DNA of 64,000 nucleotides from Saccharomycopsis phalli (taxonomy: Eukaryota; Ascomycota; Saccharomycetes; Ascoideales; Saccharomycopsidaceae). The notes beneath the pieces are model-generated. The model saw only the letters and a list, made by a program, of their open reading frames with translations. It did no database searches and was not told the origin of the DNA. The stretch is from positions 496,001-560,000 of the forward strand of contig CP073216.1 in the NCBI GenBank assembly GCA_020342235.1. The letters run 5' to 3'. This document shows, piece by piece, positions 1 through 64,000 of this stretch. The position numbers and the translations under genes are program-made. How positions within the stretch are numbered: position 1 is the stretch's first letter; each line of letters opens with the position of its first letter.

Positions 1-11
1 ACAATGGGAGC

Positions 12-440
12 ATGGACCATACGAGGAAAATTAATGTGTATTATGACAATCCTACTGCGAACGATTTGAAGAAGGTCTCTGTATATGAAAGTGCGCGCGA
101 CGTACTTAAAGATCTGGTGAGACGTATAGATGATGAAAGGTTCTCCGAGGGTCGAGTCATTACACCTGATGAGGTGATTGGCAAGTTGCACAAGGTGGAT
201 GTACCAGTAAAGCCGTTGGAGGACTTTGAAGAAAAACTACCCAACTCAGAACTTCTTGAGCTGATACATTACTTTTTCTCTTGCAGGTACAGTAAATTAC
301 CAAGCAAGGTACAGCTGAAGGTGCTTCGGTCCATGGATGAGACTGCGCTTATAGCGGTGGGGCTACTTGTGGAGGACTGGATAGATGAGATGATAGGTGA
401 GGGATATAGAGGGTATGAACAAATGGAGGAAGGTGCTTAA
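12..440 (+). CDS. RRN10: RNA polymerase I upstream activation factor subunit Rrn10
   Basis: A 142-residue protein, close to the roughly 145 residues of budding-yeast Rrn10. That protein is a subunit of the upstream activation factor (UAF), which binds the rDNA promoter and recruits the polymerase I machinery in the nucleolus. The best match is the C-terminal half: an IHYFFS segment near residue 85, then DETALIAVGLLVEDWIDEM near 108-126, which lines up with the HYYA and DETSLITLGLLIEKW segments I remember from yeast Rrn10. The N-terminal half is weakly conserved. ATG at 12 is the only sensible start; the promoter lies outside the window. The gene converges on the MFS gene at 549-2303 with 108 bp between stops. 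The assignment comes from remembered sequence, so it is good but not certain. Confidence 0.7.
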   Translation: MDHTRKINVYYDNPTANDLKKVSVYESARDVLKDLVRRIDDERFSEGRVITPDEVIGKLHKVDVPVKPLEDFEEKLPNSELLELIHYFFSCRYSKLPSKVQLKVLRSMDETALIAVGLLVEDWIDEMIGEGYRGYEQMEEGA

Positions 441-548
441 ATTAGACGTACATGGGTATGAAGAAAAGCAAATGTAAAATCATGTAGAATTTGTCTAGAC
501 AAGGGCATGTGCTAAACGATTCTAGTGGAAAGCACACATGATGTACGC

Positions 549-2303
549 CTAGACCTTTATTGGATATAGTGTTCTGGCAAAGAAAGACTTTATCCCAGGC
601 AGTAGTAATGTAATATATGTTTGCTTTCTTGCAAGTGTCTTTGTATCTAAAGTGGTCAATGCGCTTTGCTCGATCTTGTCCAATCTCTGTTTCAATACCT
701 TTCTGATTTTCCACTCGCGCAAGGTGGACATTATCACGGCCGCAAATGCCATGCAGGCGCCACCAAATATCAATGCGTGAAGATACGGGTTCTTGGCGGT
801 TTTCACTCTCAATTTGAGTGCAATTACCTCGGACACGAGTCCGACCACACCTCCGAGTATACTGCAAAATGCATAGCTAGCTGGAAACTTGCTGGGAACC
901 GAGACGTTGTCTGCAGCCAAAGGCTGCATCATGATGGAACCCACGCCCATGGTGCAACCGCTAATTAGGGCAAAGACAAGCAAAGCTGCGTAGCTCGAGG
1001 CCTGGGTCCAATAAGCGTAGAAGAGGACAGCGTTGAAGAGGCAGCAGAATATGGTGAAGTTGATTCTGCCAAAGTAGTCGGCCACATAGCCGAGGGCAGG
1101 CCGGCCAAAAGTCTGGCCTACGCTAAACCCTGCGGTCAAGACCGAACCCTGGTGGGCATTTAATCCTACAGAGGTGGCGTAGTCAGACAAACTGAAGAGC
1201 TCCATACTATACGCCATAAACACTGTTCCGAACCACAAGCCAACGCAGACGGTTGGAAACTCCTTGGTGACAGATAAGTCGAACATCACCTTGAACTGCT
1301 CGTAAAATGTGATGCGGCTGAATTTCTTTCGCTTGAGTGTGCGGTTCTGGATCGTAGACCCTGCAATCACCGTGAGAAAACTAGTGGCTAGGGCCAAGTA
1401 CCGAAGAGCCCATTTCTGGTTACCAGTGACTGCAACCAACTTGTTGACAGACAAGGAGAAGATAATCCCGCCTAGACCGGCTCCAGCGACGACTATGCCG
1501 TTTGCCATGGCCCTCTTGCGGAGAAACCACTGCGGGATCACCAAGGTTCCTGGATTGAACACCAAGGAAAACGAGAGGCCAATGACCACGCCCTGTGTCA
1601 AGTAGAGTTGCCAGATATTGACGGCAAAGCTCGCCAAAAGGTACCCGACAAACTGGATCACCGTGCCAATGAAGATGGTTAGTTTCACACCAAAAAATGG
1701 AATAAAGAGGAACGAGACCGGGGCAAGGCCTTGCGCGAGAAACACCACAAGTCCGCCAATCAAGGCAAAGTCGTACTCCGAGGCCCCGCGGAAAGTCAGG
1801 TTGTTCAAATAATACTCAAGAAACACCCCGTAACCACTGTTGGCTCCCCATGTGGCTGTGGCCAACAAAAGCAGGGCGAAAACCGTGATCCACGCCTTGA
1901 AACCCCCGTCCGGTGGCTCATCGTCGTGGGCCAGCACGGCCTCGGCATCGACAGCCAGTTCTTTTACCTCGCTGAGCGACTCCTTGGCCTCGGTGTTTCT
2001 GAGTTGCTCCTCAACCGTGCCTTCCAAATTAGCCAAGAATGTCCCCGAGGTTAGTTTCCGCTGGAGCTCTTCCTTGTTGGTGATGTCATTATCATCCCTG
2101 ACAACGTCCTCGATCTGCTTGATTTTGGAGAACTGCCTGCTCAAGTTCCGCGAAAGGTCGCCAAACGAGCCGAGCGAGCGGGCACTTTTTGTGGATATTT
2201 CGCGACGTAAATTGGCAGTATTAAGTTCGTAAGGCTGATAGTGGGCATCATCGTACGTGGAAACTGATTCAAGGCTGAATGTGTCTGACTGGTTATCGAC
2301 CAT
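549..2303 (-). CDS. MFS transporter, monocarboxylate-permease-like (Mch/Esbp6 type)
   Basis: A 584-residue membrane protein of the major facilitator superfamily. A cytosolic N-terminus of about 130 residues, rich in Ser and acidic residues, precedes the family's entry motif EPPDGGFKAW and a WGANSGYGVFLEYYLNN stretch in the first membrane segment. This combination typifies fungal Mch/Esbp6 monocarboxylate-transporter homologues. About twelve hydrophobic segments follow, with a central cytoplasmic loop near residue 310 and a repeat-half signature (GRPALGYVADYFGR) near 400. The C-terminal tail is basic. Substrate cannot be read from sequence, and yeast Mch proteins have not been shown to carry monocarboxylates. 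It starts at the ATG at 2303 and faces the Whi5/Nrm1-type gene across about 1 kb. Confidence 0.8.
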   Translation of the reverse strand: MVDNQSDTFSLESVSTYDDAHYQPYELNTANLRREISTKSARSLGSFGDLSRNLSRQFSKIKQIEDVVRDDNDITNKEELQRKLTSGTFLANLEGTVEEQLRNTEAKESLSEVKELAVDAEAVLAHDDEPPDGGFKAWITVFALLLLATATWGANSGYGVFLEYYLNNLTFRGASEYDFALIGGLVVFLAQGLAPVSFLFIPFFGVKLTIFIGTVIQFVGYLLASFAVNIWQLYLTQGVVIGLSFSLVFNPGTLVIPQWFLRKRAMANGIVVAGAGLGGIIFSLSVNKLVAVTGNQKWALRYLALATSFLTVIAGSTIQNRTLKRKKFSRITFYEQFKVMFDLSVTKEFPTVCVGLWFGTVFMAYSMELFSLSDYATSVGLNAHQGSVLTAGFSVGQTFGRPALGYVADYFGRINFTIFCCLFNAVLFYAYWTQASSYAALLVFALISGCTMGVGSIMMQPLAADNVSVPSKFPASYAFCSILGGVVGLVSEVIALKLRVKTAKNPYLHALIFGGACMAFAAVIMSTLREWKIRKVLKQRLDKIEQSALTTLDTKTLARKQTYITLLLPGIKSFFARTLYPIKV

Positions 2304-3329
2304 GGTTAAATTGATAAGAACATTTGTGGGGAAAGTGATAATGCATGGGCGGTTTTTTTTTTCGTTTTGGCCTTGATACCGTGAGTGGTACTATACACTA
2401 TGTTGCGGAGAGACTATATCAGCTAGGCGCCCCCCCAGCAAGAAAATATACACGAGATTAAGGTTGCATGGTCTCGATGATATTAATTAGTGATGAGAGA
2501 ACCCTTGTTTTTCAGATGAAATGATTACACTGCCAGTCTCTGCATGCCTACAGGGGGTGGTGGGTGTAACCAAAGTCAATCAGGCGATAAAATTGGCTAG
2601 CATCGCTGGGCATTTTTAAGGAAAACATTTGCCTCGGGAACGCTTTTTTTCAGCCAAGGTCAGGCTATTGTCTGTAAATGACCGGTACCTGTGACCTGAT
2701 AATAGACCTATTATTCACAATGAGACATACAGTTCATTGTTCTGCCGTCACTTTTTCCCAGGGAGATGGCGAGGGAGGCGCATGGAGCCCGTTTATGAAG
2801 GTTATGTTCACCGGCAGCCGCTAGTGCTAGGCGATAATAAAGTTTCTACCCTTTATCGATTTTGCTATTAGTATGCCTGGAGTGAAATTTCCAGACTTCT
2901 GAGAACATTAAATTAAAACTCTAATTTTACTTGACTATGCATCTCGCAGCATCATTCAGTTTTTCCTCTCGCTCCTGGGTACGCCAGAAATTGCTACAAT
3001 GCCCCTTCAGCCCATCTAGGAAAAACAAATTACCAGAAGTAAACTACACAAGCTACATGGATATCCTGTGTTGCTTATGAGCCAAAGTTGTAGGGGCTGT
3101 TAAATAATACGATCTGCCCATAATTTAAGTGTTGCGTACGAAGGATCTAAGCTCGATCTATTGTTTGACTCGTTTTCGTGCCTCCATTTGTTTGATCACC
3201 ATTCTGACCGCTTTCCTCTCAAACTGCACCTCACATAGTCGGGCAACCTAGGTGGCCTCACTCGCATTTTTCCCAGGCTAATTTTTTCTACTTCATCACC
3301 AAACTACATTATTCTCTATTTATTCTGCC
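2304..3329. other. Divergent intergenic region, MFS gene to Whi5/Nrm1-type gene
   Basis: About 1 kb without a convincing reading frame. It holds short homopolymer runs (T near 2347, C near 2430) and a single SCB-like heptamer (TTTCGTG, 3174-3180) about 150 bp upstream of the cell-cycle gene. No tRNA or repeat element was seen. Confidence 0.6.
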
Positions 3330-4481
3330 ATGACGCCGTCTGCTAACGTTAACAGCGGCGAAAACTGCGTGCCATACACTTCGTCCAGAATAACAATGGG
3401 CCCGGCTCCCAAGGATCTTGAGACCACGCCTCCAGAATTATGCCGCAAGAGCCTGTCTCCCATCAGTCCCGCAAAGGAACACCAGCCAATAATACCAGAG
3501 ACGCCCCCTTCCAATAAGCTACACGTCAAGAGGTCCTCGGCGCAGTTTCTTTCCCCTGAAAAGCGCCTGAGCATGTTCCTCTCCCCTGACAAGCGGACAG
3601 CTAACCAGATGCTCTCTCCTTCCTACGGAAATCCATACATGGTCCCCAATTCCCCAGGGATGTCCATTGGCAAGCGTGACTCTTCCGCAAACCTTCTCAA
3701 GAGCCACAACGTCCCCCAGACACCAGATAGAGACGGCCTTGAAGACGACGGGTTGCGCTCGCCAGCAATTTATACGTCTCCTCGATACAAGACCACAGAG
3801 CAGATACTAAACTCACCCGAGAAGTTACAGGAGATATCCTCCAATTTGAAGAAAAGACTCTCATATGCGTTCATCAAGGTGCAGAACGGCCAGCTGGACC
3901 CAGAGGAGCCAGGCACGCGTGCGGTGAAACGGCGATCGCAAATCACAAGTAGCCGAAACAAGCACTTGTCACTACCGGTGAACTTGGGGCTGCTTGGACA
4001 GAAGTTTGACACCGGGAAACTGGCACGACACTCATTGGTTCTCATGGAGCCGTTCAACACCACGCCAAAACGCCAGGCGCGTCCACGGGGCTTCATCAGC
4101 CCCAATCCGACACCATCGTACAACTTCGAGAAGGAAGACAATATGCTATCGGCAAACGAAGCCTTCTTGGCCGCGATGTCGCGCTCTTCGCCCAAGAAGG
4201 GTAAGCAGGGGCTCAATTTCTCCAGCCCGCTCACCAAGAGCAACGGCCTGAGCCCGACCGGAGATAAGGAGAAGGAGCAGGAGGCGATCCAGTCGTTGCT
4301 CAGCTTGTCGTCGCCAATTGCGTCAAAGAAAATGTCCTTCAAATCAACGGGCTCGTCTCCTCGAACCCACTTGGCCGGACAGAGCGCACGTGCCAAGGGC
4401 GAATGCAGCTCGACGGAGGAGGATCTGGACAAGAGCAACTTCAAAAGCCGAAGTGTGACGCCCATCTCACTGATCTCCTAG
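3330..4481 (+). CDS. Whi5/Nrm1-family G1/S transcriptional repressor
   Basis: A 383-residue, mostly disordered protein. Residues about 170-188 carry the short conserved box (LKKRLSYAFIKVQNG) shared by Whi5, Nrm1 and Srl3, through which these repressors bind the SBF/MBF transcription factors at G1/S promoters. Many Ser-Pro and Thr-Pro sites flank it (SLSPISP, LSPEKR, LSPDKR, QTPDR, TSPR, NSPEK), as expected of a cyclin-CDK substrate that is released from chromatin by phosphorylation. ATG at 3330 lies 4 codons into the first open stretch and no upstream alternative exists. I cannot say whether it is the orthologue of Whi5 or of Nrm1; the VQNG form of the box looks more Nrm1-like. It is longer than either S. 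cerevisiae protein. Confidence 0.75.
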   Translation: MTPSANVNSGENCVPYTSSRITMGPAPKDLETTPPELCRKSLSPISPAKEHQPIIPETPPSNKLHVKRSSAQFLSPEKRLSMFLSPDKRTANQMLSPSYGNPYMVPNSPGMSIGKRDSSANLLKSHNVPQTPDRDGLEDDGLRSPAIYTSPRYKTTEQILNSPEKLQEISSNLKKRLSYAFIKVQNGQLDPEEPGTRAVKRRSQITSSRNKHLSLPVNLGLLGQKFDTGKLARHSLVLMEPFNTTPKRQARPRGFISPNPTPSYNFEKEDNMLSANEAFLAAMSRSSPKKGKQGLNFSSPLTKSNGLSPTGDKEKEQEAIQSLLSLSSPIASKKMSFKSTGSSPRTHLAGQSARAKGECSSTEEDLDKSNFKSRSVTPISLIS

Positions 4482-4695
4482 CCCACTTTCTTTTCCCCCC
4501 TCCCCCTCTTTTTTTTTTTTTTTTTTTTCGTGCACGACTCTAATGACTAACGATGTATATTATCTAGCTTCTCGGGTATATAGATGGAATTCTATTTTTA
4601 ATTGGTACTACAGCGTAGTAATCTTCTGCGCACAGTCATGCACAGGTCCAGGAAAACATCATTTAAAAAAATTTTTCCCGCAAAACTCGAGCCCA

Positions 4696-5640
4696 ATGTC
4701 AGTGTCAGCGATCAAATATGAGGGCCGGACCATCTTGGCGAACACAATCGCCGCGCTCTACAACCAGGAGATCTCCAGCAAGATCACAGCCCTCAAGCGG
4801 ACCCCCAAGCTCGTGGGGTTTCTTGCCAACAGCGACCCGGCCGCAAGAATGTATGCCAAATGGTCGGCCAAGACGAGCGAGAGTCTTGGGTTTGCGTACG
4901 AATTGAGGGAGGTGGAGAAGGACGACTTGGAGGAGGCGATCATCGAGGCAAACACAGACGAGGCTGTAGACGGGATCATGGTGTATTTCCCCGTGTATGG
5001 CAACGGACAGGATCTGTACTTGCAGCAAGTGGTGTCGATTGACAAGGACGTCGAGGGTCTCAACCACAAGTATATCCAGAACATGTACCACAATGTGCGG
5101 TTCTTGGACGGCGCGAAGCAGTTGAAGTCGATTTTGCCGTGCACTCCGTTGGCGATTGTCAAGACGTTGGAGTACCTCAAGGTGTACAACCCATTGCTCG
5201 ACTACGGAAACCGACTTTATGGGAAAAACATCATCATAGTCAACCGCTCGGAGGTCGTGGGACGGCCATTGGCCGCACTTTTGGCCAACGACGGTGCCAC
5301 TGTGTATTCTGTAGACATCTCCAACATCCAGATGTTCACCCGGGGCGAGGGAATCAAGATGCAGAGACACCATTCCGTCGACACTGACTTGTCGTTGGAG
5401 CAGATTACAAAAATGGCCGACGTCATCATCACGGGAGTGCCGTCTGTAAGCTACAAGTTTCCTGTTGAGCACATCAAGAACGGTGCCGTATGTATAAACT
5501 TCTCCAGCGAGAAAAACTTCCCTCCACAAGTCAAGGAAAAGGCCTCGTTGTACGTCCCGTCCATTGGTAAGGTCACAATTATGATGCTCCTCAGAAACTT
5601 GCTCCGCTTGATTGAAAACAAGCTGCACAAGTCACCTTGA
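4696..5640 (+). CDS. MTD1: Cytosolic NAD-dependent methylenetetrahydrofolate dehydrogenase
   Basis: Encodes about 314 residues of the monofunctional NAD-dependent 5,10-methylene-THF dehydrogenase (Mtd1; about 320 residues in S. cerevisiae), which oxidises 5,10-methylene-THF to 5,10-methenyl-THF in cytosolic one-carbon and purine metabolism. Family blocks visible are GIMVYFPVYGNGQD and YLQQVV followed by KDVEGLNHKYI, a PCTPLAIVK substrate loop, and the dinucleotide-binding segment KNIIIVNRSEVVGRPLAALLAN. The open frame extends upstream to an ATG at 4543, but those 51 residues look like untranslated leader, so the ATG at 4696 (MSVSAIKYEGRT) is preferred. A T-rich tract at about 4508-4528 lies in the upstream spacer. 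It converges on RPF2 with 27 bp between stops. Confidence 0.92.
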   Translation: MSVSAIKYEGRTILANTIAALYNQEISSKITALKRTPKLVGFLANSDPAARMYAKWSAKTSESLGFAYELREVEKDDLEEAIIEANTDEAVDGIMVYFPVYGNGQDLYLQQVVSIDKDVEGLNHKYIQNMYHNVRFLDGAKQLKSILPCTPLAIVKTLEYLKVYNPLLDYGNRLYGKNIIIVNRSEVVGRPLAALLANDGATVYSVDISNIQMFTRGEGIKMQRHHSVDTDLSLEQITKMADVIITGVPSVSYKFPVEHIKNGAVCINFSSEKNFPPQVKEKASLYVPSIGKVTIMMLLRNLLRLIENKLHKSP

Positions 5641-5667
5641 AGCTCGAACATATCTAGTAATACATAT

Positions 5668-6594
5668 CTACACCCTAGCTTTCTTACTCGCAGGCTCCTC
5701 GTCGTCACTGGTCTGGTCAAACTTAGACTTGAGCCCTTTAATCTTCCGCGTCTGAAGCTTGCCCAAGTCTTGCTTGCCCACATGCACCGTACCAATCTTA
5801 TCTCCCATGCTGTCCATCTCAATGTTCTTCTTGGTCTTTGGCTCCAACTGCTTGGCTCGCCGCATCGCCTCCTTCTCCATCTCAGGACTAGCTTCCTCAG
5901 ATCGCCCCACCGTAAAGTCAAACCGTGGCCCAATCTCCTCCAACTCCACCCGAGGCACTTTTTGTCCGCTCCGCAAGGTCTTCAACTTGTACACCCGAAA
6001 ATACACCGTAGGCAACGGACTGCCTTCAACATGCTCGGCGGCCGACACCGAGATTATATACTTCAACCCAGCCACGTCTTGCAACTCCGTGGTCTGACCT
6101 CGAAAAAAGTCCAAAAACAACGACTTGATGTGCTTGTAAGTCACATGGCTGTCAAAAATCGGCCCATTAAACATGAACATTGGCTTGAGTCCCACCTGGA
6201 ATGTCAGCTTCTTGAAATCAATCAACAACTTGTAATTCAGTTGGATCCGCAACTCAATCATGTCGTACACCTTGTACTCAAAAGTCCTCACAAATGTCAA
6301 ATTGTTTGGCCGCTTCTTGTTGCTGGTGGCAACCACAACTAACGAACAGTCGTTCTTCTCAGAAAAAAATTCAACCGGCTGTGCGTCCTCAAACGGTCGA
6401 ATGTCATTCTTCTTGTTGAATCTCTTAATGTCCGGCTTCTTAAACGCAGATAAGTCGCACATGGCATCATGAAGCAACTTGTTGCTGTTGCTTCCCGGAA
6501 CAAACAATGCCTTTTTGACATTCTCAACCAACTTCGACTCCCTCTTCTCAAGAGCTCGCTTCGCTCTATTATTCTTTGGCTGTGTCTTTATCAT
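5668..6594 (-). CDS. RPF2: Ribosome biogenesis factor Rpf2 (Brix domain)
   Basis: A 308-residue Brix-domain protein. Rpf2, with Rrs1, brings 5S rRNA, uL18 and uL5 into the pre-60S particle in the nucleolus. The basic N-terminus (KTQPKNNRAKRALEKRESKL) is typical of Rpf2, and the Brix core covers residues about 30-230 (LVVVATSNKKRPNNLTFVRTF, MFMFNGPIFDSHVTYKHIKSLFLDFFRG). The C-terminal tail is acidic then basic. Start is the ATG at 6594. Its 116-bp divergent promoter with NUP133 contains an RRPE-like AAAAATTTTT element, common before yeast ribosome-biogenesis genes. Confidence 0.93.
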   Translation of the reverse strand: MIKTQPKNNRAKRALEKRESKLVENVKKALFVPGSNSNKLLHDAMCDLSAFKKPDIKRFNKKNDIRPFEDAQPVEFFSEKNDCSLVVVATSNKKRPNNLTFVRTFEYKVYDMIELRIQLNYKLLIDFKKLTFQVGLKPMFMFNGPIFDSHVTYKHIKSLFLDFFRGQTTELQDVAGLKYIISVSAAEHVEGSPLPTVYFRVYKLKTLRSGQKVPRVELEEIGPRFDFTVGRSEEASPEMEKEAMRRAKQLEPKTKKNIEMDSMGDKIGTVHVGKQDLGKLQTRKIKGLKSKFDQTSDDEEPASKKARV

Positions 6595-6610
6595 TTATCC
6601 TACACTACTC

Positions 6611-6620
6611 AAAAATTTTT
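6611..6620. promoter_or_regulatory. RRPE-like element between RPF2 and NUP133
   Basis: AAAAATTTTT, continued by more T, about 17 bp upstream of the RPF2 start codon. The RRPE motif is enriched at yeast ribosome-biogenesis promoters. A GCGATG core resembling a PAC box follows at about 6636-6642 but is incomplete. Low-complexity sequence makes chance occurrence possible. Confidence 0.4.
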
Positions 6621-6710
6621 TTTTTTCCCCCATGCGCGATGCCAGGTCGGCCGGGTACTACACCAGACTATCATTGAAAATTGACCATAAACAAACCAGA
6701 CCAAGACACC

Positions 6711-9700
6711 ATGGGCGAGTCCATATTCTACAGCCAACAACCTTTTGAGTTTGCTGTGCGAAGTGATGCTACTGCTGCTGAGCGGATCGGCAAGTCCGAG
6801 AAATTGCCGGATCAAATCTCCAATTGGACAAATGAGCTTACAAAGAATAACGAATACAAAGTGTCTAGACTCAATACTATATCAGAGATTACTGATTCTC
6901 AGTCCACAAATTTCCAGGCATTCACTAACCAGAACACAAAATATGCCTGTGCTACTGCCACAGACTGTGTCTATGTGTGGAACTACGACTCGGTTGATAG
7001 AAACCCGTTGACGTATCGCATTGAGGCTCCAGGAAGCAACGGTGACAACATAATATCAATATTGGTGCTCCCGTCTCCAGGATCCGCGGAGCCTGGGCTT
7101 GTGATTGTGGAAAAAGACACCGGCGTAGTCAAGTACTATGAGAATATTGCCAATGACTCCATCGTGTACCAAAAGGAGAATGTTAGCAGCAAGATTTCCT
7201 TGTATGGTGGAGAGCGCATTACGATATTTGAGAACATAGAACCGGTGGGTATTGTAATTGGGACCTCTGAAGGTAGAGTCGTTCTTATAACGTTGAGAGA
7301 TGCCAGTGGGAAGCCTAGTATCAAGAGCAAAGATATCATTGGTGCTTCTTTCTTACCGTTTTTTAGACACAAGTACCAAATTATCTCGATCCGTGCGGGC
7401 AAAAACCTTGGCCACGGCGCGAGATTGCTTTCTGTATTGACCAGCACCGGTGTTCATTCAGAATGGAATATTGCCAGAGACGGACAAGCAATCAAAATAT
7501 TCGAGGCATCAATACAAGAAGCATTGGATAATGAAATCAAAGACTTGTACGAGAACAAGTCAATCACAATCCTAGATAGTTGGCCTTTGGAGAATGGTAA
7601 CGAAGTCGGCCAGCAAGTTCTAGGTGCAGTAGAGATTTCTTCCTCAGAGACTTGCTATATCTTGTTCACAATTAGAAAAGACGACCAGGAGCTATTGGTC
7701 TTCTCTGCCTATAGATTGACCAGGTATACCACTCCCTTTAGCACGCCTCCAAAGTTATATTTGCCAGCTCCTGGAATCACCACCTTTGTTGCGTTTGAAG
7801 ACGCAGTGATTCTTGCTGACGCGATCACCAAGTTCGACTATTCATTAATAGAAAAGAGAAAATGGGAGGACGTAGTGTCCTTCCGATCAGGCGTCACAGT
7901 GATTGGAATAGGGTACGAGGATCTCTTGCGAGATGCCAATCAAGTGGTGAATTTACCATCATTATTGATTGTTACAAAGGAGTCAGGAATAATAAAAATA
8001 GAACGCAACAACGTGGAGCAAGTGCCAACAAGTTCGTTTACAAAGTCTCATATCGAACAGGCTGTATTTTATGGATACGATAACAACAGCCCATTGTCCT
8101 TCCAGGTCCCTGAGAATTTACCCGTGGAGGATCACGAAATTGACCAGGCAATCATTGAGGTAAGCCAAGAATTGATCAAGTCAACTTGTGCCTACTTGCC
8201 TCCTAAGCTCGCTTCTCTTGAGCAACATTTGGACTTGAGATTAAAGAAATTAGAGAACTTGGTGAGATACATTGCTGCCAATTTTTTGAATGAAATGTCC
8301 CTTGACACCAAAATTAGTGCTATTAGTGCATTGGAAAAGGTCAACGCTGCTACGAAAATTTGGCCAATAGTCGAGGAAGTGTTCAATGAGAATAATGCTG
8401 AGTTGATATCTGTGTTTACAGAAGCCATTTCGGAAGTCACTGGGGAGAACAATACTAGCAACAGGGAGTTGGTAGAGAATTATTTCTATTACCACGTGGA
8501 CACTCTTAGTCAGTTTTTAAGCCGTGTCATCCAAAAATTAGAAAATAGTGAGCAGTCCAACATTGGTGTGAGACTAGTATTGAAGGCCATCAAGGAAGGT
8601 GCCATTGATATCAACGGTCCAATACGCCAAGAGTTGTTTCATTTGAGCCAGAGCGAAATCGGGACGCATATACCCTGGATAATCGAGGATGATATCTGCT
8701 TCAATTACAACGAGCTATTCACGACTTTCTTCTCCTCAGTCAAGAATTTGTCGCAGAGCCCATCAGAAAAGGTAGCGGAAATTTCAGACACACTTCTATC
8801 CATGGTGTCTGTGTTATTTTATTCGTTTAGTTATGCTTTATGTTGGGTAACTTCTAAACAGTTGACAAAGTCCACAAGAGAGCAAATCCAACGGTATCGA
8901 TCAACTTATGAATCAAGCCGGGGTGACTGGATCAAAGCTTTGATGCAATTTGGACAAATGTCTGCTGCCTTGGAGTTGGCAGATACCTTTCAAGACTTGT
9001 ATTCGTTGGTGGAAATATGCCAGAATGAGAAGGAGCACGTGGAAGCCATGGGTCTAAACGAGGACTTTATCCGAAGAAAGTTTGATTATTTCTTTCAAAA
9101 GTTTGGTTACAGATTTGCTGAGACATTATACAGTTACTATGTGTTTTCAAATAGATCACAGGACTTGATGCTCGGATTTCCAGAGTATAACGATTATTTA
9201 AGAAAGTTTTTGAAATCCAATGATCATGGAAGAATCTCTTGGATTAGACAGTTGTTGGATGGAGAGTACGAGGAAGGTGCCGATGAATTGTTTACAGTTG
9301 CTAGTAAAGCTGACGATTTGATATCTAACAAGAAGTTGCAGTTGAGTATTGCCAAGCTCAGTATAATTGCGTCCGATATTATGAATACTGAGGATGTATT
9401 AGTGGATATAGACAGAGGGCTAACTATAATTGAAATTCAGGAGTTTCTTTACACTGAAATTTCAAAAATCACTAACAACAGAGCTGATATTGATTCAATT
9501 TTGCCATCTATTACTGTTAGTCTTGACCAGTGGGATCCTTCCCATATTTTGAGAAACGGGTTGAAACGTCCGCTTGCTAGATTATTGGCCAACAAGTCAG
9601 TAGAAGCGAATTTGCTCGTTGATCTATTCACCTTATTAGACGTGAAGACACAAGAAATGAGATTAAATTGCTACCAGGCCCTACGACTCATAACTACAGG

Positions 9701-10142
9701 ACTAGTTGTGCAGCCAGACAAATCAATATCCGAGATTTTGATTTGGAGACGCGCTATATTGTTGAATGATTGGAATGAGATCAATTCCATTAAAAATAAG
9801 ACCAAATATGCTACTGAAAAAATAGAGTCACTGGTGTTATACCTCACGTTATTAAAGTGTTTTGAGAACAACTTGTTCAAGTCAGATAGTGCCATCGGAT
9901 TACCAGATTTGAAGCAGTTGGTCCAGCCGTTAGACGCAGCCGATATACAAAACAAATTCAAAGACTTGGCCCCAGAGAACATCAACGAGTTGCAGAACGA
10001 ATTACAAAATGAAGTTGATGCTATCCGTCAGTATAGTAACCTGTTTGACTTAGAAGGTCTCATTACAGAGGTTATTGGCATGGCACATAAGAATTCAGGG
10101 TCTAACACATTGATCAATTACCAAACACTTCAATTTGCATAA
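6711..10142 (+). CDS. NUP133: Nucleoporin Nup133 (Y-complex)
   Basis: About 1143 residues from the ATG at 6711, close to the 1157 of S. cerevisiae Nup133. The upstream extension of the frame to 6681 begins with TTG, so 6711 is chosen; the context is CACCATGG. The N-terminal half (residues about 40-460) has beta-propeller features: repeated short hydrophobic strands, with DCVYVWNYDSV and GIVIGTSEGRVVLITLRD among them. The rest is a long alpha-helical solenoid that ends in FDLEGLITEVIG. Nup133 is a stalk member of the Nup84/Y complex of the nuclear pore scaffold and connects neighbouring Y complexes. Its TAA stop directly abuts the stop of DAD2 on the other strand. Confidence 0.9.
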   Translation: MGESIFYSQQPFEFAVRSDATAAERIGKSEKLPDQISNWTNELTKNNEYKVSRLNTISEITDSQSTNFQAFTNQNTKYACATATDCVYVWNYDSVDRNPLTYRIEAPGSNGDNIISILVLPSPGSAEPGLVIVEKDTGVVKYYENIANDSIVYQKENVSSKISLYGGERITIFENIEPVGIVIGTSEGRVVLITLRDASGKPSIKSKDIIGASFLPFFRHKYQIISIRAGKNLGHGARLLSVLTSTGVHSEWNIARDGQAIKIFEASIQEALDNEIKDLYENKSITILDSWPLENGNEVGQQVLGAVEISSSETCYILFTIRKDDQELLVFSAYRLTRYTTPFSTPPKLYLPAPGITTFVAFEDAVILADAITKFDYSLIEKRKWEDVVSFRSGVTVIGIGYEDLLRDANQVVNLPSLLIVTKESGIIKIERNNVEQVPTSSFTKSHIEQAVFYGYDNNSPLSFQVPENLPVEDHEIDQAIIEVSQELIKSTCAYLPPKLASLEQHLDLRLKKLENLVRYIAANFLNEMSLDTKISAISALEKVNAATKIWPIVEEVFNENNAELISVFTEAISEVTGENNTSNRELVENYFYYHVDTLSQFLSRVIQKLENSEQSNIGVRLVLKAIKEGAIDINGPIRQELFHLSQSEIGTHIPWIIEDDICFNYNELFTTFFSSVKNLSQSPSEKVAEISDTLLSMVSVLFYSFSYALCWVTSKQLTKSTREQIQRYRSTYESSRGDWIKALMQFGQMSAALELADTFQDLYSLVEICQNEKEHVEAMGLNEDFIRRKFDYFFQKFGYRFAETLYSYYVFSNRSQDLMLGFPEYNDYLRKFLKSNDHGRISWIRQLLDGEYEEGADELFTVASKADDLISNKKLQLSIAKLSIIASDIMNTEDVLVDIDRGLTIIEIQEFLYTEISKITNNRADIDSILPSITVSLDQWDPSHILRNGLKRPLARLLANKSVEANLLVDLFTLLDVKTQEMRLNCYQALRLITTGLVVQPDKSISEILIWRRAILLNDWNEINSIKNKTKYATEKIESLVLYLTLLKCFENNLFKSDSAIGLPDLKQLVQPLDAADIQNKFKDLAPENINELQNELQNEVDAIRQYSNLFDLEGLITEVIGMAHKNSGSNTLINYQTLQFA

Positions 10143-10531
10143 TCATGACTCTTCCGCGGTCTCGTTGTCGGGGCTACTATCTTGGTTTGAATTTTCTATT
10201 TCGACTCTGACAGCCCCCTCTGCCAACGGTAGCTGCGTATCATAATCTTCCTGAGAATATCGGGCTAGACTTACTTTTAGTTAGTATAAAATATACACAT
10301 ATAGTTGATTATTAATATCCACTTACTTGTAGCCAAGGATATCACTCGCTTGATGTCGACCCAGTTTGACAATGCTACTTTTACTGCCTCGGTGCCTTTA
10401 TCGGTGCTTTCAAATCGCTCAATCAACGTTTCTAATTTCTGCTTCAATTGCTCAATAGAATAGGATACTTTCTCTAGCACCATTAATTCATTTTCTTTTT
10501 GTATCTTGACTCGTCGTATGTTTGTCTCCAT
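10143..10531 (-). CDS. DAD2: DASH/Dam1 complex subunit Dad2, one intron
   Basis: Two exons, 10327-10531 and 10143-10273, give 111 residues. Exon 1 encodes a helical N-terminus (EQLKQKLETLIERF) through NWVDIKRVISLAT. A GTAAGT donor opens a 53-nt intron with a perfect TACTAAC at 10280-10286. Taking the AAAAG acceptor gives ISLARYSQEDY, which keeps the same spacing from the conserved Trp to the ...EGDY motif as remembered S. cerevisiae Dad2. A second in-frame acceptor (TCTAG, 9 nt further) would drop three residues. The tail ends with LPLAEGAVRVEIE, matching the LPLPETMVRIRV end of yeast Dad2. Dad2 is part of the ring complex that couples kinetochores to microtubule ends. Divergent from SGO1. 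Confidence 0.85.
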
Positions 10532-10558
10532 CTTATTGGACAGGAATTAATTTTGATG

Positions 10559-10573
10559 CGCGAAAAGTAAACA
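10559..10573. promoter_or_regulatory. SCB-like and forkhead-like sites in DAD2-SGO1 promoter
   Basis: CGCGAAA (10559-10565) fits the SBF site CRCGAAA, and GTAAACA (10567-10573) fits the forkhead site RTAAAYA. They are separated by one base in the 124-bp region between the two divergent start codons. A further ATAAACA lies at 10631-10637. The matches are seen directly; binding is inferred. Confidence 0.45.
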
Positions 10574-10655
10574 TCCCACTGGGTTAAGAGTCCTGCATCT
10601 ACCGCTGTTTGTAACCATTTGATACAAAAGATAAACAATAGAAAACTAATATGCA

Positions 10656-11666
10656 ATGGCTCAACAGGATCAGATATCCGAACACAAGAGTTTATTGTTG
10701 AATAATCGATTGTTGGCTAAGCGGAACTCGGCAATGATGAGTAATATTAGTAAATTAGAGAACCGCGTCTCCCAGTTAGTTGCCGAGAATGTCCAGCTAA
10801 GACATCGATACACTACGGAAGATCAAGATAAGAAAGCATGGTACGATAATAGATTGTCAATGATTGAGACGTGTGTAATGGAGAAGCTTCAAGAGATTTC
10901 AGAAATTATTAGATATGCCAAGGGCCCATTGGACATGCCAATACAAGGCTTACAACAGATGAAACTGCCAAAGGCAATACAAAACAGACAAATTACAGAC
11001 AAGATTCAAGAGAAACGCGACCAGGAAATAGTTGCATCACCACAAATAGATACACTATTTCCTGCCGAGGTGCCACTACCAATAGACGCGTCACATACAA
11101 CTGCAAAAGAAATGCTGGTTGTGCCCAGGGAACGACAAAGAAAGCCCGACAAGAAGAAAATATCTCGATCAAATAGAAGAAAGTCGATGTATATATCATC
11201 AGAACCTCCAGAAGATATCGAGAAGGAGAAGCTAGACAATAGTGAGTCTAGTATTATAAGTATTGAAGAAAGTGATGCACTGGTACAGTTTGACCCGTTA
11301 ATTGGTACGCCAAATAACAAGGCAAAGAGAAGATATTCACAGGAGTTCAAAGTAAGTAAGCCGCAAAAGCCAAAAGAGCAAACGCAAATAGAAGAACTTC
11401 AAGACGATTCCAGCGACCTAATAAGCATTATTATATCACCAAAGAAAAACTCAAAGAGCGACGCCTCGGTTGGATTACCTACAATCCAGAAAAGACGAAC
11501 AAGGGGGGTGTCAATCAACTACAAATTGCCCTCTCTACGAACCAAAATGCGGCGTGAAAGTAAAGAGTCCGATGAAAATCAGATTACAAAGAAGCATAAG
11601 GCATCTCGCGTCGATAAGAAGCAGAGGAAACCACTTGGCTCGCTTTCTAATAACAGACAAACATGA
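10656..11666 (+). CDS. SGO1: Shugoshin Sgo1
   Basis: A 336-residue protein with the two shugoshin hallmarks. The N-terminal coiled coil (residues about 15-85, LENRVSQLVAENVQLRHRY) is the PP2A-B56 and homodimerisation region. The C-terminal basic box near residues 285-303 (RRTRGVSINYKLPSLRTKMRR) binds histone H2A phosphorylated by Bub1. The middle is variable and Ser/Lys rich. Shugoshin protects centromeric cohesin and senses tension at kinetochores. An out-of-frame ATG at 10651 lies 5 nt before the chosen start at 10656. The gene is divergent from DAD2 and converges on SSL2 with 34 bp between stops. Confidence 0.9.
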   Translation: MAQQDQISEHKSLLLNNRLLAKRNSAMMSNISKLENRVSQLVAENVQLRHRYTTEDQDKKAWYDNRLSMIETCVMEKLQEISEIIRYAKGPLDMPIQGLQQMKLPKAIQNRQITDKIQEKRDQEIVASPQIDTLFPAEVPLPIDASHTTAKEMLVVPRERQRKPDKKKISRSNRRKSMYISSEPPEDIEKEKLDNSESSIISIEESDALVQFDPLIGTPNNKAKRRYSQEFKVSKPQKPKEQTQIEELQDDSSDLISIIISPKKNSKSDASVGLPTIQKRRTRGVSINYKLPSLRTKMRRESKESDENQITKKHKASRVDKKQRKPLGSLSNNRQT

Positions 11667-11700
11667 TCTCATTAAATTTTATATATTATGAATTGAGGTA

Positions 11701-13995
11701 TTAACGTTTCTTCTTGTAGTACAATTTCTGTAACAATGAAGACTTTGGTGCTTCTTTTCGTGTCGTATGTTCCACATAAGCCATATCCTCACCACCAGCA
11801 TGCGACGCCAACGAACCCGAAGTTCTATTTGCCTTGGATCGTTTCTTGGTTCCTGATCTTCCACCAACAAAGTTCTCGCCATCCTCTCCCTTTTCCAATT
11901 CAGCGACATCCTCATTCTTCAATAACACATCCTGTAACAATTCTCTCCGTTCTTTGGCGGTGGAATAGGCTAAATTAGGAAGGTCTTCCATACCGTTCAA
12001 ATGGGTAATGACTTTGAAGGCATATCCCTGATCCACCAAAAAGGCTTGTCTTCTAGTAGAGTAGTACATCTCCAGGGTATCCTTTGACACCAAAGAATAA
12101 AAGAAGGCATTGAAACCCTCGTCATTTCTTCTCTTTGCTCGGAGAATTCTTCCCAATCGCTGTGCCTCTTGTCTTCTGGACCCATAGTGGGACGAAATCT
12201 GAATTAAACAAGTTGCTTCTGGTAAATCAATAGAAGTATCACCGACCTTGGATAAAAATATGGTATTCACCAACTCATTCTGTTTAAAGTTTTTCAAGAT
12301 CTTCAATCTTTCCTGCTGGGGGGTATCACCACAAATAAATGACTTGCCCAACTTCAATGCATATTCTCGAAGAGCATACACATTATCCGAAAACACAATG
12401 ATTTTGTCTCCTCTTTTTTCGTGATAATGGATCAAAAACTGGCAAGCCTGAAATTTAGTGGGGTTCATAACATACAAAAGAATCTGCTTTCTACTACTCT
12501 GCCGCAAATACTCTTGATAAAACTCGCTTGTCATTGGACACCACACTTCTGCACACTGGACTTTTGCAATATGTCCCTTTTGAGCCAAGTCCATCCAGTT
12601 GGCCTCGTATAATTTAGGCCCAATCAAGAAATTAAGGTCACCGATTTTGTCATCTTCTCTCACTAAAGTGGCGGTCAACCCCAATTTTGCATGTGCCTTG
12701 ATCGTAGTAATCACTCTTCTAAACATTGCCGCAGGAACAACGTGGACCTCATCCAAAATGATGAAACCCCACTCTCTCAGTGTCAAAAAGTCCATCACTT
12801 TCTGAGATTGATAAGACCGATTTCTGGTATTTGCAACCATGGAGTAGGTTGAAACCACCAATCCTGCATCTGTCTTGAACATTTGTTTAGACTCAGACGT
12901 GAAAACAGATACACTGTCGGGGTTAATGGTGCACCATTGCAAAAATTGATCCTTCCATTGTTCGGCAGACACCGACGACGTGCACAAGACAATAACAGAC
13001 TTTTTAATAGTACATGCGGCTGTAATACCCACCAACGTTTTCCCAGCACCACAAGGCAACACAATAATCCCTGATCTAGCTCTACTGTGTCCAAGCATCT
13101 TTCTCAAGGACTTTTCTTGATACGGCCGGACTTTAGTAGAGGCTTTTAAGCCAATATCCAATGTAGCATTGACGGTGTCGTTTTTGAACTCGTACTCTTC
13201 TAGCACTGGGTACTCAATCTCCTGGCATCGCCGCTTGATTTCTTCCACCGATTCTGCAACAATCTCGAAGGAATGTGTTTTGATTTCATCACCATCTACG
13301 TCATCTTCTTCCTCTTCAATAACCTCGACTTCTCCCTTGACATCTTTATCTTCCAGGTTCTTTTTTGTATCAATTTTCAACTTGCCAATGACAGGGTCTT
13401 GCAAAAGCATTCGAATGACCTCAGCCTCGGTACTCTCGACGAAATATTTATTATGCTTCAAAACGAGCTTGACTTTTCCGATAGACTTTGTGGACGACTT
13501 AATAAAGAATATAATCGACGGTGCAATTGGAATCTTGGAGAATCTGTTCAACACATCAATAATATCATCTCCCTTCAACCCCACCGAAACAGCAGCATAC
13601 AAAGAATGTCTTGTGATTCGATACTCGTGGATATGCGACGGTCTAGAAACCGGTTCGGAAATATCAATTAGAAACTCTTGGACCAATTCCGCCAAGGGAG
13701 AGAAAGATTCCAAGATGATTGTAATCTTGTCCCCGGCCTCATAAATCCACAAAGGCCGCAAGGCATGATCTTGCTTGAGCTTTAGAAACGAGAAATCAGT
13801 GCCTTTGAATATCTTAGATACCGCATCAGGTTTGTAGTCAGTATCAATGGCCAGATTAGTATTCTGCTTCGCTACCTTCTTTGGAGGCTCTGGATGCTGT
13901 CCATCGGACTCATACGAAGTATTAGTGCTATCTGAGTCATACTCTCCTTGCTCCTCTCGTAATGCTTGTTGAAGCGCACCTGTAACCTGTGGCAT
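11701..13995 (-). CDS. SSL2: TFIIH helicase Ssl2/Rad25 (XPB)
   Basis: A 764-residue SF2 helicase of the XPB family, the TFIIH translocase that opens promoters for polymerase II and acts in nucleotide excision repair. After an acidic N-terminus come the damage-recognition-type domain, Walker A LPCGAGKT (313-320), the DEVH box (415-418), the XPB-specific RED motif in ATLVREDD (about 446-448) and helicase motif VI ([15 protein letters not shown]). The C-terminal tail is basic. The protein is somewhat shorter than the 843 residues of S. cerevisiae, mainly at the N-terminus. The ATG at 13995 is used; no intron signals were seen upstream. Confidence 0.96.
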
Positions 13996-14244
13996 GATCC
14001 TTCTTTAAAGAGTGATGGATCTCTTTTGAAATTATCTTGTTGCAATAGTAAGCAATGCACCTGGACACCATAACCCGGACATCACGTTTAATGTGGCGAA
14101 TTTAGGACGCGACAAAAGAGACAATAACAAAGACCGGGTATACAAAGGGCGTGAATCAATACAAGTCTTTTTATATAGTGCTTTGTTTTGATTATACTAT
14201 ATCAGCCATATTTGCAATAGAGTTTTACCTATGACTTTTGTGCT

Positions 14245-16116
14245 ATGGCTAGCCCGGAGGAAGACCTTGATGCAGTTTCTAATCTTACGATAACGGACCA
14301 CTTACCTTCGGATCTCGTGAGATCGCTCTGGATCATCCAATCTTTAAACCTAAAAATTGAGACTATAAAGCTGACTATTTATAGGAAATTGAACGTCTTG
14401 AAGTCGATTGATGAGTTGGTGTCCAAGTGTACTGCAGGTGCCAAGACGCAGGAAAAGGGTATTAAGCGACTTGGACTCTACCAGGCTGAATTGTATGAAC
14501 AGGTGAAGCAGTTGAACGGTCATGTGATGAAGCTTTTTGACGAATCAATTCTGGAGGCCACAATGCTTTGCCTGTTTATGGACAATGCCTCTTATTATTT
14601 AAACGAGTGTAATTCCGAATTGGTCCAGTCCATATTCTATCTTGGTTTGGACACACTGTCATTGCAGCAGTTCCTCGAGGCGTCTCCTAAGCGATCTATG
14701 CCGAAATTGTCAAAGAAGATTCTCAAAGAGTTTGGCCAAGCAAACCAGACTGTCGGGAAGGTAGACAAGGTCATAAAGGAGAACGAGTGCTTCCAGCGGT
14801 ACGGGGATCCGAGTCTACTGTTTCCTGGCAGAGAAGAGCAATTCCAGAAACTAATTACCAGTTGCTTTAAAAAATGGAGTGGCATTTCCGTAAAGAACGA
14901 CTTGAAGCACTATAAGCGGTCGCAGCTAATATTCTCTTTGCTATGTCAAAACGACCAATTTGACAAGGCTCATGAGTTGAATGGATATGCAAGACCTAAG
15001 GTGAAATTGGTAATCAAGAACCCATGCTTTAATAAAACCTCCGAGGGATCGCTCTGTCATGAAGAAGCTCCAGTTGTGACACCCAAGCTTAAGTTGACCC
15101 TCAAAGGTCTGCCTGTCAACCTGGTGTCCTTGCCAAAAATAAAACCCACGGCGACGCACAACAAACTGTCGCCAAATGATAGCAATATATCTTCCCGAGT
15201 TCGACGTGCAACGGTATCCACGTACAATGGTGCAAGTGATAAACAAGAGCGTACTACCAAGGTAAACAAAGAACTTCAGAAGTTGGAGGCTAAACAAGAG
15301 CGTACTACCAAGGTCAACAAAGAACTACAGATGTTGGATGTTAAACAAGAGGAAAGCGTATATTGTACCTGCCGTACTGGATCAGCCGGTAAAATGATTG
15401 CTTGTGATGACCGTAAGTGTAACTATGTCTGGTATCATTACAAGTGTCTAGGGTTGAGGCCGTCATTTGAGCCTGCCAAGAATGAGAAATGGTACTGTCC
15501 TGAGTGCCAAGTTAGACACCCACCAAAGCCACAGGCTGTCAATATAGTGGCCAAACAAATGACCAAGACAGTGGCTAAACAAATTACCAAGACAGTGGCC
15601 AACCAGACTAAACTGCTGCCTATAGTTGAAGTAACCAATGTAAAGCCCAAGCCAAGCGAGATCAAGAAACATGAGAGAACCAGACCAGTGAGACAGGCCA
15701 GAGAGATTGCAAACCAGAAATTCAAATCGACCAAACCAGCCAGTACATCACACAAGCCAGGGAATCTTTCAGAAGCCAAGGCAACTAGATCCACGAGACA
15801 AAACGTGGTAACGAGCACGAAAGAAAACGCAACACAAGAGGCAACTATGCCTGCTGAAGTAGCAGTGACCAAGAAACAAACATCGATAATTTCGGAGACA
15901 AAGAGACAGTTGCGGTCTGTTTCGTCAAGGAATGTGGAAGGTGCGACTGAGCCAAAGGCGGCTGGTGAATTGATGCTGGAGGATGCTCCTTCAAAGCGAC
16001 GAAAGGTCAGCAGGACACACAAGAAGCGAGTTCCTAACAGGCGAGAGATGGTTATTGAGGATTTTCTACAGGACGGCTCTGCTAGTCCCTTGTCGGACAT
16101 TGAATATGAAATGTAA
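14245..16116 (+). CDS. YNG1: ING-family PHD protein, Yng1-like (NuA3)
   Basis: A 623-residue protein with an ING-type N-terminus (DHLPSDLVRSLWIIQSL near residues 18-34, matching the DHLPCELIRSL start of Yng1) and a PHD finger at about 372-417. The finger has the usual Cys4-His-Cys3 set (YCTCRTGSAGKMIACDD, WYHYKCLGL, WYCPEC) that reads H3K4 methylation. Yng1 targets the NuA3 histone acetyltransferase. Unlike the 219-residue S. cerevisiae Yng1, this protein has a roughly 200-residue basic tail after the finger and a long insert before it, including a 17-residue tandem duplication. Pho23 or Yng2 are alternatives, but the N-terminal match favours Yng1. Divergent from SSL2. Confidence 0.7.
   Translation: MASPEEDLDAVSNLTITDHLPSDLVRSLWIIQSLNLKIETIKLTIYRKLNVLKSIDELVSKCTAGAKTQEKGIKRLGLYQAELYEQVKQLNGHVMKLFDESILEATMLCLFMDNASYYLNECNSELVQSIFYLGLDTLSLQQFLEASPKRSMPKLSKKILKEFGQANQTVGKVDKVIKENECFQRYGDPSLLFPGREEQFQKLITSCFKKWSGISVKNDLKHYKRSQLIFSLLCQNDQFDKAHELNGYARPKVKLVIKNPCFNKTSEGSLCHEEAPVVTPKLKLTLKGLPVNLVSLPKIKPTATHNKLSPNDSNISSRVRRATVSTYNGASDKQERTTKVNKELQKLEAKQERTTKVNKELQMLDVKQEESVYCTCRTGSAGKMIACDDRKCNYVWYHYKCLGLRPSFEPAKNEKWYCPECQVRHPPKPQAVNIVAKQMTKTVAKQITKTVANQTKLLPIVEVTNVKPKPSEIKKHERTRPVRQAREIANQKFKSTKPASTSHKPGNLSEAKATRSTRQNVVTSTKENATQEATMPAEVAVTKKQTSIISETKRQLRSVSSRNVEGATEPKAAGELMLEDAPSKRRKVSRTHKKRVPNRREMVIEDFLQDGSASPLSDIEYEM
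15241..15342 (+). repeat. 51-bp in-frame tandem duplication inside the YNG1-like gene
   Basis: Two copies (15241-15291 and 15292-15342) encode KQERTTKVNKELQKLEA and a near-identical second unit; a third unit starts (KQEE). The copies differ at only a few bases, which suggests a recent duplication. It lies just before the PHD finger. Confidence 0.85.
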
Positions 16117-16172
16117 AAATTGTAAATTAATCTATGACATACATAATATACATGAGGGAATGTAAGCGAGTT

Positions 16173-17807
16173 TCAGCTAGCAGGGTGGTTCTCCCAAAGT
16201 GGGCTGTCAAAAAAGTACAACCAGCTCAAAGCGAACCAGCTTCCAACGACGCCAAGTGCACAATAGACACTAATGCACATGAGTCTAAAGAACTGGAGCT
16301 TTCCCAAGATGCCGGCGGCATCGCCCATTGCGTCCAAGACGCCGCAAAAGACAATTAGCGGCACAAGTCCGATGATGTAGGTGATGGCCAATCTGTCAAT
16401 GAAGAAGACTCTTCTGGAGATTGAGGACGAGACACGTGTGACTTGGCGGAACGACACAAAGTAGATCAAGCACCAGACATATGTGTATAATGACTTCAAT
16501 AGCCATAGCTCAGGTGTGTACAAGAGCGGAAACAATGAGGTGTAGCCGGCGCTGACAAGCACCAAGAAAGCGGACAAGAATCGTCTATCATCCACGACTA
16601 GGAACGAGAACGGGATGATCACCAACATGATTGCCTTTTCGTGGACGTGCCAGCCAAACAAGAAGGAGGCATAACCACACAAGGTCAATGCGCCCAAGAA
16701 GCGGGAGTAAGATGGCGTGAAGAGAAGCGGGGCGACTGCTTGCAATTGGTAGAACAACGTCAAGATGAACGTGGCATTTGGAGGCACATCTGGGAGGATG
16801 GTGAAGGAGACGTCCTGGACCAAACCTCTGGTGTTTGAGGAGAGGACCAACTTGTTTAAGATGACGTCCTTGCTGAGGTTTGGGAAGCCAAGAAAGGTCA
16901 TTGTCTTTGAAAAGACCGGGACTCTGATGCCGAGCTGGGCGAGGATTCTGTCAAAGAAGGAGTATAGAGCCCAGGCATTTGGGGCCCAGTATGCATGGGT
17001 GAGGCCTCTGGAGAAGGGAAAGAGTCTCGAGAGCAATTGCGGGATCTGGTTATAGTAGACAAACGGGCCGAAGCAAAGGGCGAAGATGAAGATGACTATG
17101 GAGCCCAATTTCGCGAGTGCGGGTATATTGAACCAGGACAAGGGGTTTGTTACCAGGGCCAGGTAATTAATGCCATAGGCACCAAGGAGAAAGAAAAAGT
17201 AAGCTGGCGACAAGTAGAGGAATATATGCTTGAAACAGAGTGCCGTGGCAAACAAGGCGCCACACCAGAGGTACTTTTTCTCTCTGACTGCGACGATTGA
17301 GCCGACAATGAACCCGAATAGGAACCCGTTGTACTGGAAATGGATATGGTCGAGGATCAAGAAGCCAGGAGACAAGGCGATGGAGCTGGCGACGACAAAG
17401 GCCCGCTGTTTGGCGGCATTCAGGGAGGTGTTGACGTACCATTGGAGCATCCAGAACAAAAACACCTCTGAGCCAATGACGGTGAGACGTTGGAATGCAA
17501 TGGTTGGGAATGAGTACTGTCCGACTGGGACGATATCCAAGCAGCCGTCTTGTTTGACCACGCGAGGCACTAGGCAGGACAAGAGGTACTCGAAATAGGC
17601 GAAGAACGGCGGGTAGTCCAAGGTCCATTGGCTGGTGGCCTCATAGTACCACTGCTTCAAGGGAAGATTCGAGGTGATGGCGAGCCAGTTTCTGTGGACA
17701 TCAAAGTCGGTTGAATGATACGTGTTGAACAACAAGACCTTCAAGAAGAAGCCCGCGATCCATATTTGCAAGAGCGAGTAGTTTCTTGGATGATCCGCCT
17801 CAGGCAT
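16173..17807 (-). CDS. ALG8: ER glucosyltransferase Alg8
   Basis: About 544 residues and roughly a dozen membrane segments of the ALG6/ALG8 glucosyltransferase family. The luminal loop near the N-terminus reads STDFDVHRNWLAIT then WTLDYPPFFAYFEYLLS, and LDHIHFQYNGFLFG follows near residue 165. These are diagnostic for Alg8, which adds the second glucose to the dolichol-linked oligosaccharide in the ER (S. cerevisiae Alg8 has 577 residues). The frame extends 11 codons upstream to a TTG, so the ATG at 17807 (MPEADHPRNYS) is chosen. It converges on the YNG1-like gene with 56 bp between stops. Confidence 0.93.
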   Translation of the reverse strand: MPEADHPRNYSLLQIWIAGFFLKVLLFNTYHSTDFDVHRNWLAITSNLPLKQWYYEATSQWTLDYPPFFAYFEYLLSCLVPRVVKQDGCLDIVPVGQYSFPTIAFQRLTVIGSEVFLFWMLQWYVNTSLNAAKQRAFVVASSIALSPGFLILDHIHFQYNGFLFGFIVGSIVAVREKKYLWCGALFATALCFKHIFLYLSPAYFFFLLGAYGINYLALVTNPLSWFNIPALAKLGSIVIFIFALCFGPFVYYNQIPQLLSRLFPFSRGLTHAYWAPNAWALYSFFDRILAQLGIRVPVFSKTMTFLGFPNLSKDVILNKLVLSSNTRGLVQDVSFTILPDVPPNATFILTLFYQLQAVAPLLFTPSYSRFLGALTLCGYASFLFGWHVHEKAIMLVIIPFSFLVVDDRRFLSAFLVLVSAGYTSLFPLLYTPELWLLKSLYTYVWCLIYFVSFRQVTRVSSSISRRVFFIDRLAITYIIGLVPLIVFCGVLDAMGDAAGILGKLQFFRLMCISVYCALGVVGSWFALSWLYFFDSPLWENHPAS

Positions 17808-17885
17808 GGGTACACACACTACAGAAAAAAGAACACTCAAAATGTAAATACATGTACGGTACTACGAGCCCTGGCTCTGTCTAGG

Positions 17886-17936
17886 GCTTCACTGCGGCTA
17901 AAGCTTCACTGCGGCTAAAGCTTTGTTGCGGCCAAC
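17886..17936. repeat. 17-bp tandem repeat across the GOR1 stop codon
   Basis: Two exact 17-bp copies (17886-17902, 17903-17919) and a diverged third (17920-17936). The GOR1 stop codon (complement of 17915-17917) lies in the middle copy, and the third copy codes for the end of the protein. Confidence 0.8.
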
Positions 17937-18952
17937 TCTCGCAAGTTGACAGGCGACACAGCCTTGCCTGTCTTGTCAAAACCGGAAATGTTTTCCATTC
18001 CCAACAACTCAAACCCGTGCCAGGTGTCAATGGCACCTCCACCGTTGTGACTGGTGACAGTCACGTTCTTCAACTCACGGTACTCCTTTCTGACCTCTGG
18101 CTCATCGTAGAACACGTCCAAACCTGCTCCGTGCAAATGGCCGGATTGGAGGGCCTCGATAAGCGCATCGTCATCGACCAACTTTCCTCGGGCAATGTTG
18201 ACAAACGACGAGCCCTTTTTGAACTTGGACAACACTTGCTTGTTGACAAACTTGTCGGTAAAGGCTGGGGTGGCCAACACCACCACGTCACTGACACCCA
18301 ACATCTCGTCCAACTCCTTGTAGAAGGTTGCTCCGACCTTGGCCTCATCAGAGGCAGATCTCTGGTACAAGTCGTAGTAGACAATCTTCATGCCCAAGGC
18401 ACTCGAGGCCTTTTCTGCGATTCTGTAACCAATCTTGCCCATGCCAATGACACCCAAGGTGTGTCCGTTTGGATTGTGCGATGTGAGCACCACATCGTTG
18501 TGGGCCTTTTTGAACACCTCAGTGTCTCCGCTGATGGCAGCCTTGAAACTCCAGCCGAGGTTTCTGAGCACCCCGATAATGTGCCAGATGGCAAGGTCTC
18601 CAACGGCCTCGGTTGGGGCCGAGCCTCCGTTACAGTAGACAATGCCACGCTTGCTCAAGGTTGGAATGTCCATCCAGTCGAACCCAGCACCGGCCATGGC
18701 AATGATCTTACAGGACTCTGGAAGCAAGTCAATGAGCTCCTTGTCCCAGTTGCCCATTTGTGCACCGTCGTTCCAGAACGGTCTGTAGATACCAAAGAAG
18801 TCGCCAAAACGCTTTTCCTTCAAGGCAGCCTTGAAGGACTCACGGTCAAGAGCGTCGTTGACGACAATGTCAAACTGCTCCTTGAACTCGTCATACTTGG
18901 CGAGATTGTAACGGATAGGGCCTCCCAATTGCAACACGATTTTCTTTGCCAT
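17915..18952 (-). CDS. GOR1: Glyoxylate/hydroxypyruvate-type 2-hydroxyacid dehydrogenase (Gor1-like)
   Basis: About 345 residues of the D-isomer-specific 2-hydroxyacid dehydrogenase family. Visible are the NAD(P)-binding loop GVIGMGKIG, the catalytic Arg in NIARGKLVDDDALIEAL, the Glu in LDVFYDEPEV and the His in VTSHNGGGAI. Length and sequence best fit yeast Gor1, which reduces glyoxylate to glycolate. The frame begins with TTG at 18985; the first ATG, 18952 (MAKKIVLQLGG), is used. The C-terminus ends in TKL, similar to but not a standard PTS1 peroxisomal signal. The last codons and the stop lie inside a 17-bp tandem repeat. Tandem with ALG8 on the same strand. Confidence 0.85.
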   Translation of the reverse strand: MAKKIVLQLGGPIRYNLAKYDEFKEQFDIVVNDALDRESFKAALKEKRFGDFFGIYRPFWNDGAQMGNWDKELIDLLPESCKIIAMAGAGFDWMDIPTLSKRGIVYCNGGSAPTEAVGDLAIWHIIGVLRNLGWSFKAAISGDTEVFKKAHNDVVLTSHNPNGHTLGVIGMGKIGYRIAEKASSALGMKIVYYDLYQRSASDEAKVGATFYKELDEMLGVSDVVVLATPAFTDKFVNKQVLSKFKKGSSFVNIARGKLVDDDALIEALQSGHLHGAGLDVFYDEPEVRKEYRELKNVTVTSHNGGGAIDTWHGFELLGMENISGFDKTGKAVSPVNLRELAATKL

Positions 18953-19092
18953 TTTTACTGCAGACAAGGTGCAACCTCGGGCCAAATATAAGCAGTGTCA
19001 TATAGGCTATTTCTCGGCTGGAGGCACGCGTCGAGACTAGCCATTCGACACCGGAAACGGGCCATTAAACGATGCGACGAGAGCTAGGAGGG

Positions 19093-19136
19093 GGCTATTT
19101 TATATTTTGTGGCCACACGACAAATATAAAATAGCC
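19093..19136. repeat. Perfect 15-bp inverted repeat with 14-nt loop
   Basis: GGCTATTTTATATTT at 19093-19107 is the exact reverse complement of 19122-19136. The sequence CCACACGACAAATA also occurs twice in direct orientation (from about 19113 and 19135). It lies about 140 bp upstream of the GOR1 start and could form a cruciform or hairpin. Confidence 0.85.
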
Positions 19137-20058
19137 ACACGACAAATAATGTATATATTCATCGGCACACTGGCTAAACCCCACACATGTACGGGCATTT
19201 GTATTTACGACACATGACAACTTAAAATTACCGACAACAGTATTTTTAGGGTTTGGCCAATTGCTACCGAGATCTCTGAAAATCCAATTGACTCTGAATA
19301 AATCGTATTCCCCAATACTCATAGCAATCCTCGACGCACAGCTGCTGCAGCCAGTACTAATGGGGTCAAAATTACCCATGCCAACTATTGTCCATTGGCA
19401 ATTAAAGTTTCACCCTCTGGTGGCCAGGCTCAGTGGGCTACATATTTATCAATGTTCCATTGGCGTTTTGCAGCATGCGCAATATTCCTCTGGACCTGTT
19501 ATCCATGTTTATCACGGGACGCAACCCATGGTGTACCAGACACGAAAACACATTTTGTAATTGAGACAAAAAAAAAAAAAATGAAAACAAGACGCCTTTT
19601 GCTCTAACGAGGATTCAGGGGAGCTGTTATTGCCGTTGCAAACAGTATTAGGCGACTCCACAGTCCCTGAAACCTAAACTGCATGGCATGGCACTCAAAA
19701 TTCAAAGCTAAAACCACTGCAGTTGCTCTCCCATATTGCTAAATTTAGTAGACACAACCTAAGATTAGGGCGGAAATCTTTACCTGATTTAGGAGTACAC
19801 TTTTATTGTTTACCAGTTGCCATTTGATACCTTTCTATTTATAGATATCGTTGATCCTGCGTGCTGTGAGTGGTGCCTCTACTTTCCAGAATAGAGCCGA
19901 TATAATAATACGTCCTTTGAAAGTATATCAACAGACAAATCCGACTGTCAATTGCGCAATTGAACTAGATCGTCAGCACCACTCTCCTTTGCCAATACGA
20001 TCACAGCTAAGAATACGTCGGATATAGTACATGACGCAATAGAACAATCATAGAGCAT

Positions 20059-20142
20059 CAGACAAGTACATTAGACAAGCACCAGACAAGTACATTAGAC
20101 AAGCACCAGACAAGCACATTAGACAAGCACCAGACAAGCACA
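20059..20142. repeat. 24-bp tandem repeat
   Basis: Three near-identical 24-bp units from 20059 to 20130 plus a partial fourth. Each unit consists of two 12-bp halves that share AGACAAG, so the period is also 12 bp. Located about 80-160 bp upstream of the zinc-ribbon gene. Confidence 0.9.
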
Positions 20143-20157
20143 CCAATACACATACAC

Positions 20158-20209
20158 CAACACTATCTGATATCACAACACTATCTGATATCACAACACT
20201 ATCTGATAC
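20158..20209. repeat. 18-bp tandem repeat containing TGATATCA palindrome
   Basis: Two exact 18-bp copies (20158-20175, 20176-20193) and a third truncated copy (from 20194). Each complete copy contains the palindrome TGATATCA. It ends 11 bp before the ATG of the 62-residue gene. Confidence 0.9.
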
Positions 20210-20219
20210 ACACCTTATC

Positions 20220-20408
20220 ATGTCCCTACCAAAAACCCCAAACCCCGGATACCCCGACGGAAACAAGATCATGCAGTGGTACTGCTGCCAATGCGGCAAG
20301 GTCCACGGCAGTCGTGAAGAAACACCCGCCAGTTATACCTGTGTCCGGTGCCAACACATGATGTGCCCCTACTGTGTGAAAGGACGTGTAAAGGACTTTT
20401 TTTATTAG
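20220..20408 (+). CDS. Small zinc-ribbon-like protein
   Basis: A 62-residue reading frame whose cysteine layout argues that it is real: WYCCQCGKVHG, then YTCVRCQHMMCPYCVKG, giving three CxxC pairs and a His that could bind one or two zinc ions. The N-terminus is Pro/Gly rich, the C-terminus ends in KDFFY. I do not recognise a named family, although short proteins of this layout occur in fungi. The upstream sequence is made of tandem repeats. Function unknown. Confidence 0.6.
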   Translation: MSLPKTPNPGYPDGNKIMQWYCCQCGKVHGSREETPASYTCVRCQHMMCPYCVKGRVKDFFY

Positions 20409-20570
20409 CCCGACATGTCACTGTATAATATCATTGCTAGTTTTTGATTTTTAATAGACGCTACAGACGATTATTCGTAATTGAAATATATTATCAGAAG
20501 AGCCTCAAGTAGACACTGGATCTTTTATTACATGCTAGGATGAACGGAGTGATGTTGGTTTATCAATTGT

Positions 20571-21554
20571 TTATTTCTTTGGCGGGTTAAAAACAATCTT
20601 TCTGTTCTTGAGTGGGGTCCACTTGAACTTCTTGATCCAGACAGAGAGCAAGTACAACGACGAAAGCACAATAATCGCCTTCAATCCAGCCTTCTTACGC
20701 TCGTCGTGCTCCGGCTCAGAGGCCCAGTTCAAGAAAGTAGTCACATCCTTGGCCATTTGCGAAGTCGTAGCCGGGGTCCCGTCGTCGTACTCAACCAAGT
20801 CGTCAAACAACACTCTACCCATGGCAATCGATCCTCCTGGGAAGTATGGATTGTAGTTCGATCCTGGTGGCAAGTGGACACCTGCCGGTGGGTCGTCTGG
20901 GTATCCAGTCAAGAGCGCAAAGATATAATCACACGCACCGTGTCTCGCCTTGACAATCAAAGACAAGTCTGGTGGTAATGCTCCCTGGTTCGCAGCTCTC
21001 GCGGCCTGCTCGTTCTCATATGGGCCTGGAATGTAGTCAGACAACTTCCCGACTCTCTTCTTTGGGTTTCCTTGGTCATCTGGTTCGTCGTCGTATTCAA
21101 ACAGCTCGGCCATCTCCTTGACCTCGGCGTTGGTGTGCGAAACTCCAACCAACGATCTCCATGCAACTCTGTCCAAAGAATGGCACGCAGCACACACCTC
21201 TCGGTACACATGGAAGCCACGACGAATCGACGCATGGTCAAACGAGTCAAACATACCATTGTGGGACCATCCAAACGCCGGTGGGTGCAAGCCGTGTTCG
21301 GCAGCAGTCATGGCATCAGCAGTCTGAGCATCCGCCCAGAGCAAATAGGAAGCAGCCAATCCTGAGGCACCAACCGCAGCAGTCACTGCCTTACCCACAA
21401 ATGGGGTTGAGGCCTTGGATGAAGTGGACAAGGCTCTTGTCTAATTGTCAGTATTCAATTAAAAAAAAAAAAAACAACACATCAATGTAAAGAAGATTCA
21501 ACTTACGCTGTTAAAGGATCCTTTAAAAGCTGTCTTCAAAGTGGTCGAAAACAT
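20571..21554 (-). CDS. CYT1: Cytochrome c1 of complex III, one intron
   Basis: Two exons (21507-21554 and 20571-21440) give about 305 residues, as in S. cerevisiae (309). The 66-nt intron has GTAAGT, a TACTGAC branch-like site (21447-21453) and a TTAG acceptor, and joins the codons of ...FKGSFNS to TRALSTSSK in frame. The N-terminus is a bipartite mitochondrial presequence. CAACH binds haem c covalently, PDLSLIVKARHG and the Met in IAMGRVLFDD are family features, and a single C-terminal membrane anchor (IIVLSSLYLLSVWIKKFKW) ends the protein. It is the electron carrier from the Rieske protein to cytochrome c. Splitting a mitochondrial leader by an intron is the notable feature. Confidence 0.96.
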
Positions 21555-21637
21555 CCTCACTAAATTCTCTTCAAGTTGTGATTTCTTCAGCTACTCGAAA
21601 TTGTTTTTGAAATGTGATTTTGATTCTTTACGCTACC

Positions 21638-21642
21638 ATTGG
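21638..21642 (-). promoter_or_regulatory. CCAAT box upstream of CYT1
   Basis: ATTGG on the + strand (CCAATGG on the coding strand) about 85 bp upstream of the CYT1 ATG. Yeast respiratory genes, CYT1 among them, are activated by the CCAAT-binding Hap2/3/4/5 complex. A single pentamer is weak evidence alone. Confidence 0.4.
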
Positions 21643-21781
21643 CCAAATCCTGCAGGGTAAGTTTTCAGCGCACCAGCAGCTCATAACCGTTACTCAGCCA
21701 ATTACAAACCCGGGATTTATCATACCAGCTACGTCTCTCCCATAATGTACATTTAAATTAACTCGTTACCTAGTGATATTA

Positions 21782-23731
21782 TCAACTCGTCACCTTGTTA
21801 AACTCCTCTGTAACTTTTAGCTGAAGGTCTTCTAATGACTCTTGGATATCCATTTTAAAATTCACCACCGAGTCTATTATCTGCGCCACCTGCTTGTTAA
21901 GACTATCCCGTTTCGCCCGTACGCTGTTCGTGCACCTCTCATACTCAATCTGCTTCGACTTGATCTTCTGGTCAACTTCCAACATACCCTGGTCAACGTC
22001 CGACTGGATCTTCAGTAGCTGACTCTCCAATTTCTCAATCTCGGTTATCGACGTACTCGACTCCGCCGTTATAGAATTGTATAAATCATCAGACGAAATC
22101 TTCGCACTGGCAAGCTTCGACTCCAACGTGCCGTACAACTTCTTATTCTCATGTAGCTTCTCATCGAAAATATCAACCGCGTTCTGCAACTCAATTAGCT
22201 CATCCTTATCCTTGAATAGCTTATCCCTAACCAACTTGTTAAATTCCTTCAACTTCTGTCGCTTGGTGGTTCGAATGTCTTGCCCTTTCAATAAATCATC
22301 GGATCGCAACCCCAACTTGGACTCATCAAGTAAATCATCCATCTGAATTTCAACATCCAAATCAAAGTTAAACTCCAGCTGCGCCGTCCCTGATATATTA
22401 TACGAGTCAATATTAAAATCTTTACACAACTCTTGTAACCGCGTAAACTGGGCCTTTGCCTCCACTTCCTTGTTTCGAAGAGTTTCCATTGCTGCTTCCA
22501 TCTTCACCTTGATTTCCTCATGCTCCTTAATAACCAGTTGCCTCTCTTCAATTAGGTTCTTCACATCATTCAAGTTCAATCCATTATCGCTCAATGCTTC
22601 CAATGTAGTGGCAGTATCCAGTTTCAATGCCTGCCTTTTAGAATCCAAATTCTCAACTTCAGAATTCATCTTATTAATATTTGCCGTCCATTTGATTCTC
22701 CGCGCCTCAATAGACCTTATATACTCCTGAAATTTCAATATATCAGTTTCCAAGGCCCGCGTCCGTTTGTTTCCATTTTCAATTATTTCGTCACTCTCCT
22801 TCAAATTCTTATACTCCTGCTTGAGTTCCTCGTACTCTTCTTCCACTTCATCAACAGATTGACCAATGACTTTCATGTACTCCTCAAACTCGTTATTCAA
22901 CTCACTACGCAACGGCTCAAAATTATCCTTATCCACCAGAAACAAATAATACGCGTTGTTGATGTATTTAGAGAACATTTTGTTTAGTCTTTCGGCAGGA
23001 TCAAACTCTTCAAAGCTGGTATTTTCCTCCGAGATCTCTTGATCCTCGCTTGGCTGATTGAAATAACTGCATTTAACTAGCCAGTGAAGCATTCCCAAAA
23101 ACACATGCCAGTTGTGTCTTCCGCCTACTGCTGCTATCTGGGACTTATTGATGGTCTCGAGATACGGGTATTGAACAATCTTCAACAACATATATACGTC
23201 ACTTTCCATGCTCTTAGAAGGGGCATGTCCCGGATCTATCTGCTTAAATAACCAGTTAAATATAATCACGAAATCCTTTTGCGTGGGTCCCTTTAATGTT
23301 TGGTCGGTGAGGTTGTGTTTGGTGTCCATTTCAAAATTATTTTGCATCAAGTAGTTGTAAACATCCTTTCGCATCTGCTCTTGGTAGTTCTTGTCTCGTA
23401 AAGGTCTGGGATCTTTCTGGGTTGTCAAGTTGGTTAGTGTGTTATTGGCTGAATATACTGAGATTCTGCTTTCGCGCACACTTCGAATGGCGTTGCCATT
23501 GTTTCTTAGTCGAGAAATTCCCTTTATGCCCGACTCCTTTGACTTTTTTATCACGTCCAACTGCTGGGAACTGTAGCCATTTAGTCGGGGTGGCCCAATA
23601 AGGGACTGTCTCATGCCAATGGCTTTTTTCTTTTTGGCGACGCCCATGCTGTTTGTATTACTGGGAATTGTGCTCAAAGGTCTCAGGGGATACTGCCCCG
23701 TTAGCTTTTGCCGCTTATACTCTTGTGACAT
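21782..23731 (-). CDS. NDC80: Outer kinetochore protein Ndc80/Hec1
   Basis: A 649-residue protein (S. cerevisiae 691). A basic disordered tail of about 110 residues is followed by the calponin-homology domain at about 112-230 (DPRPLRDKNYQEQMRKDVYNYL, KDFVIIFNWLFKQIDP, VGGRHNWHVFLGMLHWLVK) and then a long coiled coil to the end. Ndc80 makes the main microtubule contact of the kinetochore together with Nuf2. The ATG at 23731 is clear. Divergent from PAN6 with a 157-bp spacer that holds a forkhead-like site. Confidence 0.96.
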   Translation of the reverse strand: MSQEYKRQKLTGQYPLRPLSTIPSNTNSMGVAKKKKAIGMRQSLIGPPRLNGYSSQQLDVIKKSKESGIKGISRLRNNGNAIRSVRESRISVYSANNTLTNLTTQKDPRPLRDKNYQEQMRKDVYNYLMQNNFEMDTKHNLTDQTLKGPTQKDFVIIFNWLFKQIDPGHAPSKSMESDVYMLLKIVQYPYLETINKSQIAAVGGRHNWHVFLGMLHWLVKCSYFNQPSEDQEISEENTSFEEFDPAERLNKMFSKYINNAYYLFLVDKDNFEPLRSELNNEFEEYMKVIGQSVDEVEEEYEELKQEYKNLKESDEIIENGNKRTRALETDILKFQEYIRSIEARRIKWTANINKMNSEVENLDSKRQALKLDTATTLEALSDNGLNLNDVKNLIEERQLVIKEHEEIKVKMEAAMETLRNKEVEAKAQFTRLQELCKDFNIDSYNISGTAQLEFNFDLDVEIQMDDLLDESKLGLRSDDLLKGQDIRTTKRQKLKEFNKLVRDKLFKDKDELIELQNAVDIFDEKLHENKKLYGTLESKLASAKISSDDLYNSITAESSTSITEIEKLESQLLKIQSDVDQGMLEVDQKIKSKQIEYERCTNSVRAKRDSLNKQVAQIIDSVVNFKMDIQESLEDLQLKVTEEFNKVTS

Positions 23732-23766
23732 TTTTTTGCTTTGTATTTCTTTGAGACAAAATCATT

Positions 23767-23773
23767 TGTTTAC
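23767..23773 (-). promoter_or_regulatory. Forkhead-like site upstream of NDC80
   Basis: GTAAACA followed by AA on the NDC80 coding strand, 36 bp before its ATG; matches RTAAAYAA. Forkhead factors drive G2/M genes in yeasts. A heptamer can arise by chance, but its position and the repeats at DAD2-SGO1 make it worth noting. Confidence 0.4.
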
Positions 23774-23888
23774 TTTTTGTAATGATCAAAACAATCAATC
23801 TCAAACACGTTACCCGGGCTACACTCCGATCAGGGGGGGGTGTATTACACCCCAATAACCTCAAGTTTTTTTTTTTCATAGTGTGCCC

Positions 23889-24830
23889 ATGAGTCAAGAA
23901 GAGTATAGGCCAAGGATCTTGACTACAGTTGAGGAAGTGCGAAAATGGCGGCTTGCACGTGTATTGGAAGGCAAGACCGTTGGGTTTGTTCCCACAATGG
24001 GTGCCTTGCATCGAGGGCACCTTTCGCTCATTGGTGAGTCTCTTGGGGCAAATGATGCGACGATCGTGTCCATCTTTGTAAACCCGTCGCAATTTGCGCC
24101 CAACGAGGACTTGGCGACGTACCCGCGGACCTTGGAAGACGACATCAGTGCGATGTCGAAGTTGAGCGGGAAACATAACCAGCTTCATACCCGGGTCGAT
24201 GCTGTGTTTACCCCACAAGTCGCAGAGATGTACCCTTTTGGGATCCCATTGGAGGTCAATGACCAGCGAGGCGCGTTTGTGCTGGTTGTAGGGCTCAGCG
24301 AGATGCTTGAGGGCAAGACGCGGCCGAATTTCTTCCGAGGAGTAGCGACGGTGGTGTCGAAGTTGTTTATTGTGGTGAATCCGACACGGGCGTATTTTGG
24401 GGAGAAGGACATCCAGCAGACTATTGTAGTGAAGCGGATGGTGCAGGACCTTTTGTTTGACATTGAGATTGTAGTGTGTGACATATACCGTGAGGAGTCT
24501 GGGCTTGCATTGAGTTCACGAAACAAGTACTTGGACGCCAGCACCAAGGATATTTCGAGTGCTATATACAAGATGCTCAGCACTGCAAGGGAGCTGTACG
24601 AGTCTGGGGAGCGATTGGTGAGTAAGCTCCGGGAAGAAATGCAGGCAGTGTTGAAGCCGCATGTTGAGAGTGGTCGCATGAAGGTGGACTACATCTCCAT
24701 CAACAACAAGGATTTGGGAGACGTGGTTCACGAGATTGATCCGGCCAAAGGCGCAATCATCAGCTGTGCGGTGTGGGTGTTTAACGAGCAAGGCACGGCC
24801 ACACGACTCATTGACAACGTGGTGCTATGA
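23889..24830 (+). CDS. PAN6: Pantothenate synthetase (pantoate-beta-alanine ligase)
   Basis: About 313 residues from the ATG at 23889; the longer frame starts at a GTG. Family motifs are GFVPTMGALHRGHLSLI (nucleotide-binding HxGH), SIFVNPSQFAPNEDLATYPR, the substrate segment EGKTRPNFFRGVATVV, and YFGEKDIQQ followed by ESGLALSSRNKYL. It joins pantoate and beta-alanine with ATP to form pantothenate, the precursor of coenzyme A. A T-rich run lies directly upstream. It converges on PRP16 with 35 bp between stops. Confidence 0.95.
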   Translation: MSQEEYRPRILTTVEEVRKWRLARVLEGKTVGFVPTMGALHRGHLSLIGESLGANDATIVSIFVNPSQFAPNEDLATYPRTLEDDISAMSKLSGKHNQLHTRVDAVFTPQVAEMYPFGIPLEVNDQRGAFVLVVGLSEMLEGKTRPNFFRGVATVVSKLFIVVNPTRAYFGEKDIQQTIVVKRMVQDLLFDIEIVVCDIYREESGLALSSRNKYLDASTKDISSAIYKMLSTARELYESGERLVSKLREEMQAVLKPHVESGRMKVDYISINNKDLGDVVHEIDPAKGAIISCAVWVFNEQGTATRLIDNVVL

Positions 24831-24865
24831 GCAGAGTGACCCCATTTGTGATTGTTTTATTTGCC

Positions 24866-27619
24866 TCACGAGGCCCAGATTGTGTTGTTGGAGTACTCCA
24901 GCTTGCGCTGCTTCAATGTGTAAAACGCCAGGCCGTACTCAGCAAGCCATTTTGCGTCGACCTCGGTGACGTAGCTCATGTACTCCTTGGTGGTGAGGAT
25001 CAACTCGTGATAGATAATAAACTTGGGCAAGTCGCCCAATCCAAACAATGCGCTTGTAGGATGCAAATGGAGCTCAAGACCCGACTTCAAGTTGACATAC
25101 TTGCCAAAGCCCTTGACCTTGGCAGCTTGGTGGCAGTAGCCTGAACAGACACACTTTCGGATCGAGTCCCAGTCGGTTCCAGTGGACTTGATGGGCAACT
25201 TCTGCTGTCGCATGATCGTCACCAACTGGGTGCGGATATCTCGTGCGCGTCTGAGGGAACGCAAGTGGAGAAAGTGCCGGGTACACCATGCTGCAGAGTA
25301 GTCGTTGGCTTTCCACTGGGAGTATACGTTCAAGAGCGTCAAATGGTCCGACTCGGGCACAAAGAACTTCTCGCGGGTCGCATCCGATTGTTCCTGTCGC
25401 TCCTTGGGACGGTAGAACACGTTGGGAACTGACAACATCGACACGATGGTGATCATTTCCTCGGAGCAGCCCAACGCAATGCTGTTTATGAGAAGCTTGG
25501 CAAGGGATGGTTCCATTGGGAATTTGGCCATCTGGGATCCCAACTGCGTCAATTCTCCGCCATCGTCTAGAGCACCCATGGTCCAAAGTTCATACAACGA
25601 GCTGACAATGGTCAGTTCGGGCGGAGGATCCAAGAATGGGAACGTCAAGATGTCCTTGACCCCCAATGACTTGAGGAGGAGCATGGTGTTGGCCAAGTTT
25701 GTCCGCTGGATCTCAGGGATGGTTTCGCGATACAACTCGTTTCTCGCGGCAAATTGCGAATATAAGCGGTACGCGACGCCCGGGCCTGTCCGGCCGGCTC
25801 GCCCAGACCGCTGGTTTGCGTTTGCTAGCGATATTGGCGCGACTTCCAAGGCGTCCATGCCCATTTTGCTGTTGAAGATCTTCAACTTGTAGTATCCCGC
25901 GTCGACAACGTACTTGATATTGTCGATTGTCAACGACGTCTCGGCGATATTGGTGGCTACCACGAACTTGCGGACCCCCTTTTTCACCCGCTGAAACACC
26001 TTGGCCTGGAGGTCTGCCGGCATTTGCGAGTAGATGGGCATGATCTCATACTGCTTGACGTCCTCGACGTCGCGGAACTTCTCACCGAGCACTTCGCAGA
26101 ACGTGTCAATATCCATCTTACCCGTGAGAAACACCAACACGTCGCCCGGGTCTCTAGTGAGATGGATTGTCATGCACGTCTTGACTGCGCTGTCAACATA
26201 GTCTGACGGAGTCGCTCGCGAATACATGATTTCCACCGGGAAAGTCCGGCCGGGGATGGTGAATTGCGGTGCCCCGCCAAAGAACTCGGAGAACTTGTCG
26301 GCGTTCATCGTCGCCGACGTCACAATGATCTTGATATCCATGCGCATCGCCAAGATCCGCTTGAAAAGCCCAAGCAAAATGTCGGTGTTGAGGGTTCGCT
26401 CGTGCGCCTCGTCGATTATAATACAGCTGTACTTCATCAAGTGCCGGTCGGTCAACGTTTCCTTTAACAAGATCCCGTCGGTCATGTATCGTATCACGGT
26501 GTTCTCACTGGTCCGGTCCTCAAACCGGATCGAGAACCCTACCTTGTCCCCTAGCTTCGTCTCCATCTCCTCGGCGACTCGCTTGGCAACTGACATTGCT
26601 GCTACCCGTCGAGGCTGCGTACAGCCAATCATGCCCCGGGTCCCATACCCATGCTCGTTCAAATACTGTGCAAGCTGGGTGGTTTTCCCCGAACCAGTTT
26701 CGCCAATGACAACCACCACCTGGTTCTCGTCAATGACCCGCAAAAGCTCGTCTCGCACCGTGAACGCAGGAAGAAACCGTCTCTGCTGCTTGAGGGTCAA
26801 TTTCTGGCTAAACTCGCTGGCCTGCCCATCTTCGCCAGCCAAGTTGTCCTCCACGCTCTCTGGCTCCTCCTCTTCTCCCAAGACACTGCCCAATACCGTT
26901 CCAGCAAGACTGGCCGCGTCTTTTGCGGACTTTTGCTTCTCGCGCAAGTGGATTCGCTCCTTGACAAGCACGCTTCCCCGCCTCGAAAACACCGCCATGT
27001 CGCTTTCTGGGTCGCGAAACGGCAGCACCGGTCCTTTTTGCGAGCTGTATATGGTGTGCAGAGCCAAGAAATCAGGGGTGTGGTACTGTACCAAGATATC
27101 GTACTGCAGCTGGTCCTGCTCAGACCTAAAGTCCAAGTCGACAAACTTCCTACGCACCGCACCCGATGTCAACATCCGGTTGCTTTCCCATAATTCCTCG
27201 GACTCGACCCTCGACTTCCGCTCAGCAGACATTCGCTTGACCGCACTCCGTTTCAACTTCTCCTCCTTTTCATTGTCATAGACCTCGTTCTCAAGACCAA
27301 ATGGGTTGTGGGTCTCGTCGCCAAACGTATGGCCAAAGTCATCTCCATTGTACCACTCACGGTCCAAGCTCAAGTCGTCCAGGTCCAGGACATCTTCAAA
27401 CACCTCGGCTTTCTCCCTGCTCTCTTTTTCCGCCAATTTCTCCAACGTGCTCTTGGTTTTGGCATTGATTTTGGCATTGGCCTGGGAATTGGTCTTGGTG
27501 CTAGCAACTGCCTCCTCGTCCAGCTGGTCAAGCTTGACAATTGCCTTCTTCTTCTTCACATTACCAGGCTTGCCATTACCCCTTCGCTTTTTAAACTTAA
27601 TCTTTGGTAAATCGCTCAT
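24866..27619 (-). CDS. PRP16: DEAH-box splicing helicase Prp16
   Basis: About 917 residues of a DEAH-box RNA helicase. After a charged N-terminus comes DPESDMAVFSRRGSVLVKE, which I associate with Prp16/DHX38, then Walker A GETGSGKT, DEAH (IIIDEAHERTLNTDILLGL), SAT (VTSATMNADKFSEFF), QRSGRAGRTG, and the HA2/OB-fold C-terminal region. Prp16 remodels the spliceosome after the first step of splicing. The ATG at 27619 (MSDLPKIKFKK) is preferred; an upstream in-frame ATG at 27664 would add 15 residues. Divergent from MRPL20 with a spacer of under 100 bp. Intron-containing neighbours make it relevant to the window but prove nothing. Confidence 0.9.
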   Translation of the reverse strand: MSDLPKIKFKKRRGNGKPGNVKKKKAIVKLDQLDEEAVASTKTNSQANAKINAKTKSTLEKLAEKESREKAEVFEDVLDLDDLSLDREWYNGDDFGHTFGDETHNPFGLENEVYDNEKEEKLKRSAVKRMSAERKSRVESEELWESNRMLTSGAVRRKFVDLDFRSEQDQLQYDILVQYHTPDFLALHTIYSSQKGPVLPFRDPESDMAVFSRRGSVLVKERIHLREKQKSAKDAASLAGTVLGSVLGEEEEPESVEDNLAGEDGQASEFSQKLTLKQQRRFLPAFTVRDELLRVIDENQVVVVIGETGSGKTTQLAQYLNEHGYGTRGMIGCTQPRRVAAMSVAKRVAEEMETKLGDKVGFSIRFEDRTSENTVIRYMTDGILLKETLTDRHLMKYSCIIIDEAHERTLNTDILLGLFKRILAMRMDIKIIVTSATMNADKFSEFFGGAPQFTIPGRTFPVEIMYSRATPSDYVDSAVKTCMTIHLTRDPGDVLVFLTGKMDIDTFCEVLGEKFRDVEDVKQYEIMPIYSQMPADLQAKVFQRVKKGVRKFVVATNIAETSLTIDNIKYVVDAGYYKLKIFNSKMGMDALEVAPISLANANQRSGRAGRTGPGVAYRLYSQFAARNELYRETIPEIQRTNLANTMLLLKSLGVKDILTFPFLDPPPELTIVSSLYELWTMGALDDGGELTQLGSQMAKFPMEPSLAKLLINSIALGCSEEMITIVSMLSVPNVFYRPKERQEQSDATREKFFVPESDHLTLLNVYSQWKANDYSAAWCTRHFLHLRSLRRARDIRTQLVTIMRQQKLPIKSTGTDWDSIRKCVCSGYCHQAAKVKGFGKYVNLKSGLELHLHPTSALFGLGDLPKFIIYHELILTTKEYMSYVTEVDAKWLAEYGLAFYTLKQRKLEYSNNTIWAS

Positions 27620-27715
27620 CACCACCCTCACTCCCCAGACACCGCTGCTTATACTGCTACGCATCCGGGTAACAGCACAGACGTGATATTTCACCCATTT
27701 TTTTCAGCGAGCACC

Positions 27716-28249
27716 ATGCTTCAAGCAATTCAAAAGCGAGGACTTGCAACTGGCCCGACACAACTTCTTGTCAAGGGAAAGTACAAGTCGCGGAGCGCGC
27801 CGTCCAATTTCAAGCCGCAGACCGTGAAGCCAGGGGTGTACTACCAGCCTTCGCTGTCGATCCCATCGCCGGTACAAAAGACCCCAGATGCGTTTTTACC
27901 AAGCCAAGATCCACGGAAAGTGGGTAAGAGCGAGTACAGCGAACAAAATATAGCATACATGCCTCCGTTGAGTCGGCCGCAGGACAAACAGTACCATTTG
28001 ACGGCTGCACAGGTGGATGAGCTTATTGCGCTTCGCCAGTCTGATCCGTACAAGTATACGCGGAAAGCGTTGGCGAAGCAGTTTGGGTGCTCTGAGTTTT
28101 TCGTGTCGTTGGTGTCGGAGAGCACGCCTGAGAAGAAGCTGGAGATGGCTGAACGGTTGGCGTACATTGAGTCGCAGTGGTCTGACAAGAGGAAGTTGGC
28201 CAAGGAGGAGCGAAAGAAGCGGATGGTGAGCTGGTATCGTGACGAATAG
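27716..28249 (+). CDS. MRPL20: Mitochondrial large-subunit ribosomal protein mL58 (Mrpl20)
   Basis: A 177-residue protein from the ATG at 27716; the longer frame begins with GTG. The N-terminus (MLQAIQKRGLATG) looks like a mitochondrial presequence. The C-terminal part (QSDPYKYTRKALAKQFGCSEFFVSLV, then a KLAKEERKKRMVSWYRDE tail) fits yeast Mrpl20/mL58, a fungal-specific component of the mitochondrial large subunit (S. cerevisiae 195 residues). Downstream is a minisatellite. Confidence 0.88.
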   Translation: MLQAIQKRGLATGPTQLLVKGKYKSRSAPSNFKPQTVKPGVYYQPSLSIPSPVQKTPDAFLPSQDPRKVGKSEYSEQNIAYMPPLSRPQDKQYHLTAAQVDELIALRQSDPYKYTRKALAKQFGCSEFFVSLVSESTPEKKLEMAERLAYIESQWSDKRKLAKEERKKRMVSWYRDE

Positions 28250-28292
28250 TGTATATAATGTAGAATGGTCATGTTAATAGCAAGAAGTGTAG

Positions 28293-28372
28293 AGTGGAGA
28301 ACGAAGAAATGGAGAACAAAGAAATGGAGAACAAAGAAATGGAGAACAAAGAAATGGAGAAAAGAAGATGTG
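28293..28372. repeat. 15-bp purine-rich minisatellite
   Basis: About five copies of a 15-bp unit, AACAAAGAAATGGAG, the first diverged. On the + strand it is almost pure purine. Because the period is a multiple of three, it is open in several frames and mimics coding sequence. Confidence 0.9.
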
Positions 28373-28480
28373 GAGGAAAGAAGATGTGGAGGAAAGAAGA
28401 TGTGGAGGAAAGAAGATGTGGAGGAAAGAAGATGTGGAGGAAAGTAGAAATGGAGGAAAGTAGAAATGGTGGAGTGGAGG
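28367..28480. repeat. 16-bp purine-rich minisatellite
   Basis: About five exact copies of AAAGAAGATGTGGAGG followed by two variants (AAAGTAGAAATGGAGG and a one-base change). It adjoins the 15-bp array and shares its purine bias; the 16-bp unit may derive from the 15-bp one. Confidence 0.9.
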
Positions 28481-28722
28481 AACAGAGAAATGGAGCTGTG
28501 TAATAATAATACAATGCAAGCCACTTCGGGCATACATTGTATTAGATTAAAATACGTTACACTATAAACAATGAATTGATATATCATGAAATTACATCTT
28601 GCTACACCTCGATATTCCTTTGCACCAGTGCTAGAGCCGTGCATTACGAGCCCCGACACACCACAGTATGCTTCCCCAGTTTGCAGTGCCAAGTGACCAT
28701 TGCTCTCGAGAACAGATACACA

Positions 28723-30364
28723 ATGCCCAAGAAAGGAGGGCAGAATTCAGGCGTGAGTAGAGCCGCAGCTCAGGGGATGTACTAATTATAGGAAATGTCG
28801 CAAGTGTGTAAGTGGACGTCTGCATTGACGAGTAGTACTAACGATAGATGACAACGACTTTGTCTTTGGCGAAGGAGGTGGGAAAGGCACGACCATCAAC
28901 TCGTTTCTCAAGTCGCTTTCGCGGTCGTCGACCATGCCTGCAGGGGGCAGCAGCACGAGTTCCACCAAGTCGGTGATCGCCGATGAGCCAAAAGTAATTG
29001 GTGCCTCGTTCTCGCACTTGGGACTAGGGTCGGTACAAAAGAAGCTGGCGAGGCCGATGGAGAAGCGGGCGCACCGCATACAGAGCAACTTGTACATGGA
29101 CTCTGACGACGACTGGGACGCAGATATAAACAACTCGATTTCCGACAGCATAGGCGAGAAGCCGTCGACACAGTCATTTGAGCTTCAGCCCGCACTTCGT
29201 CCGGCCGCGTCGTTCCAGAACAGCGAGGCGTCGGTCGACCTGGTGATGCGACCGGAATACGAGCGAATCATGGAGGACCCCGTGTGTGTGTTTGAGGTGA
29301 TTCAGGGCCCAAACGTGCAGCGGTTTGACGAGAACTTGATTGGTACCAGCGGCGCAAAAGAAGAGCTCCAGGCGTCGTTGGCACGGTACCAGAAGTTCAA
29401 GAAGATCATCTGCAAGCCGAACATCAACTTGGACGAGTTGAAGAAGTTGTCATGGAATGGGGTGCCCAGTGAGCTCCGGCCGGTGGTATGGGCGTTGCTT
29501 CTGGGATACCTCTCTACAAATGGCGATCGCCGCGTGAGTGCGCTCCGGCGGAAACGGCAGGAGTACCAGGACCAGCTCAAGGTGCTCATGGCCGAGGAAA
29601 AAGAGGAAGACACCTGGCACCAGATTTCGATCGACATCCCGCGCACCAACCCCCACATGCCGCTATATAGCCACGCGCGTGTCCAGAAGTCGCTCAAAAA
29701 CATCCTCTATCTCTGGGCAGTGCGCCATCCGGCTAGTGGGTACGTCCAGGGAATCAACGACATCTGTACGCCGTTTTTCCAGGTGTTTTTGGCGGCGTAC
29801 GTCAACAGCACCAAGGAGAACGCCAACGACATTGGGGATATCGACGCCAGCGACGTGCCGCAGGAGGTGCTTCATGTGGTCGAGGCCGATACGTTCTGGT
29901 GCCTCACAAAGTTGTTGGACGCGATCCAGGACAACTATATCCACGCGCAGCCGGGGATCATCCGGCAGGTGAATGAGCTTCGGGACCTCATTGCGAGAAT
30001 CGACGGCTCGCTTGCAAAGCATTTGGACGACGAAGGCATTGAGTTTCTCCAGTTCTCGTTCCGCTGGATGAACTGCTTGCTCATGCGCGAGGTGAAGATG
30101 GTACACATCATCCGCATGTGGGATACCTACTTGACCGAGGGTCTGAGTGGGTTCAGCGAGTTCCACATTTACGTGTGCGCGGCGTTCTTGGTCAAGTGGT
30201 CCGACCGTTTGAAGGACATGGACTTCCAGGAAATTATGATCTTCCTCCAGAGCTTGCCTACAAAGCATTGGGGCAACAAGGACATTGAATTACTATTGAG
30301 CGAGGCTTACATGTGGCAGACATTGTACCAAAATGCCAGTGCGCACTTGAAAAACCCTACATAA
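28723..30364 (+). CDS. GYP1: Rab GTPase-activating protein Gyp1 (TBC domain), two introns
   Basis: Three exons (28723-28752, 28792-28807, 28848-30364) give about 520 residues. The introns are only 39 and 40 nt, with GTGAGT and GTAAGT donors, GTACTAAT and GTACTAAC branch sites and TAG acceptors; the middle exon is 16 nt. Joined, the start reads MPKKGGQNSG, EMSQVY, DNDFVFGEGGG. The TBC domain begins near residue 215 (LSWNGVPSELRPVVWALL), with the catalytic Arg finger in IDIPRTNPH (about 281) and the Gln finger in YVQGINDI (about 316). Gyp1 acts on Ypt1 and related Rabs at the Golgi. The stop overlaps the MED21 stop by 8 bp. Confidence 0.92.
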
Positions 30365-30776
30365 ACTTTGCAGTAGAAGTGATCTCCTCACTAATACCAT
30401 TAATCAACTCATTACACGTATCCTGCAACTCGTTCTTGCGCGCAATCGCCTCACTCCTCTGGACTTCGACCTGGTTCAACTCACTCTGCAACGCCTGGAT
30501 CTTCTCCTGCTGCATCTGGCTCGATACTCCGGCCCCGGGCAACGACTCGATGATCGTGAAGATCTGCCTCGTCTTCAAGATAATGTCGTTGGAGAGCTCG
30601 TTCATGGTGTCGGAAAACTCCTGTGGCTCGGCAATCGTCGCATCCTTATCCGGGATCCGGGTATCGCCCTCCGAGGCAATGTAGTCGTGGTTGGTATTTA
30701 CATAGTTGATGGTCGCACAAAACTGCTCGAGCAATTGGTCCAAGCACACCTGGAGCTGGGTCAATCGGTCCGTCAT
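30357..30776 (-). CDS. SRB7: Mediator subunit Med21 (Srb7)
   Basis: A 139-residue helical protein, the same size as S. cerevisiae Srb7/Med21 (140). The start MTDRLTQLQVCLDQLLEQFCATINYV and the long C-terminal coiled coil (residues about 75-130) are characteristic. Med21 pairs with Med7 in the Mediator middle module and is essential for polymerase II activation. The ATG at 30776 is used. The last 8 bp overlap the end of GYP1 on the other strand. Confidence 0.92.
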   Translation of the reverse strand: MTDRLTQLQVCLDQLLEQFCATINYVNTNHDYIASEGDTRIPDKDATIAEPQEFSDTMNELSNDIILKTRQIFTIIESLPGAGVSSQMQQEKIQALQSELNQVEVQRSEAIARKNELQDTCNELINGISEEITSTAKFM

Positions 30777-31649
30777 ATGCCTGGCAAAAAAAACGGCTGT
30801 CTCAATTTTTCACTCATGCCCCGGGTAACTTGCATTGGTGCCACGTCTCTCGACGCTAGGGTATGCAGTTGGCCAAATTGTTCTTCTAGTGCTCATTTGG
30901 CCAAAGTATATAATATATAAACCATGTGCGGGCCCAAGTGTCTTCTTTGGCAATATGCGGACCAAGAAACCACCGTTAGCCTAGCGGCACGAGTGTATGC
31001 AAGCTACCGGTTAACTGTAGTACTTTAGCAGGGCAATATACTAACCAGATTCGATCGCAGAAGCAGCCTTGCAAAGCCAAAAATTCTACCTTGTCAAGTA
31101 GGCTGCGTCAATTTGAGTACTGGCGATGAGGAGTTGAATCTAAAATTTCCAAGATGGGCCACTCACCCGGACACATTGGATGTTGGGTCTAGGAATAAAT
31201 GCTGGAAAATCTGTACGCTAGTGGTGTTTGCAGGAATAGCAACATATACTAGCAGGAAGTTAAAAATCAGCTACCCAACGATACGACATTAAATGGACGC
31301 GCCTCTCGTGACCTCACTGGGTGAAAACGTATAGAAAAATTCCCTCTTACCGATTGTACTGTCTCGCTAACCCTATTTCTTATGCAAGCCATTGGCCTTT
31401 TTCTGCATGTTCGGTCGAGCTAAAGTCGGATGACTTTTACACGTAATGCACTTTGCTTGCCCGAAAAGCCATTTCAAGCATACACACCAAATTTCATTGA
31501 CCACGTCGTTTTATCTCTGTCAACCTAAAATTAATTTGCTTTTACTTTTATATTTAACTTGATTTTTTACTGTCTTAGAGGGTCTCACCTTTTATTTCTA
31601 TTTTTTTTTGCTTCTACGCTCTTTACAGCTATTCCCTGGTATCATTCAA
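30777..31649. other. Divergent spacer MED21-DCK1
   Basis: About 870 bp. No recognised gene. Two blocks (30924-30994, 31049-31292), bounded by a GTATGC donor-like site and TATACTAACCAG, would join into an open frame of 104 codons without known similarity. No tRNA-like T-loop or A/B box was found. Confidence 0.5.
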
Positions 31650-34600
31650 ATGACAGAAACCAATGGTCTGAAGTGGCAACCACTTCCCATGTTGGCTCAC
31701 GGCAGAGTGATTAAATCCTTCTTGCCTCAGAACCACTTGGAGAAATTGCCGTCTTATTTCCAGAATTTGTACCCGGGAGACGAGGTGTACATCTTTGAAA
31801 GCAATGACAAGTGGGTGCGGGGCTACATTTTGGTCCAGCCCTTGCCTACAGACTTTATCGCGATTACCTCAAACTTGGAAAAGTTGCCTGATCAGCGGAT
31901 TGCCGTCGTCATCTTGCCGTTGTCCCACATCAAGGTGCTCGAGAATATACCTATCCCAAAGTCCTTTGGGTCCTTGTCCGCCGATAAGAGAATGATTGCC
32001 CAAGAGACTGTCAGTGCAAACAACCAGGATCCTAGCAACTTCTCAGACGTCACAGGCTACAATTTAGAGGCAGAACCTATCCAGAATAATTTGGTTGTTG
32101 CCAAGTCCACCGTGCCTACAATCATGGAGACCGAGCTCAGTCTTACCGAGTCTAGAGAAGGTGGTGGGGAGAACTTGAATTATCACATCAAACCTCCGTT
32201 ACCTGCGCTCCGGCTCGACTCGGGAGACCTTTTGGACGAGATTGTGCCTGCTATTTCCTTGTTGAGTTCGCACATTTATTCGTTGTATTCGGTCGGCGAG
32301 TTCTCCTTGTCCTTGAAGTTGGGTACCTTGTACTACGAGTTGGACGAAATTAGAATTAAGTTATCGTACAACTTGTGCACAAAAGCCGAGAAGAACGTGG
32401 CAAGAAAGTCCGTCGCCTTGATTTTGAGCAAGATCGCCAAGTTGTTATCCTCAAAGGGACTCAACCGTGTCGATAAGAAGAACACCACCATCAAGTACGA
32501 CACTGCAGGATATGAGGCCATCTTGGCTAGAAACCCAGAGACAGGCGAGCTCTTTGACTACAGCTCTCCTGACATTAGAAAAAATACCACTCCTGATGTC
32601 ATTGCCATTAACCAGTTGCTCTTTGCCTTGTGCTCAAACTATCCAATCTCAGACTCAGAGTTGGGTAGCTTGACCCCGCCATCTAACACCAAGTTCTGTA
32701 CCGCAGTACCTTCCCAGATCTTGATCGACTTCAAGAGCTTGTCCAGCAGCTCATCAGTCTCTCCAAAGGGCTTTCTTGGCATGACCGCGTACTTGTACTT
32801 GAGAAACTCCCGTACAAGATTGACAGAGGCTTTTGCCATTCCTATCAATTCCGCCAAAGAATCTCACATTGACAGCTTGAGCGCTGCCTTGTTCAGAAAC
32901 ATCCCAAGCGGCGAAATTGACAAGGGCAGAATCTACTTGGTTGCGCTCTTGACAGAAGACGTCGAGGTCACCACCACAGGAAGTACCAAGTCTGCCATCA
33001 AGAAGATCAGAAAGGGTGTTGCCTCTGGTGTCACCGATATTTCCCGTGTATTTTCGCGTCACAAGGGCGCTCTGGCCGCCGGAGAATCACACACGTTCCG
33101 CATCAAGTTGTTTGGCTCCTACATCAACGCAAACGAGCCTTCCTCGCCTAGCGACCCAAATAACGGATGGGGTGAGTTGGTTGACAGAATCATTAGAGGA
33201 TCCAACAAGGGTGTGGCCATTAACCCAAGAGCTGAGCGGTTGGTTGTCACCATCAAGGAATTCAAGAGTGACACCCAGACATTTATTAATGATTTCGACT
33301 CCAACGGGCCAAGACCAATCTCACAGATTAGAACCATGTACTTCGATCCAATGTTCAAGTCTGCCGAGCGGTTCTACATTCGTTTGGGAAAGATCTACAT
33401 CAAGCACTCCTCTTTGAAGGGCTTCCCTGTCACAGTCCAGGTTTCGAGTAACAACCCAAATATCGAATTCTGCAAGGGCGCAAACGAAGCCGGCCAGGCA
33501 AAATGGCAATTTCCTTCCACCGACTCAGATGAGGCCATTGGTGAATTGATTAGAGTTACCGGTATCGGTGCTGGCTCAAACAACTCGTTGTTGAGTAATG
33601 GCGAGAACGACTTCTTGAACTTTTATGCCATCATCAATGGTGAGATTGTCGCCGAAGGAAAGTTGATGATTAGAAGAAGTAACCAGGCAGTCGAGTACAA
33701 AAAGACCCACTTGGTCGAGCTTGCTGCGGTCTCAAACTCTCATTCCTCCCACAACAACGTTCCAGTCAGCTTTGAGATCACCAGTGACTATGTTGGCAAA
33801 TCCTACAACGTGGACCATTCGATTCACACCTTGTTAAACTGGAAGAACTTGATTTCCTTGCCTGCCAACGAGGAGAACTTCATCCAGGTGATTAAAAAGT
33901 TTAACAACTTGGACACGTCGCACTTGATCAAGTACTTCCCAGAGTTGTTGACTAGCTTGTTGGAGGTTTACAAGATGTCCATCGACTTGAATTTGCCAGC
34001 TTTGAACAAGTCTGTCTTTGAGAGCATTGTGCACGTGTTGGACTTTGTTATTGCCAGAAAGGACCAGTACGTCTACTTCTTTGACAACTTCATCAAGAAC
34101 GCAGTCAATTTGCCTTCTGTCGGATTCTACTTGTTGTCCAAAATGGAACAGTACTTTTCCTCTTTCCAAACTTCTTGGGAGTACTTTAATAGATCTGTAT
34201 GCAGAGTCTCCACTTTGATCTTGCGTTTGGCCATCAAGACCACCGACTCCAAGACAGTTGACTCTTTCATCAACAGTTGGAAGTCGTTTTTGAGCAGTAT
34301 TGCCACCTTCTTGTCGTCCAAGGACAAGAAGTTCACCTCTGACCAGTCGTATATTCTTGAGGTTATTGACTTGTGGTTAGACAGTCTTCGCACAATCTTC
34401 ATGGATGAGGACACATTAAACTTTGGAATCATTCTTATTGATAGTGTCGGTATTCGTGGCTTGAGCACGTTTGAGGAAAGTGGCTCTAGCAGCAATGGAA
34501 ATCTGTCCTTGAACAAGCGCAATGACAAGGTGTTTGGATTCATTATCACAAAGTTATTGCTCATTAGAAGACTTTTGCACTCCTGGGTCATTGAGAATCC

Positions 34601-37391
34601 AATCTGTCGCGATAAATTGATTCTCACCTCCATTGGATGGGCCATGGAGGTTTTGATTGGTCACAATGATATTGAGGCTTCTCGATTGGCAAACGGTATA
34701 TTAGTTTCCATCTGTGGTATCTGTTGGAATATAATAAGAGATAACAAGACCGACGACTTTTACTTGTGTCGCGGTGTTGCTAGACTTATGCCGTCTATTG
34801 CCAAGATCTTGTTGCATTACAACAAGTTTGCTAGAGCTAATGGTTTGTTCAAGCCAAAGAGAACGTTTACTCCGTTATTCCCTACCGAATATCCATTGAA
34901 CGAAATTACCATGGACTCTATTGTCAACGACGAGACCTTCGTGGAAGTTTTGATTGAGTTGATGACGTTGTTTGCTTACGTTTCCAAAATCGCCAAGCAC
35001 GTCTCTGGAGACCGAGGATTTGAGTCCTTGTTTGCTACAACCAAGAATGATCACATGTTTAACAAGGCCGACTACTTTGCCAAGTCCTTGACCAAAGATC
35101 AAATTCTCAACATTATCCAGACTGCCAAATTGTTGATCCAGTCCAAGTGTTATCCAGCTCAGAAATGGTTATCGTTGCATGCTTTGCTTCTTGAAGCTGG
35201 TACCACTTCCTTTGAGTTGTTGAAGGATATTATGATTCACGACTACATTCCTCCATTGTCTGAGTTGGACCAGTTTGACAGATTACTCTGGGGTAACTAC
35301 TTGAAGACTTGCTTGAAGTTTGCCACAGCCATGCCTGTGTCGATTTGTCACTTGGCCGATGTGCCTAGAAAGGCTTGTTGGAAGATCACTGGTGATGTTC
35401 GTAACAGATCGTGTATTTTGATCAATGAGGTCTGGGACAGTTTAGCGTGGGACCCATTGGCAGAGGATGTCACTAGATTCCAGTTGAAGAAGTTTGGTGG
35501 GTATCAAGTGGAATTCATCAACTATGATTATGGAGTGTTGCAAGACTTGATGTTGTTCTCATTGCAGCGTCACTCCAACTGTCAGGAAGTTGGTGTCAAG
35601 ATGTTATGGACCATTATTATTAGTGAGTGGTTGTTAAATGACAAGTTGACAGACATTGAGCGGGAGTGTATTGTTGGCTTGTATGAGATTTTCCATAGCA
35701 ACAAGTACAAGCCAGGCCAGTATGAGGAGAGAAACTTTATCAAGAAGTTAAAGTCTTCGATTCGAATTGATCCTGAAGATGAAGCCTTTGAGGCCATTGA
35801 CTCGTTTATTCAGAACTTGTATGAGTTTTTGGAAGTGTTGAATGACTTGGAGAATGTGCCACCTGGACCGGAGTTTGATGACGACAGAACTTTCCACAAG
35901 TTAAACATCAACGGATTCTTGAAACACGTTAACAAGCCTGAGTTGTTGCATAGTTTCATTAGCGAGATGGTGGAAGCTAATGTTGCTAAGCAGAACTTTG
36001 TGCAGGCTGGTTTGAGTTTGGAATTGTTGGCCTCGACATACGATTGGACCACGGAGGACAGATTGCCAGTGTGCATCAAGCCGAAGTTCCCTGAACAGTC
36101 TTCGTTTGAGCGAAAGGAGGCGTTGATGAAAATGATGGCTTCCAACTACGTAAAGGGACATGCATTGGAGAAAGCCATTGAGGTGTACAAGACCTTGGCC
36201 CAGATGTATGATAGTATTACCTTTGACTTTAAGGGCTTGTCGTTTGTCCACAAGCAGTTGTCTACTCTTTTCTTGGACTTGGAGAGTTTCGAGAGATTGA
36301 CGCCGTCGTACTTTAAGATTGCGTTCATTGGGTACGGGTTCCCAAAATCGGTTAGAGGCCGACAATATATTTACGAGGGATATCCATTTGAGCACATTAC
36401 GAGTATTCACGACAGATTGTTGCGATTACATCCTGGTGCTATTATTGTCAGTGACGATGAGGAGGCCAAGAGGCTTAGTGAGACCATTCCTACTGGACGT
36501 TACTTGCACATTACTACGGTGGAGCCACGTGTGAATACCCCACAAAACATGACAAACTTGCCAGTGAGTGCTAGATTGTACATGGAGAATAGAAACTTGA
36601 CGCGATTTACCAGTGCTAGAAGATTGCCTGGCTCGACCTCGGTAATGGACTTGTGGGTGGAGGAAACGACCTACGAGACCTATACTTCTTTCCCTACGTT
36701 GATGAACCGAAGTGAGATCAAGTCTGCTGTCACGGTGAAGTTGTCGCCACTTCAAAATGCCTTGAGATCGTTGACCTCAAAGACGCAGGAGTTGATTGGT
36801 CTTGAGACCATGGCCAATAAGGCCATCAACGAGAAGGAGGACTTGAGCAACATCTTCAGCGAGTTGTCGAGACAGCTTTCCGGTACTATTGATGCGCCAG
36901 TGAATGGTGGTATTGGACAGTACCGAGTGTTCTTTGGCAGTGAGAACTTCACCAAAAACCCAGCATATGCTTTGCAATTGGAAACATTGCGGATCCAGTT
37001 TAGTGAGTTGGCTATGACTATTCGAAGATGTTTGATTATTCACGCGAAGTTGGTGCCTCAATCGATGCAGGAGTCTCAGTACACGCTTGTGGACCTTTTT
37101 AAGAGAAACTTTGAGGAGGAAATCAAGCGAGGCGAAATCAAGACCGACGACATAAACAGTCAGATTTCGTCGCAATCAACGATGTTGAATACACCAAGCA
37201 TACAGTTACCAATACCGGTGAATGTGCACAATGGAATTGGCAAGGACCACCACTACTTGGACAGAATACAGAGTAACAGTTCGGACAATTCGCAGAGAAC
37301 TGATTCGACTACAAGCCATTCCCAGTCGCACCGGAATACGACAAAGAGAAGTGTGTTGAACTGGAGACAGTCGAGAAATATTATTGAATAG
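31650..37391 (+). CDS. DCK1: DOCK-family guanine nucleotide exchange factor Dck1
   Basis: About 1913 residues from the ATG at 31650; the open frame starts at a TTG before that. Length and architecture match yeast Dck1 (YLR422W, 1932). An N-terminal SH3-like domain (about residues 16-90, YPGDEVYIFESNDKWVRGYIL) is followed by helical repeats, a C2/DHR-1 region (about 480-690), a long alpha-solenoid and the DHR-2 catalytic region at about 1400-1800 (YEERNF near 1365, FYKIAFIGYGFPKSVRG read as YFKIAFIGYG, and GQYRVFF). Dck1 with Lmo1 activates the Rho5/Rac-type GTPase in oxidative-stress, cell-wall and, in Candida, hyphal responses. The tail is Ser/Gln rich. Tandem with RSR1. Confidence 0.93.
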   Translation: MTETNGLKWQPLPMLAHGRVIKSFLPQNHLEKLPSYFQNLYPGDEVYIFESNDKWVRGYILVQPLPTDFIAITSNLEKLPDQRIAVVILPLSHIKVLENIPIPKSFGSLSADKRMIAQETVSANNQDPSNFSDVTGYNLEAEPIQNNLVVAKSTVPTIMETELSLTESREGGGENLNYHIKPPLPALRLDSGDLLDEIVPAISLLSSHIYSLYSVGEFSLSLKLGTLYYELDEIRIKLSYNLCTKAEKNVARKSVALILSKIAKLLSSKGLNRVDKKNTTIKYDTAGYEAILARNPETGELFDYSSPDIRKNTTPDVIAINQLLFALCSNYPISDSELGSLTPPSNTKFCTAVPSQILIDFKSLSSSSSVSPKGFLGMTAYLYLRNSRTRLTEAFAIPINSAKESHIDSLSAALFRNIPSGEIDKGRIYLVALLTEDVEVTTTGSTKSAIKKIRKGVASGVTDISRVFSRHKGALAAGESHTFRIKLFGSYINANEPSSPSDPNNGWGELVDRIIRGSNKGVAINPRAERLVVTIKEFKSDTQTFINDFDSNGPRPISQIRTMYFDPMFKSAERFYIRLGKIYIKHSSLKGFPVTVQVSSNNPNIEFCKGANEAGQAKWQFPSTDSDEAIGELIRVTGIGAGSNNSLLSNGENDFLNFYAIINGEIVAEGKLMIRRSNQAVEYKKTHLVELAAVSNSHSSHNNVPVSFEITSDYVGKSYNVDHSIHTLLNWKNLISLPANEENFIQVIKKFNNLDTSHLIKYFPELLTSLLEVYKMSIDLNLPALNKSVFESIVHVLDFVIARKDQYVYFFDNFIKNAVNLPSVGFYLLSKMEQYFSSFQTSWEYFNRSVCRVSTLILRLAIKTTDSKTVDSFINSWKSFLSSIATFLSSKDKKFTSDQSYILEVIDLWLDSLRTIFMDEDTLNFGIILIDSVGIRGLSTFEESGSSSNGNLSLNKRNDKVFGFIITKLLLIRRLLHSWVIENPICRDKLILTSIGWAMEVLIGHNDIEASRLANGILVSICGICWNIIRDNKTDDFYLCRGVARLMPSIAKILLHYNKFARANGLFKPKRTFTPLFPTEYPLNEITMDSIVNDETFVEVLIELMTLFAYVSKIAKHVSGDRGFESLFATTKNDHMFNKADYFAKSLTKDQILNIIQTAKLLIQSKCYPAQKWLSLHALLLEAGTTSFELLKDIMIHDYIPPLSELDQFDRLLWGNYLKTCLKFATAMPVSICHLADVPRKACWKITGDVRNRSCILINEVWDSLAWDPLAEDVTRFQLKKFGGYQVEFINYDYGVLQDLMLFSLQRHSNCQEVGVKMLWTIIISEWLLNDKLTDIERECIVGLYEIFHSNKYKPGQYEERNFIKKLKSSIRIDPEDEAFEAIDSFIQNLYEFLEVLNDLENVPPGPEFDDDRTFHKLNINGFLKHVNKPELLHSFISEMVEANVAKQNFVQAGLSLELLASTYDWTTEDRLPVCIKPKFPEQSSFERKEALMKMMASNYVKGHALEKAIEVYKTLAQMYDSITFDFKGLSFVHKQLSTLFLDLESFERLTPSYFKIAFIGYGFPKSVRGRQYIYEGYPFEHITSIHDRLLRLHPGAIIVSDDEEAKRLSETIPTGRYLHITTVEPRVNTPQNMTNLPVSARLYMENRNLTRFTSARRLPGSTSVMDLWVEETTYETYTSFPTLMNRSEIKSAVTVKLSPLQNALRSLTSKTQELIGLETMANKAINEKEDLSNIFSELSRQLSGTIDAPVNGGIGQYRVFFGSENFTKNPAYALQLETLRIQFSELAMTIRRCLIIHAKLVPQSMQESQYTLVDLFKRNFEEEIKRGEIKTDDINSQISSQSTMLNTPSIQLPIPVNVHNGIGKDHHYLDRIQSNSSDNSQRTDSTTSHSQSHRNTTKRSVLNWRQSRNIIE

Positions 37392-37847
37392 AGAGCAAAA
37401 AATTATATAGTTTGATTTTAATGTACGTGTATTGACTAGCGCGTAACTTTAGTAGAATCGGCGCATACATGTATACTCACGTGAGCTACGCGTGGGGGCA
37501 TGACAATCGGATAATCAAAGATTGAACCTGCTTAGGTTTGCGGCAGGGCTTTATAACCATGCTGTTTTTGGCAGACGCCAGTTTGTCCACACTGGCAAAA
37601 AGTTTAGACTTTATTTCATTTGAAACGAACAGGTATACAGAGAGATTTGTGCAACGATTATCAAACAAGACTGCTGGAATACGGGGAAAGCTACTTTCTA
37701 AAAATTTATTCGATAACTTGACCAGCGGTGATACTTTTAACTTAATAGGAATTCACCCTTTTTTATTTTTATTTTTTTTTAATTTTGAAAGAAAAGTGGG
37801 CCCTTTGGTTCATTAATTTTAATTTTCAAACAGTTGAGATATAGACA
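37392..37847. other. Spacer DCK1-RSR1
   Basis: About 455 bp. It contains a CACGTG at about 37480, a small open frame (37559-37816) and a T-rich stretch before RSR1. Most of it is probably the RSR1 promoter. Confidence 0.5.
37559..37816 (+). CDS. Small open frame, 85 codons, doubtful
   Basis: Open from the ATG at 37559 to 37816 (MLFLADASLSTLAKSLDF...). The first 60 residues look protein-like, with an amphipathic helix; the last 25 are Phe-rich because of a T-rich DNA tract. No family was recognised. It ends 31 bp before the RSR1 start and could be a leader-region artefact. Confidence 0.2.
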   Translation: MLFLADASLSTLAKSLDFISFETNRYTERFVQRLSNKTAGIRGKLLSKNLFDNLTSGDTFNLIGIHPFLFLFFFNFERKVGPLVH

Positions 37848-38584
37848 ATGAGAGGTAAGCGACGCGGTTCTTTTGTTTTGGCAGATGACGTTACTAACAC
37901 CTAGATTATAAACTTGTTGTTCTTGGGGCTGGTGGTGTCGGAAAATCGTCTATCACAGTGCAATTTGTACAAGGGGTATATGTTGAGTCATATGACCCTA
38001 CTATCGAGGACTCCTACAGGAAACAAGTAGATGTTGATGGCAAGACGGTTGAATTGGAAATTCTTGATACTGCTGGTGTTGCCCAGTTTACAGCGATGCG
38101 AGAGTTATACATTAAAACTGGAGTTGGCTTCCTCTTGGTGTATTCGGTTACCGACGCGAACTCGCTCAAGGAATTGTTGGCGTTGCGCGAGCAGGTATTA
38201 AGAATAAAGGACAGCAGCAGTGTTCCTATGGTTCTAATTGGAAACAAGTGTGATTTGAACGACGAGAGAGTGTTGAGTCCAGAGGATGGAATAAACGTGT
38301 CACAGCAGTGGGGAAAAGTGCCTTTTTACGAGACTAGTGCCCGGGTGAAAACTAATGTGGAAGAGGCTTTTATCGATGTCATTCGACAGATTATGATCAG
38401 AGAGGCCATCAATTCACCAGCCGCAGATAACCACTCGATACCTGCACTTCCTCAGCTTGGGAACAAGCCGGTGTCCAAACAAACAAACAGCGTACAAGGT
38501 AACGATGGGCAGACAAAGATTGGCAAGAAAAAGTCGTTTGCCAACTTGCAAAAGAAGAAGAAGAAACAGTGTGTTATTTTGTGA
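37848..38584 (+). CDS. RSR1: Ras-like bud-site GTPase Rsr1/Bud1, one intron
   Basis: A 7-nt first exon (37848-37854, ATGAGAG), a 50-nt intron with GTAAGC donor, TTACTAAC branch and CTAG acceptor, and a second exon from 37905 give 228 residues. The start becomes [17 protein letters not shown], as in Rsr1 of other yeasts. G-box motifs are [25 protein letters not shown] and ETSA. The tail is polybasic (KKKKKK-like) and ends in CVIL, a CaaX box whose Leu predicts geranylgeranylation. Rsr1 directs bud-site choice and hyphal guidance at the plasma membrane through Cdc24. A decoy GCAG/ATG lies inside the intron. Confidence 0.96.
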
Positions 38585-38910
38585 AGCCTAGCGCAAGGCT
38601 GCCGTTACGATTCAATGTTTTGTTATTGTTTTATTTTTTAATGTGGATTACATGAGACAATATTATTCTCCTACGTGGAAATCAATTTCTATTTTTCTTA
38701 CTCTCTTTGTGCTAAATACTATTAATCCAATTAATCTTCATATTTTAGAACCTGCCATGTTGTCACCATTGATTGGTGGCGGGACCATCGCCCAAACTAG
38801 GACACACGCTAATTTGCTTGGCCCCCAAACCTTAAATCCAGCCGGCGCCATGCTCATCACACTAGCATACAGATTTGACCAGCGCGCATTTTCGTCTAGG
38901 GGAGGCTAGC
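38585..38910. other. Convergent spacer RSR1-UFE1
   Basis: About 325 bp between two stop codons. An 85-codon frame (to 38909) crosses it, but it has no family likeness and is not called. Nothing else seen. Confidence 0.5.
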
Positions 38911-39978
38911 TTATAGAATCACCGCGTCGAAGAACAAAATTAAAAAGCCCAAGATCACGGACGCGTAGATTATAATCAAGCTGGACCTCCTGCTTTTCAC
39001 CTTGGCAGACTTTAACTCCTTATTTCCCTTTGAGACATTAAGTTCAGCCGACTCCTGCTCCTCCACCAATGTCTTTATCTGGTCTACCTGGGTCTCCACA
39101 TGCATAGATAACTCCCGCTGCAAACTTGCAATGTCGGATGCCGACTTCTGCAACTTTTTCACCTTCTGCAACTCGTTAAGCTTGGAGGTCAACAACTCGG
39201 AGTTCTCCGTTTCCAATTTCTGAAGCTCCTGCTGTGATAGGCTCGAAATGGTATCCTGGTACTGCTTGAGGTTCTCGTCATCTTGATCAATCTGTAGCTG
39301 CTCGTTAAAGCTCAAGTTCACCACCTCTGGCTCGCCCACAACTCCATGGCTATCGTTCAATTTTAGCTCGTGCGAGGTTTCTTCTAGTTTCCGATTCAAT
39401 CTCACAGTTTGCATGTCGCCAAGTATTAGTGACGCCTGCTTTAACTTTTGCCCAAGCGACCGGAGCACTCCCTCACGATGTTCATGCACCGTCTGATTGA
39501 CCTTTTGGTACTCGTCGACATTCAAGGTGAAGTTTATATAGCTCTTTACAAACTCCAACCTATTTTTATTCTCGCCAATCTTATCATTGAACCACAAACT
39601 GTCGCTCCGCTTGTTCTCATATGTCTCCAAGTGGTTTAATTTCTTGTTGAACTTGTGTAGTAGCAAGTTCGACTGCGTATCGAAAATGTCGCGCTCCTGG
39701 TCCGTGAACTTGCTGACTGACTCCTGATTCAAATCGTCGTCGTCGTCGTCGTCGTCGTCGTCAAAATCTCTGCCGGTGCCCGAGAGTAAATATCCAGGTT
39801 TGATGGAGCGCACAAGTGCAATGAACGCAGTGATTTCCCCATACAATTCTTTGCTCTCCTTATTGAAGGAGTCCTCGACATACAAGACAGGATTCGCCGG
39901 CTTCGGTGGCAATACTCCTAGGTTGCTCTCATTATATATGTCAAGACACTGGTGGAAAAACTGAGTTTGATCTGTCAT
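38911..39978 (-). CDS. UFE1: ER syntaxin (t-SNARE) Ufe1
   Basis: About 355 residues from the ATG at 39978 (MTDQTQFFHQCLDIYN); a longer frame from 40053 would add 25 poorly conserved residues. The C-terminus carries a Qa-SNARE motif (LQRELSMHVETQVDQIKTLVEEQ) and a single membrane anchor (SSLIIIYASVILGFLILFF) at the very end, as in Ufe1/syntaxin 18. Ufe1 receives Golgi-to-ER vesicles and takes part in ER fusion. Near residue 75 is a run of ten Asp encoded by a GAC/GTC trinucleotide repeat (about 39740-39770) that could vary between strains. Confidence 0.88.
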   Translation of the reverse strand: MTDQTQFFHQCLDIYNESNLGVLPPKPANPVLYVEDSFNKESKELYGEITAFIALVRSIKPGYLLSGTGRDFDDDDDDDDDDLNQESVSKFTDQERDIFDTQSNLLLHKFNKKLNHLETYENKRSDSLWFNDKIGENKNRLEFVKSYINFTLNVDEYQKVNQTVHEHREGVLRSLGQKLKQASLILGDMQTVRLNRKLEETSHELKLNDSHGVVGEPEVVNLSFNEQLQIDQDDENLKQYQDTISSLSQQELQKLETENSELLTSKLNELQKVKKLQKSASDIASLQRELSMHVETQVDQIKTLVEEQESAELNVSKGNKELKSAKVKSRRSSLIIIYASVILGFLILFFDAVIL

Positions 39979-40509
39979 TACTGCAAGCTGGCTCGTGGTT
40001 TGACTTTTACAGTGTGTATAGGGGCTCGTAACACCAGGGAGGATGTTTGCCATGGTTGACTGACTGGAGTAGATGCATGATACTAAGCATTTTCATAATC
40101 CCAACTCAATTGCCAGGCTTTGTGGTTTGGTATATACTAATTATTTCATATTCATGCTTTATTCATGCCTTGTCCATACCTATTCATGCCTACTTGTAAT
40201 GAAGAAAAGGGTTACCCTAAAAATCGATTTACCATCTGCTTGGCTCTCAGGAAACGGTCTAGCCAAGTCCATTTCCTCTCCACAATAACACCACGTTTTT
40301 CTCATGACCTCTGGTCATTGTCAAGGTCTTTATTGCCCTCCTTGAAACTTTGTTTTCTTTGTTCATTGTCTTTCATTGTCTTTCATACTTGCGTTTTGTC
40401 CAAAGAATGTGTCTTATCTTCACCAGATGTAGATAGTCAGAGTATTCTTTGAATAGTCAAGCGAATATATTTTGGTTATTTTACCAACTCGTATCCTAGT
40501 TACTATATT

Positions 40510-40605
40510 ACACTACTCATACCTTATACATCCTACTCATACCTTATTCATGCCTTTTCATACCTACTCGTACCATATTCATACCCCTCATACCCCTCAT
40601 ACCTT
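40510..40605. repeat. Degenerate CTCATACC/TTCATGCC repeat cluster
   Basis: At least seven imperfect copies of a unit of about 10-12 bp ending in CATACC or CATGCC. A second group lies at 40149-40195. The spacing is irregular, so this is a degenerate short-period array rather than a clean minisatellite. Confidence 0.7.
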
Positions 40606-40724
40606 CCATCTATACATTATTCCATTGCCCGAGTACTGAATAATGGAATATCACAACCATATCCTCTTCAAGTTAATTCCCCTGCACTACACTACCTGGT
40701 GCCCTGCCACACGTGACAAACTAT

Positions 40725-40744
40725 ACGCGAAAAGCACAACGCGT
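40725..40744. promoter_or_regulatory. MCB-type sites in the TMP1 promoter
   Basis: ACGCGA at 40725-40730 and a perfect MCB core ACGCGT at 40739-40744, 15 bp before the ATG. Thymidylate synthase is a classic MBF-controlled G1/S gene in yeasts, so the sites fit their gene. Confidence 0.75.
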
Positions 40745-40758
40745 CTCACAACTACCAA

Positions 40759-41661
40759 ATGACCATCGAAGCCCGAAATAAAGAAGAGCTCCAGTATCTT
40801 GAACTATGCCAGAAAATCATAGACGAGGGTGAAGACCGACCTGATCGAACGGGCACAGGAACACGGAGCTTGTTTGCGCCGCCACAGCTTCGGTTCAGCT
40901 TGAAAGACGACCAGTTCCCGTTACTCACTACGAAACGAGTGTTTTCCAAAGGCATTATCTTGGAGTTGCTCTGGTTCATACAGGGGTGCACCGATGGAAA
41001 GAAGTTGTTGGAGCAAGGGGTGAAGATCTGGGAAGGAAATGGCAGCCGGGAGTACTTGGACTCGATTGGATTGACCAAGAACCGCGAGGGAGATCTCGGG
41101 CCAGTGTATGGATTCCAGTGGCGGCACTTTGGAGCCGAGTACAAGGACTGCGACTCGGACTATTCGGGCCAGGGCGTGGACCAATTGGCTGAGGTGATAC
41201 ATAAGCTCAAGACCAATCCATACGACCGAAGAATAATAATGAGTGCGTGGAACCCTCCCGACTTTGCTAAAATGGCTCTCCCGCCATGCCATGTGTTTAG
41301 CCAGTTCTACGTGAACTTCCCCAAGAAGGGACGACCGCAGTTGTCGTGTCTCTTGTACCAGCGGTCATGTGACATGGGGCTTGGGGTGCCGTTCAATATT
41401 GCGTCGTACGCGTTGTTGACGAAGATGATTGCCAAGGTATGCGACATGGACTGTGGCGAATTCATCCACACCATGGGGGACGCACACGTGTATAAGGACC
41501 ATATTGATGCCTTGAAGGAGCAGATTGCACGTGAGCCGCGGGCGTTCCCGACGTTGAAGATCACCAGGGACGTGACGTCGATTGACGACTTTAGGTACGA
41601 GGACTTTGAAATTGCAGACTACAATCCTCACGGGCGCATTAAAATGAACATGAGTGTGTAG
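40759..41661 (+). CDS. TMP1: Thymidylate synthase
   Basis: A 300-residue thymidylate synthase (S. cerevisiae Cdc21 304), which converts dUMP to dTMP with methylene-THF as methyl donor. Clear landmarks are [34 protein letters not shown], the catalytic Cys in [12 protein letters not shown], the dUMP-binding [21 protein letters not shown] and [15 protein letters not shown] saw no in-frame CTG codon. The nearby MTD1 gene belongs to the same one-carbon pathway. The ATG at 40759 follows MCB sites. Same strand as VPS5. Confidence 0.97.
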
Positions 41662-41752
41662 AAAATTTATGTGATGCATTTCCCGTAGCCGGGGGTTACC
41701 CTCTCAGATATATATGACACTTGTGGGTTGCCTCCACAGGAAACCCAATATC

Positions 41753-43717
41753 ATGGCTGACGAGGATCTTACTGCGTCGCATTGGGGCGACGTTTTCACC
41801 GGCAGCAGAAATGAGTTTGGGTCGGTGATGCCTAATATCTTGCATGACGACGAGTTTGCTCCGCCCAACTTTGACGACATGTCTCATGAGTCTATCTCAG
41901 AGGAACAGCCAGAAGAACATCCAGAAGAACCGTTGCAAGAGCATGTGGAAGATGACGAGGAGGAGAGAGAAGTGAAAGGCTCTGTGGGGCAAAGCGAATC
42001 CGAGAAATTGGAAGCCAGATTCAAGTCCAGCAACTTGATTTCGTCCTTGACCAAGGATGTAGACGACTCGCCATTGAACACCACCGACATCCCGGAACCA
42101 ACAAAGGGCAACGCATTGTTTGAGAACCTGGTGCTATCTGACGGGAAATTCGATGCTTTTGGAGCAAGCGATGGCGCAGAACCCAAGATCGCCAAACCCA
42201 GTCACCCCATCAAAATGTACAAGGCTCCGCGTGTGAGACGGTATCGGCCGTCAGTCAGCCAAAAGTCAGAGGAGAGCTTGGGGCCATTGGGAGAGCTGCT
42301 CAAGACGAATTTGCAGGTAACTGAGAAGCGCGTTCTCACTCCTTCAGAACAGCTCGTCAACTCTGCCGAATCACCATTGTATGACCGAGAAGTGACCCAC
42401 AAGCAATTGACAGACAATCCAAACATCAGCCAGCAAATCGGTGAGTTCTTCCAGAACCGCGAGTCTCAGTCTTTGAAACCCACATTGAAGCGTCCCGAAC
42501 CAGACTCTAATTTGACCAAGTTTGACATCAATGTTGGAGACCCAACTAAAGTAGGCGACATCGCCTCCGCGCACATTGTCTACACAATCAGAACCGTGAC
42601 AGAAGAAGGCGTTTTGAGCCTGAGCGAAGTCGTAGTCACAAGACGGTACAAGGACTTCCGGTGGTTGTACCACCAATTACAGGCAAACAACCAGGGGTAC
42701 ATTATCCCGCCGCCGCCATTGAAGCAGGCTGTCGGGCGATTTAACGAACAATTCATCGAGAACCGTCGGTTCTCGCTCGAAAAGATGCTACAAAAGATTG
42801 GGCAGAACTCCGTGTTGCAAAAGGACCCCGATTTCATCATGTTCCTTCAGTCGGCAAACTTTGCCGCAGAGTCCAAGGAGCGTGAAAAGGTCACGGGCTC
42901 GGGGGCCTCAAACGGGGGTGCGGAGGACTTTGATCTCACCAGCGGAGGCTCAAGTGCCGGCTCGGGGTTTATGAGTGCTATTGGCGGAGCATTTTCGTCG
43001 TTTTCCAGCAAGGCAGTGGATACAGATGACTATTTCATAGAGCAGAAGGTCCACATTGAGGACCTAGATCTACAATTGAAGGCATTCTATAGAAACTTTG
43101 AATTAATTTGTCAGCAGAGAAACGAGTTGAGTGCCGTGACAGAGGAATTTGCAAACGCAGTGAACGCCTTGGCCGAGATCGAGACGTCAAAATCAACCAG
43201 CGTGTTGCTCGCCCAGTTTTCCCAGACGCAAATGAGAATAAAAGAGCTTCTAGAACGCCAGAGCATGCAAGATTTGATCACGTTGGGCTCGGTTCTCGAC
43301 GAATATATAAGACTCTTGGGCTCGATCCGCTCGGTGTTCCTGCAGCGCCACAAGGCACTTGCCATGAGCTCGAACGCCGACTACGAACTAAACAAGAAAC
43401 AGCAGTCGTTGGACAAGTACATCAAGAACCACAGAAACCAGGTCGACAAGATTGAGGCGTTGAAGCGCGAGGTGGCCACCTACGAGACCAAAAGCTTGAA
43501 TCTCAAGGTCAAGTTCGATGATATCTCGCAGATTATCAAAAAGGAGATGGCCCGGTTTGAGTTTGATAAGATTGACGACTTTAGAAACGCAATCGAGACG
43601 TTCTTGGAGAGCCTCATTGAAAGCCAAAAGGAGGCCATTGAGTTGTGGGAGACATTTTATGAGAGACAGAAGTTGGACGAGATCAACGACGTGAAACTAG
43701 ATGGCCAGGCACTCTAG
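41753..43717 (+). CDS. VPS5: Retromer sorting nexin Vps5
   Basis: About 654 residues from the ATG at 41753 (MADEDLTASHWGDVF); an in-frame ATG at 41714 would add 13 residues but lies in a TATATAT stretch close to the TMP1 stop. An acidic N-terminal third is followed by a PX domain (about 275-390: VGDPTKVGDIASAHIVYTI, RRYKDFRWLYHQLQ, IIPPPPLKQAVGRF) that binds PI3P, and a BAR domain to the end. Vps5 pairs with Vps17 in the retromer membrane-bending subcomplex for endosome-to-Golgi retrieval. Its stop shares a CTAG with that of RRN11. Confidence 0.92.
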   Translation: MADEDLTASHWGDVFTGSRNEFGSVMPNILHDDEFAPPNFDDMSHESISEEQPEEHPEEPLQEHVEDDEEEREVKGSVGQSESEKLEARFKSSNLISSLTKDVDDSPLNTTDIPEPTKGNALFENLVLSDGKFDAFGASDGAEPKIAKPSHPIKMYKAPRVRRYRPSVSQKSEESLGPLGELLKTNLQVTEKRVLTPSEQLVNSAESPLYDREVTHKQLTDNPNISQQIGEFFQNRESQSLKPTLKRPEPDSNLTKFDINVGDPTKVGDIASAHIVYTIRTVTEEGVLSLSEVVVTRRYKDFRWLYHQLQANNQGYIIPPPPLKQAVGRFNEQFIENRRFSLEKMLQKIGQNSVLQKDPDFIMFLQSANFAAESKEREKVTGSGASNGGAEDFDLTSGGSSAGSGFMSAIGGAFSSFSSKAVDTDDYFIEQKVHIEDLDLQLKAFYRNFELICQQRNELSAVTEEFANAVNALAEIETSKSTSVLLAQFSQTQMRIKELLERQSMQDLITLGSVLDEYIRLLGSIRSVFLQRHKALAMSSNADYELNKKQQSLDKYIKNHRNQVDKIEALKREVATYETKSLNLKVKFDDISQIIKKEMARFEFDKIDDFRNAIETFLESLIESQKEAIELWETFYERQKLDEINDVKLDGQAL

Positions 43718-44853
43718 CCAAACATATCGAAAGAGTACCGGTTTTGGGTAAAGAAGTCCTCTACATCTTCTGCTTCTTCTGGCTGCGGCTCGGTATCCGA
43801 CTCCTCGGGCTGTGGCTCAGTGTCCGATTCCACCTCAGACTGAGGATCATTATCTGACTGCTCGTCTGACTCAGACTCCAGATGCTGCATCGCTTCATCG
43901 TCCTCATCACTTTCGTCACTTGTGGCTTCCCGAATAGTGTCATTAATAAATATCTCTTTATACTGCTTTTCAATTCTTAACGTATCATAAACAAACAACG
44001 AATCCTTGGCGAGATCGCGTCTCAACTGTTGGAACTTTTCCTGTAGTTGGCCAAGCTTTTCTCTCTGCTCCTTGGTGCTGTAGTACCTCAACTGGTAAAG
44101 TACATGGATCATGTAAATGTACTTGTAGCTCGCAGACGAATTAAACGAATTTTGCAATACAAAGTCTTCAATTGTGTCTGTGATTTTTTTAAATCTTGTC
44201 TCCATTGACTCAACCGTGCAACTCAATCTCTCATACAAGGTTAGGCTCGTCACCCTGCTCCATAAATACGTACTGGCAATCGTAGTGTACATGTGCTGGT
44301 TATTTTTGGTCTGAACTGTGAATTTCACTAGCCACTGTAGAAACTTTTCAGCCTTTCTTTGTGATATCAACCCAAGCTGCTTGGCAGCCAGCGGTTCATC
44401 ACTTATTGGCTGACCAAGCGATACGGAAGGTGTATCTGGGAGCAAGCCGTCTCGTAGCTTTATCTCGTCCAACTTTGATAATATTTGTAAGCCAATTGGC
44501 CATAGAAGATCAAAGTCAATCGACTTTGGCTGAGAAATGTAAAGTTTGACATAGACAAAGAACACCTTGTATGCGCTATACCATTGGTTTCGTAATATGG
44601 ATGTGTGCAACAATCTATTTAGTATATTTAAGTGGGTCTTGTGAAACGAATCTGAAATGCTTCTATCTTTACTATCTCGACGACTCTTCTTGGGCAATAA
44701 TTCGTAGCCTCTGTGCAAAATTGCAAACTGCTTTCTGAGGCCAGTACTGCCAGTTGAAGGCTCGCAATTAGTTGCCTTGAACTCTGCTATCAATTTCCTA
44801 AGCTTGTACTTTCGGTTATTATCATAGCCAAACCTACTGGCATTCAGAAACAT
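43714..44853 (-). CDS. RRN11: Probable RNA polymerase I core factor subunit Rrn11
   Basis: A 379-residue helical protein. The block HLNILNRLLHTSILRNQWYSAYK with the following FDLLWPIGLQIL (about residues 70-125) resembles the TPR-like region I remember in yeast Rrn11 (LRTLNRLLHASVL...AYK). The C-terminus is very acidic with repeated ESDTEPQPE units. Rrn11 forms the core factor with Rrn6 and Rrn7 at the rDNA promoter. The protein is shorter than S. cerevisiae Rrn11 (507). The symbol is a best guess from that block. The gene overlaps VPS5 by the 4-bp CTAG that supplies both stops. Confidence 0.55.
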   Translation of the reverse strand: MFLNASRFGYDNNRKYKLRKLIAEFKATNCEPSTGSTGLRKQFAILHRGYELLPKKSRRDSKDRSISDSFHKTHLNILNRLLHTSILRNQWYSAYKVFFVYVKLYISQPKSIDFDLLWPIGLQILSKLDEIKLRDGLLPDTPSVSLGQPISDEPLAAKQLGLISQRKAEKFLQWLVKFTVQTKNNQHMYTTIASTYLWSRVTSLTLYERLSCTVESMETRFKKITDTIEDFVLQNSFNSSASYKYIYMIHVLYQLRYYSTKEQREKLGQLQEKFQQLRRDLAKDSLFVYDTLRIEKQYKEIFINDTIREATSDESDEDDEAMQHLESESDEQSDNDPQSEVESDTEPQPEESDTEPQPEEAEDVEDFFTQNRYSFDMFG

Positions 44854-44915
44854 TGTTTACCAATGTGCATTTCGTGCAGTACCTTATAGTTTTGGTGTTG
44901 GGGTGTCTGGAACTA

Positions 44916-44949
44916 ATAAACAAACAAACACACTTTGGCGTTTGTTTAC
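44916..44949. promoter_or_regulatory. Forkhead-like sites upstream of the SUMO-like-domain gene
   Basis: ATAAACA with following AACAAAC at 44916 on, and TGTTTAC (reverse GTAAACA) at 44943-44949, 7 bp before the ATG. Both match RTAAAYA. They lie in the 102-bp spacer shared with RRN11. Confidence 0.4.
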
Positions 44950-44955
44950 CTCGGC

Positions 44956-47943
44956 ATGGCTAAACCAGAAGATATCATATATCTCCAATTGAGATTCTAT
45001 GACCACGAGATTGATGGAGCAAATCCGCCAAAAAAGTATGAAAGAGAGGATTTTACCTATTTCAAAGTGAAATTGCTGGGTAAGTTTGCATCCTTGGTAA
45101 AGAGGTTTGCAACTATGAACAAACACGACCCCAACGATTTGACATTCTACAGCAACAAAAGGTTTCTTGTTCCCAACAAGACAATGAAAGAGCTAGGATT
45201 GAATGATAACGACGTGATTATAGTCAAGCGCGTCATGCCCATATACCTACAAATCCTTTCCAATGCTGGAATGTTAAACAAACTTCCGTTTGCAAATATC
45301 GGGAGCACACTAGTAAAAGTGGAGGACGACGCCACTATACATGATATCTACAATGTGTTTTTAGCACACTTACGTATTACTGACGCTGAGTCACAGCTAC
45401 GAACAGTCGACCAAAGAAGCATTGAGTTCTTCCGATACGATTCGTCGGAAAATGTCAGTATGTTAAAGAAAATATACAACTTGGGCCAAAGCGCAAGGGA
45501 ATTAAACATAGTTCCGGGCAGTGTCATTATAGTTATTGCGAACCCACAACAGATGGATTATCTTCATAGTAAATTGTTAGAGTTTACGAACATAAACAAG
45601 GTCCCGGGAACGGTTCGCGCAATTGCTGCTAACGATCATATCAAGGGAGTTGCACAAATGCAACAGGCACTTTCTGAAACCCGGTCTAGATTTTCAGAGA
45701 TACATCAGAAACTCTCTCAGTCTCAATTGGAAGTCTCGAGATTAAATGGCGTCATTGAAAAACTACGGCTGGCCAAGTCCGAGCCTGTACTGAACCAACA
45801 AGAATTATACAACAGAATGAAGCAACTAGAAAATCTCTTAGTCCAGAAGGTGACATTGCTTAATAGCGCTCAGACAGATAAAAGAAAGTTACTAGAGGAG
45901 ATGACCTTCTTTAAAAAGTTATCGGAGACTCAGAACTCCAACATGCAGGCGAAGGATATAGCAATCGAGAATTTAAAAGCCCAGGTAGTTGAATTGAAAC
46001 TGACTTTCGAGAAGGAAAGGCTAAATTTTAGGAAACATACTGATTATGTTGAAAGTATGTTGATGGACTTGAAGTTGAAGGTTAACGATAAGGCTATTAT
46101 GATTAAGGGCTTGGAAGATACAGCCAAAGCCACGGATTCACAGCACCGGAAATTTATTGAAAGCAACTACAGGGAAATACTGGCCTTTATGCAGAAGATC
46201 GCCGGTAAGGGACAGCAGGTGGCTTCTCAGTTAAATAAAATAATATCAGTGTATAATCCTGCAAACGAGAAGCTATTTGCTGAAATAAGCGTTGACCCAA
46301 TTGACTTTTTGTATCTCAATTTGATCATTGACTCAGCAGATGTCCCTGCTGAATTCAGCAAACTCAATCCGACCGAAGCCACAACCAGACCAATACCTGA
46401 AAAGCAATTTTTAAATAATGACGAAAAATTGCTAGCAATATTCAAATGTTTGCATGCAAGTAGTAAGAATTTAAATATTTATGAAATTTCTCAGAAGGTT
46501 GAAATACCAGCGGATGAAGTGGGTTTAATGCTTGCCACATATGGCCAAACGGTTGATTCTCAACTGAACGATCCATATTATATTTTGGAAAAAGTATGGA
46601 ACTCAACTGACAAATCACACTCATATCGTTATTCTGGGATTAATCCATCCCATATATCCTACCCTATCTCAGAAATTAATGGCGAAATTCCAAAATTGAA
46701 AAATAACTCTTTCTTACAGACACTTGAAACTGTACCCCAAATTGGAAAATTCTTTCATAATTTGGAGTTGGTGAAGTCCAATATTGAGGGCGTGACGATA
46801 CCACAAATCAATAACGCGTCCAAGAACTTGGTCAATGTGTTACGGGTAATTGATAAGTTCAGATCTAGAGAAATGGAACTAATTCAGCAAAAGGAAGAAC
46901 TAGTTGGTAAGTTTAAGGAAGAATTGAGGGTAGCTGCGGATAAAGTCAGTTTTGTCAATAGCTATCAAAACCGGTTAGATTCTTTATCGGCAGAACTTGG
47001 TCGATTGAAGGATGACAAATTGAATTTTGAAAATGATAATAGCGTTTTCAAGAGATTTGAAAGTTATTTAGAGGATAAGCCAGCTCCTCTTGCTCTTCCC
47101 TCGAGTTTAGTTGGAATTGTACAACCTTTGTCACATGAAGTACTGCTGGTTGAAGCACTACCTAATACCAAAGAAACACAAAATGGTGAAGACAAAGCGC
47201 AGCCCAGAGCTCGCGAAACACAGCTGAATAATATTGAAGATCAAACAAGGATGGATGAAAAGCCTCCTTTGGCAGAAACACCAAAGTCTGTTGCAATACC
47301 TGAGGTGGTGGAAATCACAGAACCAGTTGAGATAATACAGCACGACAAGGTAGTAACGTCTGTACAAGAATTATGTGATACAGATGGAGCATTGGAGATA
47401 GACTTGACGGATCCGCAAGATGGAGCAGAAAAAGAGAAGGAAAATCAGAATACACAGCCACCCCTGATGAAAAACAGACAAAGGGATGATGATGATGATG
47501 ATGATGATGAGACTGACGGCATACCTCTAGCAAAACGGCTAAAATGGTCGCAGTCACAAGAAGATGGGAAGGATAAAAATAATACGGAAGTAAGTGTTTT
47601 GGGTTCCCAGGCAAATAATACTATTGGAGTCGGAAGCAGTATAATAGGAAATGAAAACACGACCGCTGAGAACTCTTCCAAGAATTCAGACATGTATTTG
47701 AATATCAAAATTGAGCTCTCGGGTCATCTTCCTATTTTCTTCAAAATCAAAAAGCACACCAAACTCAAAAGAATATTAAAGTACTACGTGGAGAAGGCCT
47801 CAGCCAACCCGGATAGTAAACTCACTGAGAAAGAATTAGCAAACGTCAAGTTTTCTGTTGCAGGAATAAGCATCACAGATTATAATCAAAGACTACAGGA
47901 TTTGGGTCTCAAGGATTACTCTATAATAACTGCCTCTATTTAA
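44956..47943 (+). CDS. Coiled-coil protein with three SUMO/ubiquitin-like domains
   Basis: A 995-residue protein from the ATG at 44956 (the frame opens at a TTG). I do not recognise a named orthologue. Residues about 8-93 look like a SUMO-like fold (strands IIYLQLRFYDH and FTYFKVKLLG, then VPNKTMKELGLNDNDVIIVKR). Residues 94-196 look like a second. Residues 914-995 form a third that resembles Rad60/Esc2 SUMO-like domains (FFKIKKHTKLKRILKYYVEK, QDLGLKDYSIITASI). Coiled coils fill about 230-405 and 620-695, with a possible winged-helix segment near 485-535. Before the last domain are SIM-like EIDLTDPQD and VVEITEPVEI and a run of eight Asp. It may be a SUMO-pathway scaffold or a chromosome protein; that is inference. 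Confidence 0.75.
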   Translation: MAKPEDIIYLQLRFYDHEIDGANPPKKYEREDFTYFKVKLLGKFASLVKRFATMNKHDPNDLTFYSNKRFLVPNKTMKELGLNDNDVIIVKRVMPIYLQILSNAGMLNKLPFANIGSTLVKVEDDATIHDIYNVFLAHLRITDAESQLRTVDQRSIEFFRYDSSENVSMLKKIYNLGQSARELNIVPGSVIIVIANPQQMDYLHSKLLEFTNINKVPGTVRAIAANDHIKGVAQMQQALSETRSRFSEIHQKLSQSQLEVSRLNGVIEKLRLAKSEPVLNQQELYNRMKQLENLLVQKVTLLNSAQTDKRKLLEEMTFFKKLSETQNSNMQAKDIAIENLKAQVVELKLTFEKERLNFRKHTDYVESMLMDLKLKVNDKAIMIKGLEDTAKATDSQHRKFIESNYREILAFMQKIAGKGQQVASQLNKIISVYNPANEKLFAEISVDPIDFLYLNLIIDSADVPAEFSKLNPTEATTRPIPEKQFLNNDEKLLAIFKCLHASSKNLNIYEISQKVEIPADEVGLMLATYGQTVDSQLNDPYYILEKVWNSTDKSHSYRYSGINPSHISYPISEINGEIPKLKNNSFLQTLETVPQIGKFFHNLELVKSNIEGVTIPQINNASKNLVNVLRVIDKFRSREMELIQQKEELVGKFKEELRVAADKVSFVNSYQNRLDSLSAELGRLKDDKLNFENDNSVFKRFESYLEDKPAPLALPSSLVGIVQPLSHEVLLVEALPNTKETQNGEDKAQPRARETQLNNIEDQTRMDEKPPLAETPKSVAIPEVVEITEPVEIIQHDKVVTSVQELCDTDGALEIDLTDPQDGAEKEKENQNTQPPLMKNRQRDDDDDDDDETDGIPLAKRLKWSQSQEDGKDKNNTEVSVLGSQANNTIGVGSSIIGNENTTAENSSKNSDMYLNIKIELSGHLPIFFKIKKHTKLKRILKYYVEKASANPDSKLTEKELANVKFSVAGISITDYNQRLQDLGLKDYSIITASI

Positions 47944-48442
47944 TGAATCACATAGCTGGCTTGCATGTAGGTATTGATGTCCACTTTCCGGATTAGGCGA
48001 AAAATAATAGGTTATGAGCCCATTGAGTGGCTGCACGGAGGCTGCAGGGCGGCGGCGTTGCACAAACCAGACTATACTGGTGTGGAATTTTGTTTGCTTG
48101 ATCACATTGTTTTTTCTTTTTCTGGTTGACCACCTATATAACTCCTATATTGATCTCAACGTGTTTGTGTGAAATCGATCGAAAATAACTCAGAATAAAG
48201 CGAATATTTATTTCAGGGTCTTAAGAAATTAATAAGATACTTGAAAAAAAAAACAATAAAAATAGCTGGTCTTACGTATTACTAATAGGCTTTCTATTAA
48301 AGGTAACGTACGTCTCTCAATCAAGTTTTTTACAAAACCCTCGTCATATACAAGAGTGACATCATTTACAATTTCAGGATTTCTGGTAATTCTTTGAATA
48401 AAATAAGTCATTGATATTAAATTGCAGGCTTCTTTGATCAAC
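47944..48442. other. Spacer upstream of PAL1
   Basis: About 500 bp. The minus strand holds an open frame of 71 codons (48229-48444) whose ATG overlaps that of PAL1; the rest shows an A10 tract near 48245 and nothing else recognisable. Confidence 0.5.
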
Positions 48443-50154
48443 ATGGCTACGTATTCACATTCTTCAAGTTTGGGCCACCCGTCGAGTGGGGGTTTATTGC
48501 GAGGCAAAGGACCAAACGCCAATAAGTACAATGCATTTTTTTCAGATGATGATAGTCCAAAGAGTCTAAGAAACAGGAGATATTCTGATGATGAGACCGA
48601 TGGTACTCCAAAGAAGTACAACTACAAATCATCTAGGTAAGTAATTTTTGATTTTTGTTGTCGGCACTGACGGGTCAGCGATGATCTGAGTCATAACTTT
48701 TAGCATATCACCCTGATATATAAGATATCTAAAGAACGGAAGATTTGTCTTTTTGTCTTTTAGTATGTCCGAGAAATATATACGGTGGTTTCTCCTGATT
48801 GTTAGACTAGTATCACTGAAGGGGTGACAACACTGGGGAGTATACCAACAAAAGGGTACTTATGCACAAGGGGGGTTAACCTGAAGTTTTCTCATCAGTG
48901 ATTAAGGACATTGAACATACAAAGCAACTACTAACCATTAGAATGGCGCCACCAAGACCAAAAACAAAGAATCCTTTTGCTGATGCCGTGACCGTGGATT
49001 CAAGACAAAGTAAATATAAATCTAGATCAAAGAGATATTCATCCGAGTCTGATTCTTACTCATCTGATTCGTCTGCTTCATACACTGAAAGTGATGATGA
49101 TCATTCTGACCACCGGAAGATTTTGGACCCTAGCAGATTGGGAGAGGACGAGAGAACTAGGGAATTGGAAAGAAAAAGGCGAGTAGCAGAAGAGCGCCGG
49201 GAGAAGGACAGATTGAGAATGGAAGAAGAAAGAAGAAGAACAAAAGAAGAGGCTCGTAGAAAGGAAAAGGAGGAGGCTCGTCGAAGGGAAAAGGAAAGAA
49301 GGCGCAGAGAAGATGAAAGACGCAGAGAAAGAGAGCGACGCAGAAGAGCGGAGGATGAGAAAGGTGATTCCACCAAGGTTGAGACGTTTAGTGTTGGTGA
49401 AGGCGATGAGGATGAAAAAGAAAGAGAAGAAAGACGCGAGCGGGAGAAGGAGCGGGAGAGACGTCGCAGACACCATAGAAGACGAGCAGAAAAGAATGGT
49501 ACGTCATCTTCGTCATCGAAGGATAAAAGAAGCAAGAGCAAATCCACAAAAACCAAGAAGATTGCTGGTGTTGATACCATCGATAGATTGGATGTCACTG
49601 GATTTTTTGGAGGAAATTTCCATCATGATGGTCCGTTTGACGCTTGTAATCCTCATAGAAACAAGAACACCAAAGTTGCTCCGGTCATGGCATTTCCTGT
49701 TGACGGGCCAAATTCGACCATCAAGGGATTGGGTCCAAACAATACAAAGGACCAAACCATTGATACTGTGCTAGGCAAAACGCCAGATGAGACTGAAACA
49801 TTGTATTCTGGCAGAATCAAGAATGATAGACTAGGATATAATGCGTCTGTGATTCAGTTTGATGCTAAAGTTAAGCAGCAACCTATTCATGGAGAGGAGA
49901 CCTTGGGATTGGGGTCGTCCACCTTTTTGGAAGGCGCTCCAGCCTCAAAAGTTGCTGTGCAAGAGGACCAAAAGTATGAACAAGGACAGTTGGGTAGAAG
50001 AAAGTCGTTATCACGCAGACTCTTGAATACTGATAACAATCCGCCGCGGCGCAAAAGCGACGATGGCGGCGAAGTGTTAAAAATTGAAGGTGATCAGAAG
50101 AGCTCGCTTCTTAATCGAGTTAAGAGTTTAAAGGTTAGTCGAACTAGATCTTAA
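48443..50154 (+). CDS. PAL1: Endocytic/cortical protein Pal1, one 305-nt intron
   Basis: Exon 1 is 48443-48636 and exon 2 starts at 48942, giving 468 residues. The intron has a GTAAGT donor, a perfect TACTAAC at 48929-48935 and a CATTAG acceptor, and joins ...YNYKSS to RMAPPRP in frame. It contains an NPF motif (KNPFADA), which in Pal1 binds EH-domain protein Ede1, a long Arg/Glu helix (about residues 140-260), and the Pal1 signature (TIDRLDVTGFFGGNFHHDGPF, then CNPHRNKNTKVAPVMAFP). Pal1 is an early endocytic-patch component that supports cell shape. A shorter protein from the ATG at 48943 is possible if exon 1 is only leader. Confidence 0.9.
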
Positions 50155-50389
50155 ATTTTGCATCTATTCTAGCATCTTTTTTTTTGGACTTGTTGAATTT
50201 ATACTTTTAGTTTTCTCTCGAATCGATATTGGTCGTAATTCAATTTTGTTTATATAAGTGTTTGTTTCTTCTACTTTAGGTATTTGTTTTAAATTTTTAT
50301 TTTATGTATAATTTTGCACCTGTAGTGGCGATTACTCTAGTATTCTACTTTAAATACCACCAATACTGACAAGCTGTTGTGTCGATCCA

Positions 50390-52117
50390 CTATGCATGTT
50401 TGGAAAGCTGTTGGCTTGGTGGCTTTTGTGAGTACTGAAAAGCATAGTAGGCTAAAGTAGACAACGACGTCACAACAAACCACAACTCAAACAAATAGTC
50501 AAGATAGTATATGTTGAAGCTGAACAGGTCGAATAAGGTATCGATTATTTCAATCGAATTGGAAGAAAACATTGACCGAAGCATTATTGACGTTCCTATA
50601 ATGTAGACTGCCACCAATTGTGAAATGAGCAACTTCTCGCACGTTGACACCAATTTAAGACGGTCAATTTCTTCTAATATTAATGGAGGTTCATTTTCAG
50701 GTGATTCAAAAGAGATTTGCGGCTGCAATGGTTGAGATTGTGATGGCGAGTGCGGTTTATGCGTCACCAGACCAACTTGTAGCTGATTGGTGTTCGCGGG
50801 AGTCTTGCATCGTATTGGTGTTACGAGTAAATCTGGGTTGACTCTTCTAGAGACGGAATGAGAGTATGATCTTGTATGCGTTGCCGGCTCAGACTGGTAA
50901 GGATTTTCATTGACAACTAGTTTGTTCACACTGGTTGCTGTATTGGTACTCATTTTTGTGAATTTCACGGCCACTTTAAGTATATTATCAAAAGCATTCA
51001 AAACACCGGTGAAGCAGCTGATAAAGAAACATAACGCAATGACCAATTCAATATTGTTGAGCAAAACGAACTCCTCGCTAGAAGAATTAGAAAATAGGTA
51101 GTATTGAAGCATCTCTGATATTGTGGACTCCGATCTTCTGGTTAATAGCAGGGGCTCCAGAGAGTATCTATAAAGAAACACTGGTATTTTAACGAGAAAT
51201 ACCGAAAATATTCTATAGAAACAGTATCCCAAGATGACTCTCTTGACTATTCGATTGGCAGGCGAATTGGACTGTAGCTTTCCTTGTATCTTTGCAATAT
51301 TTGTCTTTAATATGGAAGAGTAGTTTTGAAAAGCATCAATCTGCGACTTTAACTCATTGACATCCTGATTTGAAAAAGTATTTAAACCCACATTCAAGTT
51401 GGAGAGACTTGCCTGCTTTTGTCTCAAAGACTCGTTGATGCTGGCATGGTTGCGATACAACAAGTTGAGGTTCTCATTTAAGACCGCAGTTTCGTATTCC
51501 TTTGTGAAAAAAAAGTCATGAACCGTGGAAATGGCATTAAACCCTGTAATGCAGCCCATTATAGAGATGCCGATCAAGGCGATGTTCACCACGTACCTAG
51601 AAACTATTGTCCCGTTATCTCCCACCGAAGGGAGTAATCTATGAACATTAGTGAAAGATATGAGCCAAAGCAACAAAAGCACGCCGGAGTACACATAGAC
51701 GGTGTTCTGGTCGTCCTGGAAATTGAAGAACAAATAAAAGTGGCTAGTCAAAAAGTAGATAATCACCATAGGAACTATTAGCACTACCATTAACACCACC
51801 AAATGCAAATTTAGCTTGAACCAGAACACATTGGTTTTGTACGAGAGAATACCAATCAACTGGAATAGGTAAATCTGCATCAATGACACTGAACTAGTCA
51901 TTGTGAGGTTAAATATAATGTTTAGCACATTCTGAACCTTGAAGGACTGGGGCTGGTCATTAATATGAAAATATTTTGGTAAATTCCTGGTAATCACCTC
52001 GGAAATGTAAATATATATCGTGATGAACAGAATAAAGCACACGACCAAGCTGAATAAATCAGCAATTATAGACTCAGTCATAGGAGCATTTGTATATTCA
52101 CCAGACATTACTTCCAT
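50390..52117 (-). CDS. GPHR/GPR89-like multispanning membrane protein
   Basis: A 575-residue protein with about nine hydrophobic segments: five in the first 200 residues, a luminal or cytosolic coiled loop (about 205-300, YETAVLNENLNLLYRNHASINESLRQKQASL), then two or three more, a Ser/Pro-rich insert (about 405-480), and a final pair. Layout and the GFNAISTVHDFFF and GYCFYRIFSVFL segments suggest the Golgi pH regulator / GPR89 / GTG family, anion-channel-like proteins of the Golgi and ER. To my knowledge S. cerevisiae has no obvious orthologue. The assignment rests on topology and short segments. Convergent with PAL1. Confidence 0.55.
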   Translation of the reverse strand: MEVMSGEYTNAPMTESIIADLFSLVVCFILFITIYIYISEVITRNLPKYFHINDQPQSFKVQNVLNIIFNLTMTSSVSLMQIYLFQLIGILSYKTNVFWFKLNLHLVVLMVVLIVPMVIIYFLTSHFYLFFNFQDDQNTVYVYSGVLLLLWLISFTNVHRLLPSVGDNGTIVSRYVVNIALIGISIMGCITGFNAISTVHDFFFTKEYETAVLNENLNLLYRNHASINESLRQKQASLSNLNVGLNTFSNQDVNELKSQIDAFQNYSSILKTNIAKIQGKLQSNSPANRIVKRVILGYCFYRIFSVFLVKIPVFLYRYSLEPLLLTRRSESTISEMLQYYLFSNSSSEEFVLLNNIELVIALCFFISCFTGVLNAFDNILKVAVKFTKMSTNTATSVNKLVVNENPYQSEPATHTRSYSHSVSRRVNPDLLVTPIRCKTPANTNQLQVGLVTHKPHSPSQSQPLQPQISFESPENEPPLILEEIDRLKLVSTCEKLLISQLVAVYIIGTSIMLRSMFSSNSIEIIDTLFDLFSFNIYYLDYLFELWFVVTSLSTLAYYAFQYSQKPPSQQLSKHA

Positions 52118-52216
52118 TCAAAATACTTCAAATGTACACGTGATTTAGACGTGACGGCTACAGCAATATTATAGACAGATAGATACCATTAGGCCATATA
52201 CAAGGGTTATATTGTT

Positions 52217-52432
52217 TTAAAATCTAGATGTTAGTAACTGACGCGCTGAAGCCGGTAAAAATTTCACTTACTGAGGATTCAACAAGTCCATGAGTGGAGA
52301 CTGAATAAACCAAACACCAGCAGCAAATAAAGACACATTGACCAACACAGGGTAGATTGGGTTCTTCTTAAATTTCTCAAATCCTGATTCAGGCTCAGCT
52401 TCTTTTGGTTGTGCAGGAAATCCACCGTACAT
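52217..52432 (-). CDS. TOM6: Small TOM-complex subunit Tom6, intron before last codon
   Basis: Exon 1 (52272-52432) encodes MYGGFPAQPKE to LLNP plus two bases of the next codon. A 48-nt intron (GTAAGT, TACTAACATCTAG) follows, and a 7-nt exon 2 (52217-52223) completes Gln and adds Phe and stop, giving 55 residues. The end (GVWFIQSPLMDLLNPQF) lines up with the VAFIQSPLMDMLAPQL of S. cerevisiae Tom6. Unspliced RNA would stop right at the donor site and lose only the last residue. Tom6 stabilises the mitochondrial outer-membrane import channel through one C-terminal helix. A GTCACGTG box lies 56 bp upstream. Confidence 0.88.
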
Positions 52433-52487
52433 TATTACTCTTGTTCTATATCCATCCGACAAATTGCTAAAATTTTACCAATCGATA

Positions 52488-52493
52488 CACGTG
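52488..52493. promoter_or_regulatory. CACGTG (Cbf1-type) box upstream of TOM6
   Basis: CACGTG in the context GTCACGTGT on the TOM6 strand, 56 bp before the ATG. The same 9-mer occurs twice before RML2. Cbf1 binds RTCACRTG in yeasts. Confidence 0.45.
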
Positions 52494-52934
52494 ACATTGC
52501 GCATGTGACCTTTACAAGGAGGGTCTTTGACTACTCAAAGCCTACAAACTTTACGTGTTCACCAAACCTTTGATGTATATTGAAATAGATAGCCCCGTTT
52601 AAACCCCTAAAAACCCAAAAAATCTCTAAATGTTAGAATAATATTTTAATGATAAGTCAACTTAGTCGTGATTTAGCTAAATTAGTCAGAATTTAGTTTA
52701 ATCAAGGAAGTTCATGTAATGTAGATAAGAATTTGATAGATAGTCATCATTGTAGTAAACCAGACTAAATTGACAAATAACAAAAAAAAACACATACCGG
52801 TCGAATAGTAAAACAAATAAATAAAATGTATCAAAAATTATTAGCAATGAAGGAATGTTAGCAAATACAACCAGTTGTGTCTTATCACGGCACAACCCAG
52901 TCAGTGTGACATTTTACTGCCACCAGGAATTGAA

Positions 52935-53174
52935 TCAGTGACTCAATGTTTCAGATATCAAAGTCTCAGATATCTTCAAGCCTCCAAGAGAAATGCGAAT
53001 AACATATCTGAGAAAGTCAATCAACACTAGCGCAATAATAGGACTGATGATTACCGCTGAAAGTATTCCGCTAGCAATTTTTATTGTCTGGAAGATTAAC
53101 AAAGCCAATTTAAGGTAGGCCAACAAACTATCCTGATCAATAAAACCCTTAGCAAGAATGATGTCACTAATCAT
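52935..53174 (-). CDS. Small hydrophobic open frame, 79 codons, doubtful
   Basis: From the ATG at 53174 (MISDIILAKGFIDQ). The middle holds two hydrophobic stretches (LLAYLKLALLIFQTIKI, GILSAVIISPIIALVLIDFL) that could span a membrane, and the end repeats ISETL. No family was recognised. It sits in an AT-rich spacer, where chance hydrophobic frames are common. Confidence 0.25.
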   Translation of the reverse strand: MISDIILAKGFIDQDSLLAYLKLALLIFQTIKIASGILSAVIISPIIALVLIDFLRYVIRISLGGLKISETLISETLSH

Positions 53175-53614
53175 TGTCAATTGTGTTTATTCAACGCAAT
53201 CTCGGAAATGTTCAAATTAAAAAACTATCTGTAAGAATTTTTTTTTTTGGAAAGATGCCTTGTTTTAAATTTGCATATGAAAAAGCCAGTCCAACTCCGG
53301 GTTGCAACAAACAAAGGGAATTTTCTTGGCAAAAAGCCACAGGTACCCCAGCCACCTCCTTAGGGAGTGGCATTACCCGTCCGTTTAATTGGCACGTTTA
53401 ATTGGTATTCAGATTGGGACAGAGATGGCTGCTTTGGTAATTTACGAGAAGTAATTAGAAGCAATTATATTAATATTAGTCAATTGTATTATTATTTATC
53501 AATTATATACTGCTGGCTTCAATAAATGTCAATTTCTGGGTAGTTATTTTTCACTGGTACAAAAAAGTATACAGATGTGGTAGATTAAGGTTTTCATTGA
53601 ACAATTGAAATGTT

Positions 53615-55774
53615 TTAGGTTAAGTCGTCAATAGGTGACGTCAAATCTTCATTTGGCTGGATTGCTTTTTCTGTGGATCCCTTATCCTTTGGGACAGCCA
53701 ACTTAGAAGTCTCCGAATCTTCCACCGTCGTGGCATCCTCTTGTCTATCTTTCTTTATTGCCTCTTTTAAATCATCAACACTATCAAAGCCTTCATCCTC
53801 GTCGCTAGAGGTTCGCTTTCCTATCTGCACCTTATTAAAGTTTTCATTCAAATGATGTGAGACAATGTTGTCGTCCTCATCTGCAAGTACATCGTCTTCC
53901 GGGCTCGGACTACTATCACGGACCAAGTCAACCCTTTCGTCGTAGTCTTCAGCTAGTTCCTCCATATCTCCGCTCATTTCCCGAATAAGGTTGTTCCAGA
54001 TCAAATATTGGTCCTTCGAGTCAAATTTCATATAGATAGTCCTCTTATGCGCATTTTTGCTAATCTTGCTCAAGATTTTGTGGTTCAAGTCAATGCCTAC
54101 AAATTCAATTTTAAAATTTGAAATCTTGGAGCTTCGACGTGCAATTGACCCAATCTTCGACTTTATGGACTTTGCTCTCGAGAGTTCTGTCGGGTTCGCT
54201 ACTGGGTGGACGTCATCAATCACTGTACATCTTGGTAAGTAAAAGATGGAGCTAGGCTCGATCTCACCAAGAAGTAGCTCATTGTCAACACTATTCAAGA
54301 GCTTGTCGCTTTTACTGTGATTGACACTAGTAGAAATTTCGTTGGATGTGCCAAAGATGCAAAGATACTTCAGTTTAGTCAAGACAAAGTACTCTGACTT
54401 GGAATTGTCTTTGAGCTTGTTCTTTAATGACAATTTACGGACCTCCTGATATGTGATTCGCTCCTTCAAGATTGGGATGGTCAGCACATGGTTGATTAGA
54501 TTGAACAAGCTTCTGTCGCTAACCTCAATATGATTGATTTCACGATTCAAACTAGCCTTGATTAAATCACTGTCATTTGGTAGTTTACTGCTCAACAAGA
54601 GTAACATGTTGTCATCATTTTTCTTATCCTCCAAGTTTCGCGATAAAAACTTTTTGATTTCAAAGTTTTCATCCATCAAGGAAAACTCTCTGTTGATGAC
54701 GGTCAAGTTGTTGATCAACTCTTCAAAATGGTTTATTTGGAAGTTATTAAAGACTACAATTAATTTCTTAATGGAACTGATGATACGCACTTCCAAACCA
54801 AAGACTTCCTCCTTCAAATTGATCACGTCCTCAATCAACTGGTTTTCCTGGTTCAAGACATGGTATAAGGACTTGAAGAAAGACTTTTTGACCAAGTATG
54901 GGTCTTTTTCGTACATTACAACATTGTGCAGTGCATGCGACTGGGTTCTCAAATTACCCGAGTCATTGTACAATTTGATGGAATCCTTCAAGTCATTAAT
55001 AAGCTTTGTCTTGGTTTTCTTGGCCTTCTCTAGTCCTTTGGAGTTTTTGTCAATGGTGTTGTTGAATTTCTTTTTTTGCTCCTTCACATCATTTATCAAA
55101 TCCTTGAAGATTGGTAAGATTTGCTCCTTTATTTGCGAGTCTAAATTGTTCAAGGATACTAAGTTCATTTCGTTCTTTGCTCGGAGCAACTCAAACAAAC
55201 CGTCAATACCATGCATATGAGGTGCAAACTCGTTCTGCATTACCTTCTTTTGAGTTGATACCTCAGGTTGGTTCATGTGGTCGGAATATGTCGGCAACGA
55301 GCCTCCCTTTGCTTCTGTAGGCGTAGGAAACGACTCTGGGCTTCTTGTAACAGGACTATTGAGAGCACCCAAGACTATTTCGCTGCTTCCCATGGTGTTG
55401 TTTCTGCTTCCGCCCTTTCCAGGGCCTTTTGGAATGACTAACTCACCAGTTGGAGGCTCAATAAGCTTGCCTTCATACCTAGTGAACTTGGGCAAAGTGG
55501 CAATGGACTTTTTTATTTTCTCGTAGCTCTGGATCGACTTCTTGGTCAAAGTCGTGTAAGTATCGATATAGTCGTATAAGATGTTCAAACAGTGGTACCA
55601 GTTATCAAGGCGTTGGGACAAAATCGCCGAAGGGTCTGGAATCTCCTCGTTAATGTCATGGTTCTGTATCTCCAAGGTCTCTTGAGCCTGATCCATGTTG
55701 GTATCCAAGGGTCTTAGCGGCAAATCTGGCTTTTCTGTTGCCATTTTGGAGTCTTTATTGAGTGTTGTAGCCAT
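53615..55774 (-). CDS. BAR-PH domain protein, Slm/Rgc1-like
   Basis: A 719-residue protein. Residues about 55-400 are helical and BAR-like (LDNWYHCLNILYDYIDTYTTL, then a long Lys-rich coil with KFNNTIDKNSKGLEKAKKTKTK), residues about 425-630 look like a PH domain with an insert (EYFVLTKLKYLCIFG, IFYLPRCTVIDDV, YMKFDSKDQYLIWNNLI), and the tail is acidic with SPSPEDD. The order resembles the F-BAR/PH regulators Slm1/2 and Rgc1/Ask10, which act on TORC2 signalling and glycerol channels at the plasma membrane. I cannot name an orthologue. The ATG at 55774 is used, although a second ATG follows 10 codons later. Confidence 0.6.
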   Translation of the reverse strand: MATTLNKDSKMATEKPDLPLRPLDTNMDQAQETLEIQNHDINEEIPDPSAILSQRLDNWYHCLNILYDYIDTYTTLTKKSIQSYEKIKKSIATLPKFTRYEGKLIEPPTGELVIPKGPGKGGSRNNTMGSSEIVLGALNSPVTRSPESFPTPTEAKGGSLPTYSDHMNQPEVSTQKKVMQNEFAPHMHGIDGLFELLRAKNEMNLVSLNNLDSQIKEQILPIFKDLINDVKEQKKKFNNTIDKNSKGLEKAKKTKTKLINDLKDSIKLYNDSGNLRTQSHALHNVVMYEKDPYLVKKSFFKSLYHVLNQENQLIEDVINLKEEVFGLEVRIISSIKKLIVVFNNFQINHFEELINNLTVINREFSLMDENFEIKKFLSRNLEDKKNDDNMLLLLSSKLPNDSDLIKASLNREINHIEVSDRSLFNLINHVLTIPILKERITYQEVRKLSLKNKLKDNSKSEYFVLTKLKYLCIFGTSNEISTSVNHSKSDKLLNSVDNELLLGEIEPSSIFYLPRCTVIDDVHPVANPTELSRAKSIKSKIGSIARRSSKISNFKIEFVGIDLNHKILSKISKNAHKRTIYMKFDSKDQYLIWNNLIREMSGDMEELAEDYDERVDLVRDSSPSPEDDVLADEDDNIVSHHLNENFNKVQIGKRTSSDEDEGFDSVDDLKEAIKKDRQEDATTVEDSETSKLAVPKDKGSTEKAIQPNEDLTSPIDDLT

Positions 55775-55900
55775 GGTAGGTTTAAACGAAACATTCCCAA
55801 CGGGGAAATCCCCCTGTCTGCATATAGGGGCATTTCCAGGCTACGAAAAATTAAGGTTCAATAGCGTATTACGTAACCCTATAAACTGGCATACACTAAA

Positions 55901-57058
55901 TTAATAGTGGCCGTCTTTAATCTCAAAGGCGCCAACTTTAAATTTCTTGGTTGGATCATTCACTATAGCTTCCCCTTTGAAGTAGTCAGTCACTCGCTTC
56001 CTAACGTACTCCCCTCCCGAGATCAGAGGTAATTCCCGATACAAACCTATTCGCTTAAGTAACGGTGACGGTGCAATTTCAATGGTACTATTCTCGGCCA
56101 ACCGAGCAAAATAAAAAACCCCAATTCTCGGGGTGTTCCCCACTAACTGATCCTCGGGTGGTCGCAACACCCGGTGAATGGTCGACTTGAAATACCCATT
56201 ACTGAAGAAGGATAGTGTGTCGGCTATATTACATACTATCCCATTGGTGACGGGCTTAACATATTTCCATTCCCCAGTAACTTCATTCTTAATCTGCAAT
56301 CCCGCTACAACCTGGTTATACAACAAAGTCAACGTCCCAAAGTCAGTGTGTGGCCTCGACCACACATTGCCCACCTTCAAATCATCTTCAACCGTCCGAG
56401 GATGGTATTGCATGAATCTATAGTGGTCATCCGAGGCATCCTCATACAAATCTTTCTTCACAAAGTACTCAGGGTCATCCAACTCTAGGATTATGGCAAA
56501 AATTATAAACAACTTCCGCACAATGTCCCACAGCTTTCTTGAAAACTGCTCTAGCTCATCTCTAAACTTGGTAATAAACTCCTGTTTAAAGCACTTCTCG
56601 TCATACTTCTTGTCCTTGGTGAACTTCGCAATGTTTAAAATCTCGTTGTTTGTCCGCACATCTTCCCCCATCATTTTCTTATCATGCGGTCTCTTGTAAC
56701 CAAAGTAATCACCCTTGGTGAAATCCACAGACTTGACCAGCTTCTCTTCCTCACTGTAACTATTGAAGAAATACTTTGCTAGAGCAAACTGCCTGTCCAC
56801 TTCCTTCTGACTGATCCCATGATTGGTAATAACCCAAAACCCATTGGTTTTAATGATCTCGTGCAACTGATCTGCAAGCAATTGCTTCCCATTTTCCTTA
56901 TCAAAGAGACTCAAGTCGATGGGCTGTAACTCAACAAAATCCAAATCAGCGCTGGTAGGCTGTGGGGATACCCATTCTGGAACATTCACGTTTGTTCCAA
57001 CAGCAGACATTGCAATCAGACCTACGCCAGGCTTCGTGTAAGTATGAACATCTACCAT
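55901..57058 (-). CDS. 2-oxoglutarate/Fe(II)-dependent dioxygenase, isopenicillin-N-synthase-like
   Basis: About 385 residues from the ATG at 57058 (MVDVHTYTKPG). The N-terminal DIOX domain (IDLSLFDKENGKQLLADQLHEI, then GFWVITNHGI) precedes the catalytic 2OG-Fe(II) core: HxD in SRPHTDFGTLTLLYN, the distal His in KSTIHRVLRPP and the 2-oxoglutarate Arg in TPRIGVFYFARL. The Arg-x-Ser usual in this family is RIG here. Substrate is unknown; fungal relatives act on varied small molecules. The frame extends to a TTG at 57082, which coincides with a possible splice acceptor to an upstream exon (57159-57206). Confidence 0.85.
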   Translation of the reverse strand: MVDVHTYTKPGVGLIAMSAVGTNVNVPEWVSPQPTSADLDFVELQPIDLSLFDKENGKQLLADQLHEIIKTNGFWVITNHGISQKEVDRQFALAKYFFNSYSEEEKLVKSVDFTKGDYFGYKRPHDKKMMGEDVRTNNEILNIAKFTKDKKYDEKCFKQEFITKFRDELEQFSRKLWDIVRKLFIIFAIILELDDPEYFVKKDLYEDASDDHYRFMQYHPRTVEDDLKVGNVWSRPHTDFGTLTLLYNQVVAGLQIKNEVTGEWKYVKPVTNGIVCNIADTLSFFSNGYFKSTIHRVLRPPEDQLVGNTPRIGVFYFARLAENSTIEIAPSPLLKRIGLYRELPLISGGEYVRKRVTDYFKGEAIVNDPTKKFKVGAFEIKDGHY

Positions 57059-57307
57059 TTCCAGCTTAATCTTAAAATGCAACTAAGTTACTAATAACTC
57101 TGATATTAATATCGTCACCTAACACACAGTTGTAATTGAGTGATAGCACATGACTTACCGACTCTGTACCACTGCGCTTCCGACAAAAGGTGAGCTTTGG
57201 CCTCATTATAACATCTCTGTAAATAATAAAGTTTACAATAGTATTTATGCTATAAACCTAGTTTTATAATTAAAGTTATAACGAAATACTTGAAGGCTAT
57301 ATTGGTT

Positions 57308-59729
57308 TTATTTGGTTGCAACCAACTCAATCGGTGTGTAAGGTTTGTGCCCACCTTTTCCGATTTTTGCAGTCAACTTGAGCTTACTAACCAATTCCAG
57401 TCTACTGATTGTCGGCTTTGAGAATAAGAGCTCCAATGACTTTTTTAGCTTTAAAGTAGTCAATGAAAAAATAACACAGGACTTCATTAGTTCGGATTTA
57501 TTGAATCGGTTCAGCTTACTAAAATTGCTCTTTGCAACGGTAAACTTCCCACTGACAATAGTCAAATACTTCAGTAATTTGTCTTTATCTATCTCATCTG
57601 GCTTAGACAATATCACGCGTAATATTGAGGTTTTGTCTGAGACAAACGACTTGTATTCCGGTAAAGGTGGTGACCCCACACTAGAGAGACTCTTCATTCT
57701 CAACTTGTATAACATCTCATTCGAATGCTTTAAATTTGAATATTTAAGAAATTCAGCTGGCTTAATTATTTCCAAATATTCATATAAAGTGATCAACAAC
57801 ATAATTGCCTTGTTGAGCTCCAACTTACCTGTATAGTAAACGAGTTGACTGTCAATATTCGACCCAATTTTTTGAAAATCATTCATTCTCGCGTCAATCA
57901 TAGACTGAGAAATATCTGCAGCTTTAAATTCATCGTCACCTTTGAATATCTTTGAGAGTCTTTCAACTGTGGCCTTATCCATTGGTAATTTTATTGCCTC
58001 TAATCTAGCCATTTTCTGACGATTGTATGCCTTCAAATCGTTTAGTAAATTTAATATATTTTCAGTCAAATAGTATTGATACCAGTAAATATGATTGTAC
58101 TCCCAAGGTTTATAAAGATCCAACTCGAATCCTTGCTCCACATACTGCAACATGATTAACAATTTCTTATAATGAACGTACAGGGAAAACGGTAATGCGT
58201 ATTTATCGCCATTGAAATCATTAAACTGATAAACCTCCATCAACTCCACATCCAAATTTTCCGCAAGTACTTGCAAAGTATCGTAGTTCACTACCAAGTA
58301 TGCTAACGTAAGTCTCTGTCTTGAAGGATTATTTGTATGATTTGTAAAACTCGAGAAATACAAATCCTCTGCACGGGTTAAAAAGTCAATCACCTTGTCT
58401 CTAATTTCAGACTTATCTTGGAACTTGCATTCTGTAATGCCAGATACCCAATAGTCCAACATGCTGATTTCTGGAACAAAATGCATTGGATCCATTCTCA
58501 GTATATATAGATTTGCATAGTTTCCCTTTCCAAGCAATAAGTTCAAACTATTGGCACCATAACAACTTAAACTAAACATGTCTCCTATCAATAAATTTCT
58601 CAACTTCAAGGCTTCACCACCCATAATACTTCTGTTCTGCCTTACAAAAAACAAGGGGAAAAACGCTCTAAGTATAATATTCAGCTTGTCTGAGTGATAC
58701 AATTCCAGAAGAAACTTGTTAAATTCTATGGTGTTCGATTGGTTCAACCGGTTGATGTCATTGAAGAGTTGTTGGAAAGGCACAAAGAAAATATCCTTTA
58801 TCTGCAGATAATTTATCCACTCTGGATCACTTAAATTATAATACGGCCTAAAATTGTTCATTCGCTTTTGACAGCCAACTGAAAATACTCCCTCCGGTGT
58901 ATGTAAGTCCTTCAAGTAGGACTCTTGGCTGATGATATCCTGTAAAAGTGCCACTATTGTGTCAATAAATGTACCGTCGATATTTTTAAAGTCATCCAGA
59001 AACTCGGTACGTTGTATATCATGAAAATTAAACTGGTATTGTGCGTCTACTGTGGTTCTAAACACAGATGTAAGCTCTATTATCTTCAAGAACTTTTTAA
59101 TCAACATGGAATCGACATCATCGCCCAACAAGCCGATAACTGTATCGGTTTCTTGTATAATATATCCGGTATGGTGTTCACCAATCAATTTGCCATAGGG
59201 ACATTGGGTAACGATATCTTCTTCCTCGAATAATTCAAGAGTTCCAATATAATTGATAAACTCAATGAAATGAGTAATGCCTATTATAGCAATTCTCAAA
59301 GCCCGATGGTTCAATGTGTTTTTCTTTGAGAAACTGACCAGACTAAGGTCCTTGGTGTCTTGTACTTGGTCTAATAATTTTTCAACGTAGACGCAAGACA
59401 TGACACTGGTTGCCAATGTTTGATTATTATTCAACCAGATAAATAGGAGTCGGAAAAGGCGATCGATTATCGAGAGTACTTCCTTCAAAGACAAATCTAA
59501 ATCCTCCGAATAGCGCTTTTCCTCAGCTTCAGTCAATGTAATAAGCCCGGTATCCATGCTGGGGTTGCCCATCTCTAATGCATGAGTCCCCTCCAAGAGA
59601 GAGAAATTTGGCCTTACCGCCACAGAGCTGATATCTAGCTTGTGTGCCTTTTTCAAAAACACCTTTGTCACGTCCACAAACACTGCACATTAATATTGCT
59701 CTAGAAAAAAAAACGTACTCGCACTTACT
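57308..59729 (-). CDS. MAK10: NatC auxiliary subunit Mak10 (Naa35), start codon split by an intron
   Basis: A 791-residue protein. The N-terminal block NFSLLEGTHALEMGNPSMDTG is characteristic of Mak10/Naa35, which anchors the NatC N-terminal acetyltransferase (with Mak3 and Mak31) that acetylates Met-hydrophobic N-termini. The open frame has no ATG before that block: it opens with GTG at 59683. A 46-nt intron (59683-59728; GTAAGT donor, TGCAG acceptor) joins A59729 to TG and creates ATG, giving MFVDVTKVFLKKAHKL. An in-frame TGA lies 18 nt upstream of the spliced ATG. The branch site (TATTAAT) is weaker than usual. The rest is helical and typical of Mak10. Confidence 0.85.
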
Positions 59730-60380
59730 ATTGGTTCCTCCAATAATTCAATCGTAGGTCAAGTCTGGTAAAAGAAAGTTGATTACCCGCCCGAATACAT
59801 GTCCCCAAGAGGGATTCAAAGTCGGCCGGTAGTCACCTGATGGATGCATTTAGATGGAGACCAAGGTGACAATATGCAAGTACTCCAAAAAGATCGATGC
59901 CATATGTGTTTCCACAACAATACGGGCCATTCCACTTCTGCCTTACATACAGCAAAATTAGGCTAAATTGGTCTGCCTATCAAATATTTTTGAGTTTTTC
60001 CAACCCTTGTATTTCGCTTAAGAGTAGCCTAGAAACGTCTACCTTATCGGCCAAAAAGCATCAATAAAGTTGAAACTTTTCTTGGGCCAGCTGTCGAATG
60101 CGGCTGGCCACTACATACAAACACGTGTCGAGGCATACGGTGAACGTATGAAACGAAAGAATATATATATATATATAAATATTATATTAGTAATGTAGTG
60201 AAGTTTATGTGATTTCATGTATTTGGCGTAAGCGAGACGATCGATAGGTTCAGAAGCTTGTGGATAAGAATTAGAACACATGCACGTAGTATTTACAGAA
60301 AAACACCACTAATTCATTTCACCACATTCATAATCAAAGTAGGTTGCTGAGATTTTTTTTTCATGCAATGTACTTGAACA
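59730..60380. other. Divergent spacer MAK10 to Zn2Cys6 gene
   Basis: About 650 bp. It carries the MAK10 leader exon, a CACGTG at about 60123, an (AT)n tract near 60160-60177 and a T-rich run before the regulator. No gene or tRNA was seen. Confidence 0.5.
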
Positions 60381-62696
60381 ATGTCAAATCTATTAGGTAT
60401 ATCTAGTAAAGCTTCTGAGAAACATGAGATTGGCGATGACTCTCTGAAAGTAAAGCGACACAGAAAGTCCCATAGAAAATCGAGATTAGGTATGTCTGAT
60501 GAGACACAATGGCTTTGAATACTAATTGGTTAGGGTGTATACCATGCAAAAGGAAAAGAAAAAAATGTGGCGAAGAGCTACCAATCTGCCACAACTGTAG
60601 GCAGAATAAGACTGTAAGTAATGAAATATCGGATATGGTTTGTGACTAACTCTTAGATTCGGTGTAGTTACCTCGACCTTAGCGAGGAGGAAAGGAAGAA
60701 GATAATCGCGGCACACGAAGAAAATGCAAGTGGCAATGAGGTGAAAATAACATTCTCCAAAGGGATGAGCCCCGTTTCGAGAAATTCCCCCGGCAATAAA
60801 TTATCATATGGAGTCAGTGTTGTCAATAAGTTTAACCTTTACAAGCATCATCCAAAGCCAGAGCAACCTTCAAACATGGATGTTCAGAATGGCTTTTCTG
60901 ACTTGTTTGATAGAGTTAAATTTTGCGGGAAATTAAAGTTGATTGTTATATCACTTATTGAAAAGACCTTTTTTAACGCGGTCGAGCACCAGGAAGTCTT
61001 CTATTCATTACACCTATTCATTGTACACTTCCTATTGGCAAAATCGGTTCTACGTGCAGAATATTTGAAGGAACAGAACTTGAAGTTGCCTGAAGAGAAT
61101 GAAAGTATAAGAACACTTATTAGGCTCCACAACAAGTACAAGGACTTGAAGCTGGACAAGTTTCGGATTACCAGAGCTAAGTTGAAGCAGTTGGTCAAGG
61201 AACATGACATACATGAAATTCAGCACTCCAAAGCTCTCAGTGATGACTTGTCGAGACTATTATCCATATCCGAAGATGTTACTTCTTGGGATGACTTCGC
61301 CAACGCATACACCAGCATACGAGGGTATCAAAATGACCATTATAGTTGTGAAGGGTGCTATAAGGAATTGGATGTGCAGAAAACCGAACACTTGAAGATG
61401 ATGTCTGATTTATCCAACTTCCCCAAGTTATTTCCTTCTGATTTTTACTACCATTTGCAGAACGCATACAATTTAGCCACAATATCTGAGTCAATAAAGT
61501 CTATCTTCATTCCGGGGTACAATAGTGGATGCATTACAGAATTGTACGAGGATTTGTTACAGTTTTGGAACTTTCTCAAGCAAAGAAATTTACTACTGTC
61601 TGATTTGGATGAAGCCAAGGTTGACTACTTGTTGTTGGCAGATTTGTTGAGGAAGAGTATGAAGGAGTACTTTCCTATTCTTGAGGCTACTGACTCTGCG
61701 GTAGTTAATCCAGAAGTATACATTACAATAACCAAACTTTGGTATCAGGTATTAACCCCCAATGCCTATTTAATCCATAAGAACCGACGAATGTCGAAAT
61801 TCCAAAAAGTGTTTTATTTATATTTTTACGCCACATATCAGATTCTCTCGGTGATATTTTCGCCTGCAAAGTATTTCTTCACATGGAAGAATTTGAATGT
61901 TGATTTCTTTGTGATAGGCTGGTTCGATGGTCTGGAATTTGACTTTTTGAATAACGAGGATAATGATCCAATCATAAGCCATTTAAGAGTCCATGCACTA
62001 TATCTCTTGAGGCTTATTGCTTTTTTCAGAACACGGAGAATAACACTAATGAGATATTTGACCTTGGGTGCTAGAGTCATGGATGATTTGGATAACATAT
62101 CCTTTACCAAGTCCAACATTTTCAACTATTTCCATGAGACTCCTATAACAAATTTTAAAGATACAATAATTAAGCCAGAGCATTATATTCATTCCTTGCC
62201 TGGCGACCCGAACAATTTCATTGAGTTTAATGTACCAGAGGGAGAAGACTCTTTTTTTGCAAAAGATTTTGCGACGTTTAACCAAGCATATTTGGAGCAG
62301 CTAAACCAGAAAGTTGGGGTCGGGCCTTTTCGATTTTCTGACTATGCAACCGGTAAATTCTTTAATACCAGCACGGGACTATTGACATTGGACTTTAATC
62401 CATACCAGGATGTTGAGAAAATCAGAGACTTGAAATCGAGCTTGAGGTTGATGACCTTCGACACTGTGAATAAGTACTTTATACATAGAAGCAAGTTGTT
62501 GGCATGGTTATCTGATAATATTTTAATGACGGAACGCTTGCCTAATGTTACTAATGAGGGCAATTTTCATTTGAATTTTCAGGATGTCTATACTGAGTTT
62601 GACGAAACGTTTGAATTTGAAAATCTCAGGGGGTTGCTTGGCTACGATTTCCTCCAAAGTCATCAGCAAGACGCACATGCAACACTACAAATGTAA
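60381..62696 (+). CDS. Zn2Cys6 binuclear-cluster transcription factor, two introns
   Basis: Exons 60381-60489, 60534-60613 and 60657-62696 give 742 residues. The introns are 44 and 43 nt (GTATGT...TTAG; GTAAGT with GACTAAC and CTTAG). Joined, the Cys6 motif is LGCIPCKRKRKKCGEE then ICHNCRQNKTIRC, the standard CX2CX6CX6CX2CX6C spacing at about residues 37-64, with a basic region before it. The second intron separates the fifth and sixth cysteines. The remaining 670 residues are helical and lack motifs I can name. The single-family comparison is to Upc2-like clusters, but targets cannot be inferred. Confidence 0.88.
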
Positions 62697-62728
62697 CATA
62701 TGTATGTACAATAGATGACTTATTTACA

Positions 62729-63841
62729 TTATCTTGCAATTCTTCTTCCTGCCACGCCTCTTGGTCTATCCTTTACCTTCATGGTGTTTTGGTTCTTACC
62801 TCTTCTGGTCTTATATCCCTTGGCCAACTGTCCCCATGGAGACATTGAAAGCTTGTGGGACTTCTTCTTACCTCTACCACCTCCGTGAGGATGGTCACAT
62901 TTGTTCATGGCCAATCCTCTGACGGTTGGTCGGATTCCCCTCCATCTAGATCTTCCTGCCTTACCCAAGGATACGTGCTGGTGCTCTGGATTAGAAACAA
63001 CACCAAGAGTAGCACAAGATTGCAATCCAACGTATCGATGTTCACCGGACTTCAACTTGATGACAGCCTTATTTCTCTCTGGGATCTTTTGCATGACTCT
63101 GGCATACGATCCGGCTGACCTACAAAGCTTCCCGGCACCAGCTTTCTGCAATCCAACATTGTGAATAATCGATCCGGCCGGAATCATGCTGATTGGCAAA
63201 CAGTTTCCCTTTTGGCAAGTCTTGGCTGATAAGATAGCATAGTCAATACGGCCATTCATTTCCTCCATTAAGCTCTTTGGAATACCATCTCTGTAGGACT
63301 GAACCTCGTCTCCTGGTCTTAAGCCTTCACATGCTATAATGTAAGATTGCTTTCCAGATTCTTTATTCTGGATAAGCGCAATATGGCAGGTTCTACCAGG
63401 ATCATACTCTATCCGAAGGACCTCAGCTGGACCGGGCTCGTTTCTTGCAAAATCAATGATTCGAACTCTTTGCTTATGTCCTCCACCTCTGTGTCTAATG
63501 GTGATTTTACCCGAATGGTTTCTCCCGCCATGTTTCTTTCTAGGATAGGTCAAGGATCTCACAGGCTTGCCTTTCCACAAGTAATCAAAAATAGGGGCTC
63601 TATACCATCTCAATCCTGGGGATACAGGCTTGTACTTCTTCAATTTCACCAACTCTTTGCTCATTTTGCGTCTCTTCTTGATCAATTCGTCCTGCTTCTC
63701 CAACTCCGTCAAATCACTGACATCAGGAACGATCTTTATGGTGTGCCAATTCACATTTTCAGTTGGCTTGGCAGCCTCAGTGGCAAGAAATCTCACCAGG
63801 CGAACAGCCGGCCGCGTGAAGCCTATCCAAGATCTTAGCAT
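62729..63841 (-). CDS. RML2: Mitochondrial ribosomal protein uL2m (Rml2)
   Basis: About 370 residues from the ATG at 63841 ([23 protein letters not shown], a good mitochondrial presequence). The L2 fold is clear: [27 protein letters not shown]-type [27 protein letters not shown], and the catalytic-centre loop [20 protein letters not shown]. It is part of the mitochondrial large ribosomal subunit, near the peptidyl transferase centre. An upstream in-frame ATG at 63886 would add 15 residues but lies 4 bp from a CACGTG box, so 63841 is preferred. Convergent with the Zn2Cys6 gene with 32 bp between stops. Confidence 0.95.
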
Positions 63842-63889
63842 TGTTGGACGCTTTTCTTGTAGGTGCTTTGAAAAAATAATCGACATAGT

Positions 63890-63918
63890 CACGTGTTAAA
63901 AAGAGAAGTTGTCACGTG
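63890..63918. promoter_or_regulatory. Two GTCACGTG (Cbf1-type) boxes upstream of RML2
   Basis: CACGTG at 63890-63895 and 63913-63918, both preceded by GT on the + strand. The spacing is 23 bp, about two helical turns. Cbf1 controls respiration and ribosomal-protein genes in Candida species. Their closeness to the upstream ATG favours the downstream start of RML2. Confidence 0.5.
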
Positions 63919-64000
63919 TAGCCTAATTGGTCGAATTTGCAAACGCTGATTGGACGGTGTAAGTTACCGAAAATCTAGAATACAAAAAATTCAAAAACTA

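Follow-up and report, generated by a model that had tools for sequence, protein, structure and literature searches.

A coiled-coil protein of Saccharomycopsis phalli with a SUMO-like domain at each end and a candidate non-conjugable SUMO mimic at its C-terminus

Introduction

What would a long coiled-coil protein do with a SUMO-like domain (SLD) at each of its ends? The question is raised by positions 44956-47943 of the window (the whole stretch of 64,000 nucleotides of Saccharomycopsis phalli DNA that was analyzed), where a sequence-only reading had picked out an unrecognized protein of this design. The contrast that makes the locus of interest is with the yeast SLD protein Esc2, which applies its SLDs to the SUMO E2 (PMC12687455). 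The explanation that we favor, with a probability of about one half, is that the 995-residue protein is a coiled-coil scaffold with a built-in, non-conjugable SUMO mimic that would recruit proteins bearing SUMO-interacting motifs (SIMs).

Results and Discussion

The open reading frame

The forward strand at 44956-47943 holds a single uninterrupted open reading frame (ORF) of 995 codons, and the protein that had been proposed from it can be regarded as the product of a real gene. A search of the 14.15-Mb, 8-contig genome returned a single match to this ORF, which is separated by 102 bp from a divergent RRN11-like gene. Its codon-bias score, a weak measure that was trained on the same 13 reference window genes with which the ORF is compared, was -0.027, those genes scoring 0.023 to 0.167; one other frame of the same stretch scored slightly higher (-0.012) and had 34 stops. 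The features discussed below are as follows.

44956..47943, + strand: whole ORF (P0002 when CTG is read as Ser), 995 aa, one match in the genome
44968..45231, + strand: SUMO-like domain 1 (residues 5-92; Pfam core 35-88), Rad60-SLD 32.0 bits, z 10.5 against the S. phalli Smt3
45235..45558, + strand: possible second ubiquitin-like segment (residues 94-201), unproven; hhalign and a low-confidence model with the order E E H E H E
45628..46155, + strand: coiled coil 1 (residues about 225-400), heptad periodicity, weak generic SMC-coil match
46408..46629, + strand: possible winged-helix domain (residues about 485-558), low-confidence model and Foldseek
46813..47055, + strand: coiled coil 2 (residues about 620-700), long helix in the model, heptads at 640-700
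47305..47334, + strand: SIM-like motif VVEITEPVEI (residues 784-793), present, at chance level
47395..47421, + strand: SIM-like motif EIDLTDPQD (residues 814-822), present, at chance level
47533..47544, + strand: basic patch KRLK (residues 860-863), possible nuclear signal, pattern only
47701..47934, + strand: C-terminal SUMO-like domain (residues 916-993), Rad60-SLD 26.9 bits, SIM groove apparently kept, Ubc9 face apparently lost, no Gly-Gly

The reading of CTG codons

When the Ssl2-like and Prp16-like genes of the window were aligned with their PDB homologues, none of nine CTG codons stood opposite Leu; the facing residues were Ser, Ala, Gly (twice), Gln, Asp, Pro, Val and Ile. By comparison, the other five Leu codons stood opposite Leu in 88 of the 127 cases counted, a tally that omits some alignment blocks. 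This difference indicates that CTG is decoded otherwise than as Leu in the S. phalli window genes, most probably as Ser, as in the CUG-Ser clade, and less probably as Ala. With CTG not Leu, the standard-code translations of other proteins in the window (1-64000) need correction.

ARAGORN assigned the anticodon CAG to none of 14 tRNA loci, and called Thr(tgt) for three tRNA genes (L025, L030 and L034) that are almost identical and have Ser-like ends. Read by eye, these three genes fit CAG as the anticodon, preceded by an unusual purine, together with a short intron. As genes readable with CAG, they weakly favor the assignment of CTG to Ser.

Reading CTG as Ser alters ten residues of the 995-residue protein, none of them in the SIM-like motifs or the C-terminal domain. 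One of the ten, residue 41, sits in the N-terminal SUMO-like domain, whose Rad60-SLD score was 30.1 bits under the standard code (residues 1-215) and 32.0 bits with CTG as Ser (residues 1-201). The standard-code protein (P0001) had no relatives in our collections of virus and prokaryote contigs.

SUMO-like domains at the two ends

Pfam searches of the CTG=Ser protein at E-values up to 10 found only one family that reached its cut-off, Rad60-SLD (PF11976; whole protein E 7.3e-12, 45.4 bits, in two stretches), most weak matches being removed by the HMMER filters. Both ends passed the curated cut-off of 23.8 bits, residues 35-88 with 32.0 bits and the C-terminal piece with 26.9 bits, as expected from the earlier proposal of SUMO-like domains at both ends. 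The same search bore on whether the protein might be a diverged member of a known family, for example an autophagy scaffold: no family besides Rad60-SLD was over its cut-off, the ATG11 domain (PF10377) was absent from the protein at E 10, and ATG11 is a gene elsewhere in the genome (C5:321316), so that an Atg11 identity was rejected. The genome also has a zf-MIZ gene.

Shuffle tests supported both assignments. Against the S. phalli Smt3, the N-terminal domain scored z 10.5 and the C-terminal domain z 15.1, with 0 of 1000 shuffles as good in each case, and the two domains resembled one another at z 4.0. In phmmer searches of the PDB, SUMO/Smt3 chains were on top for the C-terminus (best E 2.6e-5; Smt3 about 0.01), and SUMO-1 was reached only at E 0.11 for the N-terminal domain.

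We considered whether the N-terminal domains might instead be ubiquitin-type domains, as in Rad23 and Dsk2, docking the protein on the proteasome or Cdc48. Domain 1 does match the ubiquitin family weakly (18.4 bits, below the cut-off of 25.4), but the SUMO-like model fits it far better (32.0 bits), its shuffle z against ubiquitin was -1.1, and the Pfam listing of the protein contains no UBA domain, which together make such docking highly improbable.

The sequence-only reading had placed two SUMO/ubiquitin-like segments at the N-terminus. The first of these is the Rad60-SLD match at residues 35-88, but the second, at residues 94-201, had no Pfam match at E 10, only four unrelated matches in the PDB (E 0.44-1.1), and no likeness in shuffle tests to domain 1 (z 0.1) or to Smt3 (z -0.2). 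The closest approach was to Rub1 (z 3.4; 8 of 1000 shuffles as good), and hhalign gave P 0.067 and a probability of 0.8%, with strands in beta-grasp order. Structure prediction had been suggested as a check. AlphaFold2, run without relatives on the N-terminal region of the standard-code protein, returned a low-confidence model (mean pLDDT 42.3) in which residues 94-201 run strand, strand, helix, strand, helix, strand; nothing ubiquitin-like was among the best 50 matches listed by Foldseek for that model.

Groove and Ubc9 face of the C-terminal domain

To compare the SIM groove and the Ubc9-binding face among SLDs, SUMO1 residue numbers were placed on the S. phalli Smt3 at what we take to be the corresponding positions. 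The groove residues were those given in PMC12751080, and the residues that contact the Ubc9 back those in PMC12687455. Four SLDs were compared with the S. phalli Smt3 as the single reference, and the p values are uncorrected for multiple testing.

In the C-terminal SLD, 12 of 13 groove positions were similar to Smt3 and 9 of 13 identical, versus 31/60 similar and 13/60 identical outside the groove (Fisher p 0.006 and 0.0016, respectively), a conservation that is judged from one sequence against one reference. A laxer count, in which similarity to either Smt3 or SUMO1 sufficed, gave 12/13 for this domain and 6/13 each for ubiquitin, Dsk2 and Rub1. A bulky Tyr occupies groove position S50, and one loop of the domain exceeds that of Smt3 by 9 residues. 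By this residue pattern, the groove of the C-terminal SLD corresponds to the SIM groove of SUMO. The Ubc9-binding face presents the opposite picture, with one of five acids in the C-terminal SLD versus four of five in Smt3. The N-terminal SLD had neither pattern: 7/13 groove positions were similar and 4/13 identical (p 0.31 and 0.45), which indicates no special conservation of its groove, and two of the five acids were present on its Ubc9 face.

The chain terminates in ...IITASI, before any Gly-Gly, and for this reason the C-terminal SLD is predicted not to be conjugable. Similarly, since most of the acidic Ubc9 face appears to be lost, a role for this domain as a cofactor of the E2, of the kind that Esc2 has, would not be expected. 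Relative to Smt3, then, the C-terminal SLD is alike in its groove and differs in being fused within a longer chain, in lacking Gly-Gly, in having apparently lost the Ubc9 face and in its longer loop.

Other SLD genes in the genome

A Pfam profile search located 16 Rad60-SLD places in the genome. Based on their translations, these include Smt3 (L002), Rub1 (L011), polyubiquitin (C5:394303-395427), and Dsk2-like (L013), Rad23-like (L016) and Esc2/Rad60-like (L009) proteins. Smt3 being a separate gene, an identity of the 995-residue ORF as Smt3 was rejected. In Smt3 a likely intron separates ...HREQ from I-G-G-C-L-stop, so that this protein, unlike the 995-residue one, would gain its Gly-Gly beyond the intron; the putative intron (GTGAGT...ACTAACATTTTAG) is at L002 1250-1530 on the reverse strand. 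In another of the regions (L017; G000:C2:1032438), a 467-codon frame apparently has several ubiquitin-like repeats, one of which, at 23.8 bits, equals the Rad60-SLD cut-off.

The Esc2/Rad60-like protein (L009/P0004), so named from reading its translation, resembles Esc2/Rad60 in a VIDL motif, an acidic linker and a C-terminal SLD of 57.6 bits, the last and the only SLD that Pfam detects in it; an Esc2/Rad60 identity for the 995-residue ORF was rejected in its favor. Its SLD2 had 7/13 groove positions similar to Smt3, 1/13 identical, and four of the five Ubc9-face acids (the groove count of SLD1, which was misaligned, was left out). By these counts, the C-terminal SLD and the Esc2-like SLD2 represent opposite trade-offs between groove and Ubc9 face. 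The idea of a SUMO mimic, which the sequence-only reading had raised, is consistent with the similarity of the C-terminal groove to Smt3 and with the separateness of this gene from those of Smt3, the Esc2-like protein and ATG11.

These comparisons also bear on whether the protein belongs to, or derives from, the RENi (Rad60, Esc2, NIP45) family and acts by recruiting Ubc9. The likenesses are a C-terminal SLD of the same Pfam model, the absence of Gly-Gly, so that this SLD would be non-conjugable, and a long linker before it. However, in RENi proteins two SLDs follow one another at the C-terminus and coils are not conserved (PMC549199), whereas the 995-residue protein has one SLD per end, the coils and the possible winged helix lying in between. 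The SLDs of RENi proteins and Esc2 are likewise described as binding the back of the SUMO E2 (PMC12687455), whereas the last SLD here appears to keep the SIM groove and not the acidic Ubc9 face (1/5). Given also the apparently better Esc2/Rad60 candidate in the genome, even with its name taken from reading and only its last SLD found by Pfam, we regard membership of this family as quite improbable.

A second SLD protein without Gly-Gly, P0003 (L012:778-1797; G000:C8:418945-419964 +), has 340 residues and a C-terminal Rad60-SLD of 45.4 bits. By eye it has a coil-like start, followed by an acidic middle, a KKRKK patch and a short tail after the SLD. It is like the 995-residue protein in its coil-like start, acidic middle, basic patch and C-terminal SLD (z 7.2 to the C-terminal SLD), and differs in its length, its one SLD, the tail beyond that SLD and the three of five acids on its Ubc9 face. 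Its groove was 8/13 similar and 6/13 identical to that of Smt3. Pairwise comparison found no whole-length similarity between the two proteins.

UAF1 (WDR48), the partner of the deubiquitinase USP1, differs from the 995-residue protein in the rest of its architecture. Its SLD2 is described as binding the SIMs of FANCI and hELG1 (PMC4835495; SIM binding also PMC12687455) and is a precedent for the mechanism that we propose here. A literature search that covered few subscription papers found no description of a protein with this domain order. The Rad60-SLD itself is named in PMC2946365 and PMC10799480.

Coiled coils and the middle region

The long coiled coils that had been proposed between the end domains were confirmed by their periodicity: for residues 225-400, none of 2000 shuffles had heptads as strong, and a weaker periodicity was present at residues 640-700 (p 0.0115 by shuffles). 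Coiled coil 1 had a weak generic match to the SMC-coil family, far under that family's cut-off.

The region between the coils had no second match in the genome, and a PDB search with it returned only two matches, both insignificant. Residues 429-668, folded without relatives, gave a model of low confidence (mean pLDDT 41.6). Within it, residues about 485-558 form three helices followed by two strands (H-H-H-strand-strand), with block pLDDT values of 57-72 at the first two helices and below 50 at the wing. Foldseek returned 636 matches to the model at E<=10 and none at 0.001, the top match being the DNA-binding protein 1ku9 (E 1.8e-3). By manual count, 29 of the best 50 of these 636 matches were DNA-binding or transcription-regulator proteins, which we presume to be of winged-helix types; others among the best 50 were methyltransferases and proteasome and ribosome chains. 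AF1382 (3o3k) superposed on the model at 1.8 A over 74 columns, and many of the listed superpositions were poor (rmsd over 10 A). Based on this model, a winged helix between the coiled coils, near residues 485-558, is possible; the earlier reading did not include it.

Scaffolds of the spindle pole, the kinetochore and the chromosome axis typically combine long coils with domains at the ends. We considered whether the 995-residue protein descends from a known coiled-coil scaffold of this sort (spindle pole, kinetochore, synaptonemal or chromosome axis) as an orthologue that evolves fast and has diverged beyond recognition, with SLDs that are folded end caps and have no SIM role. Besides this general fit, only generic coil similarity was found for the protein, and a precedent in the CUG-Ser clade is Csa6, a lineage-restricted spindle pole protein of cell division with a central coiled coil (PMC9307598), a report in whose main text the word SUMO is absent. 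However, no family besides Rad60-SLD was over its cut-off and ATG11 is a separate gene. In addition, the C-terminal domain has kept its groove selectively, more than its other positions, which speaks for something beyond a mere cap. We regard this diverged-orthologue explanation as possible and somewhat doubtful.

SIM-like motifs

The two SIM-like strings noted earlier are present at residues 784 and 814, but when residues 700-905 were shuffled, 6.9% of the shuffles contained both motif types, and we have ruled the strings out as above-chance evidence. We considered a variant in which the motifs bind the protein's own C-terminal SLD, within or between molecules, to give an autoinhibited or self-polymerizing scaffold. 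Both motif types and the groove-bearing SLD do lie within about 210 residues of one another; against this stand the chance level of the motifs and the competition to be expected from free Smt3, and we consider such self-binding unlikely.

A candidate scaffold with a built-in SUMO mimic

In the explanation that we favor, a scaffold with a non-conjugable SUMO mimic, the C-terminal SLD would present a SUMO-type groove and recruit SIM-containing proteins, much as a permanently SUMOylated scaffold might. The coiled coils would probably dimerize or oligomerize the scaffold, so that each particle would carry several grooves, the possible central winged helix may dock DNA or a protein, and the scaffold may be nuclear. 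If this explanation is correct, nature would have separated two functions of SUMO in one SLD of a coiled-coil scaffold, with the SIM groove kept and the E2 face lost, and such a domain would offer a direct test of whether non-conjugated SUMO can organize SIM proteins in yeast.

A further extension, which we offer as speculation and think distinctly unlikely, is that the protein is a clade-restricted nuclear scaffold in which hard-wired SUMO replaces regulated SUMOylation. Its oligomers would then carry irremovable grooves together with SIMs of their own, SIM proteins or the scaffold itself would be assembled on DNA through the winged helix, and P0003 would be a smaller partner of like design.

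Neighboring genes

Pfam families matched by the window genes include Vps5, Rrn11, Pal1, DOCK and Ndc80. The string TTGTTTAC, which we take to be a forkhead-like motif, lies at 44942-44949, just upstream of the ATG of the 995-codon ORF, and another copy is at the start of RRN11 (44853-44860). The protein encoded at 50390-52117 (-) is a membrane protein of the GPHR/ABA-GPCR family (PF12430, Pfam), a family that to our knowledge is absent from S. cerevisiae. At their ends, the VPS5-like (+) and RRN11-like (-) ORFs have 4 bases in common (43714-43717).
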